This document shows positions 1 to 64,000 of a DNA stretch of 64,000 nucleotides, one piece after another. The stretch is from Streptomyces sp. CB02366 (GTDB lineage Bacteria > Actinomycetota > Actinomycetes > Streptomycetales > Streptomycetaceae), in the NCBI RefSeq assembly GCF_001905905.1, contig NZ_LIVT01000001.1, positions 975,952 through 1,039,951 of the forward strand, read 5' to 3'. The notes under the pieces were generated by a model. The model was not told the origin of the DNA. It ran no database searches and worked only from the letters and a program-made list of their open reading frames with translations. The position numbers and the translations under genes are program-made. Each line of letters opens with the position of its first letter. Position 1 is the first letter of the stretch.

Positions 1-692
1 TCCACCCCCTTGCCGGGGCGGGTGGCGTCGGCGGCCCGGGTGGACTCCACGGGGTCCTCGTCGAGCTTGTCCGGCTCGCCCCGGGAGACGGCCGGCTGGG
101 GGACCGTGCCGGGGGCGGCCTCGGTGACCAGGCCCCGGTAGTAGTCCTGTTCGTCCATGCCGGGGTAGATCGCGTGCGGGCTGTCGACCATGCCTTCCTC
201 CAGGCCCGCGAGCAGCTCGTCCTTGGTGTAGATGAGGCTCTCGCGGGTGGTGTTGGCCAGCTCGAACTCGTTCGTCATCGTCAGCGCGCGGGTGGGGCAC
301 GCCTCGATGCACAGCCCGCACAGGATGCAGCGCGCGTAGTTGATCTGGTAGACGCGGCCGTAGCGCTCGCCCGGGGAGTAGCGCTCCTCCTCGGTGTTGT
401 CCGCGCCCTCCACGTAGATCGCGTCGGCGGGACAGGCCCAGGCGCACAGCTCGCAGCCGACGCACTTCTCCAGGCCGTCCGGGTGGCGGTTGAGCTGGTG
501 GCGGCCGTGGAAGCGGGGCGCCGTCACCTTCGGCGTCTCCGGATACTGCTCGGTGAGCCGCTTCTTGAACATGGCCTTGAAGGTCACGCCGAAGCCGGCC
601 ACGGGGTTCTGGAACTTCTCCCCCGATCCCTCCGCCCGGCCCGAGGACCCAGCGGCTCCCGATGAGCCCGTGAGCTCTGGTTTCTCAGACAC
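1..692 (-). CDS. nuoI: NADH-quinone oxidoreductase subunit I (partial, 3' end outside window)
   Basis: This is the 8Fe ferredoxin-like subunit of complex I, which carries electrons through clusters N6a and N6b in the peripheral arm towards NuoB. Two CxxCxxCxxxC motifs are visible, at about residues 77-87 and 122-132. The GTG start at 692 has a near-perfect AAAGGAGG ribosome site 7 nt upstream and overlaps the end of nuoH by 8 bp. The N-terminal 25 residues are rich in Gly, Ser and Ala, and the C-terminal tail is acidic. 230 codons are present; the stop lies just beyond the left edge. nuoJ-N should follow outside the window. Confidence 0.96.
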
Positions 693-2088
693 CGCCGGCC
701 TCCTTTCCGTCACTCGCGTTTCCGTCACTCTGAGTATCCGGCCCACCACTGACAACGAGCTCCCGCTCGCGTCGCGGAGTGCGCCTGGGCACCGGCGGCA
801 GGGTCTGGCCGGGCAGCGGCGGCACCGGGAACCCGCCCGCCATCGGGTCGAAGGCGGGCTCCGGTCCGGCCGCCTCGGCCTCGGTCCGGTTCTTCCGGTC
901 GCGGAACATGTCGACGACGAAGGAGACCAGCAGGACCGCGATCACGGCCGCCCCGACGTACAGCACGATCCGGGAGAAGTCGTAGCCCTCGTTGCGCAGC
1001 GCGCGGACGGTGGCGACGAGCATCAGCCAGACCACGGAGACCGGGATGAGGACCTTCCAGCCGAGCTTCATCAGCTGGTCGTAGCGGACGCGCGGCAGGG
1101 TGCCGCGCAGCCAGATGAAGAAGAACAGCAGCAGCTGGACCTTGAGGACGAACCAGAGCATCGGCCACCAGCCCTGGTTCGCGCCCTCCCAGAAGGTGCT
1201 GACCGGGTAGGGGGCGCGCCAGCCGCCGAGGAAGAGGGTCACGGAGACCGCGGAGACGGTGACCATGTTGACGTACTCGGCGAGCATGAACATCGCGAAC
1301 TTGATCGAGGAGTACTCGGTGTTGAACCCGCCGACGAGGTCGCCCTCGGACTCCGGCATGTCGAACGGCGCGCGGTTCGTCTCCCCGACCATCGTGATGA
1401 TGTAGATGATGAAGGAGACCGGCAGCAGGACGACGAACCAGCGGTCCGCCTGCGCCTCCACGATCGCCGAGGTCGACATCGACCCGGAGTAGAGGAAGAC
1501 GGAGGCGAACGCGGCGCCCATCGCGATCTCGTAGCTGATCATCTGGGCGCAGGAGCGCAGACCGCCCAGGAGCGGGTACGTCGATCCGGAGGACCAGCCC
1601 GCCAGGACGAGTCCGTAGATGCCGACCGAGGCGACCGCGAGGATGTACAGCATCGCGATCGGCAGGTCGGTGAGCTGCATCGCCGTACGGTGGCCGAAGA
1701 TCGACACCTGGTTGTCGGCGGGGCCGAACGGGATGACCGCGATCGCCATGAACGCCGGGATCGCCGCGACGACCGGCGCCAGGACGTAGACGACCTTGTC
1801 GGCCCGCTTGACGATGAGGTCTTCCTTCAGCATCAGTTTGACGCCGTCGGCGAGCGACTGGAGCATCCCCCAGGGGCCGTTGCGGTTGGGGCCGATGCGC
1901 AGCTGCATCCAGGCGACGACCTTGCGCTCCCACACGATGGAGAACAGCACGGTCACCATCAGGAACGCGAAGCAGAAGACCGCCTTGACGACCACCAGCC
2001 ACCAGGGGTCGGTGCCGAACATCGAGAGATCCTCGGCGGCGAGGACGACGCCCTCGGGCGCCGTCGTGAGTGCGGCGAGGCCAGTCAC
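685..2088 (-). CDS. nuoH: NADH-quinone oxidoreductase subunit H
   Basis: Membrane subunit (467 aa) that joins the peripheral and membrane arms of complex I and forms part of the quinone chamber. About eight hydrophobic helices are visible. The conserved [10 protein letters not shown] loop and the [11 protein letters not shown](S)E signature of the NuoH/ND1 family are intact. A polar tail of about 60 residues, rich in Pro and Arg, extends past the last helix, longer than in E. coli NuoH. The GTG start at 2088 overlaps the nuoG stop by 4 bp (GTGA), so translation is probably coupled. Confidence 0.97.
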
Positions 2089-4595
2089 GCTCGTACCTCC
2101 GATGGTTCGACGGGAGCGCCGGGTGCGGCGGCCGGGCCGATCCGCACCAGGCCGCCCGGGTTCACGCCGGTGTCGGCGGGGATGCCGCGTCCCACCGAGT
2201 TCAGCGGCACCCAGACCACCCGGTCCGGCATGTCGGTGACGGCGAGGGGAAGTTCGACGGTCCCGGCCGGGCCGGTGACGGCGAGCGGGTCGCCGTCCTC
2301 GACGCCGGTCTCGGCGGCGGTGGCCGGCGACAGCCGGGCGACGGCCGCGTGCCGGGTCCCGGCGAGGGCGGTGTCGCCCTCCTGGAGCCGGCCGAGGTCG
2401 AGCAGCATGCGGTGGCCCGCGAGGACGGCCTCGCCGTCGCCGGGGCGGGGCAGCGGCCGGGCGCCCTCCCGCGGGTCGTCCGCGCGCCCGCCCTCCCAGC
2501 CGCCGAGCCGGTCCAGCTCGCGGCGGGCGGAGGCCAGGTCCGGCAGGGCGAAGTGCACGTCCATGGCGTCGGCCAGCATGTGCAGCACCCGCAGGTCGGT
2601 CGGGGCGAGCGTCCGGGTCATCTGCTCGGGCTTGAGCGCCGCCTCGAACATCCGGACCCGGCCTTCCCAGTTGAGGAAGGTGCCGGACTTCTCCGCGACG
2701 GCGGCGACCGGGAAGACCACGTCGGCGCGGGCGGTGACCGCGCTCGGCCGCAGCTCCAGGGAGACCAGGAAGCCGACCTCGTCCAGCGCCCGCAGGGCCC
2801 GGTCCGGGTCGGGCAGGTCCTCGACGCCGACCCCGGCGACGAGCAGCGCGCCCAGTTCGCCGGTGGCCGCGGCCTCGACGATCTGGCCGGTGTCGCGGCC
2901 GTGGCGGGAGGGCAGTTCGGCCAGCCGCCACAGCGCCGCGATCTCGTCGCGGGCGCGCGGGTCGGTGGCCGGACGGCCGCCGGGCAGCAGCGTGGGCAGG
3001 GCGCCCGCCTCGATCGCGCCCCGGTCGCCCGCCCGGCGCGGGATCCACACCAGGCGTGCGCCGGTGGCGGCGGCGGTGCGGATCGCGGCGGACAGGGCGC
3101 CGGGCACCCCGGCCAGCCGCTCGCCGACGATGATCAGGGAGTGCTCGGCACGCAGCGCCTCGGCCGCCGCGGCCCCTTCGGCCTCCAGGCCGACGCCGCC
3201 CGCGAGCGCGTCGAGCCATTCGGTCTCGGTGCCGGGTGCGGCCGGCAGCAGGGTGCCGCCCGCCTTCACCAGGCCCCGGGTGGCGTGCGAGGCGAGCGCG
3301 AAGGTCTTCTGGCCGCCCTTGCGGTGGGCCTTGCGCAGCCGGAGGAAGACGCCGGGGGCCTCCTCCTCGGACTCGAACCCGACGAGGAGGACCGCCGGGG
3401 CCTTCTCCAGCGCGGTGTACGTGACGCCCTCGCCGTCCAGGTCCAGACCGCGTCCGGCGACCCGGGCGGCCAGGAAGTCGGCCTCCTCCGCGCTGTGGAC
3501 GCGGGAGCGGAAGTCGATGTCGTTGGTGCCGAGGGCGACGCGGGCGAACTTGCTGTACGCGTAGGCGTCCTCGACGGTGAGCCGGCCGCCGGTCAGGACG
3601 CCGGTACGGCCGCGGGCGGCGAGGAGCCCGGCCGCGGCGGCTTCCAGCGCCTCGGGCCAGCTCGCCGGTTCCAGTACGCCCTCGGCGTTGCGGACGAGCG
3701 GGGTGGTGAGGCGGTCGCGCTGCTGGGCGTAGCGGAAGCCGAACCTCCCCTTGTCGCAGATCCACTCCTCGTTGACCTCGGGCTCGTTGGCCGCGAGGCG
3801 GCGGACGACCTTGCCGCGCCGGTGGTCGGTGCGGGTGGCGCAGCCGCCCGAGCACTGTTCGCACACCGAGGGGGTGGACACCAGGTCGAAGGGGCGGGAG
3901 CGGAACCGGTACGCCGCCGAGGTGAGCGCGCCGACCGGGCAGATCTGGATGGTGTTGCCGGAGAAGTACGACTGGAAGGGGTCGCCCTCGCCGGTGCCGA
4001 CCTGCTGGAGCGCGCCGCGCTCGATCAGCTCGATCATCGGGTCGCCCGCCACCTGGTTGGAGAACCGGGTGCAGCGGGCGCAGAGCACGCACCGCTCGCG
4101 GTCCAGGAGCACCTGGGTGGAGATCGGGACGGGCTTCTGGAAGGTCCGCTTCTTCCCCTCGAACCGGGAGTCGGCGTCGCCGTGCGACATCGCCTGGTTC
4201 TGGAGCGGGCACTCGCCGCCCTTGTCGCAGACGGGGCAGTCCAGCGGGTGGTTGATCAGCAGCAGCTCCATCACCCCCTTCTGCGCCTTCTCGGCGACGG
4301 GAGAGGTGATCTGCGACTTGACGACCATGCCGTCGGTGCAGGTGATGGTGCAGGAGGCCATCGGCTTGCGCTGGCCCTCGACCTCGACGATGCACTGGCG
4401 GCAGGCGCCGGCGGGGTCGAGGAGCGGGTGGTCGCAGAAGCGCGGGATCTCGATGCCGAGGAGTTCGGCGGCGCGGATGACCAGGGTCCCCTTGGGGACG
4501 CTGATCTCGATGCCGTCGATGGTCAGCGTGACGAGGTCCTCGGGCGGGATGGCCGCCTCGCCGCCCCCGGAGGGCGCACTCGTGGTGACTGTCAT
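2085..4595 (-). CDS. nuoG: NADH-quinone oxidoreductase subunit G
   Basis: The 836-residue iron-sulfur subunit of the complex I electron-input module. The N-terminal [2Fe-2S] ferredoxin domain has Cys at about 54, 65 and 68 and is followed by further Cys-rich [4Fe-4S] motifs ([26 protein letters not shown]). The large C-terminal part is a molybdopterin-oxidoreductase-like fold that no longer holds molybdenum in this family. The ATG at 4595 overlaps the nuoF stop by 4 bp. Confidence 0.97.
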
Positions 4596-5968
4596 GCGTT
4601 CACCCCCCGGTGAGCGTTCTTGCCGTCGGTGTTCTTGTCGTCGGCCCAGGCCGTGGACCGGGCGGGGTCGAAGGGGCAGCCCTTGCCGGTGATGTGCTGC
4701 TCGTACTCCTCGCGGAAGTACTTCAGCGAGGAGAAGATCGGCGAGGCCGCGCCGTCGCCGAGCGCGCAGAACGACTTGCCGTTGATGTTGTCGGCGATGT
4801 CGTTGAGCTTGTCGAGGTCGGCCGTCTCGCCCTTGCCGGCCTCGATGTCGCGGAGCAGCTGGACGAGCCAGTAGGTGCCTTCGCGGCAGGGTGTGCACTT
4901 GCCGCAGGACTCGTGGGCGTAGAACTCGGTCCAGCGGGTGACGGCCCGCACGACGCAGGTCGTCTCGTCGAAGCACTGGAGCGCCTTGGTGCCGAGCATG
5001 GAACCGGCGGCTCCGACGCCCTCGTAGTCGAGGGGGACGTCGAGGTGCTCCTCGGTGAACATCGGGGTGGAGGAGCCGCCCGGGGTCCAGAACTTGAGCC
5101 GGTGGCCGGCCCGCATGCCGCCGCTCATGTCGAGGAGCTGGCGGAGCGTGATGCCGAGCGGGGCCTCGTACTGGCCGGGACTGGTGACGTGGCCGCTGAG
5201 CGAGTAGAGCGTGAAGCCCGGGGACTTCTCGCTGCCCATCGACTTGAACCAGTCCTTGCCCCGGTTGAGGATCGCGGGAACCGAGGCGATGGACTCGACG
5301 TTGTTCACCACGGTGGGGCAGGCGTACAGACCGGCGACCGCGGGGAAGGGGGGCCGCAGCCGGGGCTGGCCGCGCCGTCCTTCGAGGGAGTCGAGCAGCG
5401 CGGTTTCCTCACCGCAGATGTACGCACCGGCGCCGGCGTGCACCGTGAGTTCCAGATCGAGTCCCGAACCGAGGATGTCCTTCCCCAGGTAGCCCGCCTC
5501 GTACGCCTCCCGGACCGCCTCGTGCAGCCGTCGCAGCACGGGGACGACCTCACCGCGGAGGTAGATGAACGCGTGCGACGAGCGGATCGCGTAGCAGGCG
5601 ATCACGATGCCCTCGATGAGGCTGTGCGGGTTGGCGAAGAGGAGCGGGATGTCCTTGCAGGTGCCCGGCTCCGACTCGTCGGCGTTGACGACGAGGTAGT
5701 GCGGCTTGCCGTCGCCCTGGGGGATGAACTGCCACTTCATCCCGGTGGGGAAGCCGGCGCCGCCTCGTCCGCGCAGACCGGAGTCCTTGACGTACGCGAT
5801 GAGTTCGTCGGGGTCCATGGCGAGCGCCTTGCGCAGGCCCTCGTACCCCTCGTGGCGGCGGTAGGTCTCCAGGGTCCAGGACTCGGGCTGGTCCCAGAAG
5901 GCGGAGAGGACGGGGGCGAGCAGTTTCTCGGGGCTCGTCCCGTTGTGGATCTCGGCGGCCAAGGTCAT
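4592..5968 (-). CDS. nuoF: NADH-quinone oxidoreductase subunit F
   Basis: NADH- and FMN-binding subunit (458 aa) where electrons enter complex I. The FMN/NADH loop [10 protein letters not shown] lies at residues 67-76, and the [4Fe-4S] motif SCGKCTPC has Cys at about 355, 358 and 361, with a later Cys in the FCALGDGA segment. The ATG at 5968 shares bases with the nuoE stop. A GTG one codon upstream (5971) is an equally possible start. A purine-rich GGAGGGGGAG stretch precedes both. Confidence 0.97.
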
Positions 5969-6825
5969 CACTCCCCCTCCTCGGCTGCGGGCCCGGCCGG
6001 GTGCTCCGGGTCGGAGGCCGAGGTCTGCTGCGGTGCGTCGTGCGAGCTGAGGTGCTCGGACGGCGAAGGGTCGTGCGGCGGGGCGCTCTGGGGCTGCCCG
6101 GCGCGCGGGGAGACGACGCGCGCCTTCGGCAGCGCCTCGCCCTTGGCGAGTTTGAGCCCGACGAGGGAGGCGGGTCCCGCGCCGCCGGTCGCCTCGACGG
6201 CGCCGGGGCGTTCGTCGGGGAAGCCGGCCAGGATGCGGGCGGTCTCCTTGTAGGAGCAGATCGGCGCGCCCCGGGTGGGTTCGACGGTGCGTCCGGCGAT
6301 CAGGTCGTCGACGAGCCGCGTGGCGCTCTCGGGCGTCTGGTTGTCGAAGAACTCCCAGTTGACCATCACGACGGGCGCGAAGTCGCAGGCGGCGTTGCAC
6401 TCGATGTGTTCGAGGGTGACCTTGCCGTCCTCGGTGGTCTCGTTGTTGCCGACCCCGAGGTGCTCCTTGAGCGTGTCGAAGATGGCGTCGCCGCCCATGA
6501 CCGCGCAGAGCGTGTTGGTGCAGACGCCGACCTGGTAGTCGCCGCTCGGCCTGCGCCGGTACATGGAGTAGAAGGTGGCGACGGCGGTGACCTCGGCGGT
6601 GGTGAGGTCGAGCGTCTCGGCGCAGAAGGCGATGCCCGTGCGGGAGACGTACCCCTCCTCGGACTGCACGAGGTGCAGCAGCGGCAGGAGGGCGGAGCGG
6701 CTGCCGGGGTAGCGGGCCAGCACCTCCTTCGCGTCCGCGTCGAGCCGGGCGCGCACCTCGGCCGGGTAGGGGGCGGCGGGGAGCTGCGGCATCCCCAGAC
6801 TGACGTCTTGGCGTGAGGTGGTCAC
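5968..6825 (-). CDS. nuoE: NADH-quinone oxidoreductase subunit E
   Basis: Thioredoxin-fold [2Fe-2S] subunit (N1a cluster) of the NADH dehydrogenase module. The cluster ligands are C102, C107, C143 and C147 (CTNTLC and CNAAC). At 285 residues it is much longer than E. coli NuoE; the extra length is a low-complexity Pro/Ser/Glu-rich C-terminal tail of about 70 residues. The GTG start at 6825 overlaps the nuoD stop by 4 bp. Confidence 0.96.
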
Positions 6826-8144
6826 CGGTCGACGCCTCCCATCACGGGGTCGATGGACGCGACGGCGACGATGACGTCGGCGACCTGGCCGCCTTCGCAC
6901 ATCGCCGCCATGGCCTGCAGGTTGGTGAACGACGGGTCGCGGAAGTGGACCCGGTAGGGGCGGGTGCCGCCGTCGGAGACGACGTGCACGCCGAGTTCGC
7001 CCTTGGGGGACTCGACGGCGGTGTAGGTCTGGCCGGGCGGGACCCGGAAGCCCTCGGTCACCAGCTTGAAGTGGTGGATCAGGGCCTCCATGGAGGTGCC
7101 CATGATCTTCCGGATGTGGTCGAGCGAGTTGCCGAGTCCGTCCGGGCCGAGGGCGAGCTGGGCGGGCCAGGCGATCTTCTTGTCGGCGACCATGACCGGC
7201 CCCGGCTCCAGGCGCTCGATGCACTGCTCGATGATCCGCAGCGACTGGCGCATCTCCTCCAGGCGGATGAGGAAGCGCCCGTAGGAGTCGCAGGTGTCGG
7301 CGGTCGGGACGTCGAAGTCGTACGTCTCGTAGCCGCAGTACGGGTCGGTCTTGCGCAGGTCGTGCGGGAGTCCGGCGGAGCGCAGCACGGGGCCGGTGGC
7401 GCCGAGCGCCATGCAGCCGGCGAGGTCGAGGTAGCCGACGTCCTGCATGCGGGCCTTGAAGATGGGGTTGCCGGTGGCGAGCTTGTCGTACTCCGGCAGG
7501 TTCTTCTTCATGGTCTTCACGAACTCGCGCAGCTGGTCGACCGCGCCCGGGGGCAGGTCCTGGGCGAGGCCGCCGGGGCGGACGAACGCGTGGTTCATGC
7601 GCAGTCCGGTGATCAGCTCGAAGAGGTCGAGAACCAGTTCACGATCGCGGAAGCCGTAGATCATGATCGTGGTCGCGCCCAGCTCCATGCCGCCGGTGGC
7701 GATGCAGACCAGGTGCGAGGAGAGCCGGTTGAGCTCCATCAGCAGGACGCGCAGGACGGTGGCCCGGTCGGGGATCTGGTCCTCGATGCCGAGGAGCTTC
7801 TCGACGCCCAGGCAGTACGCCGTCTCGTTGAAGAACGGCGTCAGGTAGTCCATGCGCGTGACGAAGGTGGTGCCCTGCGTCCAGCTGCGGAATTCGAGGT
7901 TCTTCTCGATGCCGGTGTGGAGGTAGCCGATGCCGCAGCGGGCCTCGGTGACGGTCTCGCCGTCGATCTCCAGGATGAGGCGGAGCACGCCGTGCGTGGA
8001 CGGGTGCTGGGGGCCCATGTTGACGATGATGCGTTCGTCGTCGGACTTCACCGCGGACTCGACGACCTCGTCCCAGTCGCCGCCGGTGACCGTGTAGACG
8101 GTCCCTTCGGTCGTGGCACGGGGTGTTGCATGGGGAGTGGTCAT
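6822..8144 (-). CDS. nuoD: NADH-quinone oxidoreductase subunit D
   Basis: The 49-kDa-type subunit (440 aa), descended from the NiFe-hydrogenase large subunit, which forms the quinone-binding pocket together with NuoB and NuoH. The family signature [10 protein letters not shown] is at residues 43-52, and the quinone-site His is in it. The ATG at 8144 overlaps the last base of the nuoC stop (TGATG). Confidence 0.97.
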
Positions 8145-8866
8145 CAGGAGTACGACCTCCGCTGGTCCGGAGCCGGGATCTGGGCGCCCTTGTACTCGAC
8201 GGCGATGCCGCCGAGCGGGTAGTCCTTGCGCTGCGGGAAGCCCTGCCAGTCGTCCGGCATCATGATCCGGGTGAGGGCCGGGTGCCCGTCGAAGACGAGC
8301 CCGAAGAAGTCGTACGCCTCGCGCTCGTGCCAGTCGTTGGTCGGGTAGACCGCGACGAGCGACGGGATGTGCGGGTCGCTGTCCGGGGCGGAGACCTCCA
8401 GCCGGATGATCCGGCCGTGGGTGAGCGAGCGCAGGTGGTAGACGGCGTGCAGCTCGCGGCCCTTGTCGCCGGGGAAGTGGACGCCGCTGACGCCCGTGCA
8501 GAGTTCGAAGCGCAGGGCGGGGTCGTCGCGCAGGGTGCGGGCGACCTGGACCAGGTGCTCGCGCGCGATGTGGAAGGTCAGCTCGTCGCGGTCGACGACG
8601 GTCTTCTCGATGGCGTTCTCGGGGAGGAGGTCCTGTTCCTCCAGGGCTCCTTCGAGTTCGTCGGCCACCTCGTCGAACCAGCCGCCGTACGGCCGCGAGG
8701 CGGCTCTCGGCAGGGTGATGGTGCGGATGAGACCGCCGTAGCCGGAGGTGTCGCCGCCGTTGTTCGCGCCGAACATGCCCTTGCGGACGCGGATGACCTC
8801 GCCGCCGGTGTCGCGCGGGGCGGGTACGGCGTTGTTCTCGCCGTTGGCGTCGGTGTTCTCGGTCAC
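8144..8866 (-). CDS. nuoC: NADH-quinone oxidoreductase subunit C
   Basis: The 30-kDa-type subunit (240 aa) of the complex I connecting module. The conserved segment containing [10 protein letters not shown] and the RIMMPDDW motif lies in the C-terminal half. The first 40 residues are a polar, Gly/Asn-rich extension. The GTG at 8866 overlaps the nuoB stop by 4 bp. C and D are separate genes here, unlike the nuoCD fusion of E. coli. Confidence 0.96.
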
Positions 8867-9417
8867 CGGAGCAGCCCCTTCATCTCGATCAGGGGCAGTG
8901 CCTTGAGGGCCGCTTCCTCCGCCTCGCGGGCGGCCTCCTCCGCGTTGACCCCGAGCTTGGTGCCCTGGATCTTCTGGTGGAGCTTGAGGATGGCGTCCAT
9001 CAGCATCTCGGGACGTGGCGGACAACCCGGCAAATAGATATCGACCGGAACAATGTGATCAACACCCTGCACAATGGCGTAATTGTTGAACATACCGCCC
9101 GATGACGCGCAAACCCCCATGGAGATGACCCACTTGGGATTCGGCATCTGGTCGTAGACCTGCCGGAGGACGGGCGCCATCTTCTGGCTCACCCGCCCCG
9201 CGACGATCATCAGGTCGGCCTGGCGCGGCGATCCGCGGAAGACCTCCATCCCGAACCGGGCGAGGTCGTAGCGGCCGGCGCCGGTCGTCATCATCTCGAT
9301 GGCGCAGCAGGCCAGTCCGAACGTGGCCGGGAAGACGGAGGACTTCCGCACCCAGCCCGCGGCCTGCTCGACCGTGGTCAGAACGAAGCCGCTCGGCAGT
9401 TTCTCTTCGAGTCCCAT
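8863..9417 (-). CDS. nuoB: NADH-quinone oxidoreductase subunit B
   Basis: Carries cluster N2, the last iron-sulfur centre before quinone. The four ligands are visible as adjacent C37-C38, C103 and C132 (ACCAIE, GVCAS, LPGCPP). The protein is 184 aa, normal for the family. It starts 18 bp after the nuoA stop. Confidence 0.97.
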
Positions 9418-9435
9418 GGTGTGCCCCTCAGCCCC

Positions 9436-9795
9436 TCAGTCCCATTCCAGGCCGCCGCGACGCCATACGTACGCGTAGGCGACGAAGACGGTGAGCACGA
9501 AGAGCAGCATCTCCACGAGCCCGAAGATCCCCAGGGCGTCGAACGAGACCGCCCAGGGATAGAGGAAGACGATCTCGATGTCGAAGACGATGAAAAGCAT
9601 CGCCGTCAGGTAGTACTTGATCGGAAAGCGGCCGCCTCCGGCGGGAGTCGGGGTGGGTTCGATGCCGCACTCGTACGCTTCGAGCTTTGCCCGGTTGTAC
9701 CGCTTGGGGCCGATAAGCGTGGCCATGACCACGGAGAAGATCGCAAACCCTGCCCCGAGGGCGCCGAGCACGAGGATGGGCGCGTAGGCATTCAC
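9436..9795 (-). CDS. nuoA: NADH-quinone oxidoreductase subunit A
   Basis: Small membrane subunit (119 aa) with three hydrophobic helices. The loop after helix 1 has the conserved YECGIEP motif, and helix 2 has the FDIEIVFLYPW signature. The GTG start at 9795 is preceded by GGAAGGAGCGAGG, a good ribosome site. It is the first gene of the nuo operon and lies about 80 bp downstream of a Rex-type operator. Confidence 0.96.
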   Translation of the reverse strand: MNAYAPILVLGALGAGFAIFSVVMATLIGPKRYNRAKLEAYECGIEPTPTPAGGGRFPIKYYLTAMLFIVFDIEIVFLYPWAVSFDALGIFGLVEMLLFVLTVFVAYAYVWRRGGLEWD

Positions 9796-9862
9796 GCTCC
9801 TCGCTCCTTCCAGTCGTCCTTGACCTGTGGACCGCATCGGGCGACCGGCTCGCCGCCTCACC

Positions 9863-9892
9863 AAGATCGTGCACATGTGAGGCAGTTCACAA
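9863..9892 (-). promoter_or_regulatory. nuo promoter with Rex-type redox operator
   Basis: Read on the minus strand, TTGTGAACTGCCTCACAT (9875-9892) matches the Streptomyces Rex operator TGTGAAC-N3-TTCACA at all but one position of the 16-bp core (9876-9891). TTGTGA could also serve as the -35 hexamer, with GATCTT 18 bp downstream as the -10, so bound Rex would block polymerase. Rex is the NADH/NAD+ sensor that controls respiratory genes in S. coelicolor. The site is seen directly; occupancy is inferred. Confidence 0.7.
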
Positions 9893-10300
9893 GCCCGACT
9901 GCCCCGCATCCTATGCCTGGCCGCCTGTGATCTGCGACACGGGGTGAGGTAACGACTTTGTGATCTCCACCACCTGACGAAGGATCATGAAGTCGTATGA
10001 GCGGTGATCTTCGTACGCGAAGCGGCCGAGTGATCACGAGAGGTGACATTCGACGGTGTTACCGCTGGTCAAAGACGTGGTGCGCTATCAATGGACGGCC
10101 CCTACAAGCAAATTGGCGATGGATACCCTCGGGGTGATAAGGGGACCGCTCACCCCTCGCGCGCACGCGAGCGAGGGGCGTCGGGGGCCGATGGGGACAT
10201 GTGCCCGCATTCACGAAGTTCCGGGGCGGTGCCTCGCGGGGCCCGGGCGGGCGCTTCGAAGAAGTACGGGCCAGTACGTCACGAACACCGGGATGCTCGG

Positions 10301-10435
10301 CTCACGGACGGTTCGGTCGCGCGGTTCACAGGCGGCCCGGTCGCGCGGTGCACGGCCGGCCCGGTCGCGCTTCACCGGTCATCCGGTCGCGCGCTTCACG
10401 GGCGGTCAGGCGGCGCTCCTCACGGACGGTTGGGC
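10301..10435. repeat. Degenerate 24-bp tandem repeat, about 5.5 copies
   Basis: Successive units begin at 10301, 10325, 10349, 10371, 10395 and 10420. Each has the form (T/C)TCACnGnCGGncCGGTCGCGCG. Copies 1-4 are the most alike. The period is a multiple of three, so one plus-strand frame reads a repeating FTGGPVAR-like peptide, but no gene is supported. Confidence 0.7.
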
Positions 10436-10639
10436 CGGCGCCGACCACCCCTCCACCGTCGGCCGCCCCCGCCGACGGACGGGCCGGGGTCGCGACGCGG
10501 GCCGCACCGGCGCGGGTTGCCCGCACCCACCGACCTGTGCTGTGACCTGCACCACTCGTCATCGCCCTGCGGGAAAGCGGGCTTGGCCATCGGTCTGAAC
10601 GAGTGGTAGGCGAGGGGCAATTCGGGCGTATTGCCGAAA

Positions 10640-10655
10640 GGCGGTGATCACCGCC
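10640..10655. promoter_or_regulatory. Perfect 16-bp palindrome, possible operator
   Basis: GGCGGTGATCACCGCC is exactly self-complementary. It lies 138 bp upstream of the NlpC/P60 gene start, where a dimeric repressor or activator could bind. No regulator is identified. Confidence 0.4.
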
Positions 10656-10793
10656 CTGATCGAGCTTGCCCGATTTGCCCGTTACGGCGTCAATAAAGCC
10701 GTACGGAAAGCGGATTCGAGGATTCCGAACGTAACTGTGTCGCAACACACGTTTCTTGATGGGACCCCTACAGCCCTGATAGCGCTAGTACTC

Positions 10794-11657
10794 ATGTCCC
10801 ACACCGCTCACATACCCAGCCACCGGAAGCCCCGTCAGCGTGCCTCCACGTCGGCCCTGCGCGCCGGAGTCGCCGGTGGCGTCCTCAGCACCATCGCGGT
10901 CGCGGGTGCCGCCGGTCCGGCCCAGGCCGAGCCGGTGACCCAGACGATCGAGATGCCCACCATCGCGTCCGGCTTCTCCGCCGCCGCTGCCGCCTCCGCC
11001 CAGGCCACGCAGCAGCTCGCGCTCGACATGGAGAAGCAGGCGGACCAGGACGCCGCGGCCGAGAAGGCCGCGAAGGCGGCCAAGAAGGCCCACGCCGAGG
11101 CCGTCCGCAAGGACGAGGCCGAGAAGAAGGCCGAAGCCGCCGCGAAGGCCAAGGCGGAGGCGGAGGCCAAGGAGCGCGCCGAGCGTGCTTCCCGGACCGC
11201 CGAGCGCACCACGCTCAGCGCCTCCACCGGCGCCTCGGACTCCTCCCCGTCGGGCAGCTCCTCCGCCTCCGCCTCCGCCCCGTCGTCCTCCTCGAACGTG
11301 AGCGGTTCCGCCGCCTCCATCGTGGCGTTCGCCAAGGCCCAGGTCGGCGACGCGTACGTCTCCGGCGGCACCGGCCCGAACGCGTGGGACTGCTCGGGCC
11401 TGGTCCAGGCCGCCTACCGCACGGCGGGCATCGACCTGCCGCGCGTCTCCCAGGCGCAGTCGACTTACGGCACGCAGGTCTCCCTGGACAACCTCCAGCC
11501 CGGCGACATCCTGTACTGGGGCGGCGCGGGCAGCGCCTACCACGTCGCGATCTACGTCGGCGGCGGCCAGTTCGTCGGCGCGCAGAACTCCAGCACCGGC
11601 ACGGTGCAGCGCTCCATGGACTACGACCGGCCGACCGGCGCGGTCCGCGTTCTCTGA
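10794..11657 (+). CDS. Secreted NlpC/P60 (C40) cell-wall hydrolase
   Basis: A 287-aa exported peptidoglycan endopeptidase, likely cutting within the stem peptide. The signal peptide ends near A45 (AQA/E). Residues about 70-145 are an Ala/Lys/Glu-rich coiled-coil spacer, followed by a Ser-rich linker. The NlpC/P60 domain is about 178-287 with catalytic C200 (WDCSG) and H250 (YHVAIYVG). The ATG at 10794 has no clear ribosome site; I chose it because it gives the basic N-terminus and signal peptide usual in Streptomyces homologues. It ends in a strong hairpin shared with the convergent exporter gene. Confidence 0.93.
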   Translation: MSHTAHIPSHRKPRQRASTSALRAGVAGGVLSTIAVAGAAGPAQAEPVTQTIEMPTIASGFSAAAAASAQATQQLALDMEKQADQDAAAEKAAKAAKKAHAEAVRKDEAEKKAEAAAKAKAEAEAKERAERASRTAERTTLSASTGASDSSPSGSSSASASAPSSSSNVSGSAASIVAFAKAQVGDAYVSGGTGPNAWDCSGLVQAAYRTAGIDLPRVSQAQSTYGTQVSLDNLQPGDILYWGGAGSAYHVAIYVGGGQFVGAQNSSTGTVQRSMDYDRPTGAVRVL

Positions 11658-11684
11658 TTCACAAGCGCCCACGGGCGCTCCGGT

Positions 11685-11736
11685 GCACGGCGAAGGCCGC
11701 CGCTCCCCCGCTCGGGGGCGGCGGCCTTCGCCGTGC
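11685..11736. terminator. Bidirectional hairpin terminator
   Basis: A stem of 19 perfect pairs (GCACGGCGAAGGCCGCCGC and its complement) is extended by CCCCC/GGGGG around the loop. It lies 28 bp after the NlpC/P60 stop and about 105 bp past the convergent exporter stop. There is no T tract, as is usual in Streptomyces. Confidence 0.85.
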
Positions 11737-11841
11737 CCGGTACCCGGCCGGTGCACCGGGGCGAGGACTGCGGGTTCACTCTGATGCTGCGCAAAGGGCG
11801 GCCCATCGAGTGGCACGTGCGGCCCCTCACGTAACGGAGCC

Positions 11842-13065
11842 TCAGCGCCCCGCCTCCACCTCCGTACGGCCCCGCGCACGCCCACCCGTACGGCGGCCCC
11901 GCGCACTCCCCCGCGCCCGGTGCAGCAGCCACCGCGCTCCGGCGGTGAGCAGCGCCAGGGCCATGAGCAGGGTGCTCACCCACACCGGGCCGCGGTAGCC
12001 GAACCCGGCGTCCAGCGTCAGGCCGCCCGCCCACGGGCCCACCGTCGCGCCGAGGTTGAACGCCGTCGTCGAGAAGGCCCCGGCCAGCGTCGGCGCTCCG
12101 GGAGCCAGCCCCAGGACCCGGGTGATCAGCGCGGTGCCCGTACCGAAGGCGAGCATGCCCAGCAGCGGGATCAGCGCCAGCGCGAGCGCCGGGCGGCCCG
12201 CCGCCAGGGCGAGCGCCGCCCAGCCGAGGACGAGCGCGGTCATGCCCGTGGCGACGACCGCGACGGGGTGGGCGTCCGTGACCCGGCCCGCCACCGTGAC
12301 CCCGGCGAACGCCCCCGCCCCGAAGAGGGCCAGGGCCACCGGCACCCAGCCCGCCCCCAGCCCCGTCTCGCGGGTCAGCAGCGGCTCCAGGTAGGAGAAC
12401 GCGCAGAAGGTCGCCCCCTGCACCAGGGCCATCGTGAGCAGCACGGGCCGCAGCCGGGGGCCGGTCAGGACGCGCAGTTCGTCCCGTACGGGCACGGGCG
12501 CGGAGCCCTTCTCCGTACTCCGCCCGCCCGGGAGGGAGCGCAGCACCGCGACGACGGCGGGCAGGGAGACGAGTGCGACGGCCCAGAAGGCGGACCGCCA
12601 CCCCCAGTGCTCCCCCAGCACCGCACCGGCCGGGACGCCCACCACGCAGGCGACCGTCACCCCGCCGACCACCACGGCCGTGGCCCGGCCCTTCAACCGG
12701 TCGGGGACCAGGGCGACGGCGGTGGACAGGGCCACCGCCCAGAAGCCCGCGTTGGCGAGGGCTCCGACGAAGCGGGTCGCGAGGAGGACGCCGTAGCTCG
12801 GGGTGAGGGCCCCGACGACGTGGACGGCGATGAACACCGCGAGGAAGAACAGCAGGGCGCGGCGGCGCGGCCAGGTGCGGCCGGCCAGCGCCATGAGCGG
12901 CGCGCCGACGACCATCCCGACGGCGAAGGCGGAGGTGAGGAGACCTGCGGCGGAGAGGGAGACGCCGAGGTCGGCGGCGATGCCCGAGACCAGCCCGGAC
13001 AGCATGAACTCGGAGGTGCCCTGGGCGAAGACCGCGAGGCCCAGGACGTATACGGCGAATGGCAT
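11842..13065 (-). CDS. MFS exporter, Cml/Cmx (chloramphenicol efflux) family
   Basis: A 407-aa drug:proton antiporter with 12 predicted helices. The N-terminus (MPFAVYVLGLAVFAQGTSEF) closely matches the Streptomyces Cml/CmlR chloramphenicol exporters, and the 12-helix motif-A loop after helix 2 is GRTWPRRR. A basic tail of about 30 residues follows the last helix. The ATG at 13065 has a modest GGGG ribosome site. A leader-peptide ORF and hairpin lie about 330-400 bp upstream on the same strand. Family membership is firm; chloramphenicol as the actual substrate is inferred. Confidence 0.88.
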   Translation of the reverse strand: MPFAVYVLGLAVFAQGTSEFMLSGLVSGIAADLGVSLSAAGLLTSAFAVGMVVGAPLMALAGRTWPRRRALLFFLAVFIAVHVVGALTPSYGVLLATRFVGALANAGFWAVALSTAVALVPDRLKGRATAVVVGGVTVACVVGVPAGAVLGEHWGWRSAFWAVALVSLPAVVAVLRSLPGGRSTEKGSAPVPVRDELRVLTGPRLRPVLLTMALVQGATFCAFSYLEPLLTRETGLGAGWVPVALALFGAGAFAGVTVAGRVTDAHPVAVVATGMTALVLGWAALALAAGRPALALALIPLLGMLAFGTGTALITRVLGLAPGAPTLAGAFSTTAFNLGATVGPWAGGLTLDAGFGYRGPVWVSTLLMALALLTAGARWLLHRARGSARGRRTGGRARGRTEVEAGR

Positions 13066-13397
13066 GGGTGGGTACCCCTTGGACGGAACCGTCGCGTGGA
13101 CAGACAGACCGGAGTGCGGGATACGGGCCGCGCGGACGCCCGCCGCCGGAGCCGGAGGGGCCTGGCGGGGCTGCTTCCGGGGCGCCGACGAGGGCCGGGC
13201 CGGAAGGGGCGGCGCGGAGAAGTGCCCGGCGGTGACCGGGCGGCGATGTGCCGGTGGTCGGCCGGTGGCACGAACCCGGCGTACGGCGGTGGATCAGCGC
13301 GTACGCGGAAGGGGAACGGCCCGCACCCGCGGTGGGCCGGGGGGGCGTGGAACCGTGGCGAAGGGGGCCGGGGACCCGGAGGGTCAGCCGGCGGCGC
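13066..13397 (-). other. Untranslated region upstream of the Cml-type exporter
   Basis: No gene is supported in this 330-bp stretch. If transcription begins near 13460, it forms a long GC-rich leader of the exporter mRNA in which alternative hairpins could form. Confidence 0.4.
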
Positions 13398-13460
13398 TCA
13401 GCGGGAACACGGCCACCGGCGCACCGGTGGCCGGAGTCTGTCGGACTCGGGGCTGTTCAT
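13398..13460 (-). CDS. Possible 20-residue leader peptide with internal hairpin
   Basis: The ORF begins MNSPESDRLR and ends in CSR. A TAGGCT -10-like hexamer (13469-13474) sits 8 nt before the ATG, so the transcript would start at or next to the start codon (leaderless). Codons 10-16 form one arm and loop of a perfect 9-bp stem, GGCCACCGG/CCGGTGGCC (13411-13432), so a ribosome stalled here would unfold the hairpin. This resembles drug-induced attenuation known for some chloramphenicol resistance genes. Coding status is unproven. Confidence 0.35.
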   Translation of the reverse strand: MNSPESDRLRPPVRRWPCSR

Positions 13461-13673
13461 GGGACGGGAGCCTACCGGCAGTGCGCTGCGACCTCCAGCG
13501 GCTTTCGCCCCGGCGCGGGACGCCCCGGAACAGAACCGTCCGGAGGCGCGCGGAAGGGACGGCCCGCGACAGGCGACACGGGCCGCGCCGGGGTCACCAG
13601 GGGGCGGCGCAGCCGTGACGAACCTGCGGGGCGCGAAGCCGCGCCGCGCGCCCGCTCCCCGCGGCTCGCAGTC

Positions 13674-13747
13674 GTCCGGGTCAGCCGCGACCAGGGCTTG
13701 TCGCGCGGGCCGGTGGCGACCAGGGCTTGTCGTCCGGGTCAGCGGCG
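13674..13747. repeat. 29-bp tandem repeat, 2.5 copies
   Basis: Units start at 13674, 13703 and 13732. The core GCGACCAGGGCTTGTC is identical in the first two. The repeat overlaps the 3' end of the small peptide gene by a few bases and then runs into untranslated DNA. Confidence 0.8.
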
Positions 13748-13915
13748 GCGGGGGCGGGAGTGGGCCCGCTGCGGCTCTCTGGCCGAGGTGGTGGGGGCGG
13801 GCGGAGCCTCGTACGCGGCGTCGAAGTCTTCGTCCTCGTCCGTCGCGGTCGGGTCCACGGCGAAGCGGGGCTCCAGGAAGAGGTCCTGGTGCTGGGGCAG
13901 GGAGGCGGTCGTCAT
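13739..13915 (-). CDS. Small acidic peptide of unknown function (58 aa)
   Basis: Begins MTTASLPQHQDLFLEPRF, continues with an acidic centre (TDEDEDFDAAYE) and ends in a Pro/Thr-rich, strongly basic tail (SRPRRR). AGGA stands 9 nt before the ATG. A 26-codon ORF (13912-13992) ends at the same ATGA, so translation could be coupled. There is no signal peptide, membrane segment or Cys. The charge layout recalls a leader-plus-core peptide precursor, but no modifying enzyme is encoded nearby. I do not recognise the family. Confidence 0.55.
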   Translation of the reverse strand: MTTASLPQHQDLFLEPRFAVDPTATDEDEDFDAAYEAPPAPTTSAREPQRAHSRPRRR

Positions 13916-14268
13916 GGCTGTCTGTCCTCGGGGTCGCAGCGCTTTACCGGCTCTCTGTACCCCGCCGGCCTGCGTTCGATGTGGTCGTGCATCAAGAAAA
14001 AAGTGGTGCGCTCCGCGTGCCGTCTCTGAGGGCGGGGCGGGGGCGGACGCCGGCCGGTCGGTCCGCACTGTCGGCAACCGGGGGCGCGCAAATCATCGCA
14101 CACGATCACCCGGGGTGCCGGAGATTAACCCGGGGCAGGAGATGGAACGGCGGGTTCGGGCGGATGAATGACCCCCACCCTCGTCACCTAACGTTCATTT
14201 CGCGTTACTCGTTAGGACTTTAGGCTGGAGAGTACACGCGTTCACCAAGGCGGCGAGGGGAGCTACCG
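13916..14268. other. Divergent promoter region with inverted repeat
   Basis: Lies between the small peptide gene (minus) and the CGNR gene (plus). A 7-bp inverted repeat, CCTAACG (14187-14193) and CGTTAGG (14210-14216), is followed by TAGGCT (14222-14227), a plausible -10 for the CGNR gene. The block is otherwise notable for a short A-rich run near 13994. Confidence 0.4.
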
Positions 14269-14883
14269 ATGGCACAGCGGCCCGTGATGGAACTGGTGAG
14301 CACCATCCGTCACGACGGTGACGGCGGTGTCCTCGACGAGTTGGACACGGTCGAGGCGGCGGGCCAGTGGCTGCGCCGCCGGGCCGGGGGCGTCGGCGGC
14401 ATCGGAGAACTCGCCGTGGACGGGGAGTTGAGGGAGGCCGTCCTCCTGGTGCGCCGGGCGGTGAGGTCCCTGTTCGCCCGAGCGGTCGGCCCGGCCCCGC
14501 CCAGCCCGGTCGACGCCCACCGCCTGATGCCCGTGGACGAGGCGCTGGCCGCCCTGAACGCCGCCTCCGCCCGGGAGGCGGTGGTGCCGCAGCTCCACTG
14601 GCCCTCCGGAGGGGAGCCCACGGCCGCTCTGGCGTCGGCCGAGGCCGACCCGCGCGTACGGCTGATCGCCCTGCTGGCGCGCGACGCGGTGGACTTCCTG
14701 ACCGGCCCGCAGCGCGAACACCTGCGGGCCTGCCACGCGCCGCGCTGCGCCCGGTACTTCGTCCGCAGTCACGGACGGCAGGAGTGGTGCACCCCCGCCT
14801 GCGGAAACCGCGCGCGGGTGGCCCGCCACTACGGGCGGGCACGGGAAGCGGCCGCCAACGCGGCAGCGGAACGCGCCACCTGA
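14269..14883 (+). CDS. CGNR zinc-finger (ABATE domain) putative transcriptional regulator
   Basis: A 204-aa protein with an N-terminal ABATE-type domain (about residues 1-140) and a C-terminal CGNR zinc finger. The finger is visible as CHAPRCARYFVR followed by WCTPACGNRARVARHY, giving the four Cys ligands and the CGNR signature. ABATE domains are thought to sense stress ligands, and the zinc finger to bind DNA. GAGGGGAG precedes the ATG. Target genes are not evident. Confidence 0.85.
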   Translation: MAQRPVMELVSTIRHDGDGGVLDELDTVEAAGQWLRRRAGGVGGIGELAVDGELREAVLLVRRAVRSLFARAVGPAPPSPVDAHRLMPVDEALAALNAASAREAVVPQLHWPSGGEPTAALASAEADPRVRLIALLARDAVDFLTGPQREHLRACHAPRCARYFVRSHGRQEWCTPACGNRARVARHYGRAREAAANAAAERAT

Positions 14884-15023
14884 CGACCCATCACCCATCA
14901 AGCGAAAATGGCCCAGCCATTCCGTCGTCAAGTGGCCCACGGTCAGGGCCACTCGCTCCCCTAGGTTCGAATTCCGAGCAGGTGGCCGCCCATGCCACAC
15001 GACGGAACGGGGTCGGTACGGTC

Positions 15024-16345
15024 ATGCACGCACGATGGATTCCCGCCGCCGGTCCGGCGCGCGGTCTGGCGGTCGCCCAGCTGGTCAACTCGCTGGGGGA
15101 CGGAGCCTATTACGTCTGCTCCGCGCTGTACTTCTCGCAGGTGGTCGGTCTCCCGGCCGCACGCATCGGGCTCGGACTGACGATCGCGTGGGGCGTCGGA
15201 GCGGTCGCGGGGGTGCCGCTCGGGCAGCTCGCCGACCGGGTCGGCCCCCGCCGGACGGCCGTCGCCCTGGCCGTCGCCACATCGCTCAGCGTCGCCGCCT
15301 TCCTCCTCGTACGGTCGTTCCCGTCGTTCCTCCTGGTGGCCTGCGCCTACGCGACCGCGCAGTGCGGGCTCGCCGCCGCCCGGCAGTCGCTGCTGGCCGG
15401 ACTGGTCGACCGGGACGGCCGGACCGGTGTGCTCGCCCATCTCCAGTCGGCGCTCAACGCGGGCCTGGCGCTGGGGGCGGCCGTCGGCGGGGTGGCCCTG
15501 CACATCGGGACGGCCGGTGCGTACCTCACCGCGCTGGCGCTGGACGCCGCCGCGTTCGCGGGGTGCGCCCTGCTGCTGGCCCGGCTGCCGGAGCCGGCCC
15601 GGAGCCCGGCGGCCGTACCCCGGCGGGGCGCGGACCCGACCGTGCTGCGGGACCGGCCGTACGCGCTGGTCACTCTGCTCAACATGGTCATGCTGCTGCG
15701 GATGCCGCTGATCAGCCTGGCCGTTCCGCTCTGGATCGCCGAGCGGACCGCCGCTCCGGGCTGGGCCGTCTCGGCGCTCCTGGTGCTCAACACGGGGGCC
15801 GTGATGCTCTTCCAGGTCCGTACGGCCTCCGTCGTACGCGATCTGCCGAGCGCCGTCCGGACCGTACGCAGCGGCGGGGTCCTGATGCTGGCCTCCTGCG
15901 CGGCCTTCGCCGTCACCGCGCTCGACGCGCCCCTGTGGGTGCTGTTCGCGGTGCTGCTGGTGGCCGCCGGGCTCCAGGTGTGGGGCGAGATGCGGCAGTC
16001 GGCGGGGGCGTGGCAGATCAGCTTCGACCTGGCCCCCGCGGGGCGGCAGGGGCAGTACCAGGGCCTGTTCGGGGCGGGGGTTCCGGTGGCGCGCATGCTC
16101 GGGCCGCTGCTGCTGACCGCGCTGATCGTGTCCTGGGGCGTCCCCGGCTGGCTGCTGCTCGGAGCGCTGTTCCTCGGGGCGGGGCTGGCGATGGGGCCGG
16201 CGGTGCGGTGGGCGGAGCGGAGCCGGAGCCGGGCACCACCACGCCGGAGCCGGTGCGCACAGGCGCCACGGGCCCGGAGCCGGCCCCGGCGGGACCGGCT
16301 CCGGCCGGGGTCACGCCTTCGGGGCGACCTTCGACAGTCCGTTGA
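15024..16345 (+). CDS. MFS transporter (frameshift near 3' end likely)
   Basis: About 400 residues of a 12-helix major facilitator protein starting MHARWIPAAGPARG, with motif A as GQLADRVGPRR. The frame stays good to about 16215 (PAVRWAERS), then has no stop for a further 2 kb across the antisense of the next gene. A -1 shift near the GGAGCGGAGCCGGAGCC run would give a Pro/Gly-rich tail ending at 16345, overlapping the convergent gene by 35 bp. This may be a sequencing error or a real mutation. An in-frame GTG at 14982 is an alternative start. Confidence 0.75.
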
Positions 16346-17594
16346 TGATGCGGTCCATCGCGTCGCCGCCCTGCGGGTCGGTCAGGTTGGCCAGCATCTT
16401 GAGGGTGAACTTCATCAGCAGCGGATGGGTCAGGCCGCGCTGGGTGGCGACCTTCATGACCTTCGGGTTGCCGATCAGCTTCACGAAGGCGCGGCCCATC
16501 GTGTAGTAGCCGCCGTAGGTCTCCTTGAGCACCTTCGGGTAGTTGTTCAGGGCCAGTTCGCGCTGGGCGGGGGTGGCGCGGGCGTGGGCCTGGACGATGA
16601 CGTCGGCCGCGATCTGGCCCGACTCCATGGCGTACGCGATGCCCTCGCCGTTGAACGGGTTGACCATGCCGCCCGCGTCACCGACGAGCAGCAGGCCCTT
16701 GGTGTAGTGCGGCTGGCGGTTGAAGGCCATCGGGAGCGCCGCGCCCCGGATCGGCATCGTCATGTTCTCCGGGGTGTAGCCCCAGTCCTCCGGCATCGAG
16801 GCGCACCACGCCTTGAGGACCTCGCGCCAGTCCAGCTCCTTGAAGGCGGAGGAGGAGTTGAGGATGCCGAGGCCCACGTTGGAGGTGCCGTCGCCCATGC
16901 CGAAGATCCAGCCGTAGCCGGGCAGCAGCCGGTCCTCGGCGCCGCGCCGGTCCCACAGCTCCAGCCAGGACTCCAGGTAGTCGTCGTCGTGGCGGGGCGA
17001 GGTGAAGTACGTCCGCACGGCGACGCCCATCGGGCGGTCCTCGCGGCGGTGCAGGCCCATCGCGAGGGAGAGCCGGGTGGAGTTGCCGTCGGCGGCGACG
17101 ACGAGCGGGGCGTGGAAGGTGACCGGGGTCTTCTCCTCGCCGATCTTCGCCTCCACACCGGTGATGCGGCCGGTGCGCTCGTCGCGGACGGGCGCGCCCA
17201 CGTTGCAGCGCTCGTACAGCCGGGCGCCCGCCTTCTGCGCCTGCCGGGCGAGCTGTTCGTCGAAGTCGTCGCGCTTGCGGACCAGCCCGTAGTCCGGGTA
17301 GGAGGCGAGTTCCGGCCAGTCGAGCTGGAGCCGGACGCCGCCGCCGATGATGCGCAGGCCCTTGTTGCGCAGCCAGCCCGCCTCCTCGGAGATGTCGATC
17401 CCCATCGAGACGAGCTGCTTCGTGGCACGGGGCGTGAGCCCGTCGCCGCAGACCTTCTCGCGGGGGAAGGCGGTCTTCTCCAGGAGCAGGACGTCGAGCC
17501 CGGCCTTGGCGAGGTAGTAGGCGGTCGTGGAGCCGGCTGGGCCCGCTCCGACGACGATCACGTCCGCGCTGTTCTCGGAGAGGGGCTCGGTCAC
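16311..17594 (-). CDS. Geranylgeranyl reductase family flavoprotein (menaquinone side-chain reductase candidate)
   Basis: A 427-aa FAD protein. The dinucleotide-binding motif GAGPAG is at residues 16-21, the GDG segment after CGDGLTPR is intact, and GDAGGMVNPFNGEGI is the typical second FAD motif. The family reduces isoprenoid double bonds. Its close neighbour is menG, and mqnC/mqnA lie nearby, as with mycobacterial MenJ, so partial saturation of the menaquinone tail is the likeliest role. The GTG at 17594 follows GGGAGA. Confidence 0.85.
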   Translation of the reverse strand: MTEPLSENSADVIVVGAGPAGSTTAYYLAKAGLDVLLLEKTAFPREKVCGDGLTPRATKQLVSMGIDISEEAGWLRNKGLRIIGGGVRLQLDWPELASYPDYGLVRKRDDFDEQLARQAQKAGARLYERCNVGAPVRDERTGRITGVEAKIGEEKTPVTFHAPLVVAADGNSTRLSLAMGLHRREDRPMGVAVRTYFTSPRHDDDYLESWLELWDRRGAEDRLLPGYGWIFGMGDGTSNVGLGILNSSSAFKELDWREVLKAWCASMPEDWGYTPENMTMPIRGAALPMAFNRQPHYTKGLLLVGDAGGMVNPFNGEGIAYAMESGQIAADVIVQAHARATPAQRELALNNYPKVLKETYGGYYTMGRAFVKLIGNPKVMKVATQRGLTHPLLMKFTLKMLANLTDPQGGDAMDRIINGLSKVAPKA

Positions 17595-17691
17595 GGTCGG
17601 ATCTCCCGAAGACTCGAATTCGCGTGCCGCGCGGCACATGTCCCGTGCAGTCTATGGGGGCCTGCAGACCAACCCTCCGAAGGGCTCCCCC

Positions 17692-18219
17692 ATGTCGATC
17701 GCGCCTGCCACGCCCCACTCCCCGGCCCCCGCCGTACGCCTCCGGGTTCCGACCGACGAAGACGCCCTGACCTGGTACCGGGTGTTCGACGACCCCGAGG
17801 TGATGGAGTTCTTCGGGGGCCGCCGGGCCGACCTCTGCGTGTACGAGGAGCTGACCGCGCGCCAGCGGCGGCACGACGCGGAGCTGGGCTACTGCCTGTG
17901 GACGGTCACGGACGAGGAGGACGCGGTCCTCGGCTTCACCGGGGCGCAGCCGTGGCCTCACACGCACTACGGGCCGGTCGGCGCGACCGAGATCGGCTGG
18001 CGGCTGGGGCGTGCGGCCTGGGGGCGCGGGTACGCCTCCGCCGCCGCCCGCACCACGCTGGAGCGGGTACGGGCGGCGGGGGTGGGCGAGGTGGTCGCGA
18101 TGATCCACGCGGAGAACGCCCGGTCGATGGCGGTCGCGGAGCGGCTCGGGATGCGGCGCGCCGAGTCGTACGACACCCCGCGCGGCCAGGTGGCCGTCTG
18201 CTTCCGCCTGGAGCTGTGA
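17692..18219 (+). CDS. GNAT family N-acetyltransferase
   Basis: A 175-aa acetyltransferase of the RimJ/RimL type. Visible family features are the N-terminal RLRVPTDEDALTWYRVFDDPEVM region, the acetyl-CoA loop around GRAAWGRGYAS and the HAENARSMAVAERLGM motif. The substrate is unknown. It is transcribed divergently from the reductase gene, with about 97 bp between starts. GAAGG precedes the ATG at a rather long distance. Confidence 0.85.
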   Translation: MSIAPATPHSPAPAVRLRVPTDEDALTWYRVFDDPEVMEFFGGRRADLCVYEELTARQRRHDAELGYCLWTVTDEEDAVLGFTGAQPWPHTHYGPVGATEIGWRLGRAAWGRGYASAAARTTLERVRAAGVGEVVAMIHAENARSMAVAERLGMRRAESYDTPRGQVAVCFRLEL

Positions 18220-18303
18220 GGCCGGGGGCGTAGGCCCCCCTGCCGGGACCTGACGGGACCTGACGGGACCGAGCGGGACCGGGCGGCGCCGGCCGTTACC
18301 GGG

Positions 18304-18996
18304 TCAGGCGCGGGTGGCCCGGTGCAGGGCCACCACGCCGCCGGTCAGGTTGCGCCAGGCGACGTTCGACCAGCCCGCCTTCTGGAGCAGTGCGGCGAGG
18401 GCGGGCTGGTCGGGCCAGTCGCGGATGGACTCGGCGAGGTAGACGTACGCGTCCGGGTTGGAGGAGACCGCGCGGGCGGCCGGCGGGATCGCCCGCATCA
18501 GGTACTCCGTGTAGACCGTGCGGAACGGCGCCCAGGTCGGCTGGGAGAACTCGCAGATCACGACCCGGCCGCCCGGCTTCGTCACCCGGTACAGCTCGCG
18601 CAGCGCGACCTCGGTGTCCTGGATGTTGCGCAGCCCGAAGGAGATCGTGACGGTGTCGAACACCTCGTCCCTGAACGGCAGCTTCATGCCGTCGCCCGCC
18701 GTGAACGGCATCCAGGGGTGGCGCTCCTTGCCGACCTTGAGCATCCCGAGCGAGAAGTCGCACGGCACGACGTAGGCGCCCGCCCGCACGAAGGGCTGCG
18801 AGGAGGTCGCCGTCCCGGCCGCCAGGTCCAGGACCTTCTGCGCGGGGCGGGCGTCGACCGCGCGGGCCACCGCCTTGCGCCACAGCCGGGCCTGGCCGAG
18901 CGAGATCACGTCGTTGGTCAGGTCGTAGTTGGCCGCCACACCGTCGAACATCGAGGCGACTTCGTGCGGCTGCTTTTCCAGGGAGGCTCGGGTCAC
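18304..18996 (-). CDS. menG: Demethylmenaquinone methyltransferase
   Basis: A 230-aa SAM-dependent C-methyltransferase (UbiE/MenG) that makes menaquinone in the last ring-modifying step. The SAM motif [10 protein letters not shown] starts near residue 58, and both UbiE signatures are visible ([11 protein letters not shown] near 24 and [12 protein letters not shown] near 145). GGAAGG lies immediately against the GTG at 18996, so either the spacing is poor or the transcript is short-leadered. The start matches Streptomyces homologues. Confidence 0.95.
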
Positions 18997-19308
18997 CCTT
19001 CCATTCAAGCAGCCGGGCCGCCGGGACCGGCGAGGGCGGTCGCCCGCGGCGGCGGCGGGCTCCGCGACCCGGTGGCCCGGGGCGGTCCGCCGACGGGCCC
19101 GGCCGGCGCCCCGCGCACCGGCCTCCCCTCTTCTCCCCCTCCTTCTCCACCTCTTCGGCGCGCGGGCGCCCGGCGGCGGGTGAAAGTCCGAGGGCAGGGA
19201 AGCAGCGCGAGGAGGCCCGGAAACGGAACCCGCGGCACCCGCATCACCGTCTTTCTCCGTGCCCGCCCCCCACGCCCCGTCCCCCGACGTACGGAGCCAC
19301 GCCCCACC
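18997..19308. other. Intergenic region between menG and the DUF3152 gene
   Basis: About 310 bp of divergent upstream DNA. It should contain both promoters, but I see no convincing -35/-10 pair, operator or RNA structure. Confidence 0.4.
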
Positions 19309-19443
19309 ATGCCGAGACCCCTGCCTCCCGTGCCGCCGTACGCCGCTGCCGTGGCGCCCCTCCCCTCCGGACCGCCGCCTCACCGGGAGCCGATCGCGTA
19401 CACCGACGCGAACCCGGCGCCGTGGAGCGGGGCCGCCGCGTGA
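19309..19443 (+). CDS. Possible small Pro-rich peptide, coupled to the next gene
   Basis: A 44-codon ORF (starting [13 protein letters not shown]) whose TGA overlaps the GTG of the DUF3152 gene as GTGA. GGAG lies 12 nt upstream. It may be a coupled leader ORF, or the true N-terminal part of the downstream protein separated by a frameshift. I recognise no family. Confidence 0.3.
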
Positions 19444-20423
19444 CGCCTCGCCGCACGACCGGCACCCTCCCGCCCGCGTACGGAGCGCCCGCCCGCGACG
19501 AGGAAACGTTCCGCCTCCGGGTGCCGCCGCCCCGGCCCCCGGGCGGCGCCGGGACCGGCTCCCCGCCCGCGTCCCGCTCCCGGTCGGCCGCGCGGTCGCG
19601 GGTGCGGGTGCGGCGGCAGCGGAACCGGCGGCGGGTGGTCTCGCTCGCCGTGCTGGCGCTCGTGGTGGCGGCGGGCGCGGCCCTGCTCGTCGGCCGGCCC
19701 TGGCAGGACGGGGGCGGCCCGGCGGACGCTGCTCCGGGCGCCGCGGCCCCGGCGGGCGGCCCGGACAACGCGTCCGAGCCGCTGGAGGACGCCCCCGCGC
19801 CCCCTCCCCCGCCGGCCCCGGCCCCGACCTCCTCCTCCGATGGCGACCCGGGCGCCGAGGACATCCCCGCCTCGGGGCCCGGCACGTTCACCGTGGCCCG
19901 GGCGGGCGTCGCCCCGAAGGGCCGGGGCAGCGCGTACCGGGTCGAGGTGGAGGACGGCATCGGCGTCGATCCCGACCGGGCCGCCGAGGAGATCGCCGCC
20001 GTCCTCGCCGATCCGCGCGGCTGGGGCCACGACGGTGAGCACACGTTCCGCCAGGTCGCCGACGGGTCGGCCGGGCTGGTGATCCGGATCGCCACTCCGG
20101 CGACCACCGACCGGATGTGCGGTGCGTACGGCCTCAGGACGCGCGGCGAGGTCAACTGCCGGGGCGGCGAGAAGGTGATGGTCAACCTGAAGCGCTGGCA
20201 GCTCGGTTCGCCGCAGTTCGACGGGCCCGTCGCGGAGTACCGGGCGCTGATCGTCAACCACGAGGTCGGCCACTGGCTGGGGCGCGGCCACGAGACGTGC
20301 CCGGGGAAGGGGCGTCCCGCGCCCGCGATGATGCAGCAGATCGACGGTTTGAAGGGGTGCGTCGCCAACGCCTGGCCGTACGACGCGAAGGGGCGCTACC
20401 TGGGCGGCCCGAAGGTGCCGTGA
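19440..20423 (+). CDS. Membrane-anchored DUF3152 protein, zincin-like metallopeptidase
   Basis: 327 aa. An Arg-rich cytoplasmic stretch leads to one transmembrane helix ([19 protein letters not shown], about residues 63-81), a Pro/Ala-rich linker, then the DUF3152 domain. HEVGH at 274-278 followed by WLGRGH fits the HExxHxxxxxH zinc motif, so extracytoplasmic peptidase activity is likely. Four Cys in the domain may form disulfides. The GTG at 19440 overlaps the preceding small ORF; a GTG at 19422 is an alternative. Confidence 0.82.
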
Positions 20424-20468
20424 CCTGACCTGACCTCCCGTACCGAACCGGCTCCGGCCGGCAGGGCC

Positions 20469-21119
20469 TCAGCGGGCGCGGTGCACGAGCCGCCCCGCGA
20501 GGACCGTCGCCACGCAGCGGTCCGCGCCCGCCGCGTACAGCGCGCTCTCGTCGGGCACGTCGAAGACCGCGAGGTCCGCCCGGCCGCCCACGGTCAGCGG
20601 GGCGCCCGCCGTACGGGCCAGGCCGCCGCCCGCCGCGAAGGGGTCCAGGTCCGGCGGGCCCTCGCGTACGGGCGGCGGCGGGACCACGACCAGCCCCGAC
20701 CGGGCGACGGCCGCGCGCAGCGCCGGGTCGTCCGTGCCCAGCGGGCCGGCCAGGTGCGTGGTGCCGTGGCGCAGCATCCGCTGGAGGCCGCGCCGGACGC
20801 TGCCGGCCCGCCGGGTCGCGTCCATGGTCGCCGCGAGCCGGTCGAACGCCTCGCCCCACAGCGGGAGTTCTCCCAGCTCGTCGGCCTCGCGGGGGTCCGG
20901 GTGGTAGCAGCGGGTGAGCAGGTCGGCGGCCCGGTCCTGGCGCAGGCCGGGGGTGAGGACGCCGGGCCAGCGGCGGATGCGGGCGGCCGGGTGCGCGGCG
21001 GCGACCTCCGCGTACGGGCCGAGGGCGGCGATCCGGTCCCCGTCCACCGCGACCGCCCCGTCCACGACGGCCGCCGCGCCCACCGGCAGGACCAGGGGCG
21101 CGGCGTGGAGCGTCAGCAC
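20469..21119 (-). CDS. Truncated amidohydrolase-like protein downstream of mqnC
   Basis: 216 aa, about half the usual amidohydrolase length. The N-terminal beta domain (GAVAVDGDRIAALGP) and C-terminal beta strands (GRADLAVFDV...TVLAGRLVH) are typical of the imidazolonepropionase/deaminase group. The barrel is mostly missing, and the PGLRQD segment replaces the usual PG(L/F)(V/I)NxHxH, so the metal ligands are absent. It starts 7 bp after mqnC and probably shares its mRNA. Some futalosine pathways use an amidohydrolase deaminase (MqnX), but this protein lacks the residues for that reaction. Function unknown. Confidence 0.75.
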   Translation of the reverse strand: MLTLHAAPLVLPVGAAAVVDGAVAVDGDRIAALGPYAEVAAAHPAARIRRWPGVLTPGLRQDRAADLLTRCYHPDPREADELGELPLWGEAFDRLAATMDATRRAGSVRRGLQRMLRHGTTHLAGPLGTDDPALRAAVARSGLVVVPPPPVREGPPDLDPFAAGGGLARTAGAPLTVGGRADLAVFDVPDESALYAAGADRCVATVLAGRLVHRAR

Positions 21120-21126
21120 GGGGACG

Positions 21127-22326
21127 TCAGTTGGCGTTGAGGAGCTTGAGCTCCGGGTGGGCCGTGCCGCCCTCGATCGCGACGGACGAGATGTGCGAGA
21201 CGACGCGCTCGTCGACCGGGTCCTTCGCCGGGTCGTCGTGCACGACCAGGTGCTCGTACGTCGTGGCGCGCTGGGCGGGAACCCGGTCCGCCTTGCGGAT
21301 CAGGTCGATGATCTCCAGCCGGTTGGAGCGGTGCTTGGCCCCGGCCGAGGAGACGACGTTCTCCTCCAGCATGATCGAGCCGAGGTCGTCCGCGCCGTAG
21401 TGCAGCGACAGCTGGCCGACCTCCTTGCCGGTGGTCAGCCAGGAGCCCTGGATGTGGGCGACGTTGTCGAGGAAGAGCCGGGCGATGGCGATCATCCGCA
21501 GGTACTCGAAGAGGGTCGCCTGCGTCTGTCCCTTCAGCTTGTTGTTCTCCGGCTGGTAGGTGTACGGGATGAAGGCGCGGAAGCCGCCCGTGCGGTCCTG
21601 CACGTCCCGGATCATCCGCAGGTGCTCGATGCGCTCGGCGTTGGTCTCGCCGGTGCCCATCAGCATGGTGGAGGTCGACTCGACGCCGAGGCCGTGGGCG
21701 ATCTCCATGATCTCCAGCCAGCGCTCGCCGGACTCCTTGAGCGGGGCGATGGCGGTGCGCGGCCGGGCGGGCAGCAGCTCGGCGCCCGCGCCCGCGAAGG
21801 AGTCGAGCCCGGCGGCGTGGATGCGGCGGATGGCCTCCTCGGCGGAGACCTTCGAGATCCGGGCCATGTGCTCGATCTCCGAGGCGCCCAGCGAGTGGAT
21901 GACCAGCTGCGGGAACGCCTTCTTGATCGCGGAGAAGTGCTCCTCGTAGTACTCCACGCCGAAGTCCGGGTGGTGGCCGCCCTGGAACATGATCTGGGTG
22001 CCGCCCAGCTCCACGGTCTCCGCGCAGCGGCGCAGGATGTCGTCGAGGTCGCGGGTCCAGCCCTTGGCGGTGTCCTTGGGCGGGGCGTAGAAGGCGCAGA
22101 ACTTGCAGGCCGTCACGCACACGTTGGTGTAGTTGATGTTGCGCTCGATGATGTACGTCGCGATGTGCTCCGTACCGGCGTAGCGGCGGCGGCGTACGGC
22201 GTCGGCGGCGGCGCCCAGGGCGTGCAGCGGCGCGGACCGGTAGAGGTCGAGCGCCTCCTCGGGGGTGATCCGACCGCCTTCGGCGGCTCGGTCGAGGACG
22301 GGCTGAAGGTCGGCCTTCTCGGTCAC
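21127..22326 (-). CDS. mqnC: Cyclic dehypoxanthinyl futalosine synthase (radical SAM)
   Basis: A 399-aa radical SAM enzyme that cyclises dehypoxanthine futalosine in the futalosine route to menaquinone. The [4Fe-4S]/SAM motif CxxxCxxC is C70, C74 and C77. Other family marks are IMFQGGHHPDFG, SFAGAGAELL and TSTMLMGTGE. The GTG at 22326 follows GAAAGGTGA. The pathway assignment is supported by mqnA 2.5 kb away on the same strand. Confidence 0.95.
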   Translation of the reverse strand: MTEKADLQPVLDRAAEGGRITPEEALDLYRSAPLHALGAAADAVRRRRYAGTEHIATYIIERNINYTNVCVTACKFCAFYAPPKDTAKGWTRDLDDILRRCAETVELGGTQIMFQGGHHPDFGVEYYEEHFSAIKKAFPQLVIHSLGASEIEHMARISKVSAEEAIRRIHAAGLDSFAGAGAELLPARPRTAIAPLKESGERWLEIMEIAHGLGVESTSTMLMGTGETNAERIEHLRMIRDVQDRTGGFRAFIPYTYQPENNKLKGQTQATLFEYLRMIAIARLFLDNVAHIQGSWLTTGKEVGQLSLHYGADDLGSIMLEENVVSSAGAKHRSNRLEIIDLIRKADRVPAQRATTYEHLVVHDDPAKDPVDERVVSHISSVAIEGGTAHPELKLLNAN

Positions 22327-22398
22327 CGGGCTGTCACCTTTCGGCGGTTTCTTCGACGATCCACGGACCGATCCAGCGTACGCCAGCCCCTTGCGCGA

Positions 22399-24447
22399 TC
22401 AGTCGCCGGACCGGGTGAGCCTGCCGTACGGGAGACCGGCGGCGCGTTCCTTCGAGCGGTAGTCCAGGGCGCCGTCCCCGGTGAGGCGGAAGACCAGGTC
22501 GGCCTCGGCGTCGGTGCACAGGCCGGGGGTGCTGGGGCGGTCCGGGTCGGTGGTCTCGCGGATGTTCAGCTCCTTCGCGGTGCCGGAGACGAGCGTGCCG
22601 ACGCTGTTGCAGGTGACGGTGACCCCGAGCTGGGAGATCGTCGTGCTCATCCGGACGACCCGCGCGCCGCGTCTCCCCTCGGTGAAGACGGCGGTGAGCG
22701 TGCCGTGGGGCTGTCCGGTCGTCTTCTCGGTGACCGAACCCTTCCAGGTGCCGACGTACGCCTTCGGCAGCGCGCGGACCGGGGGCCCGCCCGCGTCGCC
22801 GGTGCCGGTGGGCGACGGCTTCTCCCCGGCCGGCGGGTGCTCGGAAGCGGAGGCGGAGGGCTTCCCCGCCGCGTCCGTGCCCCGGTCGGCGTCGCCCTCC
22901 GGGAAGAAGCCGTCGAGCAGGCCGGTGCCGAGGGTGACGACGGCGAGCGCGCCCGCCACGGCCAGGGCGACGGTGCAGCTGACCCGGCGGCTGCGGCGCT
23001 CCCCGGCGCCCGGCCCGTCCTCGGCACTGACGGTGACGGAGAAGCGGGGGTCGGCGGTGCGCTGCCCCGGCAGGCCGCCCGGGCCGGGCCCCCGGCCGCC
23101 GTCGCTCTGCCGGTAGGTCCCGGCGTGCGTGGGGGGCGGGGGCGAGGTGGAGGCGGGCCGCGCGCGCGGGGGCGCCGACGGCGGGGGCGGGGGCGGGGGC
23201 GGCGTCCCGTACGCGTCGTCCTGCGGATGCGGTGCGCCGTACAGGTCGTCCTGCGGATGCGGCGCCCTGAACGGTACGTCCCGCGGCGCTTCCTGCGGGC
23301 GGGGCTCCCCGTACGCCTCGTCCCGCGGAGCTTCCTGCGGGCGCGGTGTCCCGTACGCCTCCTCCTGCGGGCGCGGTGGTCCGTAGGGCGCGTCCCGGGC
23401 CGGGCGCTGCGGCCTGTACGCCGCGTCCTGCGGGGGCGGGGGGACGGGAGGTCCGAACGGCCCGCCGCCCCGGCCCGGCGCGGCCGTTCCCGGCCCGGCT
23501 CCCAGCGAGGCGCTGCTGAACGGTACGGGCCCCGACTGCACCGGCCCGTCCTGCGGCTCCAGGTCCAGCAGCGCCACCGCCGACCGGCTGACCTCGCTCA
23601 CCAGCCGGGCCGGCAGCCAGCCGCCCGCCACCATCGCCGCCGCCCCCTCCGGGGCGAGCGCCCGTGCCAGGTCGGCCGGGGCGGGGCGGGCCGCCGGGTC
23701 CTTGGCCAGGCAGCCCTCGACCACCGCGCGCAGCTCGCCCTCCAGCTCGCCCAGCTCGGGTTCCTCGTGGACCACCTTGTAGAGGAGGACGGCGGAGGAG
23801 TCGCCGGGGAAGGGGGCCTCGCCCGTCGCCGCGTACGCCAGGACCGCGCCCAGCGAGAAGACGTCGGCCGCGCCCGAGACGTCCACACCCCGGATCTGCT
23901 CGGGCGCCATGTAACCGGGCGAGCCGACCGAGACCCCGGTGGAGGTGAGCGAGACGGTCGCGCCGAGCGCCCGCGCGATACCGAAGTCGATGAGGCGGGG
24001 CCCGTCGAGGGCGAGCAGCACGTTGGACGGCTTCACATCGCGGTGGACGATGCCCTGGCCGTGGACGGCGGCCAGCGCCTCGGCCAGCCCCGCGCCCAGG
24101 GTCCGTACCGCGTGCTCGGGCAGCGGGCCGTGCTCGGTGATCGCCTGGGAGAGCGGCGGCCCGGCCACGTACCCGGTCGCCACCCACGGCACCGGCGCGT
24201 CCGGGTCCGCGTCCAGGACGGGCGCGGTCCACTGGGCTCCGACGCGCCGGGCCGCCTCCACCTCGCGCCGGAACCGGGCGCGGAACTGCTCGTCGAGCGC
24301 GAAATGGGGGTGGACGACCTTGACCGCGACGGTGCGCCCGCCCGCGCTGCGCCCCAGATAGACCCGGCCCATGCCGCCCGCGCCGAGCCTGCCGAGCAGG
24401 CGGTAGGCGCCGATGGTGTGCGGTTCGCCCGCTTCCAGCGGCTGCAT
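22399..24447 (-). CDS. Transmembrane Ser/Thr protein kinase (Hanks type)
   Basis: 682 aa. The kinase domain covers about residues 14-270, with the Gly loop GAGGMG (22-27), K43, HRDVKPSN (135-142) and DFG (154-156). A Pro-rich linker follows, built of repeated PRPQEAPRDEAYG-like units. One transmembrane helix (about 515-540) leads to a C-terminal extracytoplasmic domain of about 130 residues that may sense a signal. AGGGGGAG precedes the ATG at 24447. It lies between mqnA and mqnC on the same strand, but a 370-bp gap separates it from mqnA, so it probably has its own promoter. Confidence 0.92.
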   Translation of the reverse strand: MQPLEAGEPHTIGAYRLLGRLGAGGMGRVYLGRSAGGRTVAVKVVHPHFALDEQFRARFRREVEAARRVGAQWTAPVLDADPDAPVPWVATGYVAGPPLSQAITEHGPLPEHAVRTLGAGLAEALAAVHGQGIVHRDVKPSNVLLALDGPRLIDFGIARALGATVSLTSTGVSVGSPGYMAPEQIRGVDVSGAADVFSLGAVLAYAATGEAPFPGDSSAVLLYKVVHEEPELGELEGELRAVVEGCLAKDPAARPAPADLARALAPEGAAAMVAGGWLPARLVSEVSRSAVALLDLEPQDGPVQSGPVPFSSASLGAGPGTAAPGRGGGPFGPPVPPPPQDAAYRPQRPARDAPYGPPRPQEEAYGTPRPQEAPRDEAYGEPRPQEAPRDVPFRAPHPQDDLYGAPHPQDDAYGTPPPPPPPPSAPPRARPASTSPPPPTHAGTYRQSDGGRGPGPGGLPGQRTADPRFSVTVSAEDGPGAGERRSRRVSCTVALAVAGALAVVTLGTGLLDGFFPEGDADRGTDAAGKPSASASEHPPAGEKPSPTGTGDAGGPPVRALPKAYVGTWKGSVTEKTTGQPHGTLTAVFTEGRRGARVVRMSTTISQLGVTVTCNSVGTLVSGTAKELNIRETTDPDRPSTPGLCTDAEADLVFRLTGDGALDYRSKERAAGLPYGRLTRSGD

Positions 24448-24815
24448 CGTTGGACTCCCCCTGTGAACCCTGCGGACGGTGGAACCGTGGACGGCGGAGC
24501 CTGTGGACGGTCCGGGTCCGGACCGAAGCCTAGGGGGCGCCACCGGCCCGGTCACCGGGAAACGGCCGGACCATTCCCCCTTCTCCGGTCAGGAGGGGAT
24601 CATTTCCCCCGGGGAAAGGCGCGAATGCGCTGTTCCACCGCCTCCCATTCCCTATCCGGAACGGTATCCGGAGCGGGTATCGCACACGGTTTCGCCGGGC
24701 GCGGTATCGGGACACCTGCGCGAGGCCCTCTTCGCGGACGCCCGTCCGGCGCCCTTCTCCCGGAGCCCCCGCGCCCTCTTCCGGGGGAAAAGCGAATTCC
24801 CCCCCGGGGAACGGC
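24448..24815. other. Intergenic region with palindromes, mqnA to kinase gene
   Basis: No gene is supported. It holds TTTCCCCCGGGGAAA (24603-24617), a near-perfect palindrome, a related TTCCCCCCCGGGGAA near 24797-24811 just past the mqnA stop, and three spaced copies of a (GT)ATCCGGA-like element between 24653 and 24681. The second palindrome may act as the mqnA terminator; the others may control the kinase gene. Confidence 0.45.
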
Positions 24816-25709
<894 letters not shown>

Positions 25710-25904
25710 GACCCGCGTCCGGCCGGGGGCGCCACCGGGGCCGTGCGCCCCCTCCCGCGCCGGGTCCGCACACCGGTCCGCGCCGCCCCGCGGGGCCCCC
25801 TCCGGAAGGGGCTCCCGGACGGCTCTCCCCGAACGTCCCGCGGGGCTGTTCAAACATACGGGTGAAGTGATCTTTCCCTCTACCGCTCTCCGGAGACCCC
25901 ATGC

Positions 25905-25910
25905 TAGGCT
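25905..25910 (+). promoter_or_regulatory. Candidate -10 of the cold-shock gene
   Basis: TAGGCT preceded by TGC (extended -10 form). Transcription from about 25917 would give a leader of about 125 nt. The -35 region (ACCGCT) is weak. Confidence 0.5.
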
Positions 25911-25948
25911 CGCCGCCAAGTTGCAGTTTGGTTTCCCTTGCAGTACAG

Positions 25949-25983
25949 AGCCTGCGGAGCATGTAACCCGCAGGCTTTTGTAG
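25949..25983 (+). promoter_or_regulatory. Attenuator-like hairpin in the cold-shock mRNA leader
   Basis: AGCCTGCGG (25949-25957) pairs perfectly with CCGCAGGCT (25968-25976) and is followed by TTTTG and TTTT, the form of an intrinsic terminator. It lies between the promoter and the start codon. Further on, CCCTT (26020s) can pair with the AAGG of the ribosome site. Conditional termination or temperature-dependent translation is inferred. Confidence 0.55.
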
Positions 25984-26041
25984 TTTTCAGACTTGTTTGC
26001 AGGTTCTGGAGCAGGGCAACCCTTTGGCCCAAGGAGGGCTT

Positions 26042-26245
26042 ATGGCTACCGGAACCGTCAAGTGGTTCAACGCTGAAAAGGGCTTCGGCTTCATCGCCCA
26101 GGACGGCGGCGGCCCGGATGTCTTCGTTCACTACTCCGCGATCAACGCGTCCGGGTTCCGCTCCCTCGAGGAGAACCAGGTCGTGAACTTCGACGTCACT
26201 CAGGGGCCCAAGGGTCCGCAGGCTGAGAACGTCACCCCGGCCTAG
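26042..26245 (+). CDS. Cold-shock domain protein
   Basis: A 67-aa single OB-fold nucleic-acid chaperone, full length for the family. RNP-1 is KGFGFIA and RNP-2 is [15 protein letters not shown] is an excellent ribosome site 7 nt before the ATG. The long structured leader suggests post-transcriptional control. The gene is monocistronic and ends at a strong hairpin. Confidence 0.96.
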
Positions 26246-26286
26246 TTGCCCGGGTCGGCCGATCGCGGTCGCACCAGCAGTACCCA

Positions 26287-26328
26287 AGGAGCCCTGCTCC
26301 CCCGCCGCGGCGGGGGAGCAGGGCTCCT
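26287..26328. terminator. Perfect 42-bp palindromic terminator
   Basis: Two exactly complementary 21-nt arms starting AGGAGCCCTGCTCCCC. It serves the cold-shock gene and the convergent ABC operon. Confidence 0.88.
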
Positions 26329-26360
26329 GCCTGTTCCCGGCCCGGGGGCCGGGCCGCCCG

Positions 26361-27191
26361 TCAGACCGCGGCGGCCCGGGCGGCGACCGCGTCGGCCGGG
26401 TTCCAGCCCGCGCGCGGCACCGAGGCGAGCAGCAGCCGGGTGTACGGGTCGCGGGGCGCGGCCAGCACGTCGGCGGTCGGGCCCTGTTCGACGGCCGTCC
26501 CGCGCCGCATCACGACGACCTCGTCGGTGACGTGCTGCACCACCGCCAGGTCGTGGCTGACGAAGACCAGGGCGACCTCGGTGTCCCGGCGGATCTCGTC
26601 GAGCAGGTGCAGGATCTGGGCCTGGATCGACACGTCGAGCGCCGCCACCGCCTCGTCCAGCACCAGCACCTTCGGGTCGACGGCGAGCGCGCGGGCGATG
26701 GCCAGGCGCTGCCGCTGCCCGCCGGAGAGCCCGTACGGCAGGGCCTCCGCCTCGCGCGACCCGAGGCCGACCCGGTCCAGCAGCCCGTCCGCGAGACCGG
26801 CCGGACGGCCGTGCAGCCGCAGCGCGGTGGTCAGGCAGCGACGGGCGGTGAGCCGGGGGTCGAGCGAGAGGTAGGGGTCCTGGAACACCATCTGGATCTC
26901 CCGCGCACGGGCCAGCCGCGCCGCCTTCCCGCGCGGGGCGGTGAGCCCCCGGACCCGCCCCTGGACCCGGACCGTCCCGGCGTCCGGGCGGACCAGGCCC
27001 ACCAGCATCCGGGCCACGGTCGTCTTGCCGGAGCCGGACTCCCCCACGATGCCGAGCGAGCCGCCCGCCGGAACGGTGAAGCCGATGCCGTCGGCGGCGG
27101 TGAGGCGGCCCTTTCCGGGCAGCGGGTACGTCTTGCGCAGGCCCTCGACCGCCAGCAGCGGCGCGGGGTCCTGCTTCGTGGGGAGCGTCAT
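26361..27191 (-). CDS. Oligopeptide/dipeptide ABC transporter ATPase, DppF/OppF type
   Basis: A 276-aa ATP-binding subunit. Walker A is GESGSGKTT, the signature is LSGGQRQRL, Walker B is VLVLDEAVAALD, and the switch region is FVSHDL. In Walker B the usual DEPTSALD is DEAVAALD. The ATG at 27191 overlaps the upstream ATPase stop by 4 bp. It is the last gene of a five-gene import operon plus hydrolase. Confidence 0.92.
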   Translation of the reverse strand: MTLPTKQDPAPLLAVEGLRKTYPLPGKGRLTAADGIGFTVPAGGSLGIVGESGSGKTTVARMLVGLVRPDAGTVRVQGRVRGLTAPRGKAARLARAREIQMVFQDPYLSLDPRLTARRCLTTALRLHGRPAGLADGLLDRVGLGSREAEALPYGLSGGQRQRLAIARALAVDPKVLVLDEAVAALDVSIQAQILHLLDEIRRDTEVALVFVSHDLAVVQHVTDEVVVMRRGTAVEQGPTADVLAAPRDPYTRLLLASVPRAGWNPADAVAARAAAV

Positions 27192-28282
27192 CGGCTGCCG
27201 CCCTTCTGCGCGGTCGCGGCTTCGGTCCGCCGGGGCGGCGGCTGCAGGGGGACCGGCCGGGACAGCCGGCGGCAGGCGGCGGAGCCCGTACCGCCGTCCC
27301 CGTCGCCGTCCAGGGGCGCCGGCTCGGGCCGCCAGGTCGCGCACTCCGGTTCGGCGTCCGGGCAGCGCTCGACGAAGGGGCAGCCCGCGAAGGCGTCGGC
27401 CAGCGACGGCGGCTTCCCCGGGATCGGCCGGATCTCGCGGCGTCCCTCCCCCAGCGTCGGGGAACAGGCCAGCAGCCCCCGGGTGTAGGGGTGGCGGGGC
27501 CGCTCGAACAGGTCTCCGGCGGTCCGTTCCTCGACGACCCGGCCCGCGTACATCACGTACACCCGGTCGCAGTAGGCGGCGGCCAGGTGCAGATCGTGGG
27601 TGATGAACAGCAGGCCGAGGCCGCGTTCGGCGCGCAGGGTGCGCAGGAGGGCGAGGATCTCCGCCTGGGTGGTGACGTCCAGGGCGCTGGTGGCCTCGTC
27701 GGCCAGCAGCAGCCGCGGTTCGGCGGCCAGCGCACCGGCGATGACGACGCGTTGGAGCATGCCGCCGGAGAGTTCGTGCGGGCGCTGGCGGACCCGGCGC
27801 TCCGGGTCGTCGAGTCCGACCGCGTCGAGGAGTTCGACCGCGCGCTCCCGGGCGGCCCGGCCGGCCGCCCCGGTCCCGGCGGCGGCGAGCCGCTCGACGA
27901 GGAAGTCCCCGATACGGCGGACCGGGTTGAGGGCGGCGCGCGGGTCCTGGTGGACCAGGGCCACGGTCCGGGCCCGGTGGGCGCGCAGCTCCTCGCCCCG
28001 CAGGGCGAGGACGTCGCGGCCCTCCACCCGGACGGAGCCGTCGAGGGCCGTCCCCGCCGGGAGCGTGCGCAGGGCGGCCTTGGCGGTCGTGGACTTGCCG
28101 GAACCGGACTCGCCGACCAGGCCGACGACTTCGCCGCTCGCGACCCGCAGGGAGACCTGGTCCAGGACGGGGCGGGCGGTGCCGGGGAGGCGGAGGGTGA
28201 GGCGGTCGATGTCGAGGAGCACGGTGTCACTTCCCGGTGCGGCGGATCGCGCCGCGTCGTGTCGCGCGGGGGCGTCGGGCAT
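27188..28282 (-). CDS. Oligopeptide/dipeptide ABC transporter ATPase, DppD/OppD type
   Basis: A 364-aa ATP-binding subunit. Walker A is GESGSGKST, the signature is LSGGMLQRV, and Walker B is LLLADEATSALD. The C-terminal region has the peptide-transporter motif HPYTRGLLACSP and the Cys-rich GCPFVERCPD...C segment that can hold an iron-sulfur cluster in this subfamily. GGGAGGTAA precedes the ATG. It starts 5 bp after the permease stop. Confidence 0.92.
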   Translation of the reverse strand: MPDAPARHDAARSAAPGSDTVLLDIDRLTLRLPGTARPVLDQVSLRVASGEVVGLVGESGSGKSTTAKAALRTLPAGTALDGSVRVEGRDVLALRGEELRAHRARTVALVHQDPRAALNPVRRIGDFLVERLAAAGTGAAGRAARERAVELLDAVGLDDPERRVRQRPHELSGGMLQRVVIAGALAAEPRLLLADEATSALDVTTQAEILALLRTLRAERGLGLLFITHDLHLAAAYCDRVYVMYAGRVVEERTAGDLFERPRHPYTRGLLACSPTLGEGRREIRPIPGKPPSLADAFAGCPFVERCPDAEPECATWRPEPAPLDGDGDGGTGSAACRRLSRPVPLQPPPRRTEAATAQKGGSR

Positions 28283-28287
28283 GGCGG

Positions 28288-29139
28288 TTACCTCCCGTGG
28301 GCGAGTCGGTCGGCGGCCCGGACCCCGACGACGTTGAAGGAGACGACCACCAGGGCGATGGCGACGCCGGGCACCAGCGAGGGCAGCAGCGCCCCCTGGA
28401 CGACGGCCGCCTGCCCCTCCTGCACCATCAGCCCCCAGTCGGAGCTGGGCGGCTGGGCGCCGAATCCGAGGTAGGAGAGCGTGGCCAGGGACATCAGGGC
28501 CTCGCCGAAGAGGACCACCAGGTAGCCGATGACGGAGCGGCCGAGGTTGGGGACGAGGTGGAAGGCGCAGATCCGCAGGCCGCCCATGCCCTGGACGCGG
28601 TAGGCGTCGATGTAGGGCTTGCGGCGCTCGGAGAGGGCCACGGACCGGGTGTACTTGGCGACGGTCGGCGTGTACGCGAGGCCCAGGGCCAGCACGGAGG
28701 TGGTCATCCCGGCGCCGAAGACCGCGATGATCAGCACGGTGAACAGCAGCCCCGGGAAGGCGTACATGACGTCGGTGAGCCGGGAGATCGCCGTGTCGGC
28801 CCAGCCGCCGCGCCAGGCCGCCAGGGTGCCGAGCGCGATGCCGAGCACGGCGGCGACGGCGAGCAGGAGCGCCGGGGCGACGAGGCTGGTGCGGGCCCCG
28901 TACAGCACCCGCGACAGCAGGTCCTGCCCGGAGGAGTCGGTGCCGAGGAGGTGGTCGCCGGTGGTCCCGGCCAGCGAGGCGGAGAGGTCGATGGCGTCGG
29001 GGGCGTACGGGGCGATCAGCGGGGCGAGGAGGGCGGCGAGCACCACCAGGCCGAGGACCGCGCCCGCGAGGAACGTCCCGTAGGGGCGGCGGGCGGCCCG
29101 GATCTCCACCGGGGCCGGGGCGAGGGCCGGGGCGGTCAT
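28288..29139 (-). CDS. Peptide ABC transporter permease, DppC type
   Basis: 283 aa with about six transmembrane helices. The N-terminal OppC_N helix, the HLLGTDSSGQDLLSRVLYGAR motif and the EAA-type loop (EALMSLATLSYLGFG) are visible. The ATG at 29139 overlaps the DppB-type stop by 4 bp. Confidence 0.93.
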   Translation of the reverse strand: MTAPALAPAPVEIRAARRPYGTFLAGAVLGLVVLAALLAPLIAPYAPDAIDLSASLAGTTGDHLLGTDSSGQDLLSRVLYGARTSLVAPALLLAVAAVLGIALGTLAAWRGGWADTAISRLTDVMYAFPGLLFTVLIIAVFGAGMTTSVLALGLAYTPTVAKYTRSVALSERRKPYIDAYRVQGMGGLRICAFHLVPNLGRSVIGYLVVLFGEALMSLATLSYLGFGAQPPSSDWGLMVQEGQAAVVQGALLPSLVPGVAIALVVVSFNVVGVRAADRLAHGR

Positions 29140-30083
29140 ACGGCGGCCTCCTTCACGCGCGGGTCGAGCAGCGGGTGGACGAGGTCGACGAGGGTGGTGA
29201 CCACGATGTAGCCGGTGACCATGAGCAGCAGGACCGCCTGGGCGACGGGGAAGTCGTGGGTGTTGATCGCCCCGACGAGCAGCGAACCGATGCCGCTGAT
29301 CCCGAAAGCGGTCTCCACGACGACCGTGCCGGCCAGCATCCCGGCCGTCACCAGGCCGCACATGGTGACGATCGGGCCCAGCGCGTTGCGCAGGATGTGG
29401 CGGCGGACGATCTCGCGCTCCGGGATGCCGGAGGAGCGGGCGGCCTCCACGTGGTCGGCGGCCCCGGCGTCGGCCATCGCCTGCCGGGTGACCCGGCTGA
29501 TGACGGCGAGCGCGCCGAGCGCCAGGGCCAGCGCGGGCAGGGTCAGGTGGTGCAGGGTGCCGGTGAACCCCTCGCCTCCCCCGGTGACGGGGAACCAGCC
29601 GAGCTGGACGCCGAAGACGGCGGCGAGCGCGATGGCGGAGACGAACGAGGGGACCGAGGCGGCGAGCGTCGTGCCGCCGACCACGGCCGAGTCGACCCAG
29701 GTGCCGCGCCGGACGGCGGCGAGGACGCCCGCGCCGACGCCGAGGACGACGAAGAGGACGGTCGCGTACGCCACGAGGGCCAGGGTGGTCGGGAAGCGGG
29801 CGGCGATCAGGTCGGCCACCTGGTCGCTGTACTTGAAGGAGCGGCCGAGGTCGAAGTGGAGGCAGTCGCCGAGCCAGCGGCCGTACTGCACGACGAGGGG
29901 TTCGTCGAGGTGGTACTGCGCCCGGACCAGCTCCAGCTTCTGCGGGGTGAGTTCGTCGCGGCCTCCGGCCAGGAAGACGGCGGGGTCGCCGGGGGCCGCG
30001 TACACGGCGGCGAAGATGACGAAGGAGGCGGCGAGGAGGGTGGCCAGCAGTCCGGCCAGCCGCCGGGAGATCCGGGCGAGCAT
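29136..30083 (-). CDS. Peptide ABC transporter permease, DppB type
   Basis: 315 aa with about six helices. The family segment DPAVFLAGG...LGLDEPL-like (here YHLDEPLVVQYGRWL) and the EAA loop around VVVETAFGISGIGSLLV are present. It starts 5 bp after the substrate-binding gene. Confidence 0.93.
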   Translation of the reverse strand: MLARISRRLAGLLATLLAASFVIFAAVYAAPGDPAVFLAGGRDELTPQKLELVRAQYHLDEPLVVQYGRWLGDCLHFDLGRSFKYSDQVADLIAARFPTTLALVAYATVLFVVLGVGAGVLAAVRRGTWVDSAVVGGTTLAASVPSFVSAIALAAVFGVQLGWFPVTGGGEGFTGTLHHLTLPALALALGALAVISRVTRQAMADAGAADHVEAARSSGIPEREIVRRHILRNALGPIVTMCGLVTAGMLAGTVVVETAFGISGIGSLLVGAINTHDFPVAQAVLLLMVTGYIVVTTLVDLVHPLLDPRVKEAAV

Positions 30084-30088
30084 CGTGG

Positions 30089-31783
30089 TCAGCCCTTCTT
30101 CGCGCCGAGGTCGGCGGCCCAGGGGTAGTAGAGGTACGCCATGGAGGCGGGCGGTCCGGTCAGTTCGTCGTCGAGGACGAGGACGGAGGGGACCTGGGCG
30201 ACGGAGATCCAGACGGCGGCGTCGGTGAACTTCTTCTGGATCCCGGCGGCGAGCTTCGCGCGCTCGGCGTCGTCGAGGGTGGCGAGCGCCTTCTTGACCG
30301 TGGCGTCGTAGGCGGGGTCCGTGAAGCCGACCCAGTTGTTGGAGGAGCCGGTGAGCGCGTTGTCGTAGAAGCCCACCGGGTCGGCCTTGGAGATGTACCA
30401 GTCGCCGACCAGGACGTCGATCTCGTTCCGGGCCTCGGGGTCGCTGTAGAACTGCTCGAACTGGGCGGGGGGCACGGTCTTGATCCGCCCGGTGAGCCCG
30501 ATCCGCTGGAGGGCGGCGCGGACGGCGTTGGCGACGACGGTGCGGCCCTGGCTCGCGTCGGCGCCGATGACGATCGGGGCGCCCGCGTCCACGCCGGAGT
30601 CCTTCACCAGCTTCTTGGCGGCGGCGATGTCGTCGGCGTCGGGGCTGGCGGGGGCGACCGCGTCGGCGGCGCGGGCGGCGGCCTCGAAGACCGGTTTCCC
30701 GTAGCCCCAGGCGCCGGAGCCGACCGGGGTGGACCAGGGCTGGACCATCCCGCCGTAGCCGGAGGCGGCGATGCCCTTGCGGTCGAGCGCGAGGGAGAGC
30801 GCGCGGCGCACGGCCGGGTCCTTCAGTCCGCCGCGTGCGGTCGGGATGAGGACGAGGGAGGAGGTGGAGGGGCCGTAGTACTGGGCGATGCCCTTCTTGC
30901 CGGCGAGGGCGGCGGCGGTGTTGGGCGATTCGGCGTACGCGCCGTCGGCGGCCCCGGTGGTCAGCGCGTTGACCAGGGCGCTGTCGGTGGCCCAGCGGAA
31001 GGTGACGCGCTCGGTCAGCGGTTCGTCGCCCCAGTAGCCGTCGTGGCGCTCGATGGTGATGGAGTCGCCGGACTTCCAGTTCGCGAGCCGGTAGGGGCCG
31101 GAGCAGGCGTCGGGCTGCCCGGGGGTGCCGAAGTCGCGGCCCGCCTTCTCGACCTGCTTCCGGTTCCAGACGATGCCCGCGTCACCGGCGAGCGCCTTGA
31201 GGAAGAGGGCGTCGGGCGCCTTGAAGGAGATGGTGATCTCCTTCTCGCCGGTCTTCTTCATGGAGGCGACGTTCTCGAACTCGTCGCCCTGCTCCATGTC
31301 CGGGTCGGCGTGCCGCTGAAGGCTCCAGAGCACGTCGTCGGCGGTCATCGGGGCGCCGTCGTGGAAGGTGACGCCGGAGCGGATCGTCAGGACGAGGGTG
31401 CGGTCGTCGGGGGTCTCGGCGCGCTCGGCGAGGAACGGCTTCGTGGTCATGTCCGGCTGGAGCTGGTAGAGCCGCTCGCAGACGTTGGTGAGGACGACGC
31501 GGCCGGCGCTGGAGCCCTGGGTGTCCAGGTCGAGGGAGTCCGGTTCGTCCTCCAGGAGCCAGCGGGCCTCGGCCAGTTCGCCCGTGGCGGCGGGGGTGGT
31601 AGGGGTGAGGGTGAGTTTCGAGGCGTCCGCTGCCGGGCCGCTGCCCGCGGGCTTGGCGGCTCCGCTGCATCCGGCGGCGGCGAGCAGGGCGGCGACGACG
31701 GCTCCGGCGACGGGGGCGGTACGGCGCCAGGTCCGGCGGGGTGCGGTGGCGGGGGAACGGAAGGAGGGCGTGCTGGGGGTCAT
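30089..31783 (-). CDS. Peptide-binding lipoprotein of the ABC transporter (DppA/OppA type)
   Basis: 564 aa. The signal peptide ends in a lipobox LLAAAGC, so the mature protein is anchored by a lipid. SBP family 5 features include the LAERAETPDDRTLVLTIR region with VTFHDGAPMTADDVLWSLQR. The ATG at 31783 overlaps the hydrolase stop by 4 bp, so the importer and hydrolase are made together. The ligand is probably a peptide or acylated amide. Confidence 0.93.
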   Translation of the reverse strand: MTPSTPSFRSPATAPRRTWRRTAPVAGAVVAALLAAAGCSGAAKPAGSGPAADASKLTLTPTTPAATGELAEARWLLEDEPDSLDLDTQGSSAGRVVLTNVCERLYQLQPDMTTKPFLAERAETPDDRTLVLTIRSGVTFHDGAPMTADDVLWSLQRHADPDMEQGDEFENVASMKKTGEKEITISFKAPDALFLKALAGDAGIVWNRKQVEKAGRDFGTPGQPDACSGPYRLANWKSGDSITIERHDGYWGDEPLTERVTFRWATDSALVNALTTGAADGAYAESPNTAAALAGKKGIAQYYGPSTSSLVLIPTARGGLKDPAVRRALSLALDRKGIAASGYGGMVQPWSTPVGSGAWGYGKPVFEAAARAADAVAPASPDADDIAAAKKLVKDSGVDAGAPIVIGADASQGRTVVANAVRAALQRIGLTGRIKTVPPAQFEQFYSDPEARNEIDVLVGDWYISKADPVGFYDNALTGSSNNWVGFTDPAYDATVKKALATLDDAERAKLAAGIQKKFTDAAVWISVAQVPSVLVLDDELTGPPASMAYLYYPWAADLGAKKG

Positions 31784-33030
31784 GGTCGGGTTCCTGTCGC
31801 TTCCGGGCCGCCGTGCGGTCCGTCGTAGAGGTTCCAGGGGAGGTGCTGGTACGTGCGGTCGCAGGGGGTTCCGGCGGTCACGAGGTACTCGCCGGTGGTG
31901 AGGTCGGCGAGCGAGGAGACGAGGGTGGTCCAGTGCTCGACGGCCGGTCGGCGCGGGTCGGGGTGGGTGCACAGGGACTCGGGGTGGCCGAGGTGGTCGG
32001 ACATCGCCCGGCGGATCAGCTCCCGGGACTCCGCGGGCCCGGTGGAGTGGCGCAGGGCGGCCAGGCCCTGTTCGGCGCGGGGGACGCGGACCAGGGAGTC
32101 GGGGGACATCGGGCGGTACCCGGCGGCGGCCAGCGGGGCGGGGACGCCGGCCTGGTAGTGGTTGCCGTGCACCAGCAGGCCGTCGGTCGGATACATCCAG
32201 CCGTGCCCGGCGGGGGTGGTCTCCAGGTCGATGGCGAACCCCTCGCGGCAGGTGAGGAGGGCGTTGCTGGCGATGTGGGCCCGGGTGCGGCACAGCACGT
32301 CGAGCGCGTCCGCGATGTTGCCCTGGTCGAGGACCGTGCGCCGGACGACGGTCTGGGGCAGGCCGATCCGGTCGTCGAACCGGCCGCCGAGGCCGTTGGC
32401 GTTGAAGGCGATGCCGGCCGAGTTCGCACCCTGGCGGCCCACCTGCCCGGCCTCCACCTGCATGATCAGGGTGGGGCGGGGCGGCTGGACGATCCGGATC
32501 ATGACGACGGTGTCCGCGACCCCCGCCCGCCAGTCCCAGTTCTGTCCGGCGTAGACGTGGCCGTCGCCGCTGGCGGGGCCGTACGCGGCGAACGAGGTGC
32601 AGCCCTCGGCGGGTTCCTCCTCCGGCGGCCGGCCGTCCCGGTCGGCGGTGATGTCGGCGAAGGACTTGTCGTAGAGGACCTCGCCCCGGGCGTTCAGCGC
32701 GAGGACGTCCAGCAGGCCGGCGCCCGCGCCGTCCGCGATGCCCCGCATCTCCTCGACGAGGTGGGGGGCGTAGGCGGTGACGGGCTCCAGCCAGCGGGCG
32801 GCGCGGGCGGTGACCTTCTCCCAGGTGAGTCCGGCGGAGCGGCCGAACGCCTCCTCGTAGTAGGCGAGGGCGGTGTGCAGGAGGGGGCGGACGGCCTCGC
32901 CGTACTGGCGGCCGCGCTCCAGCGGAGTGCCGGAGATCTCGACGACGGGGAGGGTCCGGGCGGCCGGTTCCCCGGGCGGGGGCGCGGAACCGGAGGGGAC
33001 GGGGGCGGATGCCGTGGGCAGGGGTGCCAT
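31780..33030 (-). CDS. C45 family Ntn hydrolase (penicillin acyltransferase-like)
   Basis: 416 aa, related to isopenicillin-N acyltransferase. These proteins cut themselves before an internal Cys that then becomes the N-terminal nucleophile. Here the site is G143-C144 in EGCTSFAAYG. The following AGQNWDW and NSAGIAFNANGLGG motifs are also typical. No signal peptide is seen, so it likely acts in the cytoplasm on an imported acyl-amide or peptide. GGAG precedes the ATG. It is the first gene of the import operon. Confidence 0.88.
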   Translation of the reverse strand: MAPLPTASAPVPSGSAPPPGEPAARTLPVVEISGTPLERGRQYGEAVRPLLHTALAYYEEAFGRSAGLTWEKVTARAARWLEPVTAYAPHLVEEMRGIADGAGAGLLDVLALNARGEVLYDKSFADITADRDGRPPEEEPAEGCTSFAAYGPASGDGHVYAGQNWDWRAGVADTVVMIRIVQPPRPTLIMQVEAGQVGRQGANSAGIAFNANGLGGRFDDRIGLPQTVVRRTVLDQGNIADALDVLCRTRAHIASNALLTCREGFAIDLETTPAGHGWMYPTDGLLVHGNHYQAGVPAPLAAAGYRPMSPDSLVRVPRAEQGLAALRHSTGPAESRELIRRAMSDHLGHPESLCTHPDPRRPAVEHWTTLVSSLADLTTGEYLVTAGTPCDRTYQHLPWNLYDGPHGGPEATGTRP

Positions 33031-33107
33031 TGTTCTCCTCGCGACGGAACGCTTCGGCGACCGGCGGACGGGGACCGGAACAGTCCTGTAACGTCGATTT
33101 CAGAAAG

Positions 33108-33182
33108 CGTTCCCCTTGGAACGTTCTGTCCAGGACAGTAACGCCGGTCACACGGAAGTCAATGCTTGTAATGGAAATTCCA
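33108..33182. promoter_or_regulatory. Dyad-rich control region between the importer operon and rpiR-type gene
   Basis: Three dyads lie in the divergent region: CGTTCC-N4-GGAACG (33108-33123), CTGTCC-A-GGACAG (33126-33138) and TGGAAATTCCA (33172-33182), the last over the regulator start codon. They are candidate sites for the adjacent RpiR-type regulator, controlling both directions. Confidence 0.5.
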
Positions 33183-34061
33183 GAGAACGAGACCGGAGTG
33201 ACGCGCCTCCGCGCCGCCATTCGTGACCAATGGAACGATCTGTCCGCATCCGAGCGGGCGGTGGCCCAGTACCTGGTGAGCGCCCCGGTCGAGCAGCTGC
33301 TCTTCGCCAGCGCCCAGCAGCTCGGCACGGCCAGCTCCACCAGCAACGCGACCGTCGTCCGGGCCCTGCAGCGCCTCGGCTACGCCGGCCTCCCCGCGCT
33401 GAAACGGGAGCTGGCCAACGACTTCACCTCGGCCGTCGCCCCCGAGGTACGGCTCAAGCGGCGCATCGCCCACGTGGGCCAGGACCTGGACTCCATCTGG
33501 TCCGACGTCTTCGACGAGGCCCAGGAACGCATCGACCAGGCCCGCCGGCTGACCGGCCCGGACTCCCTCAAGCGGGCGGTGGCCGTCCTCGCCGAGGCCC
33601 GCGAGGTCTTCGCGTACGGGGTCGCCGCCTCCGAACCGGGCGCGCGGCACCTGGCGCTGGCGCTCGGCCGGATCGGCCGCCGTGCCCGCGCGGTCTCGGA
33701 GACCGGCTTCGCCCTGGCGGACCAGCTGCTGGCCCTCGGGCAGGGCGACGCCGTGGTCGTCTTCCAGCCGGGGCGGCGGTTGATGGAGCTGTCGGTCCTG
33801 ATGGAGCGGGCCCGCTCGGTCGGGGCCAAGGTGGTCCTGGTGACGGACGAGCTGGGCGAGGCGTACGCGGACCGGGTCGAGGCGGTGCTCACCGCGCCGC
33901 ACACCCCCACGGGGATCACGGCGGAGTCGCTGACCGGCCTGCTGGTGGCCGACGCGCTGCTCCTGGCGCTGGCCACCCTGGACGAGGACCGGGCGGTCGG
34001 CTCGTCGCACCAGCTGACGGCCCTGCGCGAACAGTTGCTGGACCCGAAACGGCACGGCTAG
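33162..34061 (+). CDS. MurR/RpiR family transcriptional regulator
   Basis: 299 aa. An N-terminal RpiR helix-turn-helix (about 15-90, with TSNATVVRALQRLGYAGLPALKREL) and a C-terminal SIS sugar-phosphate-binding domain (about 125-270) are visible. It is divergent from the peptide importer and hydrolase operon and is its likely regulator. The ATG at 33162 lies close to GGAAG; the ATG at 33171 is equally possible. Confidence 0.88.
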   Translation: MLVMEIPENETGVTRLRAAIRDQWNDLSASERAVAQYLVSAPVEQLLFASAQQLGTASSTSNATVVRALQRLGYAGLPALKRELANDFTSAVAPEVRLKRRIAHVGQDLDSIWSDVFDEAQERIDQARRLTGPDSLKRAVAVLAEAREVFAYGVAASEPGARHLALALGRIGRRARAVSETGFALADQLLALGQGDAVVVFQPGRRLMELSVLMERARSVGAKVVLVTDELGEAYADRVEAVLTAPHTPTGITAESLTGLLVADALLLALATLDEDRAVGSSHQLTALREQLLDPKRHG

Positions 34062-34142
34062 GGCGTGGCGTCAACCCGCCGTCGTCGCCCGGCAGGCGGC
34101 GGGGGGGCGGCAGGCCCTGGCGCCGGGCCCGCCCGGCCGCGC

Positions 34143-34168
34143 TTGACCTTGACCCCGTGTGAAGGGGT
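34143..34168 (+). promoter_or_regulatory. MerR-type promoter/operator
   Basis: Two overlapping TTGACC hexamers (34143, 34149) are followed by ACCCC-N7-GGGGT (34152-34168), an inverted repeat placed in the spacer as in MerR-controlled promoters. It sits just upstream of the MerR gene, so autoregulation is likely. Confidence 0.5.
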
Positions 34169-34182
34169 GCAGTGGAGCCATC

Positions 34183-35010
34183 ATGTTCACCATCGGAGAC
34201 TTCGCCCGGTACGGGCGGGTGTCGCCCCGCATGCTGCGCCATTACGACGCCGTCGGGCTGCTGCACCCGGACCGCACCGACCCCGCCACCGGCTACCGCC
34301 TGTACGGCGCGGCCCAACTCGCCCGGCTCAACCGGATCATCGCGCTCAAGGACCTCGGCTTCACGCTCCAGCAGGTGGCGGCCCTCCTGGACGAGCAGGT
34401 GGGACCGGAGGAGCTGCGCGGCATGCTGCGGCTGCGCCGGGCCGAACTGGAGGAGGCGATGGCCGCCGCGGCGACGCGGCTGGCCGGGGTCGAGGCGAGG
34501 CTCCGGTCGATCGAGAGGGAGGGGCGTATGCCCGCCGACGACGTAGTGGTCAAGACCGTTCCCGCGGTCCGGGTGGCCGAGCTGACCGGGACGGCGGCCG
34601 GTGACGAACCGCACCGCATCGGGCCGGTGATCGGACCGCTGTACGAACGGCTCTTCCCGCTCCTGGAGGGCGCGGGCATCCGGCCCGCCGGTCCGGGGAT
34701 CGCCCGGTACGAGAACGCCCCCGAGGGCGGCGGCGCGATCACCGTGCACGCCGGGGTGGCCGTATCGGCCCCGGTGGGCCCGGTCGGGGACACCGGGGTG
34801 AGCGTGGTGGAGCTGCCCGCGTTCGAGGCGGCGACGATCGTGCACCGGGGCGCGATGGACGACGTGCTGCCGGCGGCCCAGACCCTGGCCCGCTGGCTGG
34901 AGGCGCACGGCTACCGCTCCACGGGGTACGCCCGCGAGGTCACCCTGGAGTGCCCGCCGGACCGGAGCGCCTGGGTGACGGAACTCCAGGAGCCGGTGGC
35001 GAGGGCCTGA
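34183..35010 (+). CDS. MerR family regulator with GyrI-like effector domain
   Basis: 275 aa. The MerR DNA-binding domain (1-70; FTIGDFARYGRVSPRMLRHYD) is followed by a coiled coil and a GyrI/BmrR-type ligand-binding domain (about 120-275). Such proteins usually sense hydrophobic or cationic compounds. GGAG precedes the ATG. No target gene besides itself is adjacent. Confidence 0.9.
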   Translation: MFTIGDFARYGRVSPRMLRHYDAVGLLHPDRTDPATGYRLYGAAQLARLNRIIALKDLGFTLQQVAALLDEQVGPEELRGMLRLRRAELEEAMAAAATRLAGVEARLRSIEREGRMPADDVVVKTVPAVRVAELTGTAAGDEPHRIGPVIGPLYERLFPLLEGAGIRPAGPGIARYENAPEGGGAITVHAGVAVSAPVGPVGDTGVSVVELPAFEAATIVHRGAMDDVLPAAQTLARWLEAHGYRSTGYAREVTLECPPDRSAWVTELQEPVARA

Positions 35011-35016
35011 GGCGGC

Positions 35017-35060
35017 GCCCGTACGGGAGGGGAGCCCGCGGGCTCCCCTCCCGTACGGGC
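35017..35060. terminator. Perfect 44-bp palindromic terminator after the MerR gene
   Basis: Two exactly complementary 22-nt arms (GCCCGTACGGGAGGGGAGCC...). It ends 261 bp before afsR. Confidence 0.85.
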
Positions 35061-35321
35061 ACGTTCCGTCGGCCCCGGTGCGCGCGGCGGCGGGGCACGG
35101 CGCTCCGTTCCCGGATCGTTGTCGAAGCCTTGTGCAGAGCGTCACCCATTGCTGACGAGTCAGGCCGGGACAAGGCAGACTGTTGAGCGCGATACCGGCG
35201 CTACCGCGCCGTCCGTATGCGTCGACGCCCGACCCGCAGGGGCGGGCGGGCGGACCGCGGGCACCACCGGCAGGGTCCGCGGACGAGCGGGACCGGCAGG
35301 CGAGCAGGACAGGGGGCATCA

Positions 35322-38276
35322 ATGGACCGTGTCGACGGGCCACGCGTGCGCGTACCGGAGCAGCGCGCCCCGGAGCGACCGGGTACGGCGGACACCCTCC
35401 GGTTCACCGTGCTCGGCCCCGTACGGGTGTGGCGGGGGTCCGAACTGCTTCCCCCCGGCTCCCCCCAGCAACGCGCCCTGCTGGCCGCCCTGTTGCTGCG
35501 CGAGGGCCGGACGGCCACGGCGCACGAGCTGATCGACGCGTTCTGGGGTGAGGACCCGCCCTCGCAGGCCCTGGCCACGATCCGTACGTACGCCTCCCGG
35601 CTGCGCAAGTCGCTGGGCCAGGACACCCTGGTGAGCGAGTCCGGCGGCTACGCGATCCGCATCGACCGGGGCGCGCTCGACCTGACGCTGGCCCAGGACC
35701 TGGTGGCCGAGGCGGAGAAGGCCCGCGCCTCCGGCGACCGCCGCCAGGCGCGCACCCTGATCACCAAGGTGCTGGGGCTGTGGGACGGCGAGGCACTGGC
35801 CTCGGTGCCGGGGCCGTACGCGGACAACCAGCGGACCCGGCTGGAGGAGTGGCGGCTCCAGCTCACCGAGACCCGGCTGGATCTGGACCTGGAGGTGGGC
35901 TGCCACGCGGAGGCCGTCTCCGAGCTGACCGCGCTCACCGCCGCGCACCCGTTGCGGGAGCGGCTGCGGGAGCTGCTGATGGTGGCGCTGTACCGCAGCG
36001 GCCGGCAGGCCGAGGCCCTCGCGGTGTACGCGGACACCCGCCGGCTCCTCGCCAAGGAGCTGGGCGTCGATCCGCGCCCCGAACTGGCCCGGCTCCAGCA
36101 GCGCATCCTGCGCGCCGACGAGGAACTGGCCCGCCCGGCCGACCGGCCGGCGCCCGCCCCCGCGCCGTTGCGGCCCGCGCAACTCCCGGCGACGGTGCCC
36201 GACTTCACCGGGCGCAGCGCGTTCGTGTCGGAGCTGGGCGGCCGACTGGCCACCGCCGAGGGCTCGGTGATGGCCGTCTCCGCGGTGGCCGGGATCGGCG
36301 GCGTGGGCAAGACGACGCTGGCGGTCCACGTCGCCCACCAGGCCCGCCCGCACTTCCCGGACGGGCAGCTCTACGTGGACCTCCAGGGGGCGGGGGCGCG
36401 CGCGGCGGAACCGGAGACCGTGCTCGGCTCGTTCCTGCGGGCGCTCGGGACGGCGGACTCGGCGATCCCGGACACGCTGGACGAGCGGGCCGCGCTGTAC
36501 CGCTCGGCGCTGGACGGGCGACGCGTCCTGGTCCTCCTGGACAACGCGCACGACGCCGCCCAGATCCGCCCGCTGCTGCCCGGCACGCCGGGGTGCGCGG
36601 CGCTGGTGACGAGCCGGGTGCGGATGGTGGACCTGGCCGGGGCGCACCTGGTGGACCTGGACGTGATGTCGCCGGAGGAGGCGCTCCAGCTCTTCACCCG
36701 GATCGTCGGCACGGAGCGGGTCGGCGCGGAGCGCGAAGCGGCCCTGGACGTGGTGGCCGCGTGCGGCTTCCTGCCGCTGGCCATCCGTATCGCCGCCTCC
36801 CGGCTGGCGGCCCGCCGCACCTGGACGGTGTCGGTCCTCGCCGCCAAGCTGGCCGACGAGCGCCGCCGCCTGGACGAGCTGCAGGCGGGCGACCTGGCGG
36901 TGAAGGCCACGTTCGAACTCGGCTACGGCCAGCTGGAACCGGCCCAGGCCCGCGCCTTCCGCCTGCTGGGCCTGGCGGACGGCCCGGACATCTCCCTCGC
37001 CGCAGCCGCCGCCCTGCTGGACCGGGATCCGCACACGGCGGAGGACCTGCTGGAGGCGCTGGTCGACACGAGCCTGGTGGAGTCGGCCGCCCCGGGCCGC
37101 TACCGCTACCACGACCTGGTCCGCCTCTACGCGCGTGCGTGCGCGGAGCGGGACGAGGAGCCGGGGGCGCGGGAGTCGGCGCTGTCGCGGCTGCTGGACT
37201 TCTACCTGGCGACGGCGGCGGGGGTGTACGCGCTGGAGCGGCCGGGGGACCGGCTGGTGGACCACCTGGAGCCGACGGAGCACGCGGGCCTCTCCTTCGG
37301 CGACCGGCACGCGGCCCTGGACTGGCTGTACACGGAGGCGACCAACCTGCTGGCCTGCGTACGCCAGGTGGCGCGCCCGGCCACCCTGCGCCGCGCGGTG
37401 GACCTGCTCTACGCGGCCCTGGACCTGGGCGAGTCGGGGGCGAACGCGAAGCAGTACGAAGCGGCGGCCGTGACGGTGCGCGAAGCCGCCCGGATGTGCG
37501 GCGACCCCCGGGCGGAGAGCCGCGCCGTCATGTCGCTGGCCAACGCCCACCAGTTGGCGGGCCGGTTCGACCAGGCGGACCGGGAGGCCCAGGAGGCGAT
37601 GCAGCTGGCCGAGACCGCCCAGGACCTCCTGGCGGTCAGCTGGGCCGCCAACGCCCGGGGCATCATCGCGCTCTACCACAACCGCCACCAGGACGGCGAG
37701 GCCTTCCTGAACCAGGCGATCGACGCGTTCCGCAGCGACGGCAACCGGCCGGGCGAGGCGAGCGCCCTGTGCAACCTCTCCCGCATCCACCTCGCCACGG
37801 GGCGCACCCGCAGCGCGATCTCCCTGGCCCGTTCCGGCATCGAGATCTACGACCTGCTGGGCCACGCGCTGCGGGGGGCGAACGGCCGCTACGCCCTGGG
37901 CATGGCGCTGACCCAGAGCGGGGAGTTCCCGGCGGCCACCGGGAAGCTGACCGAGGCGCTGGAGATATTCCGCGACAGCCGCCAGCGGCTGTGGGAGGGC
38001 ATGTCCCTGTTCCGGCTGGCCGAGGTGGAGATCGCGTCCGGCCGGCCCACGCAAGCCGCCCAGTACGCGGAGTCGGCGCTGGCCGTCCTGCGCGGCATCG
38101 GCGGCGACTGGCGGCGGGGGAACGTCCTGACGGTGCTGGGACGCGCGCTGGCCGGCATAGGCCAGACCGGCCGCGCCCAGGTCTGCTGGAACGAGGCGCT
38201 GGGCATCTACGACGAGCTCGGCTCGCCGGAGGCGGGCGGCGTGCGGTCCCTGCTGACGGGCATCTCCACGCGCTGA
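35322..38276 (+). CDS. afsR: AfsR, SARP-family global regulator of secondary metabolism
   Basis: 984 aa, close to the 993 of S. coelicolor AfsR. Order: OmpR-type winged helix (about 25-110), bacterial transcriptional activation domain (about 115-265), NB-ARC ATPase with Walker A GIGGVGKTT near residues 324-332, then TPR-like repeats in the C-terminal third. In the family, AfsK phosphorylates AfsR, which then hydrolyses ATP and activates afsS. AGGGGG precedes the ATG at 35322. afsS is next downstream and afsK is 2 kb further. Confidence 0.95.
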   Translation: MDRVDGPRVRVPEQRAPERPGTADTLRFTVLGPVRVWRGSELLPPGSPQQRALLAALLLREGRTATAHELIDAFWGEDPPSQALATIRTYASRLRKSLGQDTLVSESGGYAIRIDRGALDLTLAQDLVAEAEKARASGDRRQARTLITKVLGLWDGEALASVPGPYADNQRTRLEEWRLQLTETRLDLDLEVGCHAEAVSELTALTAAHPLRERLRELLMVALYRSGRQAEALAVYADTRRLLAKELGVDPRPELARLQQRILRADEELARPADRPAPAPAPLRPAQLPATVPDFTGRSAFVSELGGRLATAEGSVMAVSAVAGIGGVGKTTLAVHVAHQARPHFPDGQLYVDLQGAGARAAEPETVLGSFLRALGTADSAIPDTLDERAALYRSALDGRRVLVLLDNAHDAAQIRPLLPGTPGCAALVTSRVRMVDLAGAHLVDLDVMSPEEALQLFTRIVGTERVGAEREAALDVVAACGFLPLAIRIAASRLAARRTWTVSVLAAKLADERRRLDELQAGDLAVKATFELGYGQLEPAQARAFRLLGLADGPDISLAAAAALLDRDPHTAEDLLEALVDTSLVESAAPGRYRYHDLVRLYARACAERDEEPGARESALSRLLDFYLATAAGVYALERPGDRLVDHLEPTEHAGLSFGDRHAALDWLYTEATNLLACVRQVARPATLRRAVDLLYAALDLGESGANAKQYEAAAVTVREAARMCGDPRAESRAVMSLANAHQLAGRFDQADREAQEAMQLAETAQDLLAVSWAANARGIIALYHNRHQDGEAFLNQAIDAFRSDGNRPGEASALCNLSRIHLATGRTRSAISLARSGIEIYDLLGHALRGANGRYALGMALTQSGEFPAATGKLTEALEIFRDSRQRLWEGMSLFRLAEVEIASGRPTQAAQYAESALAVLRGIGGDWRRGNVLTVLGRALAGIGQTGRAQVCWNEALGIYDELGSPEAGGVRSLLTGISTR

Positions 38277-38286
38277 CGGCGGGCGC

Positions 38287-38319
38287 GTTCATCGTTCGTT
38301 TATCGCCCCCCGCCATGCT
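38287..38319 (+). promoter_or_regulatory. afsS promoter with AfsR (and PhoP-like) direct repeats
   Basis: GTTCATCGTTC (38287-38297) and GTTTATCGCCC (38298-38308) are adjacent 11-bp direct repeats. GTTTATCG ends exactly 8 bp before CATGCT (38314-38319), the spacing SARP activators need relative to the -10. In S. coelicolor AfsR and PhoP compete for a similar site at afsS. Confidence 0.72.
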
Positions 38320-38481
38320 CAGTCCTGTCGATCCGTCGCATCGGGGGGCAGACGGGGACGACATCGGGCGCGCCACTAAGGTGAGCGGCCCTGAGAGGCT
38401 CGTCCGGCAGTCCACGGGGGAACAGCTGGACGGGCCTCTCCAACCCACTGCGCACCGTACGAAGAGAAGGAGTTGACCACC

Positions 38482-38634
38482 ATGGCCGACGCCACGAAGA
38501 AGGACCCGGTCTTCAAGCCCGCCGACCAGCACGCCACCGGCGAGGCGACGACCCAGGACCAGCACGCGACCGGTGAGCCGGTGACGACGCAGGACCAGCA
38601 CGCCACGTCCGAGCCGTTCAAGCCGAAGCAGTAG
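38482..38634 (+). CDS. afsS: AfsS (AfsR2), small activator of antibiotic production
   Basis: 50 aa, slightly shorter than the 63 of S. coelicolor. Three copies of a D-Q-H-A-T-(G/S)-E-(A/P) repeat at about residues 15-22, 25-33 and 37-45 are the hallmark of the family. Lys-rich ends flank the repeats. AGAAGGAG stands 9 nt before the ATG. It raises transcription of pathway-specific activators in S. coelicolor by an unclear mechanism. Its place directly after afsR and the operator upstream support the call. Confidence 0.9.
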   Translation: MADATKKDPVFKPADQHATGEATTQDQHATGEPVTTQDQHATSEPFKPKQ

Positions 38635-38717
38635 ACCTTCCCGACGGGGAGACGGGGGGACGCGGCCGAGGCGACGCCGAGGGGGAGTCGTCGCGGTCGC
38701 GGCAGGGGGGAATGTGT

Positions 38718-38753
38718 GAGGGGCCCGGGACGGGGGAAACGTCCGGGCCCCTC
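38718..38753 (+). terminator. Hairpin terminator after afsS
   Basis: GAGGGGCCCGGGACG pairs with CGTCCGGGCCCCTC with one bulged base and a 7-nt loop. Confidence 0.7.
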
Positions 38754-38921
38754 CCGCATGTCCGGGGCCGGGCCGCCGTCACCCCGCCCGGCGGAGCCGC
38801 AGGGGCCTCTCCCCCGGCCCCCAGGCCGGCGCCGAGCCTGCGCAGCGTGAGCGCCTCCGGTCCTCCGCCCCCTCCGCCCTCTTCGCTTCACTCCTCTCGC
38901 GGCTCGCGGCTCGCGGCTCGC

Positions 38922-39446
38922 TCAGAGCGCCACCGCGGTCACTTCGCAGCGCTTGACCCGGGAGACCTTGCCGGGGCTCTCCATCCGCACGGTGAGGGTG
39001 CGCACCTCTCCGCCGTCGAGGTTCGCGGTGGTCTCGGCGGTGTCCACGGTCCGGCCCATCGCGTCGATGAACCGCACGTCGATCTCGTACGCCTGCGAAC
39101 CCGGCTCGTTCGCCCGCAGCTCGACCAGCGACGAGGGGACCGCCCTGCGCTTGCCCTTGCGGGGGACGGCGCAGCGGATCACGCGCACGACGGGGGCGTC
39201 GGAGGCGGTGGGCGTCGGGGTTCCGTAGGAGGAGCCGGAGGACGAGGAGCCGGAGGACGAGGAGTCGTCGTAGTCGTCGTAGTCCGTGTCGCGGTAGCCG
39301 TTGTTGCTCTTCTTGGAGCTGGAGCAGCCGCCGCCCGAACTGCCGCTCTTGCCGCTCCTGCTCTTGCCGGCGGAGGTCGAGAACCCGGTGAGCGCGAGCA
39401 CCACCACGACCAGAACCGCCGCGAGCTTCATCTGTCGCCGCATCAT
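38922..39446 (-). CDS. Secreted protein with Ser-rich linker, unknown function
   Basis: 174 aa. A signal peptide (KLAAVLVVVVLALTGFSTSAG) leads to a Gly/Ser-rich stretch, a Tyr/Asp-rich segment (YRDTDYDDYDD), a Ser-rich linker and a compact domain of about 80 residues with two Cys (IRCAVP, KRCEVTAV) that could form a disulfide and a FxLD-like beta fold. The ATG at 39446 is directly followed by a second ATG. I do not recognise the family. Confidence 0.75.
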   Translation of the reverse strand: MMRRQMKLAAVLVVVVLALTGFSTSAGKSRSGKSGSSGGGCSSSKKSNNGYRDTDYDDYDDSSSSGSSSSGSSYGTPTPTASDAPVVRVIRCAVPRKGKRRAVPSSLVELRANEPGSQAYEIDVRFIDAMGRTVDTAETTANLDGGEVRTLTVRMESPGKVSRVKRCEVTAVAL

Positions 39447-39653
39447 GAATGCAGCCCCCCTTGTCGGACGTCGTTGGCACGGGCCGCGCCGCCGGGGCGC
39501 GTCGCCCCCCTCAGCATGCCGTGCGCGGCCCCCTGTCTAGGTCATGACCCTGTCACGATCCCGTCCTGGTCCGCGTGGCGGGGGTGATCGTCCGGGCGTA
39601 GCGTCGGCCGCGGAGGCCCGTGCACACGCCGGACGACGCCCTGGAGGCCGACG

Positions 39654-40334
39654 ATGATCCGCAACGTCCTCGGCTCCGCCGTCGCCCTGGCCGGAGCCGC
39701 CTCCGCCGTGCTGAGCCCGTTCCGCGCCTGGTACGGCGGCCGGGCCGGGCGCGACTACCGGGTGCGGGACCTCTTCGAAGGGATCACCCCCGCGGGGTCG
39801 GGCGTGCTGGTCTCGATCCTGCTGCCGTTCCTGGCGGCCGCGGCGCTGGTGGTCCTGGGGGTGGTGCTCCGCTCGCGGGCCGTGGTCGCGTTCGCCGGTC
39901 TCGTGGTGCTGGGCTTCACCGTGCTGTGGATGGTCCGTCAGGGACAGGCGTCGGGGTCGCTGGTGGTGGCCGGGGACGGGTCGGGGCTCCGGACGGGGGT
40001 GGCGAACGCGCTGGCGGGCGGGGCGCTGATGCTGATCGGGGCGTTGCTGACGAGGGGCCGGCGGAGCGGACGGGGGCGGAGGCCGGCGCGGGAGCGGGAG
40101 CCGGCGGAGCCGTTCGCCGCGCCGCCTCCGGACCGGGTGGACACCTGGCCGCCGACGCGGGAGCCGGGGATGTCCGTGCAGACGTCGCCGTGGCCGGAGC
40201 CGGAGGTGGACCCCTACACGGGGCCCGATCCGCACGACCCCCGTACGCGGCCGTGTCCGCGGGCGCCGCACCCGGAGGACGACCCCCGGGATCCGGTGCA
40301 CCCGCCCCACCCGCCGCCGCCCCCGCGGGGCTGA
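39654..40334 (+). CDS. Membrane protein of unknown function with Pro-rich tail
   Basis: 226 aa. Three to four transmembrane helices lie in the first 135 residues, followed by a cytoplasmic tail rich in Arg, then Pro, Asp and His. It sits convergent to afsK and downstream of the afsS region, where S. coelicolor also has a small membrane-protein gene. Ends 78 bp from the afsK stop. Confidence 0.75.
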   Translation: MIRNVLGSAVALAGAASAVLSPFRAWYGGRAGRDYRVRDLFEGITPAGSGVLVSILLPFLAAAALVVLGVVLRSRAVVAFAGLVVLGFTVLWMVRQGQASGSLVVAGDGSGLRTGVANALAGGALMLIGALLTRGRRSGRGRRPAREREPAEPFAAPPPDRVDTWPPTREPGMSVQTSPWPEPEVDPYTGPDPHDPRTRPCPRAPHPEDDPRDPVHPPHPPPPPRG

Positions 40335-40412
40335 CGTCCGCCCGCCTCGTCGGGCCTCCGGCCGCGGTCGGCGGACGGAGTCACCCGGGCCCGTCCGGCG
40401 ACAGGGGGCGGC

Positions 40413-42860
40413 TCAGGTCCGCGCCCTGTTCCCGGTGCCCGTACCCTTCAGCGCGTCGAGCGCGTACACGCAGCGGTCCTTGCTGCACGCGTACACGACG
40501 CCCGCCTGGGCCACCGGCGACCCCGTGATCTCCCCGCCCGTCGCGAGCTTCCAGCGGAGCTGGCCGCCCGCCGCGTCCAGGGTGTACAGCACGTGGTCCG
40601 CCGAGCCGAAGTGGACCCGGCCGTCCGCCACCACCGGCGCGCCCACCACGTCGCCGCCGGCGGCGAAGCGCCACTTGGGGGTGCCGGTGACCGCGTCCAG
40701 GGTGTACAGCGCGCTGCCGCTGCCCACGTGCACGTTGCCCACCGCCACCAGCACCGGTTCGATGGAGGAACGGGCCTCCGTGGCAATCCGCCAGCGGTCC
40801 TTGCCGGTCGTCGCGTCCAGCGCGTACACCGTGCCGAGGTAGTCCGCGAGGTACACCCCGCCGCCGGTCACCGCCGGGCCCGGCGCGAACGCGGGCGGCG
40901 ACAGGAAGACCGCCGGGGCCTCGAAGTGCCAGCGCACCCGCCCGGAGCCGGTCTCCACCGCCAGCACCCGGGTGCCCGCGGCGATGTAGACGTAGCCGTC
41001 GGGGGCGGGGGTGACCCGGACCGGGACGCCGCCGCAGGAGGCCGCGTCCCCGATGGGGTACGACCAGCGCTCGATGCCCGTACGGGCGTCCAGCGCGCGC
41101 AGCCGGGCGTCCTGCCAGACGTACACCGTGCCGTCGTGGATGACCGGCCCGGCCTCCGCCGTCTCGAAGTCGCTCTGCGCCCCGGTGACTTCCCACAGCT
41201 TGTCGCCGTTGGACGCCTCCCAGCCCTGGACGCCGCCGCCCCGGGTCGCGGTCAGGACGGTGCCCCGGTCGGCCTTGAGCGCGTACACCCAGGCGTCGGT
41301 CGGCAGACGCCACTGCTCGGCGCCGCTCGCCGCGTCCAGCGCGTACAGCGAGGGGCCGTCCGAGGCGTGGATGCGACCGCCCTCGACGGCCATCGCCCAG
41401 GCCACGTCCCGGGTCTTGAACTGGCGCCGCCCGTTGCCCACGTCCAGCGCGTGGACCTCGAAGGACGTCACGTAGAGCAGATCGCCGGAGACGACGGGCG
41501 TGCCCCACACGTCGTTGGACATACGGAACCGCCAGGGCCGCCAGCGGTCCGGGACCGGGGCCGCGCCGTCCGGGGCGGTCCCGGGGGCCGGGACCGGGGC
41601 GGTGGCGGCGGCGGCGGCGGTGGGGCCGGTGGCGGGCGAGGAACCGTTCACTCCGGCGGGGGCGCGGACCCAGCCGGTCGCGGCGGCCGGGTGCGCGGCG
41701 GCGGCCCCGCGCACATCGCCCGCGCGCGGCCCGGGGCCGATCGGCACCTTCGCCCCGGCCAGCCGGACGGGCCCGCCGTCGGACACGGCGGAGGGGGCCG
41801 CGGCGGAGGCCGGGCCGGGTGCGGCGGCCAGGGGCGAGGGCGAGGCCAGCGGGGAGGTCGAGCGCAGGTCGGCCCCACTGCGCCAGTCGGTCTCCCGCCC
41901 CGGGGCCCCGGGCGGCCGCCTCGGGGGCGGCGGGGGCGAGGCCGGGGCGGGCGGCGCGGTCCGCCCGCCGCCCCGGCGCGTCTCGATCATCGCGGTGGCC
42001 CGGGACGGCAGCCAGGCCGAGGCCGTCCCGCTGTCGTCCCCGCCGGAGGCGAAGAGGTGCGGGGCGAGCTGGGCCTGGAGGTCGGCGGGGCTCGGCCGGC
42101 GGGTGGCGTCCATCTGCATGCAGGACTCGATCAGCGGCCGCAGGTCGTCGGGCAGCCCCTCCAGGTCGGGGCCCTCGCGCAGCAGCATGAACACCGTCTC
42201 GACCGGGTTGGCCCCGTGGAAGGGGGCGTGTCCGGTGGCGGCGAAGACGAGCGTGGAGCCCAGCGAGAAGACGTCGCTGGCGCCGGTGACGCTGCGGGAG
42301 TCCCGGGCCTGCTCGGGCGACATGTACGCGGGGGTGCCCACGGCGACGTTCGTCATGGTCAGCCGGGTGTTGGAGACGCCGGACGCGATGCCGAAGTCGA
42401 TCACCCGGGGCCCGTCCTCGACGACGAGGACGTTGGACGGCTTCAGGTCCCGGTGGACGAGGCCCGCCGCGTGGATGGACTGGAGGGCCTCCGCGATGCC
42501 GGCGGCCAGCCAGCGCACGGCCTGGGTCGGCATGGGCCCGCACTCGTTCACTATCTCCTCGAGCGAGGGCGCCGGCACATAGGCGGTGGCGAGCCAGGGG
42601 ACGGCGGCGCGCGGGTCGGCGTCGACCACGGCGGCGGTGTAGAAGCCGCTGATCGCGCGGGCGGCCTCGACCTCGCGGGTGAAGCGGACCCGGAAGAGCT
42701 GGTCCTCGGCGAGTTCGGTCCGCACCGTCTTGATCGCCACGCGCCGGCCGGACGCCGAGCGCGCGAGATAGACCAGCCCCATGCCGCCGGCCCCGAGCCG
42801 TCCCAGCACCTCGAACGGGCCGATCCGTCTCGGGTCGTGCTGCGTCAGCTGCTCCACCAC
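40413..42860 (-). CDS. afsK: AfsK, Ser/Thr protein kinase with PQQ-type propeller
   Basis: 815 aa (799 in S. coelicolor). The kinase domain is about residues 14-270 with GAGGMG (23-28), K44, HRDLKPSN (136-143) and DFG (155-157). T168 in the activation loop ([11 protein letters not shown]) matches the autophosphorylation site reported for S. coelicolor AfsK, which supports the GTG start at 42860. A Pro/Ala-rich linker leads to a series of PQQ-like beta-propeller repeats (YALDAxxG) filling about 430-815. It phosphorylates AfsR. GGAGG precedes the start. Confidence 0.95.
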
Positions 42861-43262
42861 TTGCCTGCCACCTCCCCGTAACGGACCTCGGCGACGAAGT
42901 CCGCGAATTACCGCCGGTCGAATCCCGCCCTGTTCAGCGCGCCCCCGTGCAGGGTCTCACCACTGGGCATCGCCTGGCGGTACGCACCCCGATTCTTCCT
43001 GGCCCGGCCCCCGGTTGCGAACCCGGGGGCGGAACGGGGTGTCCCAGGTCACTCCCTCCCGTATCCCCGCACACCGGGCCCCTCACGGTCGGTCACCGGT
43101 GCGGTCCGTCGCCCACCGGGCCCCTCACGGTCGGTCACCGGTGCGGTCCGTCGCCCACCGGGCCCCTCACGGGGGGCCGCCGGGCTCCTCACGGCCGCGC
43201 ACCGGGCCCTTCACGCCGGTCGCCGCGCTCCTCGCGGCCGGGTCACGGGTGCGGTCCGTCGC
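42861..43262. other. Intergenic region upstream of afsK with tandem repeats
   Basis: No gene is supported. The right half is filled by 42-bp repeats that run up to the stop of the VOC gene. The left half should hold the afsK promoter, but I find no clear hexamers. Confidence 0.5.
43072..43172. repeat. 42-bp tandem repeat, 2.4 exact copies
   Basis: Copies begin at 43072, 43114 and 43156 (CACCGGGCCCCTCACGG...). The first two are identical; the third matches for 17 bp and then degenerates. Related fragments (GTGCGGTCCGTCG) recur up to 43262. Confidence 0.9.
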
Positions 43263-44072
43263 TCAGGGGAGCAGTTCCCGGGGCCGCAGGACGGCGAAGA
43301 CGGCGCCCTGGTCGTCGTGGAGGACGGCCGTCCGGCCGTAGGGGGTGTCGCCGGGCGGCTGGGCGATCCGGCCGCCCAGCCGTACGGCGAGTTCGGCGGC
43401 GGCGTCGCAGTCGGCGACGGCGAAGTGGACGAGGAAGTGGCTGGGCAGCTCGGCGGGGACCGCGTCCGTGATGACGCCGCGTCCGCCGACCGCGGTGTCC
43501 GGGCCCGGTTCGGCGCCCCGGGGGGACCACATCCGGAAGTCGGCCGGCGCCTCCGCCTCGTCGGAGACGTCGTGGCCCGCCTCGTCCAGGTCGGTGCCGC
43601 GGAAGCCGAAGACCTCCTCGTAGAAGGGGTCCACCCGGTCCGGCTGCCGGGTGTGGACCTCGGTCCAGCAGAAGGAGCCGGGTTCGTTCCGCTTCTCGAA
43701 GCCCTCGCGCTCCTCCGGCTGCCAGAGGCCGAAGACCGCGCCACCGGGGTCGGCGGCCTGGGCCGTGACACCGGCGCGCCCCGCCCGTACCGGGTCGGTG
43801 ATGATCCGGCCGCCGTGCTCGCGGATCGCGGCGACGGTGGCCCGGATGTCGTCGGTGGTGAAGTGGACGCCCCAGGCCGTGGGCATCCGGCCGTCCTTCT
43901 TGGCGGCGAGCCCGGCGACCAGGCGGCCGTCGCTCAGCGCGTCCGCGAAGGGCATGCCGTCGTCCGCCCGGAAGGTCCAGCCGAACAGCCCCCCGTAGAA
44001 GCGCTTGCCCGCTTCGAGGTCGGGGAGCTGCACGTCCGCCCAGCACGGCGCGGAATGCGCGAATGCGGCCAT
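43263..44072 (-). CDS. VOC family protein, two glyoxalase-fold domains
   Basis: 269 aa, a tandem of two vicinal-oxygen-chelate domains (about 8-118 and 130-265). Each begins with a (CW)xDVQLPD/(CW)TEVHT-type strand and ends in a GAVFG(L/V)-type strand. Such two-domain proteins often bind hydrophobic ligands or give resistance; here the function is unknown. GGAAGGA precedes the ATG. Confidence 0.85.
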   Translation of the reverse strand: MAAFAHSAPCWADVQLPDLEAGKRFYGGLFGWTFRADDGMPFADALSDGRLVAGLAAKKDGRMPTAWGVHFTTDDIRATVAAIREHGGRIITDPVRAGRAGVTAQAADPGGAVFGLWQPEEREGFEKRNEPGSFCWTEVHTRQPDRVDPFYEEVFGFRGTDLDEAGHDVSDEAEAPADFRMWSPRGAEPGPDTAVGGRGVITDAVPAELPSHFLVHFAVADCDAAAELAVRLGGRIAQPPGDTPYGRTAVLHDDQGAVFAVLRPRELLP

Positions 44073-44195
44073 GGGACCGGATCCTTCCGTAGCGGAGGCG
44101 CGGTGACGCCCGTCACCGTCAACGTAGCGTCACCCCCGGTCACGCGCGCCCCGAACGCACCCATAGGGAACATGTGCCCGGTCGGTGAGGGGCGC

Positions 44196-44251
44196 GTCCA
44201 CTCCGTGGACGGAAGTTGTCCACCGATGTTATCCACAGGCTGTTGATAACA
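44196..44251. promoter_or_regulatory. DnaA-box-like cluster overlapping an inverted repeat
   Basis: TTGTCCACC (44216-44224) and TTATCCACA (44229-44237) each match the Streptomyces DnaA box TTGTCCACA at 8 of 9 bases. GTCCAC-N3-GTGGAC (44196-44210) and the reverse box TTATCAACA (44241-44249) flank them. The same bases form ATGTTATC-N11-GATAACAT (44226-44252), which could be a TetR operator. Confidence 0.5.
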
Positions 44252-44477
44252 TTTACCTACAGCGACACTCCGCTCCTCCGGGCGGCGCCGCCCCGCTCCG
44301 GAGAGGCCCCGCGGCCCCCGTCGAGTCCCGTTCCCGGCCCCGTCGAGGCCCGTTCCCAACCCCTCGCCCGCGTGGCCGAAAATCGCCGCTTCTCGCCCCG
44401 CGCACCCGGCAGACCCCGCTGATCCTGCGGCGTTCCCCATTTGCAGTCGGCCGAATCGCGCTCCCGACACCCGTCGG

Positions 44478-44483
44478 TAAGCT
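44478..44483 (+). promoter_or_regulatory. Candidate -10 for leaderless TetR-family mRNA
   Basis: TAAGCT stands 6 nt before the ATG at 44490. No -35 is obvious. Confidence 0.4.
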
Positions 44484-44489
44484 GACGGC

Positions 44490-45137
44490 ATGACAGGACA
44501 AGTACGCACCGTCGACGGCCGTGTGGCCGGCCGACGCGGTCAGGCGACGCGGCAGAAGTTGCTCGACTGCCTCAGCGAGATGCTCAGCTCCTCGCCGTAC
44601 CGGGACGTCAAAGTCATCGACGTCGCCCGGAAGGCCGGGACTTCACCCGCGACTTTCTACCAGTACTTCCCCGATGTGGAGGGCGCCGTCCTCGAAATCG
44701 CCGAAGAGGTCGCCAAGGAGGGGGCCGGGCTGACCGAACTGGTCGCCGGACGCTCGTGGGTCGGCAAGGCCGGCTGGGCGACCTCCGAGCAACTCGTCGA
44801 GGGATTCCTCGACTTCTGGCGGAACAACGACGCGATCCTCCGCGTGATCGACCTCGGCGCGGCCGAGGGGGACAAGCGGTTCTACAAGATCCGCATGAAG
44901 ATCCTGAACTCGGTCACCAACTCCCTCACGGATTCCGTGAAGGAGCTCCAGAGCAAGGGCAAGGTCGACAAGGACGTCAGTCCGGCGGCGATGGCGGGCT
45001 CCCTGGTGGCGATGCTGGCCGCGGTCGCCTCGCACCAGAAGGGTTTCACCACCTGGGGCGTGAAGCAGGCCGAACTGCGCCCGAACCTGGCGCTCTTGGT
45101 CCACCTCGGCATCACCGGCAAGAAGCCGACGAAGTAG
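44490..45137 (+). CDS. TetR family transcriptional regulator
   Basis: 215 aa. The N-terminal helix-turn-helix is clear (QATRQKLLDCLSEML...VIDVARKAGTSPATFYQYF, about 18-65). The C-terminal ligand domain contains DFWRNNDAILRVIDLGAAEGD. The promoter is probably leaderless. It is divergent from the VOC gene, which may be its target through the dyad near 44226-44252. Confidence 0.92.
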   Translation: MTGQVRTVDGRVAGRRGQATRQKLLDCLSEMLSSSPYRDVKVIDVARKAGTSPATFYQYFPDVEGAVLEIAEEVAKEGAGLTELVAGRSWVGKAGWATSEQLVEGFLDFWRNNDAILRVIDLGAAEGDKRFYKIRMKILNSVTNSLTDSVKELQSKGKVDKDVSPAAMAGSLVAMLAAVASHQKGFTTWGVKQAELRPNLALLVHLGITGKKPTK

Positions 45138-45241
45138 GCGCGCCGGGGCGCGGGGCCCCTCGGTCCCGTACGCCCCGGCTGCCGGGCGGGCGCCCGCCCA
45201 CCCGGACGGCCACGCCGCCGCTCCGTCCACGTCCTGTCTCT

Positions 45242-45287
45242 CCGACGGCGGGCCGCCCGCGCTTCCCGGCGGGCGGCCCGCCGTCGG
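45242..45287. terminator. Hairpin terminator after the TetR gene
   Basis: 19 perfect pairs (CCGACGGCGGGCCGCCCGC and complement) with an 8-nt loop. The rest of 45138-45419 has no gene. Confidence 0.8.
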
Positions 45288-45419
45288 CGTACCCGGACGA
45301 TGTTCCGCCGGAGGGCCGTCCGCGCCCCCGCCCCACGGTCCGACCACGGCGACCGCGCCGCGCCGTGTCCCGCCGCGCCACGCATCGGGGCACGGGGCCG
45401 CGTACGGTCCAATGGCCCC

Positions 45420-46118
45420 ATGAGCGACCACGCCGAACACCCCTCCCCCGCCGCGGCCTTCCCGGACCTGCTGCACGCCCAGCGCGTGTGGGACACGGAA
45501 CTGCCGGACTTCGATCCGGCGACCGCGCCGCCCGCTCCGCTGCCGCTCTTCCACTCCTGGTTCGCCGGGGCCGTGGCGGCGGGGCAGACGGAGCCGCACG
45601 CGATGTCCCTGGCGACGGCGGACGCCGAGGGCCTGCCCGACGTCCGCACGCTGCTCCTGCACGACGCGGACGAGCGGGGCTTCCACTTCGCCACCCACGC
45701 CACCAGCGCCAAGGGCCGCCAGCTCGCCGCCCGCCCGTACGCCGCCCTCGGCTTCTACTGGCCCGCCCAGGGCCGTCAGGTGCGGGTCCGGGGCCCGGTC
45801 GTGCGCTGCACCCCCGCCGAGAGCCACGCCGATCTGCACGCCCGGTCCACCGGGGCGCTCGCCGCGGCGCTGACCGGGGCGCAGAGCGAGGTGGCCGGCT
45901 CGGTGGCGGAGCTGCACCGGGCGGCGGACGCGGCCTGGGAGCGGGCGGCGGCGGAGCCGGACACGGAGGCCCCGACCTGGACCCGGTACGTGGTCGAGCC
46001 GGCCCGGGTCGAGTTCTTCCAGGGCGACGCCCGCCGCCGCCACATCCGGCTGCGGTACCGCCGTGCCGAGGGCGGGGCGGGGGCCGGAGGCTGGACCCGC
46101 GAACTGCTCTGGCCCTGA
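45420..46118 (+). CDS. Pyridoxal 5'-phosphate synthase (PdxH)-like flavin oxidase
   Basis: 232 aa. Split-barrel FMN-binding fold: MSLATADAEGLPDVRTLLLHDADERGFHFATHATSAKG covers the core strands. The C-terminal segment with FFQGDARRRHIRLRYRR and WTRELLWP matches the PdxH C-terminal dimerisation region that binds PLP/PNP. Oxidation of pyridoxamine or pyridoxine phosphate is likely; a PhzG-like role is possible. A TACGGT hexamer stands 11 nt before the ATG. Confidence 0.82.
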   Translation: MSDHAEHPSPAAAFPDLLHAQRVWDTELPDFDPATAPPAPLPLFHSWFAGAVAAGQTEPHAMSLATADAEGLPDVRTLLLHDADERGFHFATHATSAKGRQLAARPYAALGFYWPAQGRQVRVRGPVVRCTPAESHADLHARSTGALAAALTGAQSEVAGSVAELHRAADAAWERAAAEPDTEAPTWTRYVVEPARVEFFQGDARRRHIRLRYRRAEGGAGAGGWTRELLWP

Positions 46119-46262
46119 CCGGTACGGAGAGCGCGTCCGCCCGGCCCCCGCCGCCCCCGCGGACCGCCGCTCGCACGTCCCCGGCCGCCGCCCCGCACCA
46201 CCTCGTGATCAATTCGCAATCGATTTCCCTCTTGACCGAGACCCATCAACAGAGCGGACGAT

Positions 46263-46268
46263 TACGCT
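46263..46268 (+). promoter_or_regulatory. Candidate -10 for leaderless monooxygenase mRNA
   Basis: TACGCT stands 7 nt before the ATG at 46276. TTGACC at 46232 is too far away to be its -35. Confidence 0.4.
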
Positions 46269-46275
46269 CCGAACC

Positions 46276-47481
46276 ATGCCCAACAGCCCCTCCTCCGCAG
46301 GCAGTCGTGCCGTCGCCGTCACCGACCGCACGGACGACCGCCCCGTCTACGTCGTCGGCGGCGGCCCCGGGGGCCTCGCCGCCGCCGCCACGCTGCGCGC
46401 CCGGGGCGTACGGGCGGTGGTGCTGGAGAAGACGGACCGGGTCGGCGCGTCCTGGCGCGGCCACTACGACCGGCTGCGCCTGCACACCACCCGCCGCTGG
46501 TCGTCGCTGCCGGGGCTGAAGATGCCGCGCGGGTTCGGGCGCTGGGTGGGCCGGGACGACGTGGTGCGGTACCTGGAGAAGTACACCGAGCACCACGAGC
46601 TGGAAGTGGTGACCGGCGTCGAGGTGACCCGCATCGACCCGGCGCCCGACGGTTCCGGCGACTGGCGGCTCACCGCGACGGGCGGCCGGGTCCTGCTCGG
46701 CCGCGCGGTCGTCGTCGCCACCGGGTTCAACCACACCCCGCGCGTCCCCGACTGGCCGGGCCGCGACGCGTACACGGGCGAGCTGCTGCACGCGGCGCAC
46801 TACCGCGGCCCCGCCCCGTACGCGGACCGGGACGTCCTCGTCGTCGGCGTCGGCAACACGGGCGCGGAGATCGCGGCCGACCTGGCGGAGGGCGGGGCCG
46901 CGCGGGTACGGATCGCGGTGCGCACCGCCCCGCACATCGTGCGCCGTTCCACCGCGGGCTGGCCGGCCCAGGCCACCGGCATCCTGGTCCGCCGCCTGCC
47001 GGTACGGCTCGTGGACCGCGCGGCGGCCGTGGTGTCCCGGATCTCCGTGCCCGACCTGTCCGCCCACGGCCTCCCGCGCCCCGACGGCGGCCTGGCCTCC
47101 CGCGCCCGCCAGGGGGCGATCCCGGTCCAGGACGTGGGGCTGATCGACGCGGTGCGGTCCGGCCGGGTGGTCCCGGTGGCGGCGGTCGCCTCGTTCGACG
47201 GGGACACGGTGGTCCTGGCGGACGGGGCCCGGCTCACCCCGGACGCCGTCATCGCCGCCACCGGCTACGACCGGGCGCTGGAGCCGCTGCTCGGCCACCT
47301 CGGCGTCCTGGACGGGCGGGGCCGCCCGGTCGCCCGCGGGGGCCGGTCGCCGAAGTCGGCCCCCGGCCTGTACTTCACCGGGTTCACCAATCCGATCAGC
47401 GGGATGCTCCGCGAAATGGCCCGGGACGCCGGGAAGATCGCCCGGCGGATCGCCAGGAAGGAGGCACGGGCGGCGCGTTGA
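46276..47481 (+). CDS. Flavin-containing monooxygenase-like NAD(P)/FAD oxidoreductase
   Basis: 401 aa. FAD motif GGGPGGLAAA near residue 28, a second Rossmann motif GVGNTGAEIA near 194, and VVVATGFNHTPRVP between them. The FMO/Baeyer-Villiger fingerprint is absent in strict form, so it fits the CzcO/YpdA-type group. The C-terminus GLYFTGFTNPISGMLREM is typical. The substrate is unknown. No ribosome site is visible, consistent with a leaderless start. Confidence 0.85.
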   Translation: MPNSPSSAGSRAVAVTDRTDDRPVYVVGGGPGGLAAAATLRARGVRAVVLEKTDRVGASWRGHYDRLRLHTTRRWSSLPGLKMPRGFGRWVGRDDVVRYLEKYTEHHELEVVTGVEVTRIDPAPDGSGDWRLTATGGRVLLGRAVVVATGFNHTPRVPDWPGRDAYTGELLHAAHYRGPAPYADRDVLVVGVGNTGAEIAADLAEGGAARVRIAVRTAPHIVRRSTAGWPAQATGILVRRLPVRLVDRAAAVVSRISVPDLSAHGLPRPDGGLASRARQGAIPVQDVGLIDAVRSGRVVPVAAVASFDGDTVVLADGARLTPDAVIAATGYDRALEPLLGHLGVLDGRGRPVARGGRSPKSAPGLYFTGFTNPISGMLREMARDAGKIARRIARKEARAAR

Positions 47482-47549
47482 CCCCGCGCCCCGCCGCCGT
47501 GCGCCCGATGCTGGAGACCTGTACCGCGACCACCGCACAGGAGTCGACG

Positions 47550-47897
47550 ATGACCGTTCGCCGTGTCGTGCCCAACCTCCGGACGGAGGCGGTCGAGGAG
47601 AACCGGGACTTCTACGGCCTGCTCGGCTTCGAGGAGGTCATGAACCTCGGCTGGATCACCACGCTCGCCCCGCCGTCGAGCCCCCGGGACCAGGTCAGCC
47701 TCATGACCCGCGACCTGACCGGCCCGGTCGTCCCCGACCTGAGCGTCGAGGTGGACGACGTGGACGCGGTGTACGCGGTCGTACGGGAGAGCGGCGCGGA
47801 GATCGTCCACCCGCTCCAGGACGAGGAGTGGGGGGTACGGCGGTTCTTCGTGCGGGATCCGGACGGCCGGGTGGTCAACGTGCTGAGCCACCGCTGA
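47550..47897 (+). CDS. VOC family (glyoxalase/bleomycin-resistance-like) protein
   Basis: 115 aa, a single vicinal-oxygen-chelate domain: FYGLLGFEEVMNLGWITTL in the first half and VRRFFVRDPDGRVVNVLSH at the end, with Glu/His at possible metal positions. GGAG precedes the ATG. It lies 68 bp after the monooxygenase and may be co-transcribed. Confidence 0.85.
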   Translation: MTVRRVVPNLRTEAVEENRDFYGLLGFEEVMNLGWITTLAPPSSPRDQVSLMTRDLTGPVVPDLSVEVDDVDAVYAVVRESGAEIVHPLQDEEWGVRRFFVRDPDGRVVNVLSHR

Positions 47898-47939
47898 AGG
47901 AGCCCCCCGCCCGGATGTGACGCCCGTCACCTCCCGGGA

Positions 47940-47966
47940 TGTCACATCGCGGGGGCCTGTCCCGTC
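47940..47966 (+). promoter_or_regulatory. ECF41-type sigma promoter
   Basis: TGTCACA (47940-47946), exactly 16 bp, then CGTC (47963-47966). This is identical to the published ECF41 promoter consensus. It lies 41 bp upstream of a carboxymuconolactone-decarboxylase/AhpD-type gene, the kind of target ECF41 factors control. No ECF41 gene is in the window. Confidence 0.75.
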
Positions 47967-48007
47967 CTGTGTGTGGAGCCACTGACGACACCACGGAGGA
48001 GCCCGCC

Positions 48008-48490
48008 ATGGACGCCCGAATCAACGCCTTCACCAGCCCCCTCACGGGGAAGCTCGTCAAGCACCTGGTCGCCGCCGGAAAGGTGGTCGAGGGCACGGGA
48101 CTGCCCGCCGCGACCCAGGAGCTGGTGAAGATCCGCGCGAGCCAGATCAACGGCTGCGGCGGTTGCCTGGACATGCACACCAAGGAGGCCGCGGCGGCCG
48201 GGGAGACCCCGCTGCGCCTCAACCTGATCGCCGCCTGGCGCGAGGCCACCGTCTTCACCGACGCCGAACGCGCGGCGCTGGAGCTGACGGAGGAGGGCAC
48301 CCGCATCGCGGACGCGGCGGGCGGGGTGCCGGACGAGGTCTGGGCGAACGCGGCCGAGCACTACGACGAGGAACAACTCCTCGCCCTGGTCTCGCTGATC
48401 GCCCTGATCAACGCCTTCAACCGGCTGAACGTCGTCCTCCGGCAGCCGGCGGGCGGCTACCAGGTGGGTCAGCTCGCGCACCTGCCGTAA
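48008..48490 (+). CDS. Carboxymuconolactone decarboxylase/AhpD-like protein
   Basis: 160 aa. The AhpD redox motif is C50-x2-C53-x3-H57 (NGCGGCLDMH), within an all-helical CMD fold; the preceding E-L-V-K-I-R-A-S segment is also typical. Peroxidase or alkylhydroperoxidase activity is likely. GGAGGAG is a strong ribosome site. Upstream is an exact ECF41 promoter match. Confidence 0.92.
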   Translation: MDARINAFTSPLTGKLVKHLVAAGKVVEGTGLPAATQELVKIRASQINGCGGCLDMHTKEAAAAGETPLRLNLIAAWREATVFTDAERAALELTEEGTRIADAAGGVPDEVWANAAEHYDEEQLLALVSLIALINAFNRLNVVLRQPAGGYQVGQLAHLP

Positions 48491-48537
48491 CGCCGTCGGT
48501 CCGGTCCGCGCGGCGTCGGGACGGCCGGTGCTCTGCC

Positions 48538-48543
48538 TAGGCT
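48538..48543 (+). promoter_or_regulatory. Candidate -10 for leaderless AraC-family mRNA
   Basis: TAGGCT stands 7 nt before the ATG at 48551. Confidence 0.45.
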
Positions 48544-48550
48544 GGGCACC

Positions 48551-49531
48551 ATGGACGTGTTCGACGAGTTGTTGCGGGGCGTGCGGGGCCGGGGCGCGGT
48601 GTTCGGGCGGTCGGTGCTGACCCCGCCCTGGTCACTGCGGTTCACGGACGGGGCGTACCTGACCCTGTGCCTGCCGCTGCGCGGTGCGGGGTGGATCGTC
48701 CCGGAGGGCGGCGAGCCGCTGCGGGTGGAGGTCGGCGACGGAGCGATCGTGCGGGGCCCGGCCCCGTTCGTCTTCACCGACGACCCGGCGGACGGTACGG
48801 GGACGGGCCGGGCCGATGGCGTCCGGGAGGTGCACCGGGGACACCTCCAGGACGCCACCGGCGCCGGCCCCGTCGCCGTGGCGCCGGACGGCGGCCCCGA
48901 ACTCGACTCCCCCACCGTGCTGCTGGCCGCCTCCTACGACGTTCAGGCGCACGTGCCGCAGCGGCTCCTGCGGGCGCTCCCGCCGGCGCTCGTGGTCCCC
49001 GACGAGGAGGACTGCGCGCCGCTGCGCGGCTACCTGGAGGCCCAGATCGGCCGGGGCCGGCCGGGCGACCAGATCGTGCTCGACCGGCTGCTCGACTGGA
49101 TGCTGGTGTGCACGCTGCGGGACTGGTTCGGCCGGCCCGAGGCGAATCCGCCCGGCTGGTACGGGGCCCTCGGCGACGAGGTCGCCGGACCGGCTCTGCG
49201 GGCGATGCACGAGGACCCGGCGCACCCCTGGACGACGGCGGAGCTGGCGAGCCGGGCGGGTGTGTCCCGGACGACCCTGGCGAAGCGGTTCACCGAACTG
49301 GTCGGGGACGGGCCGGTGGCCTACCTGACCGAGTGGCGGATGACGCTGGCGGCCGACCTGCTGACCCGCCCGGAGCTGACGGTCGCGGCCGTGGCCCGCC
49401 GGGTGGGGTACGCGGACGCGTTCGGCTTCAGCGCGGCGTTCAAGCGGCTGCGCGGCGAGAGCCCGAGCGCGTACCGGCGGGAGGCCGCGTCGGCGGCGGG
49501 GACGATGGAGACGGCCGTCCCGACGGGGTGA
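48551..49531 (+). CDS. AraC family regulator with cupin-type sensor
   Basis: 326 aa. The N-terminal cupin-like domain (AraC_binding_2-type, about 5-190; LTLCLPLRGAGWIV) is followed by two helix-turn-helix motifs at about 220-315 (WTTAELASRAGVSRTTLAKRF and ELTVAAVARRVGYADAFGFS). Such proteins often control neighbouring oxidoreductase genes, here perhaps the convergent NmrA-type gene. The mRNA is probably leaderless. Confidence 0.9.
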   Translation: MDVFDELLRGVRGRGAVFGRSVLTPPWSLRFTDGAYLTLCLPLRGAGWIVPEGGEPLRVEVGDGAIVRGPAPFVFTDDPADGTGTGRADGVREVHRGHLQDATGAGPVAVAPDGGPELDSPTVLLAASYDVQAHVPQRLLRALPPALVVPDEEDCAPLRGYLEAQIGRGRPGDQIVLDRLLDWMLVCTLRDWFGRPEANPPGWYGALGDEVAGPALRAMHEDPAHPWTTAELASRAGVSRTTLAKRFTELVGDGPVAYLTEWRMTLAADLLTRPELTVAAVARRVGYADAFGFSAAFKRLRGESPSAYRREAASAAGTMETAVPTG

Positions 49532-49621
49532 ACCGCCGGGGCGGGCCGTCCCCGGCTCGCCCCGGCCCCACCCCGCCCCGCCCCGCGGAGTGGATCGCTC
49601 CTCCCCCGGCCCTGCCGTTCC

Positions 49622-50503
49622 TCAGCCCCAGGCGCCTTCCGCCGCCGCGTCCCGGACGAACTCCGTGAAGTCGCGCGGCTCCCGGCCGAGCGCCCGGCGC
49701 ACCCCGTCCAGTACGGGCGCCTCCCGGCTCGTCGTGATCGGGATGAGCGCGTCGGTCCACAGACCGGCCTCCTCGTCCGTGAAGCCCTGGTCCGCGACGA
49801 GCGCGGCCCGGAAGTCGGACGCCTCGACGGGGACGTACGCGGCGCGCTTCCCGGTCGCCTTCGCGATCTCGTCCAGGACGTCCTCCATGCCGAGCGCGCG
49901 GGGGCCCGAGAGCCCGTACTCCCGGCCCGCGTGGCCGTCCTCGGTCAGCGCGGCCACCGCGACGTCCGCGATGTCGTCGGCGTCGACGAACGCGGCCTTC
50001 CCGTCCCCGGTGGGCAGGGCCAGTTCACCGGTGCGTACGCCGTCGAGGAAGACGCCCTCGCTGAAGTTCTGGGCGAACCAGCCCGGGCGCAGGATCGTCC
50101 ACTCCGCCCCGGAGGCGCGCACGGCCCGCTCGCCCTCGCCGTGCGGGCCGCCGACGTCGTGGCCGGGGCCGAAGTAGCCGGGCACGTCCACGCCCCGGGC
50201 CGAGAGGAGCACGAGGCGCCGGACCCCGCTCGCGACGGCCTGCTCGACGAAGGCGGGGGTCGGGGAGGGCGAGGTGTCGAGCGGGACGATGTAGACGGCG
50301 GCGGCCCCGTCCAGGGCGGGGCCCCAGGTGGCGGGCTCGGCCCAGTCGAACCGGCTCTCCCCCGACCGGGAGGCCGCGCGGGTCTCCACCCCCAGCCCGC
50401 GGAGCCGGTCCACCACCCGGCGGCCGGTCTTGCCGGTGCCCCCGATCACGAGGACGGGGCCCCGCTTCGAGGTCGTATCGGTACGCGTATCCGTGGAAGT
50501 CAT
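49622..50503 (-). CDS. NmrA-like NAD(P)-binding protein (atypical SDR)
   Basis: 293 aa. The Rossmann motif GGTGKTGRRV is near residue 20; ILRPGWFAQNF and GREYGLSGPRALGMEDV are family marks. The usual SDR Tyr-Lys pair is not evident, as in redox-sensing NmrA/quinone-reductase-like members. Convergent to the AraC-type gene. Confidence 0.88.
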   Translation of the reverse strand: MTSTDTRTDTTSKRGPVLVIGGTGKTGRRVVDRLRGLGVETRAASRSGESRFDWAEPATWGPALDGAAAVYIVPLDTSPSPTPAFVEQAVASGVRRLVLLSARGVDVPGYFGPGHDVGGPHGEGERAVRASGAEWTILRPGWFAQNFSEGVFLDGVRTGELALPTGDGKAAFVDADDIADVAVAALTEDGHAGREYGLSGPRALGMEDVLDEIAKATGKRAAYVPVEASDFRAALVADQGFTDEEAGLWTDALIPITTSREAPVLDGVRRALGREPRDFTEFVRDAAAEGAWG

Positions 50504-50589
50504 GGCACCAGCCTCGCGCGGCGGGCGGTCCCCGCCCATGGCCCAGCGTCCGGGAGGGATGTCCGAGCGTCCGGCACGGGCGGGGGCCG

Positions 50590-50640
50590 GGCACACGAAG
50601 AGGGCGGGGCACACGAAGAGGGCGGGGCACACGAAGAGGC
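50590..50640. repeat. 18-bp tandem repeat, 2.8 copies, beside tRNA-fMet
   Basis: GGCACACGAAGAGGGCGG begins at 50590, 50608 and 50626. The last copy merges into the left arm of the tRNA terminator. Confidence 0.85.
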
Positions 50641-50666
50641 CCGGATCCTCGGGATCCGGGCCTCTT
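50634..50666 (-). terminator. Hairpin terminator of tRNA-fMet
   Basis: 15 perfect pairs (AAGAGGCCCGGATCC) with a 3-nt loop, 13 bp past the tRNA 3' end on the minus strand. Confidence 0.8.
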
Positions 50667-50678
50667 GGTGATCATCAG

Positions 50679-50752
50679 TAGCGGGGACAGGATTTGAACC
50701 TGCGACCTCTGGGTTATGAGCCCAGCGAGCTACCGAGCTGCTCCACCCCGCG
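50679..50752 (-). tRNA. Initiator tRNA-fMet (anticodon CAU)
   Basis: 74 nt forming a full cloverleaf. Position 1 is C and faces U72, so the first acceptor pair is unpaired, and the anticodon stem ends in three G-C pairs next to the CUCAUAA loop. Both are initiator marks. The T loop is TTCAAAT. CCA is not encoded. Confidence 0.95.
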
Positions 50753-50810
50753 TCGGTGAACCCCACCCTACGCCACCGAACGCCCCCTCCGTGACCGCGA
50801 GCGGCCCGGC

Positions 50811-52124
50811 TCAGCCGCCGCCCCCGGCGCGCGGCACTCGCGCCCGGCGGATCACCAGCGCCATCAGGGCCGCCACCGCGCACAGCGCCCCCGACGCGTA
50901 CCAGACCACGTCGTAGTCGCCGAACACGTCCCGCGCGACCCCGCCGAGGAACGCGACCGCCGCCGCGCCCACCTGGTGCGAGGCCAGGACCCAGCCGAAG
51001 ACGATCGCGCTGTCCTCGCCGTACTGCTCGCGGCAGAGCGCCAGGGTCGGCGGGACCGTGGCGACCCAGTCGAGGCCGTAGAAGACGATGAAGAAGATCA
51101 TCGGCGGCCGTACGTCGGGGGCCATCAGCACCGGCAGGAAGAGCAGCGAGATCCCGCGCAGCGCGTAGTAGACGGCGAGCAGTCTGCGCGCGTCGAAGCG
51201 GTCGGTGAGCCAGCCGGAGAAGACCGTGCCGATGACGTCGAAGACGCCGATGACCGCGAGCAGCGAGGCCGCCGCCGTGATGGGCATGCCGTGGTCGTGG
51301 GCGGAGGGCACGAAGTGGGTGCGGATCAGGCCGTTGGTGGAGGCGCCGCAGATCGCGAAGGAGCCCGCCAGCAGCCAGAACGGCCCGGTGCGGACCGCGT
51401 CGAGCAGCACCCGCACCGTCCGCCGGGCGGCTCCCCGCGCGGGCGGGGGCTTCGCCGCGTAGGCGCCGCCGTACGGGGCGAGCCCCACGTCGGCCGGATG
51501 GTCGCGCATCAGGAGCCAGACGAGCGGGACGACGACGAGCGCGGCGAGGGCGGTGGTGACCGAGGCGGGCCGCCAGCCGTGCTCGTCGATGATCCAGGCG
51601 CACAACGGGAGGAAGACGAGCTGCCCGGAGGCCCCGGCGGCGGTGAGCACCCCGGTGACCAGGCCCCGGCGGGCCGTGAACCAGCGGTGGGTGACGGTCG
51701 CGGCGAACGCCATCGCCATGGACCCGGCGCCCAGGCCGGCCAGCAGCCCCCAGTAGAGCATCAGTTGCCAGGTCGCCGTCATCCAGGCACTGGCCAGCGC
51801 CCCGGTCGCCACCAGTGTGAGCGCACTCGCCACCACCCGCCGGATGCCGAAGCGGTCCATGAGCGCCGCCGCGAACGGCGCGGTCAGCCCGTACAGCGCC
51901 ATGTTGAGGGAGACCGCGAGCCCGATCTCGCCCCGGGACCAGCCGAACTCGGTGTGCAGGGGGTCGATCAGCAGTCCGGGCAGGGAGGTGAACGCCGCCC
52001 CGCCGATGATCGTCACGAAGGTGACGCCCGCGACGATCCACGCCCGGTGGACCCGGGGCGGGCGACGTCCGTCGCGGTGCGGCGGCCGGTCGTCGCGGGT
52101 GGCGCTCTCGATGGTCTCGGTCAC
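50811..52124 (-). CDS. MFS transporter, oxalate/formate or monocarboxylate type
   Basis: 437 aa with 12 predicted helices. FGWSRGEIGLAVSLNMALYGLTAP after helix 1 and the motif-A loop MDRFGIRRV are typical of the monocarboxylate/OxlT-like branch. The GTG at 52124 is chosen; the upstream frame continues to 52235 but has non-coding composition. Monocistronic. Substrate unknown. Confidence 0.87.
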   Translation of the reverse strand: MTETIESATRDDRPPHRDGRRPPRVHRAWIVAGVTFVTIIGGAAFTSLPGLLIDPLHTEFGWSRGEIGLAVSLNMALYGLTAPFAAALMDRFGIRRVVASALTLVATGALASAWMTATWQLMLYWGLLAGLGAGSMAMAFAATVTHRWFTARRGLVTGVLTAAGASGQLVFLPLCAWIIDEHGWRPASVTTALAALVVVPLVWLLMRDHPADVGLAPYGGAYAAKPPPARGAARRTVRVLLDAVRTGPFWLLAGSFAICGASTNGLIRTHFVPSAHDHGMPITAAASLLAVIGVFDVIGTVFSGWLTDRFDARRLLAVYYALRGISLLFLPVLMAPDVRPPMIFFIVFYGLDWVATVPPTLALCREQYGEDSAIVFGWVLASHQVGAAAVAFLGGVARDVFGDYDVVWYASGALCAVAALMALVIRRARVPRAGGGG

Positions 52125-52248
52125 GCGGACCAGCTTCCCGGCCCGCGGCGGGCGCCACGAGTGGCCGGAAGGACACGGTTCGCAGGGATCGGGCCACCAC
52201 CGGCTCACGGCGGGCCGGAGCCCCGCGCGCGGCACCGCCGCCGGCCGG

Positions 52249-52692
52249 TCAGCGAAGCCGCCGGGCCCCCGCGTGGACGGACCAGGCCGCCGCCGCGCCC
52301 ACCGCGTACCCGAGGAGGTCGGGCGCGTTGAACGTCGAGCCGAGGACCAGGCGGGCCGCCGTGCTGTGCGCCGACAGCTCCGCCGGTACGCCGGTGAGCT
52401 GGGCGAACTCCACCGCCCAGCTCAGGACCAGCGCCGCGGAGGCCGCCACGAGGGGCCGCGTGCGGGGTGCGCAGAGCACGACGAGGGCGCAGAGCAGCAC
52501 CGTGTAGAGCGCGCTCCCCGCGTACTTGGCGAAGACCCCGTCCGTCCCGGCGCGCACGGCGAGGCCGGCGGCGACGGTGGCGACGGCCGCCGCGGCGGCG
52601 ACCGCGCGGACCCGGAAAGCGCGGACCGGGGAGGCGCGGACCGGGGAGGCGCGGACCGGGGAGGCGCGGACCGGCGTGGCGCGCTCCCTCAC
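52249..52692 (-). CDS. DUF2809 membrane protein
   Basis: 147 aa with four helices. KYAGSALYTVLLCALVVL, WAVEFAQLTGVP and the LGSTFNAPDLLGYAVGA segment match DUF2809. The first 30 residues are a repeat of A-S-P-V-R encoded by 15-bp DNA repeats. The GTG at 52692 overlaps the MFS gene stop by 4 bp, so both are made from one mRNA. Confidence 0.85.
   Translation of the reverse strand: MRERATPVRASPVRASPVRASPVRAFRVRAVAAAAAVATVAAGLAVRAGTDGVFAKYAGSALYTVLLCALVVLCAPRTRPLVAASAALVLSWAVEFAQLTGVPAELSAHSTAARLVLGSTFNAPDLLGYAVGAAAAWSVHAGARRLR
52621..52680. repeat. 15-bp tandem repeat inside the DUF2809 gene, four units
   Basis: GCGGACCGGGGAGGC repeated at 52621, 52636, 52651 and 52666 (last with changes). In frame it encodes repeated ASPVR, so copy-number changes keep the frame. 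Confidence 0.9.
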
Positions 52693-54074
52693 GCGAGTCC
52701 CGCCCTCTTCAGCCGCCGGATCGGCCGGGCCGCCAGCAGCACCGCCACCACCCCCATGTTGACCACGGCCGCCGCCACCAGCAGCTCCGGTGCGCCCACC
52801 GCCTCCGCCACCGGGCCGGCCAGCGCGCGGCCCGCCGCGACCATCAGGAGCGAGCCCGCCACGTCGTAGGCGTGCAGCCGGTTCAGGGCCTCCGGCGGGA
52901 CGTGGGTCTGGACCGTCGTGGACCACATCACCAGCCAGAACGCCGCGGCCCCGCCCGCCAGGAGCTGCCCCGCCGCCAGCACCGGCAGCGGCATCCCGAG
53001 CGCCAGCACCACCAGGCTCACCGCCACCAGCGGCAGCGCGACCGCCCCCGCGGCCAAGGGGTGGGCCGGGCGCAGCCGCAGGGCGAGGAGGCCGCCGACG
53101 ACGCTGCCCGCCCCGTTCACCGCCATGAGCATGCCGTACGCCCCCGAGCCGTGCCCCTCGGTGACCAGGACGGCGGTCAGCGGGAGCATCGGGCCGAGGA
53201 CCGCGAAGCCGTACACCGTCCAGACCGCGATCACGCCCCACAGCCAGGAGCGGGCCCGGAACTCCCGCCAGCCGTCGGCCAGTTCGGCGACGAACGTGCC
53301 GCGCACCGCATGGTCGTGCGGGGCCGGGGCCAGCCGCATCAGGAAGAGGCAGGCCCCGGAGACCGCGAAGGTGGCCGCGTTGGCCGCGTAGACCGCCCCG
53401 GCGCTGGCGATCCCCACGAGCGCCCCCGCGAACGCCGGGCCGGCCATCGTCATCAGCGCCTCGGAGACCCGCAGGACGGCGTTGGCGCGCTGGACGTCGG
53501 TGGAGACGCGCGGCACGGTCGAGGCGACGCCGGGCTGGAAGAGCGCCGCGCCGACGCCGGCCACCGAACTGAGCGCGTAGACCGCCCACAGCGGCGGGTT
53601 GCCGGTCGCGAAAGCCACGGCCAGCACGGAGGCCCCGCCGAGCCGCAGCGCGTCGGCGACGATCATCATGCGGCGCGGGGTGAACCGGTCCGCGAGCACC
53701 CCGCCGAACAGCACGAACACCGCGAGCGGGCCCATCCAGGCGGCGAGCGCGAAGCCGACCGAGGAGGCGGGCCGCCCCGCGCCCAGCAGCCCGGCGGTGA
53801 GCGCCACCGGGATCATGCCGTCGCCGAAGAGCGCGACCGTACGGGCCACGAAGAAGTAGCGGAAGTTGCGGTTCCAGAGCCCCGCGCCCCGGGACTCTGC
53901 CGGACCGAGCGGCGGCAGGGCCGCGAGCGGGTCCACCGGCGCGGGCGGCGCCGGGGGCGCGGACAGGGCCCGGGGCCCTGGAGGGGGCGGCACCGAGGAG
54001 GGGGGCGGGGTCGGGGGCGCAGGGGTGGCGGGGGCGGCGTCGGGAAGGAACGCGGGCCCTGTCGGCTTCTCCAT
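52689..54074 (-). CDS. MFS exporter, enterobactin/tetracycline-efflux-like
   Basis: 461 aa. A Pro/Ala-rich cytoplasmic N-terminus of about 60 residues precedes 12 helices. NFRYFFVARTVALFGDGMIPVAL and GGVLADRFTPRRMM are characteristic of the MFS_3-type exporters. The ATG at 54074 is preceded one codon upstream by GTG, an alternative start. Divergent from the GlxA/AraC-type regulator, which probably controls it. Confidence 0.87.
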   Translation of the reverse strand: MEKPTGPAFLPDAAPATPAPPTPPPSSVPPPPGPRALSAPPAPPAPVDPLAALPPLGPAESRGAGLWNRNFRYFFVARTVALFGDGMIPVALTAGLLGAGRPASSVGFALAAWMGPLAVFVLFGGVLADRFTPRRMMIVADALRLGGASVLAVAFATGNPPLWAVYALSSVAGVGAALFQPGVASTVPRVSTDVQRANAVLRVSEALMTMAGPAFAGALVGIASAGAVYAANAATFAVSGACLFLMRLAPAPHDHAVRGTFVAELADGWREFRARSWLWGVIAVWTVYGFAVLGPMLPLTAVLVTEGHGSGAYGMLMAVNGAGSVVGGLLALRLRPAHPLAAGAVALPLVAVSLVVLALGMPLPVLAAGQLLAGGAAAFWLVMWSTTVQTHVPPEALNRLHAYDVAGSLLMVAAGRALAGPVAEAVGAPELLVAAAVVNMGVVAVLLAARPIRRLKRAGLA

Positions 54075-54098
54075 CACGTCGCTAACCTGTATCAGCTC

Positions 54099-54112
54099 GT
54101 GGTCTATACCAC
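54099..54112. promoter_or_regulatory. Dyad between the MFS and GlxA-type genes
   Basis: GTGGT-CTAT-ACCAC in a rare AT-richer stretch that also holds TATACC, a -10-like hexamer. Candidate operator for the adjacent regulator. Confidence 0.4.
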
Positions 54113-54147
54113 TACGGGATATCTCTGTGATCTTCGAGGAGGCCGTC

Positions 54148-55140
54148 ATGGCGCACCGCGTCGTCGTCCTGGCCCTTGACGGGCTGCTCCCCTTCGAACT
54201 GGGCATCCCTCAGCGGATCTTCGGCCGTTCCGTCGGCGCCGCGCCGGGCCGTCCGGCGGGGAAGCTGTACGAGGTGGTGACCTGCTCGGTCCGCCCGCCG
54301 GGGCCGGTCCGGACCGACGCGGACTTCTCCGTCCTCGTGGAGCACGGGCCCGAGGCGCTCGCCACCGCCGACACGGTGGTCGTCCCCGCCTCCTACGAGC
54401 TGGGTCCGGTCTTCGAGGAGGGCAGGCTGACCGAGGAGCTGGCCGCCGCACTCGCCCTGGTCCGGCCCGGCACCCGCATGGTCTCCATCTGCACCGGCAG
54501 TTACGTCCTCGCGGCGGCCGGGTACCTCGACGGCCGCCCCGCCACCACGCACTGGTCCTCCGCCGACCACTTCCAGCGGACCTTCCCGCAGGTCCGGGTG
54601 GACCCGGACGTCCTGTTCATCGACGACGGCGACGTGCTGACCTCGGCCGGGGTCGCCGCGGGGATCGACCTCTGCCTGCACCTGGTGCGGCGCGACCACG
54701 GGACGGCCGTCGCGAACGAGATCGCCCGCCGGACCGTCGTCCCCCCGCACCGGGACGGCGGGCAGGCCCAGTACATCCACCGGCCGCTCCCCGAACCGCA
54801 GTTCGCGACCACGACCGCCGCCCGGGTCTGGGCGCTGGCCCGGCTGGAGCGGCCGATCCTGCTGCGGGACATGGCGGAGCAGGGGGCGATGAGCGTACGG
54901 ACGTTCACGCGCCGCTTCCGCGAGGAGGTCGGGATCAGCCCCGGCCAGTGGCTCGCCCAGCAGCGGGTGGAGCGGGCACGGCACCTGCTGGAGTCGACGG
55001 ACCTGCCCATCGACCAGGTGGCCCGGGACGCGGGCTTCGGCACGGCGACCTCCCTGCGCCAGCACCTGCAGGCGGCCCTGGGCGTGCCGCCGACGGCCTA
55101 CCGGCGCACGTTCCGGACCTCGGCGGACACCGCGCCCTGA
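54148..55140 (+). CDS. GlxA-type AraC regulator with DJ-1/PfpI domain
   Basis: 330 aa. The DJ-1/PfpI-like domain (about 3-190) has C115 at the usual nucleophile elbow (SICTGSYVLAAAG). AraC helix-turn-helix motifs cover about 225-325 (MAEQGAMSVRTFTRRFREEVG and QVARDAGFGTATSLRQH). GGAGG precedes the ATG. It is divergent from the MFS-DUF2809 pair. Confidence 0.92.
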   Translation: MAHRVVVLALDGLLPFELGIPQRIFGRSVGAAPGRPAGKLYEVVTCSVRPPGPVRTDADFSVLVEHGPEALATADTVVVPASYELGPVFEEGRLTEELAAALALVRPGTRMVSICTGSYVLAAAGYLDGRPATTHWSSADHFQRTFPQVRVDPDVLFIDDGDVLTSAGVAAGIDLCLHLVRRDHGTAVANEIARRTVVPPHRDGGQAQYIHRPLPEPQFATTTAARVWALARLERPILLRDMAEQGAMSVRTFTRRFREEVGISPGQWLAQQRVERARHLLESTDLPIDQVARDAGFGTATSLRQHLQAALGVPPTAYRRTFRTSADTAP

Positions 55141-55228
55141 GCCGCGGGGCGGGCCTGGCCACCGCGGCCCCGGCGCGGGCACGGAGGGGCAGGGCGGCGG
55201 GCGGCCGGGCGGCGCGGCTCAGGACAGG

Positions 55229-55732
55229 TCAGGTCAGGTTGTCGGTGAACAGGCACGCGGGCGGTTCGCGGACCTCGCCCACCCGAGCGCCCAGGCCGAC
55301 GACCGGGGCCGGGATGCGCACCGGCCCGCCGCGGTCCACCTCGCACCAGATCTGCTTCCCGCGGCCCTCCGGCAGCCAGCCCCAGCGGTCCGCGAGGCCG
55401 TCCACCAGTTCCAGGCCCCGGCCGTTGGTGTCGTCGCCCTCCGCGTGCCGCTGGAGCGGCGGGCGGTCGCTGGCGTCCGCGACCTCGACCCGGACCGTCC
55501 CGGCCCCGCCGCTCGCCCCGGCGGAGCCGAAGAGCATGCGCAGCACGGCGGGGCAGCCCGTGTGGACGACGGCGTTGGTGACCAGCTCCGAGATCAGGAG
55601 GATGAGCGTCTCGGCGAGCGGCTCGTCCTCCCCTATCCCGGAACCGGCCAGACGCGACCGCGCCCATCTGCGGGCCCGCCCCACCTCCGCGGGATCCGGA
55701 CCGACCTCCATCTGAACCTGAAGCACCTGCAC
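55229..55732 (-). CDS. RsbW-like histidine-kinase-type ATPase (HATPase_c_2)
   Basis: 167 aa. The GHKL ATP-binding fold has the N box (ISELVTNAVVHTGCPAVLRM), a G1-like DASDRPP and the G2 box GRGLELVDGLADRWG. This type acts as anti-sigma factor or switch kinase, phosphorylating a STAS partner such as the one at 57450. The GTG at 55732 starts MQVLQVQMEVG; the ATG at 55711 is an alternative. Confidence 0.87.
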   Translation of the reverse strand: MQVLQVQMEVGPDPAEVGRARRWARSRLAGSGIGEDEPLAETLILLISELVTNAVVHTGCPAVLRMLFGSAGASGGAGTVRVEVADASDRPPLQRHAEGDDTNGRGLELVDGLADRWGWLPEGRGKQIWCEVDRGGPVRIPAPVVGLGARVGEVREPPACLFTDNLT

Positions 55733-56145
55733 CGCTCACACCATCCGAACCGGCGGACACATCGCCTCGCGCCTCCTCAGGGTCACGGAACGTGATTCCC
55801 TTGCGCGACAGCATGGTTGACGTACAGTCACCGCAACAAGCGCTTCGGGCATATTCCAGCGCGAAGGAGTACCCGTGGTGCATACTGTGCGACGCACGTT
55901 GCGGGGAGTCGAACAGGAGCGCGCAGAGACCGCGAGAAACGCTCTTCGGGCAGGCCCGGCACATCTCCGGCGAGAGCCCTCGCCCGGGGCCGGAGCCGCC
56001 GCACAGGCCGCCCCCGGATCACCCGGTTCCAGAACCACTCGCATGCCACGGAGGGTACCCGAGCCGCGCCCCGACTCCGCCCGGTGACGAGTCGCGTACG
56101 GGCCGCACACCCGGATCGGCACGGGGCCGATGCGCTGCGTCACGC
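55733..56145. other. Region between the RsbW-like gene and the pseudogene
   Basis: Contains a dyad TCACG-N3-CGTGA (55783-55795), a comparatively AT-rich stretch near 55800-55890 suited to promoters, and one small ORF described separately. Nothing else is supported. Confidence 0.4.
55875..56087 (+). CDS. Possible small basic protein (70 aa), unknown
   Basis: GTG start 5 nt after AAGGAG. The product (MVHTVRRTLRGVEQERAE...) is Arg- and Pro-rich with a helical first half. Third-position GC is lower than in clear genes, and the second half is low complexity. It may be spurious. Confidence 0.3.
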   Translation: MVHTVRRTLRGVEQERAETARNALRAGPAHLRREPSPGAGAAAQAAPGSPGSRTTRMPRRVPEPRPDSAR

Positions 56146-56845
56146 TCAGCCCTCCGGTCCGCGGTCTCCCGGGCGGTACGCCGCCGAGCTGCCGGAACCC
56201 GGCCTCGCGGCCCCCGGACCGGCCGCCGGCGCCTCCTCCGCCCCGGCCCTCGCGCCCTCCTCGGCGGCCCGGAGCCGGGCGCGTTCGAGGCGGAGGTGAA
56301 CATCTGCCTCCCAGGTGAAGCCCCTCCCCCCGGGGAGTCGGAGGCAGTCGCGCGCGACGCGGACGGCGGCCCCCTCGGCGAGCGGCGCGGCCCCCCGATC
56401 TCCGCCGGGTCGCCGGTCACGGCGGCCCCGGGGCGCGGACCGGTCCGGCGCGGGCGGGCCCGTCGACGCAGAGATGTTCGACCCTCCGGAACGGCCCCAT
56501 GGGCGATCCGAACTGCTCGCGCTCCCGGGCGTGTTGAACGACCGTCCCGGCGGGCCGGGCGGGACCGCGCGGCGGTGCGGGGGTGCGGCGACCGGGGGGG
56601 GAGCACACCCTCGCAGCGGAGCCGCCCCGCGTACGGGGGCGAGCCCCGGAACCGCCGGAGACGTGCTCCGCGCGGGTCCGGGAGACGGAGGAGCGGCTCG
56701 CCCACGGGTACGGCACGACCGAGGCCGCGACGACCACCCCGGGCCCTCGGACGACGGCGCCCCCGGAAGGGACGGCGCACCGCCTCGGGGGAACGGCCCC
56801 GGAGGGGCGCCGGCGGGCGGCGCCCCGCCGACGCCCCTCCGGTCG
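56146..56845 (-). pseudogene. Acyl-CoA dehydrogenase remnant (frameshifted, 5' truncated)
   Basis: Three frames carry recognisable acyl-CoA dehydrogenase C-terminal blocks in the right order: AREREQFGSPMGPFRRVEHL (near 56500), TGDPAEI, and AAVRVARDCLRL plus GGRGFTWEADVHLRLERAR (near 56290). The flavoprotein equivalents are the REQFG...HLC helix and the C-(V/L)-Q-(L/I)-H-GG-x-GFTWE motif. At least two frameshifts and one stop separate them. The N-terminal two-thirds are missing or unrecognisable up to the EF-hand gene. The 5' limit is approximate. Confidence 0.75.
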
Positions 56846-57367
56846 CTACGCGTCGGGCTCGATCACCGTGAAGTACACGGCGAACGCCGACACCACATCG
56901 CTCTCCGCGATCTTGCCGTCCCGGTCCGTGTCCAGGCTCTGGGCGGCCACGCCCGCGACCTCGGGGCCGGCGCCGAGGACCCGGAGCGCCCGCTCCACGT
57001 CCGCCACCGCCGCCCTGCCGTCGTTCCCCTCCCCGGCGAGCGCGATGACCGCCCGCAGGAAGGGGCGGGCGATCTCGGCGAACCGCTCGGGGTTGTCCCG
57101 GAGCCGCTTCACCGCCCCGCCCGCGAACTCCTCCCGGGTGACCCGCTGGTCCCCGTCCACGTCGGCGATCCCCGCCATGCCCTGCCAGAAGGCCTCGGCG
57201 CCGGTGTAGAGGGCCTGTCCCTTGTCGCAGCGGGCCGTCGTACCGAACTCGGTGAGCAGGCGGGCGGCCGCTGCGTTGAAATCGGCGCGATCGATGTAGC
57301 CGTTGCCGTCCTGGTCGAAGGCGGCGAAACGGTGCGCGATCTTGCGCTCGTACTCTGCGCTGTCCAT
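56846..57367 (-). CDS. EF-hand calcium-binding protein (calerythrin-like)
   Basis: 173 aa with four EF-hand positions. Loops 1 (DQDGNGYIDRAD), 2 (DVDGDQRVTREE) and 4 (DTDRDGKIAESD) keep the calcium ligands; loop 3 (EGNDGRAAVADV) looks degraded. No signal peptide, so it acts in the cytoplasm. Streptomyces have several such proteins linked to development. It lies upstream of the pseudogene and downstream of the STAS gene. Confidence 0.92.
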   Translation of the reverse strand: MDSAEYERKIAHRFAAFDQDGNGYIDRADFNAAAARLLTEFGTTARCDKGQALYTGAEAFWQGMAGIADVDGDQRVTREEFAGGAVKRLRDNPERFAEIARPFLRAVIALAGEGNDGRAAVADVERALRVLGAGPEVAGVAAQSLDTDRDGKIAESDVVSAFAVYFTVIEPDA

Positions 57368-57449
57368 GCGGGGAGCGTACGTCGCCGGGGACGCCCACGT
57401 GTCACCGTGCGGCGCTTCCTGTGTGACAACCCCGCATCACCGGGCCGCC

Positions 57450-57824
57450 TCACGCGCTCAGCGGCCTGCACTCCTCGTCGGTGGCGGACCGGGCGTCGGG
57501 GTAGACGTCGAAGAGGCGGCGCACGCCGAGGGCGCCGAGCACCTTGTTGACGTGCGACCCGTCCTCCGCGCCCCGGGCGGGGAGGATCAGCCGCAGCCGC
57601 CCCCCGCAGGACTTCATCAGGCGACGCGAGGCGATCAGCACGCCGACGCCGCTGGAGTCGCAGAAGAACACCTCGGACAGATCGAGCACCACGTCGTGCT
57701 GCCCCTCGGCCACCGCGTCGTGGACGGACTGCCGTACGACGGGTGAGGACACCAGATCCAGTTCGCCGCTCATGCGCAGCACGGTCCACGCCCCCTGCTC
57801 CGCCTCGTCCACAGTGAGCGTCAC
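57450..57824 (-). CDS. STAS-domain anti-anti-sigma factor
   Basis: 124 aa. The phosphorylation loop is CDSSGVGVL, where the second Ser is the usual target of an RsbW-type kinase. LDLVSSPVVRQ and RRLFDVYPD are typical of the family. The GTG at 57824 follows AGAGG; an ATG at 57908 would add 28 poorly conserved residues. The RsbW-like ATPase at 55229 and the sigma factor at 58159 are plausible partners. Confidence 0.92.
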   Translation of the reverse strand: MTLTVDEAEQGAWTVLRMSGELDLVSSPVVRQSVHDAVAEGQHDVVLDLSEVFFCDSSGVGVLIASRRLMKSCGGRLRLILPARGAEDGSHVNKVLGALGVRRLFDVYPDARSATDEECRPLSA

Positions 57825-58158
57825 GCGACTGGACCTCTCGTTCCGGGGCTCCCGGCGATGATCCGGAAGTTTCCGTTCCTCCTCGCGGCTGCCCCACCGC
57901 ACCTCCATGAAACACCGAGACGCCCGCGAAGGCCCAGGAGGTTTCCGATGAAAGGCGTGCTTCGGCCCGTTTTCGCTGATCAGATCGGCCGAGGAGGCGT
58001 CCCGGCCGAAAATCGACTACCGTCGTCGGCCACGTGCGCAGCGGGACGGATACGGCAAAGGGGCGTGCGCCGTTCATCCGGCGGACTACATTCGGTCCGC
58101 ACGGGCACGGGCAGGATGGATCACGGAGCTGGGCGACAGGCCGGGGGCTGGGGGGTTC
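57825..58158. other. Divergent region between STAS and sigma genes
   Basis: About 330 bp. It should hold both promoters. A GTT/TTTC-containing AT-richer segment at 57970-58020 includes CTACCGT. A short ORF with a perfect AGGAGG site at 57948 is probably accidental. Confidence 0.4.
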
Positions 58159-58752
58159 ATGGCGAAGGACACGGCACCCCGCTGGGACCGCAGGATGCAG
58201 CAGAGGCTGGCCCGCGGGGAGGCGGCGGCGCTCGGTGAGCTGTACGACCGGTTCGCCTCCCTGGTCCACAGCCAGGCGCACCGGATGCTCGACGACGAGG
58301 GCGCCGCCGACCTGGTGACCCGGGAGGTCTTCGCCCAGATCTGGGAGGACCCCGAGGAGTACGACCCGCAGCAGGGGTCGATGCGCGCCTGGGTGGCCCA
58401 CCTCACCCACCACCGGTCCGTCCAGCGCCTGCGCCGCGCCGCCGCCTCCTCGTACGCGGCCGAGCACGGCGAGGGCTCCGCGCCCGACCCCGAGGAGCTG
58501 GAGCAGCGCGTGCGCAGCGCCACGGCCGCCGCCCGCGCCGACTACATCGTCTCCTCCATGCCCGCGCCGCTGCGGCAGGCGCTGAAGCTGGCCTACGTCG
58601 ACCGCCGGGACTACCGGCGGGCCGCCGTCGATCTCGGGGTCACCGAGGACGAGGCGCGCCGCAGGCTCCGGCTCGGCCTGCAACTGCTCTCCACGGCGAA
58701 CGACGGCCCGCGCGAAGGGACCGCGCCGCCCGGTTACGGACGGGTCCGGTGA
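58159..58752 (+). CDS. ECF-like RNA polymerase sigma factor
   Basis: 197 aa. Region 2 (about 18-90; LGELYDRFASLVHSQAHRML...QIWEDPEEYDPQQGSMRAWV) and region 4 (about 120-180; PLRQALKLAYVDRRDYRRAAVDLGVTEDEARRRLRLGL) are complete. It fits the SigK/ECF19-like group, whose partners are zinc-finger anti-sigma factors. Its TGA overlaps the GTG of the next gene as GTGA. Confidence 0.93.
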   Translation: MAKDTAPRWDRRMQQRLARGEAAALGELYDRFASLVHSQAHRMLDDEGAADLVTREVFAQIWEDPEEYDPQQGSMRAWVAHLTHHRSVQRLRRAAASSYAAEHGEGSAPDPEELEQRVRSATAAARADYIVSSMPAPLRQALKLAYVDRRDYRRAAVDLGVTEDEARRRLRLGLQLLSTANDGPREGTAPPGYGRVR

Positions 58753-60215
58753 GCGGCGGCGGACGCGCGAGCGAAGGGGACGAGGAGGGCGTCCGCGGGG
58801 CCCGCCGGATACCGGGGCCGCGCGGGGCGGCGGACGACCTCGACCTGGCCTCCGTACCGCTTCCTCCCCTGCCGCCGCCGGGCGGCGGGACCCCCGGCGA
58901 GGCCGTACCGGGGCAGTCCGCTCCGGACGCGGCGGACGGGCCCCATGCGGGCGGGCCCGCGCCCTCCGGGCCGTACGGAGCCGAGGAACCCGAGGAACCC
59001 CAGGAGCCCGACGAACCCGGTCCGGACGTTCCGGACGAGACCGGGCCCTCCGCTCCGGACGAGCCCGGACCGGTCGCGGGGGCGGCTGCTCCCGCCAGTG
59101 CCCCGGAGCCGTTCATGAGCGCCGGGCCGGTCCTTCCCCACCGCGTCCTCCAGTCCCTCCTCGGAGCCTGGGCGCTGTCCGTGTGCTCGGCCGAGGAGGC
59201 CGCCGCGGTGGAGGACCACCTCACCGGGTGCGGCCCGTGCGCGGGCGAGGCGGCGCGGCTCCGGGAGGCGGTGGGGCTCCTGCACTCCGACGGCTCCCTG
59301 GACATCGACCCGACCCTGCGGTCGCGGGTGGTGGACGGTTGCCTGAGCCGCCGGCCGGCCCGGATCCCGATACCGGAGTGGGCCGCCCCGTACGACGCGG
59401 AGACCGCCCGGCTCGACGCGCTGCTCCGCGACATCGGGGACGCCGACTGGCACGCGCCGGTGCGGCTGCGATGGTACGAACGGGAGCGCGAGGCCGACCG
59501 CAGGACCACGGTCGCCGGGGTGATCGGCCATCTGGCGGCGGTCGACGGGCTGCTGTCCGCGGCGCTCGGCCTCGACGACCCGCTCGGCGGCGAGGCCCCG
59601 CTGGATCCCACCGAGCGCACCGAGGCGTACTGGTCGCGGGCGGGGCGGCCGCTCACCCGGGCCGTCCGCGAGCCCTGGCGGGCCCAGAGCCACGAGCTGA
59701 TCCGCACGGCCTCCTTCGACGGACGGGCCGCCGCCGGGACCCCCGTCCCCTACGGGGCCTTCACCCTGCCGCTCCAGGACGCCGTCGTGGAGCGGGCCTT
59801 CGAGTGCTGGGTGCACGGCGGGGACATCGCCGACGCCGTCGACTACCCGTACCCGGCCCCCTCGGCGGCCCATCTGCACCTGATGATCGGCCTGGCGGTC
59901 CGGATGCTCCCGGCCGCCCTCGCGGCCCGCCGCGCCGGACCCGCGAGGGGCCCCGTCGCCGCCGGGAAGCCGGGCCGCTCGCTCCACCTGGAGATCGAGG
60001 GCCACGGCGGAGGCGACTGGTACATCGCGCTGGACTCGACGGACGTCACCGGTTCACCCGAGCACGCGGTGGCGCAGGTGGCCCTGGACGGCGTCGAGTT
60101 CTGCCGGCTCGTCGCGGGCCGCATCTCCCCGGTGGAAGCGGCGGCGGGCCAGGAGGGCGACCGCGAGGCCATCCGCGACGTGCTGTTCGCGACGGCCTCG
60201 CTCAGCCGGCTCTAG
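58749..60215 (+). CDS. Zinc-finger anti-sigma factor with maleylpyruvate-isomerase-like region
   Basis: 488 aa. Residues 1-120 are Pro/Glu-rich. A putative zf-HC2 (ZAS) domain at about 130-185 has C146, H157, C161 and C164 in H-x3-C-x2-C form. After about 215 comes a mycothiol-dependent maleylpyruvate isomerase (DinB-like) domain (TVAGVIGHLAAVDGLLSAAL) and then an SCP2-like C-terminal part (about 395-488). No transmembrane helix is seen, so it is cytoplasmic. Coupling to the sigma gene marks it as the cognate anti-sigma factor. The zinc site and DinB-like fold suggest thiol or redox sensing. Confidence 0.85.
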   Translation: MSGGGRASEGDEEGVRGARRIPGPRGAADDLDLASVPLPPLPPPGGGTPGEAVPGQSAPDAADGPHAGGPAPSGPYGAEEPEEPQEPDEPGPDVPDETGPSAPDEPGPVAGAAAPASAPEPFMSAGPVLPHRVLQSLLGAWALSVCSAEEAAAVEDHLTGCGPCAGEAARLREAVGLLHSDGSLDIDPTLRSRVVDGCLSRRPARIPIPEWAAPYDAETARLDALLRDIGDADWHAPVRLRWYEREREADRRTTVAGVIGHLAAVDGLLSAALGLDDPLGGEAPLDPTERTEAYWSRAGRPLTRAVREPWRAQSHELIRTASFDGRAAAGTPVPYGAFTLPLQDAVVERAFECWVHGGDIADAVDYPYPAPSAAHLHLMIGLAVRMLPAALAARRAGPARGPVAAGKPGRSLHLEIEGHGGGDWYIALDSTDVTGSPEHAVAQVALDGVEFCRLVAGRISPVEAAAGQEGDREAIRDVLFATASLSRL

Positions 60216-60252
60216 GTTGCGGCCACGCTCCGCCGCCCGCCTCGGGGCCCGG

Positions 60253-61155
60253 TCAGGCGAAGACCACCGTACGGCGGCCGTTGAGCAGGATGCGCCGCTC
60301 CGCGTGCCACTTCACCGCACGCGCCAGCGCCTGGCACTCCACGTCGCGGCCGATGGCGACCAGCTGGTCCGGGATCACGTCGTGGCCGACGCGCTCGACC
60401 TCCTGCTCGATGATCGGGCCCTCGTCGAGGTCGGCGGTGACGTAGTGGGCGGTCGCGCCGATCAGCTTCACACCGCGCGCGTGCGCCTGGTGGTAGGGCT
60501 TGGCGCCCTTGAAGCTCGGCAGGAACGAGTGGTGGATGTTGATGATCCGGCCGCTGAGCCGCTTGCACAGGTCGTCGGAGAGGACCTGCATGTAGCGGGC
60601 CAGGACGACCAGCTCGACGTCCTCCGCGCGGACCAGCTCCAGCAGCGCGGCCTCGGCCTCCGGCTTGTTCTCCTTGGTCACCGGCAGGTGGCGGAAGGGA
60701 ATGCCGTACGAGGCCACCAGCTCGGCGAAGTCCGTGTGGTTGGAGACGACGGCCGCGATCTCGACCGGCAGCGCCCCGGTACGGGAGCGGAACAGCAGGT
60801 CGTTGAGGCAGTGGCCGAACTTGCTGACCATGAGCACGATCCGCATGCGCTCGGCCGACCGGTGGATCTGCCACTCCATGCCGAAGGCGTCCCCGATCGC
60901 GGCGAAGCTGGCGCGCAGCTTGTCCACCGTGACCCCGGCGTCCGCCGAGAAGTGGACGCGCATGAAGAACAGGCCCGTGTCGTGGTCCCCGAACTGCTGG
61001 CTGTCCTCGATGTTGCAGCCGGTCATGAAGAGATAGCTCGACACGGCGTGCACGATGCCCTGTTTGTCCGGGCAGGAGAGCGTGAGGACGTACTGCTCGG
61101 TCGCGGCTGCGGCGGCCGAGGGGGCGGCTGAGGGGGCGGGCTGCGGCGCGGTCAT
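60253..61155 (-). CDS. purU: Formyltetrahydrofolate deformylase
   Basis: 300 aa. It hydrolyses 10-formyl-THF to formate and THF, balancing one-carbon pools. N-terminal ACT domain (about 20-100; LTLSCPDKQGIVHAVSSYL) and C-terminal formyltransferase domain (about 105-300) with the Asn-His-Asp triad in INIHHSFLPSF and HYVTADLDEGPII. An Ala-rich stretch of about 18 residues precedes the ACT domain. GAGG lies directly against the ATG. Confidence 0.95.
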   Translation of the reverse strand: MTAPQPAPSAAPSAAAAATEQYVLTLSCPDKQGIVHAVSSYLFMTGCNIEDSQQFGDHDTGLFFMRVHFSADAGVTVDKLRASFAAIGDAFGMEWQIHRSAERMRIVLMVSKFGHCLNDLLFRSRTGALPVEIAAVVSNHTDFAELVASYGIPFRHLPVTKENKPEAEAALLELVRAEDVELVVLARYMQVLSDDLCKRLSGRIINIHHSFLPSFKGAKPYHQAHARGVKLIGATAHYVTADLDEGPIIEQEVERVGHDVIPDQLVAIGRDVECQALARAVKWHAERRILLNGRRTVVFA

Positions 61156-61183
61156 CCTCGTAGGGTGCCACACCGGCCGGAGG

Positions 61184-61681
61184 CTAGGCGGCCCTGGTCA
61201 TGATGCGGATGACGTCCAGCGAGTGCGGCGGTATGTCCGGATCCTCCGCGTCGTTGGTGGCGAGCATCACATGGGCCTCGCGCGCCGCGTGGACGGCCTC
61301 GGCCCATCCGGGGTGCTCCAGATAGGCGGAGACGGGGGCGTCCGCGCCGACCTGGTGCATGATCCGCAGCACCTGCAAGGCCGCGGCGTCCACCGCGGCG
61401 GCCTCGGCGGAGTCCCGGAATATGGTGCCCACGTACTTCTCGGCGGACCAGTTGTCGAGCCAGGTGTCCTCGACCAGGCGGTACACGGCGTCGGTGACGT
61501 CCCCGTACCCTTCCCGGCCGGCCAGCCAGCACGCGTGGTGGAAGGCGGGGTCGGAGAGCATGTGCAGCGCCGAGCGCACGTTGGTGCGCCAGCGCCACCA
61601 CGGCATGTCAGTGAGCGGCATGCCGCCCATGTTGGAGGAGCGACGGCCGCGACGGGAAGAGTTCTCCGAACCTTGCTGCAC
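61184..61681 (-). CDS. SCO4402-type conserved actinobacterial protein
   Basis: 165 aa, mostly helical, soluble. The core begins MGGMPLTDMPWWRWRTNVRS and includes CWLAGREGYGDVTDAVYRLVEDTWLDNWSAEKYVGTIFRDS. It looks like a Streptomyces-conserved family named after SCO4402; function is unknown. The GTG at 61681 stands 8 nt after TACGAT, fitting a leaderless mRNA; internal ATGs at 61630 or 61621 are alternatives. purU follows 28 bp downstream and may share the mRNA. Confidence 0.8.
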   Translation of the reverse strand: MQQGSENSSRRGRRSSNMGGMPLTDMPWWRWRTNVRSALHMLSDPAFHHACWLAGREGYGDVTDAVYRLVEDTWLDNWSAEKYVGTIFRDSAEAAAVDAAALQVLRIMHQVGADAPVSAYLEHPGWAEAVHAAREAHVMLATNDAEDPDIPPHSLDVIRIMTRAA

Positions 61682-61689
61682 GGTCGTCG

Positions 61690-61695
61690 ATCGTA
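61690..61695 (-). promoter_or_regulatory. Candidate -10 for leaderless SCO4402-type mRNA
   Basis: TACGAT (minus strand), 8 nt before the GTG. Confidence 0.35.
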
Positions 61696-61804
61696 CGTTC
61701 CTTCACGCCTCCTCCGTACGGGCCCCCGCAATTCACCTCGACGTCACCGAGCGTTGAGGGTCGCACACCGCGCCGTTACCCGGAGGGCGGAAGGGTCGTG
61801 GCCC

Positions 61805-63097
61805 ATGACCGGACGGCGACGCCCCCTCTCCTCCCGCCCCTTGCCGGGCCTCATCGGCGCGACGGCGGCGGGGGCGGTGCTGCTGTCCGGCTGTGGCGTG
61901 CTCCCTGGGACCTCGGGGGGATCCAGGGAGCCCGTCACGGTGATGACCTGGGCTCCCGACCGCGCGGAGGACGTCAACGGGGTGAAGGAGGCCGGTGTCC
62001 CCGCGATGGCGCAGACGTACGCCCGCTGGGTCAACGACACCGGCGGCATCGACGGCCGCGAGCTGCGGGTGGTGGTCTGCGACGAGGGCGACACCACGCT
62101 CGGCGCGGAGCGGTGCGCCCGGGAGGCCGTGGAGAAGAGGGTGGCCGCCGTCGTCGGCTCGTACAGCCGCCACGGCCAGAGCTTCATGCCCGCCCTGGAA
62201 GCGGGCGGCGTCCCGTACATCGGCGGCTACGGGGCCTCCCCCGAGGAGTTCAGCAGCTACCTCTCGTACCCCGTCAACGGCGGCCAGCCGGCCCTGCTGG
62301 CCGGTCACGGGCGGCAGCTGGGACGCAGCTGCGAGCGGGTTTCGCTGGTGCGCCCCGACTCGATCGGCGGCGACGGGATGCCGCCGCTCCTGAACAACGG
62401 GCTGCTCGCCGCCGACCGGCCCGCCTCCACCGACATCGTGGCCCCGCTGGACGCCACCTCCTACGACGAGCAGGCCGCCCAGGCGCTGCGGGGGTCCGGG
62501 GGCGGCTGTGTGACGGCGGTGCTCGGCGCCGGTACGGAGACCTTCTTCGACTCCTTCCGGCGGCTGGAGCCGGACGGCGGGCGGGTCAGGATCTCCTCCG
62601 TGCTCGGCAGCGTCAGCCAGCCGCTCATCAACCGCACGGGCGGCCGGAACAGCCCCTTCGAGGGCGCCTACGTCACCGGCTGGTACCCGGACGCGAAGAA
62701 CCCGCGCTGGAAGCAGATGCGCGAGGTGGTCGCCACCTACGCCTTCGGGGACAACCGCATCGACCCGGACGACACCGCGGTGCAGACGACGTGGATCGCG
62801 TACACGGCGCTGCGGGCGGCCGTCCGGGCGGTCGGCGACGAGGACGTCACCCCGGGGCGGATCACCGCCGCCCTCAACCGGGGCGTCGAGGTGGACACCG
62901 GCGGCCTCACCCCGAAGCTCCGGTGGCGCTTCGGGGATCTGGTCGGCACGGCGGGCTACCCGCGCATCGTCAATACGAAGGTGACGTTCCAGGTGGTCCG
63001 GGACGGCCGCCTCACCGCTCAGAAGAAGGGCTTCGTGGACGTCCAGGAAGCCCTGACGGACGCCCCGCTCGGCCAGGGCGGGTCCGGCGGGTCCTGA
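61805..63097 (+). CDS. Orphan substrate-binding lipoprotein (branched-chain amino acid receptor type)
   Basis: 430 aa. The signal peptide ends in the lipobox LLSGC (about residues 25-29). The mature protein is a periplasmic-binding-protein type I (LivJ/ANF receptor) fold: PAMAQTYARWVNDTGGIDGRELRVVVCDEGDT is the usual N-terminal signature. No permease or ATPase gene is next to it, so it may serve a remote transporter or act as a sensor. GGAAGGG lies upstream of the ATG. Confidence 0.87.
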   Translation: MTGRRRPLSSRPLPGLIGATAAGAVLLSGCGVLPGTSGGSREPVTVMTWAPDRAEDVNGVKEAGVPAMAQTYARWVNDTGGIDGRELRVVVCDEGDTTLGAERCAREAVEKRVAAVVGSYSRHGQSFMPALEAGGVPYIGGYGASPEEFSSYLSYPVNGGQPALLAGHGRQLGRSCERVSLVRPDSIGGDGMPPLLNNGLLAADRPASTDIVAPLDATSYDEQAAQALRGSGGGCVTAVLGAGTETFFDSFRRLEPDGGRVRISSVLGSVSQPLINRTGGRNSPFEGAYVTGWYPDAKNPRWKQMREVVATYAFGDNRIDPDDTAVQTTWIAYTALRAAVRAVGDEDVTPGRITAALNRGVEVDTGGLTPKLRWRFGDLVGTAGYPRIVNTKVTFQVVRDGRLTAQKKGFVDVQEALTDAPLGQGGSGGS

Positions 63098-63152
63098 CCC
63101 CGCCCCCGGCGGCGTCGGCGCCCCGGCATCGGCACGGCATCGGCACGGCATC

Positions 63153-63179
63153 GGCACGGCGCCCGCGGGACGCCGTGCC
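63153..63179. terminator. Hairpin terminator between convergent genes
   Basis: GGCACGGCG/CGCCGTGCC with a 9-nt loop. Three direct 11-bp repeats (CATCGGCACGG, 63127-63159) run into it. Confidence 0.65.
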
Positions 63180-63188
63180 CGCCCCCGG

Positions 63189-64000
63189 CTACAGCTCGGT
63201 GTACGCGTGCTCGGTGAGGCCGTACTTGCCCGCGATCACGTTCCAGAGCCGGGACGCCTCGCGCTTGGCCTGGGTGGCCACCCCGCTCTGCTGGTTGCCC
63301 TTGGCCGTCTCGTTCGTCGACCGGGCGTGGCCGCCCTTGCAGACGGACTTGTTCTTCTTGGCCTGCCGCGCCCAGGTGGCGTAGTGCTCGTCGGCTGCCG
63401 CCGACGCCTTCCAGGCCCGGTTCAGCGCGGCGACCAGCTCCGCCTGCCGCGGAAGCTTGTCCACGGTCAGCCCGTCGAGCCGGGTCACCAGGTCACGGCG
63501 CTGCTGGGCGGCGCCCCGGAGATCGGCGTTCGCCCGGTCCAGGTCCTTGCAGGACTTGATCTTCTCCACCGCGCTGATCACCGCCGCCCGGCTGTCGTTG
63601 CTGTCGGCCAGCAGCTTGTCCAGCGCCTCGGCCTGCGGCTTGGCCGGGTCGGGCGGCGCGGCCTCGGTGCTGGGACCGGTGGGCCGCGAACTCTGCGAGG
63701 CGACCGGCTGCTTGTCGTCGTCCGGGCCGTCGCCGCCGCTCATCAGCGCGCCCGCGCCGAGACCGATGACCGCGCAGCCGACGACGACGGCGGCGATCAG
63801 CGGAACGTGGGCGGACCGCCGACGCGGGGGGGCGCCGTCGTGCTGGGCCGTCCCGGCCTGCTCCGGGCGGCTCTGGAAGCCCCGGGCCCCGGAGTCGTGA
63901 CCGCCGCCGGGCGCCTGCGGGGGGCCGCCCTGGGGCCGGGGGGCCTGCCGCTGGTACGGGGACGGGGCCGGGGGGCCCGCGTCGAACTGGGGCAACTGCT
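63189..64000 (-). CDS. Membrane-anchored protein of unknown function (partial, 5' end outside window)
   Basis: At least 270 codons. A Pro/Gln-rich cytoplasmic stretch leads to one transmembrane helix (HVPLIAAVVVGCAVIGLGAGALM), a Ser/Pro-rich linker and an extracytoplasmic helical domain with two Cys (KSCKDL, KSVCKGG) that could be disulfide-bonded. The frame continues past the right edge, so the true start is not seen. The N-terminal composition suggests a zinc-ribbon or kinase-like tail upstream, but this cannot be checked here. Confidence 0.75.
   Translation of the reverse strand, partial: QLPQFDAGPPAPSPYQRQAPRPQGGPPQAPGGGHDSGARGFQSRPEQAGTAQHDGAPPRRRSAHVPLIAAVVVGCAVIGLGAGALMSGGDGPDDDKQPVASQSSRPTGPSTEAAPPDPAKPQAEALDKLLADSNDSRAAVISAVEKIKSCKDLDRANADLRGAAQQRRDLVTRLDGLTVDKLPRQAELVAALNRAWKASAAADEHYATWARQAKKNKSVCKGGHARSTNETAKGNQQSGVATQAKREASRLWNVIAGKYGLTEHAYTEL

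Follow-up and report, generated by a model that had tools for sequence, protein, structure and literature searches.

Sequence-based prediction of an ECF41-type promoter with a conserved Crp/GlxR-like upstream box before a stand-alone AhpD-like gene of Streptomyces

Introduction

How is a promoter with the full ECF41 consensus read when no ECF41 gene lies beside it, and does the sigma factor act there alone? ECF41 sigma factors are widespread and have no obvious anti-sigma factor, and their promoters follow the consensus TGTCACA-n16-CGTC, in which TGTCACA is described as ECF41-specific (Wecke et al. 2012, PMC3426412). According to the same source, the target of an ECF41 factor is as a rule one gene or operon, namely the COE, plus the sigma gene if this is cotranscribed; CMD is one of three target classes, and of 373 ECF41 genes, 224 lie next to a COE and 126 are classed as orphans (PMC3426412, Table 4). 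The question is raised by a site in Streptomyces sp. CB02366, found in a stretch of 64,000 nucleotides that was analysed as a whole (here ‘the window’, G000:C1:975952–1039951 in chromosome coordinates). A first-pass annotation of this DNA had placed an exact ECF41 promoter upstream of an AhpD/CMD gene, with no sigma gene adjoining. The features of the site are collected in Table 1.

Table 1. Features of the promoter region and its gene, in window positions
Feature	Position	Strand	Basis or remark
Crp/GlxR-like box TGTGACGCCCGTCACC	47916–47931	+	9/10 to TGTGA-N6-TCACA; fixed distance in relatives
Core dyad GTGACGCCCGTCAC, type GWGA-N6-TCAC	47917–47930	+	Conserved; same layout in sigJ-oxidoreductase operons
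−35 element TGTCACA	47940–47946	+	Read directly in the sequence
−10 element CGTC, preceded by C (CCGTC)	47963–47966	+	Read directly in the sequence
Predicted transcription start region	47970–47976	+	From the usual ECF −10-to-start distance; conserved GTGTA block there in relatives
Ribosome-binding site GGAGG	47995–47999	+	Read directly in the sequence
CMD/AhpD-like gene, 160 aa, CGGC motif	48008–48490	+	ATG at 48008; profile matches

The promoter and its gene

The two elements at 47940–47966 are separated by 16 bases, so that the exact consensus claimed by the first-pass annotation is read in the sequence and agrees with the published one; the definition used, a −35 TGTCACA, a spacer of 16 ± 1 and a −10 CGTC, is that of PMC3426412, and the one usual but not required feature lacking at the site is an adjacent ECF41 gene. 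The ATG lies 41 bases past the promoter. The product carries a CMD/AhpD domain by profile search (PF02627, E 1.1e-20; TIGR00778, E 6.3e-21), which bears out the assignment to a classical ECF41 target class; the related proteins of known structure belong to the CMD family or are hypothetical (2gmy and others), and the two best named relatives, from S. fimicarius and S. griseus, are 89 and 91% identical. Among the neighbouring genes that were profiled are a Pyr_redox/FMO-like oxidoreductase, a glyoxalase-fold protein, a Cupin_6/AraC regulator and an NmrA-like protein. The site thus resembles the targets of Wecke et al. 2012, where TGTCACA-n16-CGTC likewise precedes a CMD gene encoding a CxxC motif, and differs from them in that the sigma gene is not adjacent and in a predicted leader of ~35 nt versus 22/23 (PMC3426412). 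A GTGTA block ~7–11 bases past the −10, within the predicted start region, is conserved in the upstream regions L023–L132. Two other promoter assignments were rejected by eye on the consensus of the aligned relatives: an HrdB promoter, as no TANNNT lies at a suitable distance, and a tandem second ECF41 promoter starting from the upstream GTCACAT, as no −10 follows at 16–17 bases.

Taken within a single genome the match is weak evidence. In the window, TGTCACA-N14..18-CGTC occurs once against 0.10 expected from 100 dinucleotide shuffles, nine of which held at least one match. Across the whole genome, exact TGTCACA-N15-17-CGTC gives four matches (two with N16) against two for the reversed-pattern control, and the other three are without convincing targets: one (L001) is directed at the 3′ end of a gene on the opposite strand, and a GC3-filtered ORF list gives no convincing gene behind L003 or L004. 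The strength of the promoter evidence therefore comes from conservation among relatives, not from the lone genome match.

Conservation of the promoter among AhpD relatives

The sample comprised 80 named loci, the best of 540 confirmed, and the 30 best genus loci, which include that of the window; removal of eight near-identical rows from these 110 upstream regions left 102 non-redundant rows, including the window's own. Exact TGTCACA/CGTC with a spacer of 15–17 was found in 65/102 of these regions, before orthologous genes, whereas up to 200 letter-permuted motifs gave a mean of 0.01 and a maximum of one, and the reverse strand of the same rows gave none. Counted on the named loci, 46 of the 80 carry the exact motif within 250 bp upstream. 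In a scan of 106 rows (identical rows dropped), 100 score at least 10/12, with a spacer of 16 in 79 and of 17 in 21. The −35 in the 79 aligned N16 rows, own row included, is conserved at T86 G100 T100 C97 A100 C99 A92 per cent, and the −10 is CGTC in 82/95 stand-alone AhpD promoters, a figure that leans high since the scan picks the spacing partly by the CGTC match.

These numbers refute a pure chance match. A chance match or an inert relic, taken together, is a highly improbable account of the site: the modest genome-wide excess speaks for it, as does the drift in a close relative (L024, AhpD 88% identical), which reads TGTCAGA-N16-GGTC, whereas L053, L054 and L059, which are near named relatives, have both elements unchanged, with a spacer of 16 or 17. 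The site is, on this comparison, very probably an ECF41-type promoter.

Which sigma factor reads the site

The SigX4-family profile gives 18 matches in the genome at E 0.001, none over the cut-off, and none of the 18 lies inside the window, in agreement with the annotated lack of an adjoining sigma gene. Three of the 18 are ECF41-like (L005, L006 and L007). The first-pass annotation had named an empty genome search for ECF41 factors as a refuting outcome; the search was not empty, as L005 and L006 both pass the NF007214 (SigJ) cut-off of 271 bits with 304.6 and 289.8. On TIGR02957 (SigX4) they score 309.2 and 262.5, below its cut-off of 323.25. Both genes are intact and of the ECF41/SigJ type, and both are far from the promoter site, L006 on contig C20. 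Both align over nearly their full length with M. tuberculosis SigJ (5xe7; L005, residues 9–291 of 295, E 3.8e-51; L006, residues 15–293 of 317, E 3.3e-45), and the alignment runs through the C-terminal extension, but Pfam SnoaL_2 was not detected in either protein at E 0.001. The ECF41 motifs WLPEP, DGGGK and NPDKL appear with single changes as WLPEP, DSGGK and NPDKL in L005 and as WLPDP, DGGGV and NPEKL in L006. Given the position of these genes, the promoter probably acts in trans.

Linkage in other genomes was examined from both sides. Around the AhpD genes, an ECF41 gene was found by profile search at 7/80 named loci and not found around the other 73 (≤6 kb of flanking DNA on either side, truncated by a contig end at several loci); on mechanical gene calls, ECF41 is narrowly the commonest recurring neighbour family, with six loci versus five each for NmrA and SDR. 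Starting from the sigma factors, L131-type ECF41 genes lie within 30 kb of an AhpD gene in 18/38 cases versus 0.37 expected at random (best AhpD rows listed), and linkage was found for none of the 47 best rows of the L005 type and none of the 30 best rows of the L007 type. This genome has no sigma factor of the L131 type (best match E 2.5e-64). L005 was set aside as a linked sigma, since alongside the 0/47 its co-occurrence with AhpD across genomes is, by eye, only loose. L007 was likewise rejected as the driver of the AhpD promoter, as its gene is broken and its class uses another promoter.

The −10 element bears on the same question. The AhpD promoters linked to L131-type genes (L233–L244) have GGTC in 10/11 and TGTC in 1/11, with CGTC in 0/11, hinting at sigma-subgroup-specific −10 recognition; 4/15 fetched loci of this kind have no recognisable promoter of this type. 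CGTC is also found in none of the six sigma-linked named AhpD loci. The sigma factor reading CCGTC may therefore differ from the AhpD-linked ones. In one genome, G062, an ECF41-like gene and an AhpD gene ~1.4 kb upstream each carry exact TGTCACA-N16-CGTC; this sigma factor is without the WLPEP, DGGG and NPDKL motifs. Its closest protein in the present genome is L006 (40.5%; L005, 38.6%), and a helix TPAA..QLA..ARRRV is, by eye, similar in L006 and the G062 sigma. Moreover, sigma factors ~60% like L006 adjoin AhpD genes in G078 and G090, with inexact promoters (TGTCACAT...GGTC and CTCACAT...CGTC, respectively). These relationships favour L006 and make it a little more probable than L005 as the acting sigma factor. 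At locus L258 (G078:C366), an AhpD gene has two L006-like ECF41 genes beside it, arranged in tandem.

Another ECF group or HrdB as the reader of the site is improbable. Such a reading would suit the observations that no ECF41 gene of this genome has the TGTCACA/CGTC motif near it in the genome-wide exact search, that the subgroup most often linked to AhpD is the one absent here, and that CGTC is missing from the sigma-linked loci. It is opposed by the described specificity of TGTCACA for ECF41 (PMC3426412), the recurrence of ECF41 genes beside AhpD relatives and the exact promoter shared by sigma gene and AhpD in G062.

A conserved upstream dyad

A second promoter element, absent from the first-pass annotation, lies about ten bases upstream of the −35. 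In the sequence logo of the AhpD relatives it appears as the conserved block GWGACGCAsGTCACAT, matched at ≥12/14 positions in 65/97 relatives versus 0.05 in dinucleotide shuffles. Its dyad GWGA-N6-TCAC is present in 68/97 relatives (29/97 have none) and in none for the reversed control. Relative to the −35, 54 of the 68 dyads stand at one place, four at one base more, six at exactly 11 bases more and four elsewhere; hence 60/68 occupy two positions 11 bp apart. The dyad extends to other actinomycete genera, where it is found in 14/19 of the non-Streptomyces rows that pass the promoter score (22 rows in all). The left half-site is GAGA in 50/68 dyads and not the Crp-typical GTGA. The inner bases are CGCCCG in the window and mostly CG..(C/G)G in the AhpD class. 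A divergent promoter was rejected as the cause of the dyad, as the gene upstream in the window runs in the same direction, its end lying at 47897, and few neighbours recur among relatives. Elsewhere in the window, a second exact copy of GTGACGCCCGTCAC (44103–44116) precedes a minus-strand gene for a two-domain glyoxalase-fold protein (43263–44072), ~30 bp from its ATG.

The same layout recurs in a further promoter class. The sigJ-type ECF41 gene L007 (also L183, at G000:C23:834136) is broken in this genome: an internal deletion has removed its C-terminal extension, and the oxidoreductase gene that follows no longer has its Crp-like box. Of the relatives of L007, the best 29 were fetched; all are intact, run to 314–336 codons counted from the core start and show NPDKL or NPEKL as well as DGGG-type motifs. 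Downstream lies an oxidoreductase in 23 and another reading frame in six. All 29 loci have a promoter of the form TGTCA(G/A)-N15-C.GGTTC, and 28/29 have GTGA-N6-(T/C)CAC at −24. Coding does not explain this box, since the position of the sigma stop codon varies from −20 to −122. From its gene neighbourhood, the class is presumably read by ECF41.

The dyad with TGTCAC (≤2 mismatches) occurs in 55/101 genus genomes versus 6/101 for the reversed control; 50 matches were inspected, 30 chosen automatically and 20 by hand, the latter biased against AhpD because they were mostly taken where no listed AhpD gene was near. AhpD stands just behind 31 of them, a Pyr_redox-kind oxidoreductase (by eye) behind five and neither behind 14. 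The blind pattern GTGA-N6-TCAC-N9/10-TGTCA is found in 72/101 Streptomyces genomes versus 3/101 for the reversed control, and in the window's own genome its single match is the promoter site itself. Among 30 automatically chosen loci, it precedes an oxidoreductase in 16, where the locus also holds an ECF41 gene, AhpD in three and other genes in 11, so that 19/30 inspected matches precede redox enzymes of the ECF41 type. Genomes from other genera seldom have the GTGA form (19/284 versus 6/284 in the control), with little enrichment across the phylum. For the shorter dyad GWGACGNNSGTCAC alone, the genome yields 28 rows at 23 distinct sites, versus two for the control. In three genomes (L270, L289 and L294; match near 1501), the form GTGA-N6-TCAC-N9-TGTCA is also found upstream of an ABC-transporter ATPase gene, whose product we take to be ProV-like.

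Which protein may bind the box

The box TGTGACGCCCGTCACC matches TGTGA-N6-TCACA, the GlxR consensus (PMC7999487), at 9/10 positions and is exact to GTG-N6-GNCAC, the S. coelicolor Crp consensus (Gao 2012 as quoted in PMC10033298), and in this resembles actinobacterial Crp/GlxR operators. In S. tsukubaensis, a site variant GAG(N)6GNCGA has been predicted for Crp, and a predicted site tested with the purified protein showed no band shift (PMC10033298). The PF13545 profile has 13 matches in the present genome, four over the cut-off. The best, L263, aligns over its full length with M. tuberculosis CRP (3h3u, E 8.2e-80); as an orthologue of that protein it is the obvious candidate for the box. That the box is a Crp-family operator is a reasonable expectation from its fit to these consensuses.

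A box for another regulator with a similar dyad, such as Rex or a Crp/Fnr-family protein (e.g. L264, which is also among the four PF13545 matches over the cut-off), and possibly with a repressing role, is unlikely, although several features fit it: S. coelicolor Rex operators (TGTGAACNNNTTCACA) share TGTGA...TCACA (PMC5355995), the targets are redox enzymes, GAGA prevails in the left half-site, and the genome has four Crp/Fnr-type matches to choose from. Repression agrees poorly with the location of the box, as a place upstream of the −35 is activator-like. Rex itself was rejected, as its operator has AAC and TT inside the dyad, where the window has CGCCCG and the AhpD class mostly CG..(C/G)G.

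It is somewhat less probable still that ECF41 acts in trans with no second regulator and that the dyad is contacted by the holoenzyme itself, for instance by the SnoaL-like domain. The dyad does accompany the −35 in both the AhpD and the sigJ-oxidoreductase promoters, and GTCACAT recurs in the box and the −35 of the AhpD class. Against this, the sigJ-oxidoreductase box is close to TGTGA-N6-TCACA, a known Crp/GlxR dyad, and the 11-bp shift in spacing suits a separate protein better than a rigid holoenzyme.

Preferring a Crp-family protein at the box, its geometry can be compared with that of known activators. In CRP class I/II activation, the activator site lies upstream of the −35, with spacing in steps of one helical turn. 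The box likewise lies upstream of the −35 and its position steps by 11 bp; in contrast to CRP class I/II, its centre is predicted at ~−50 for a start near 47973, or at ~−61 when 11 bp further, and the sigma factor would be an ECF and not a housekeeping one. Whether the bound protein activates is close to an even question, with the balance tilting slightly towards no.

A proposed two-input promoter

Overall, we lean towards an ECF41-type promoter that works in trans, with a Crp-family protein as co-regulator. RNA polymerase with an ECF41 (SigJ-type) sigma factor encoded elsewhere, L006 being more likely and L005 second, would read TGTCACA/CGTC of the stand-alone CMD/AhpD-like gene, and a Crp-family protein, with L263 as the candidate, would touch the holoenzyme from the same face of the DNA at the box near −50 and help it. 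If bound there and helping in this way, it would let two inputs switch on the AhpD gene, one sensed through the C-terminal domain of the sigma factor itself and the other by Crp.

As a promoter the site is ordinary; it gains interest as the visible representative of a promoter class with two elements. More tentatively, Streptomyces ECF41 targets may be two-input promoters in general, in which a Crp-family protein, fixed and helically phased, is the built-in partner of an ECF41 holoenzyme that lacks an anti-sigma factor, a trait common to unlinked AhpD genes and sigJ-oxidoreductase operons. The Crp-like dyad conserved at a fixed upstream distance departs from the ECF41 targets as described in PMC3426412, the main text of which (figures apart) contains neither ‘palindrom’ nor ‘additional motif’. 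In the titles and abstract openings surveyed, outside which most subscription literature lies, none joins Crp/GlxR sites with ECF41 promoters.

Since a single gene or operon is given as the general ECF41 target (PMC3426412), a target in trans would extend that account, and the many AhpD-family members that have the promoter and no nearby sigma gene reach beyond its picture of one sigma, one neighbour. If the reading is correct, one AhpD family would form a trans regulon of ECF41 paralogues with different −10 preferences (CGTC, GGTC and GGTTC), and two-input promoters would tie the ECF41 signal to cAMP or carbon state. To our knowledge, no signal has been established for ECF41 sigma factors; a conserved Crp-like box in presumed ECF41 targets would offer a concrete and cheap test of one input, Crp/cAMP.
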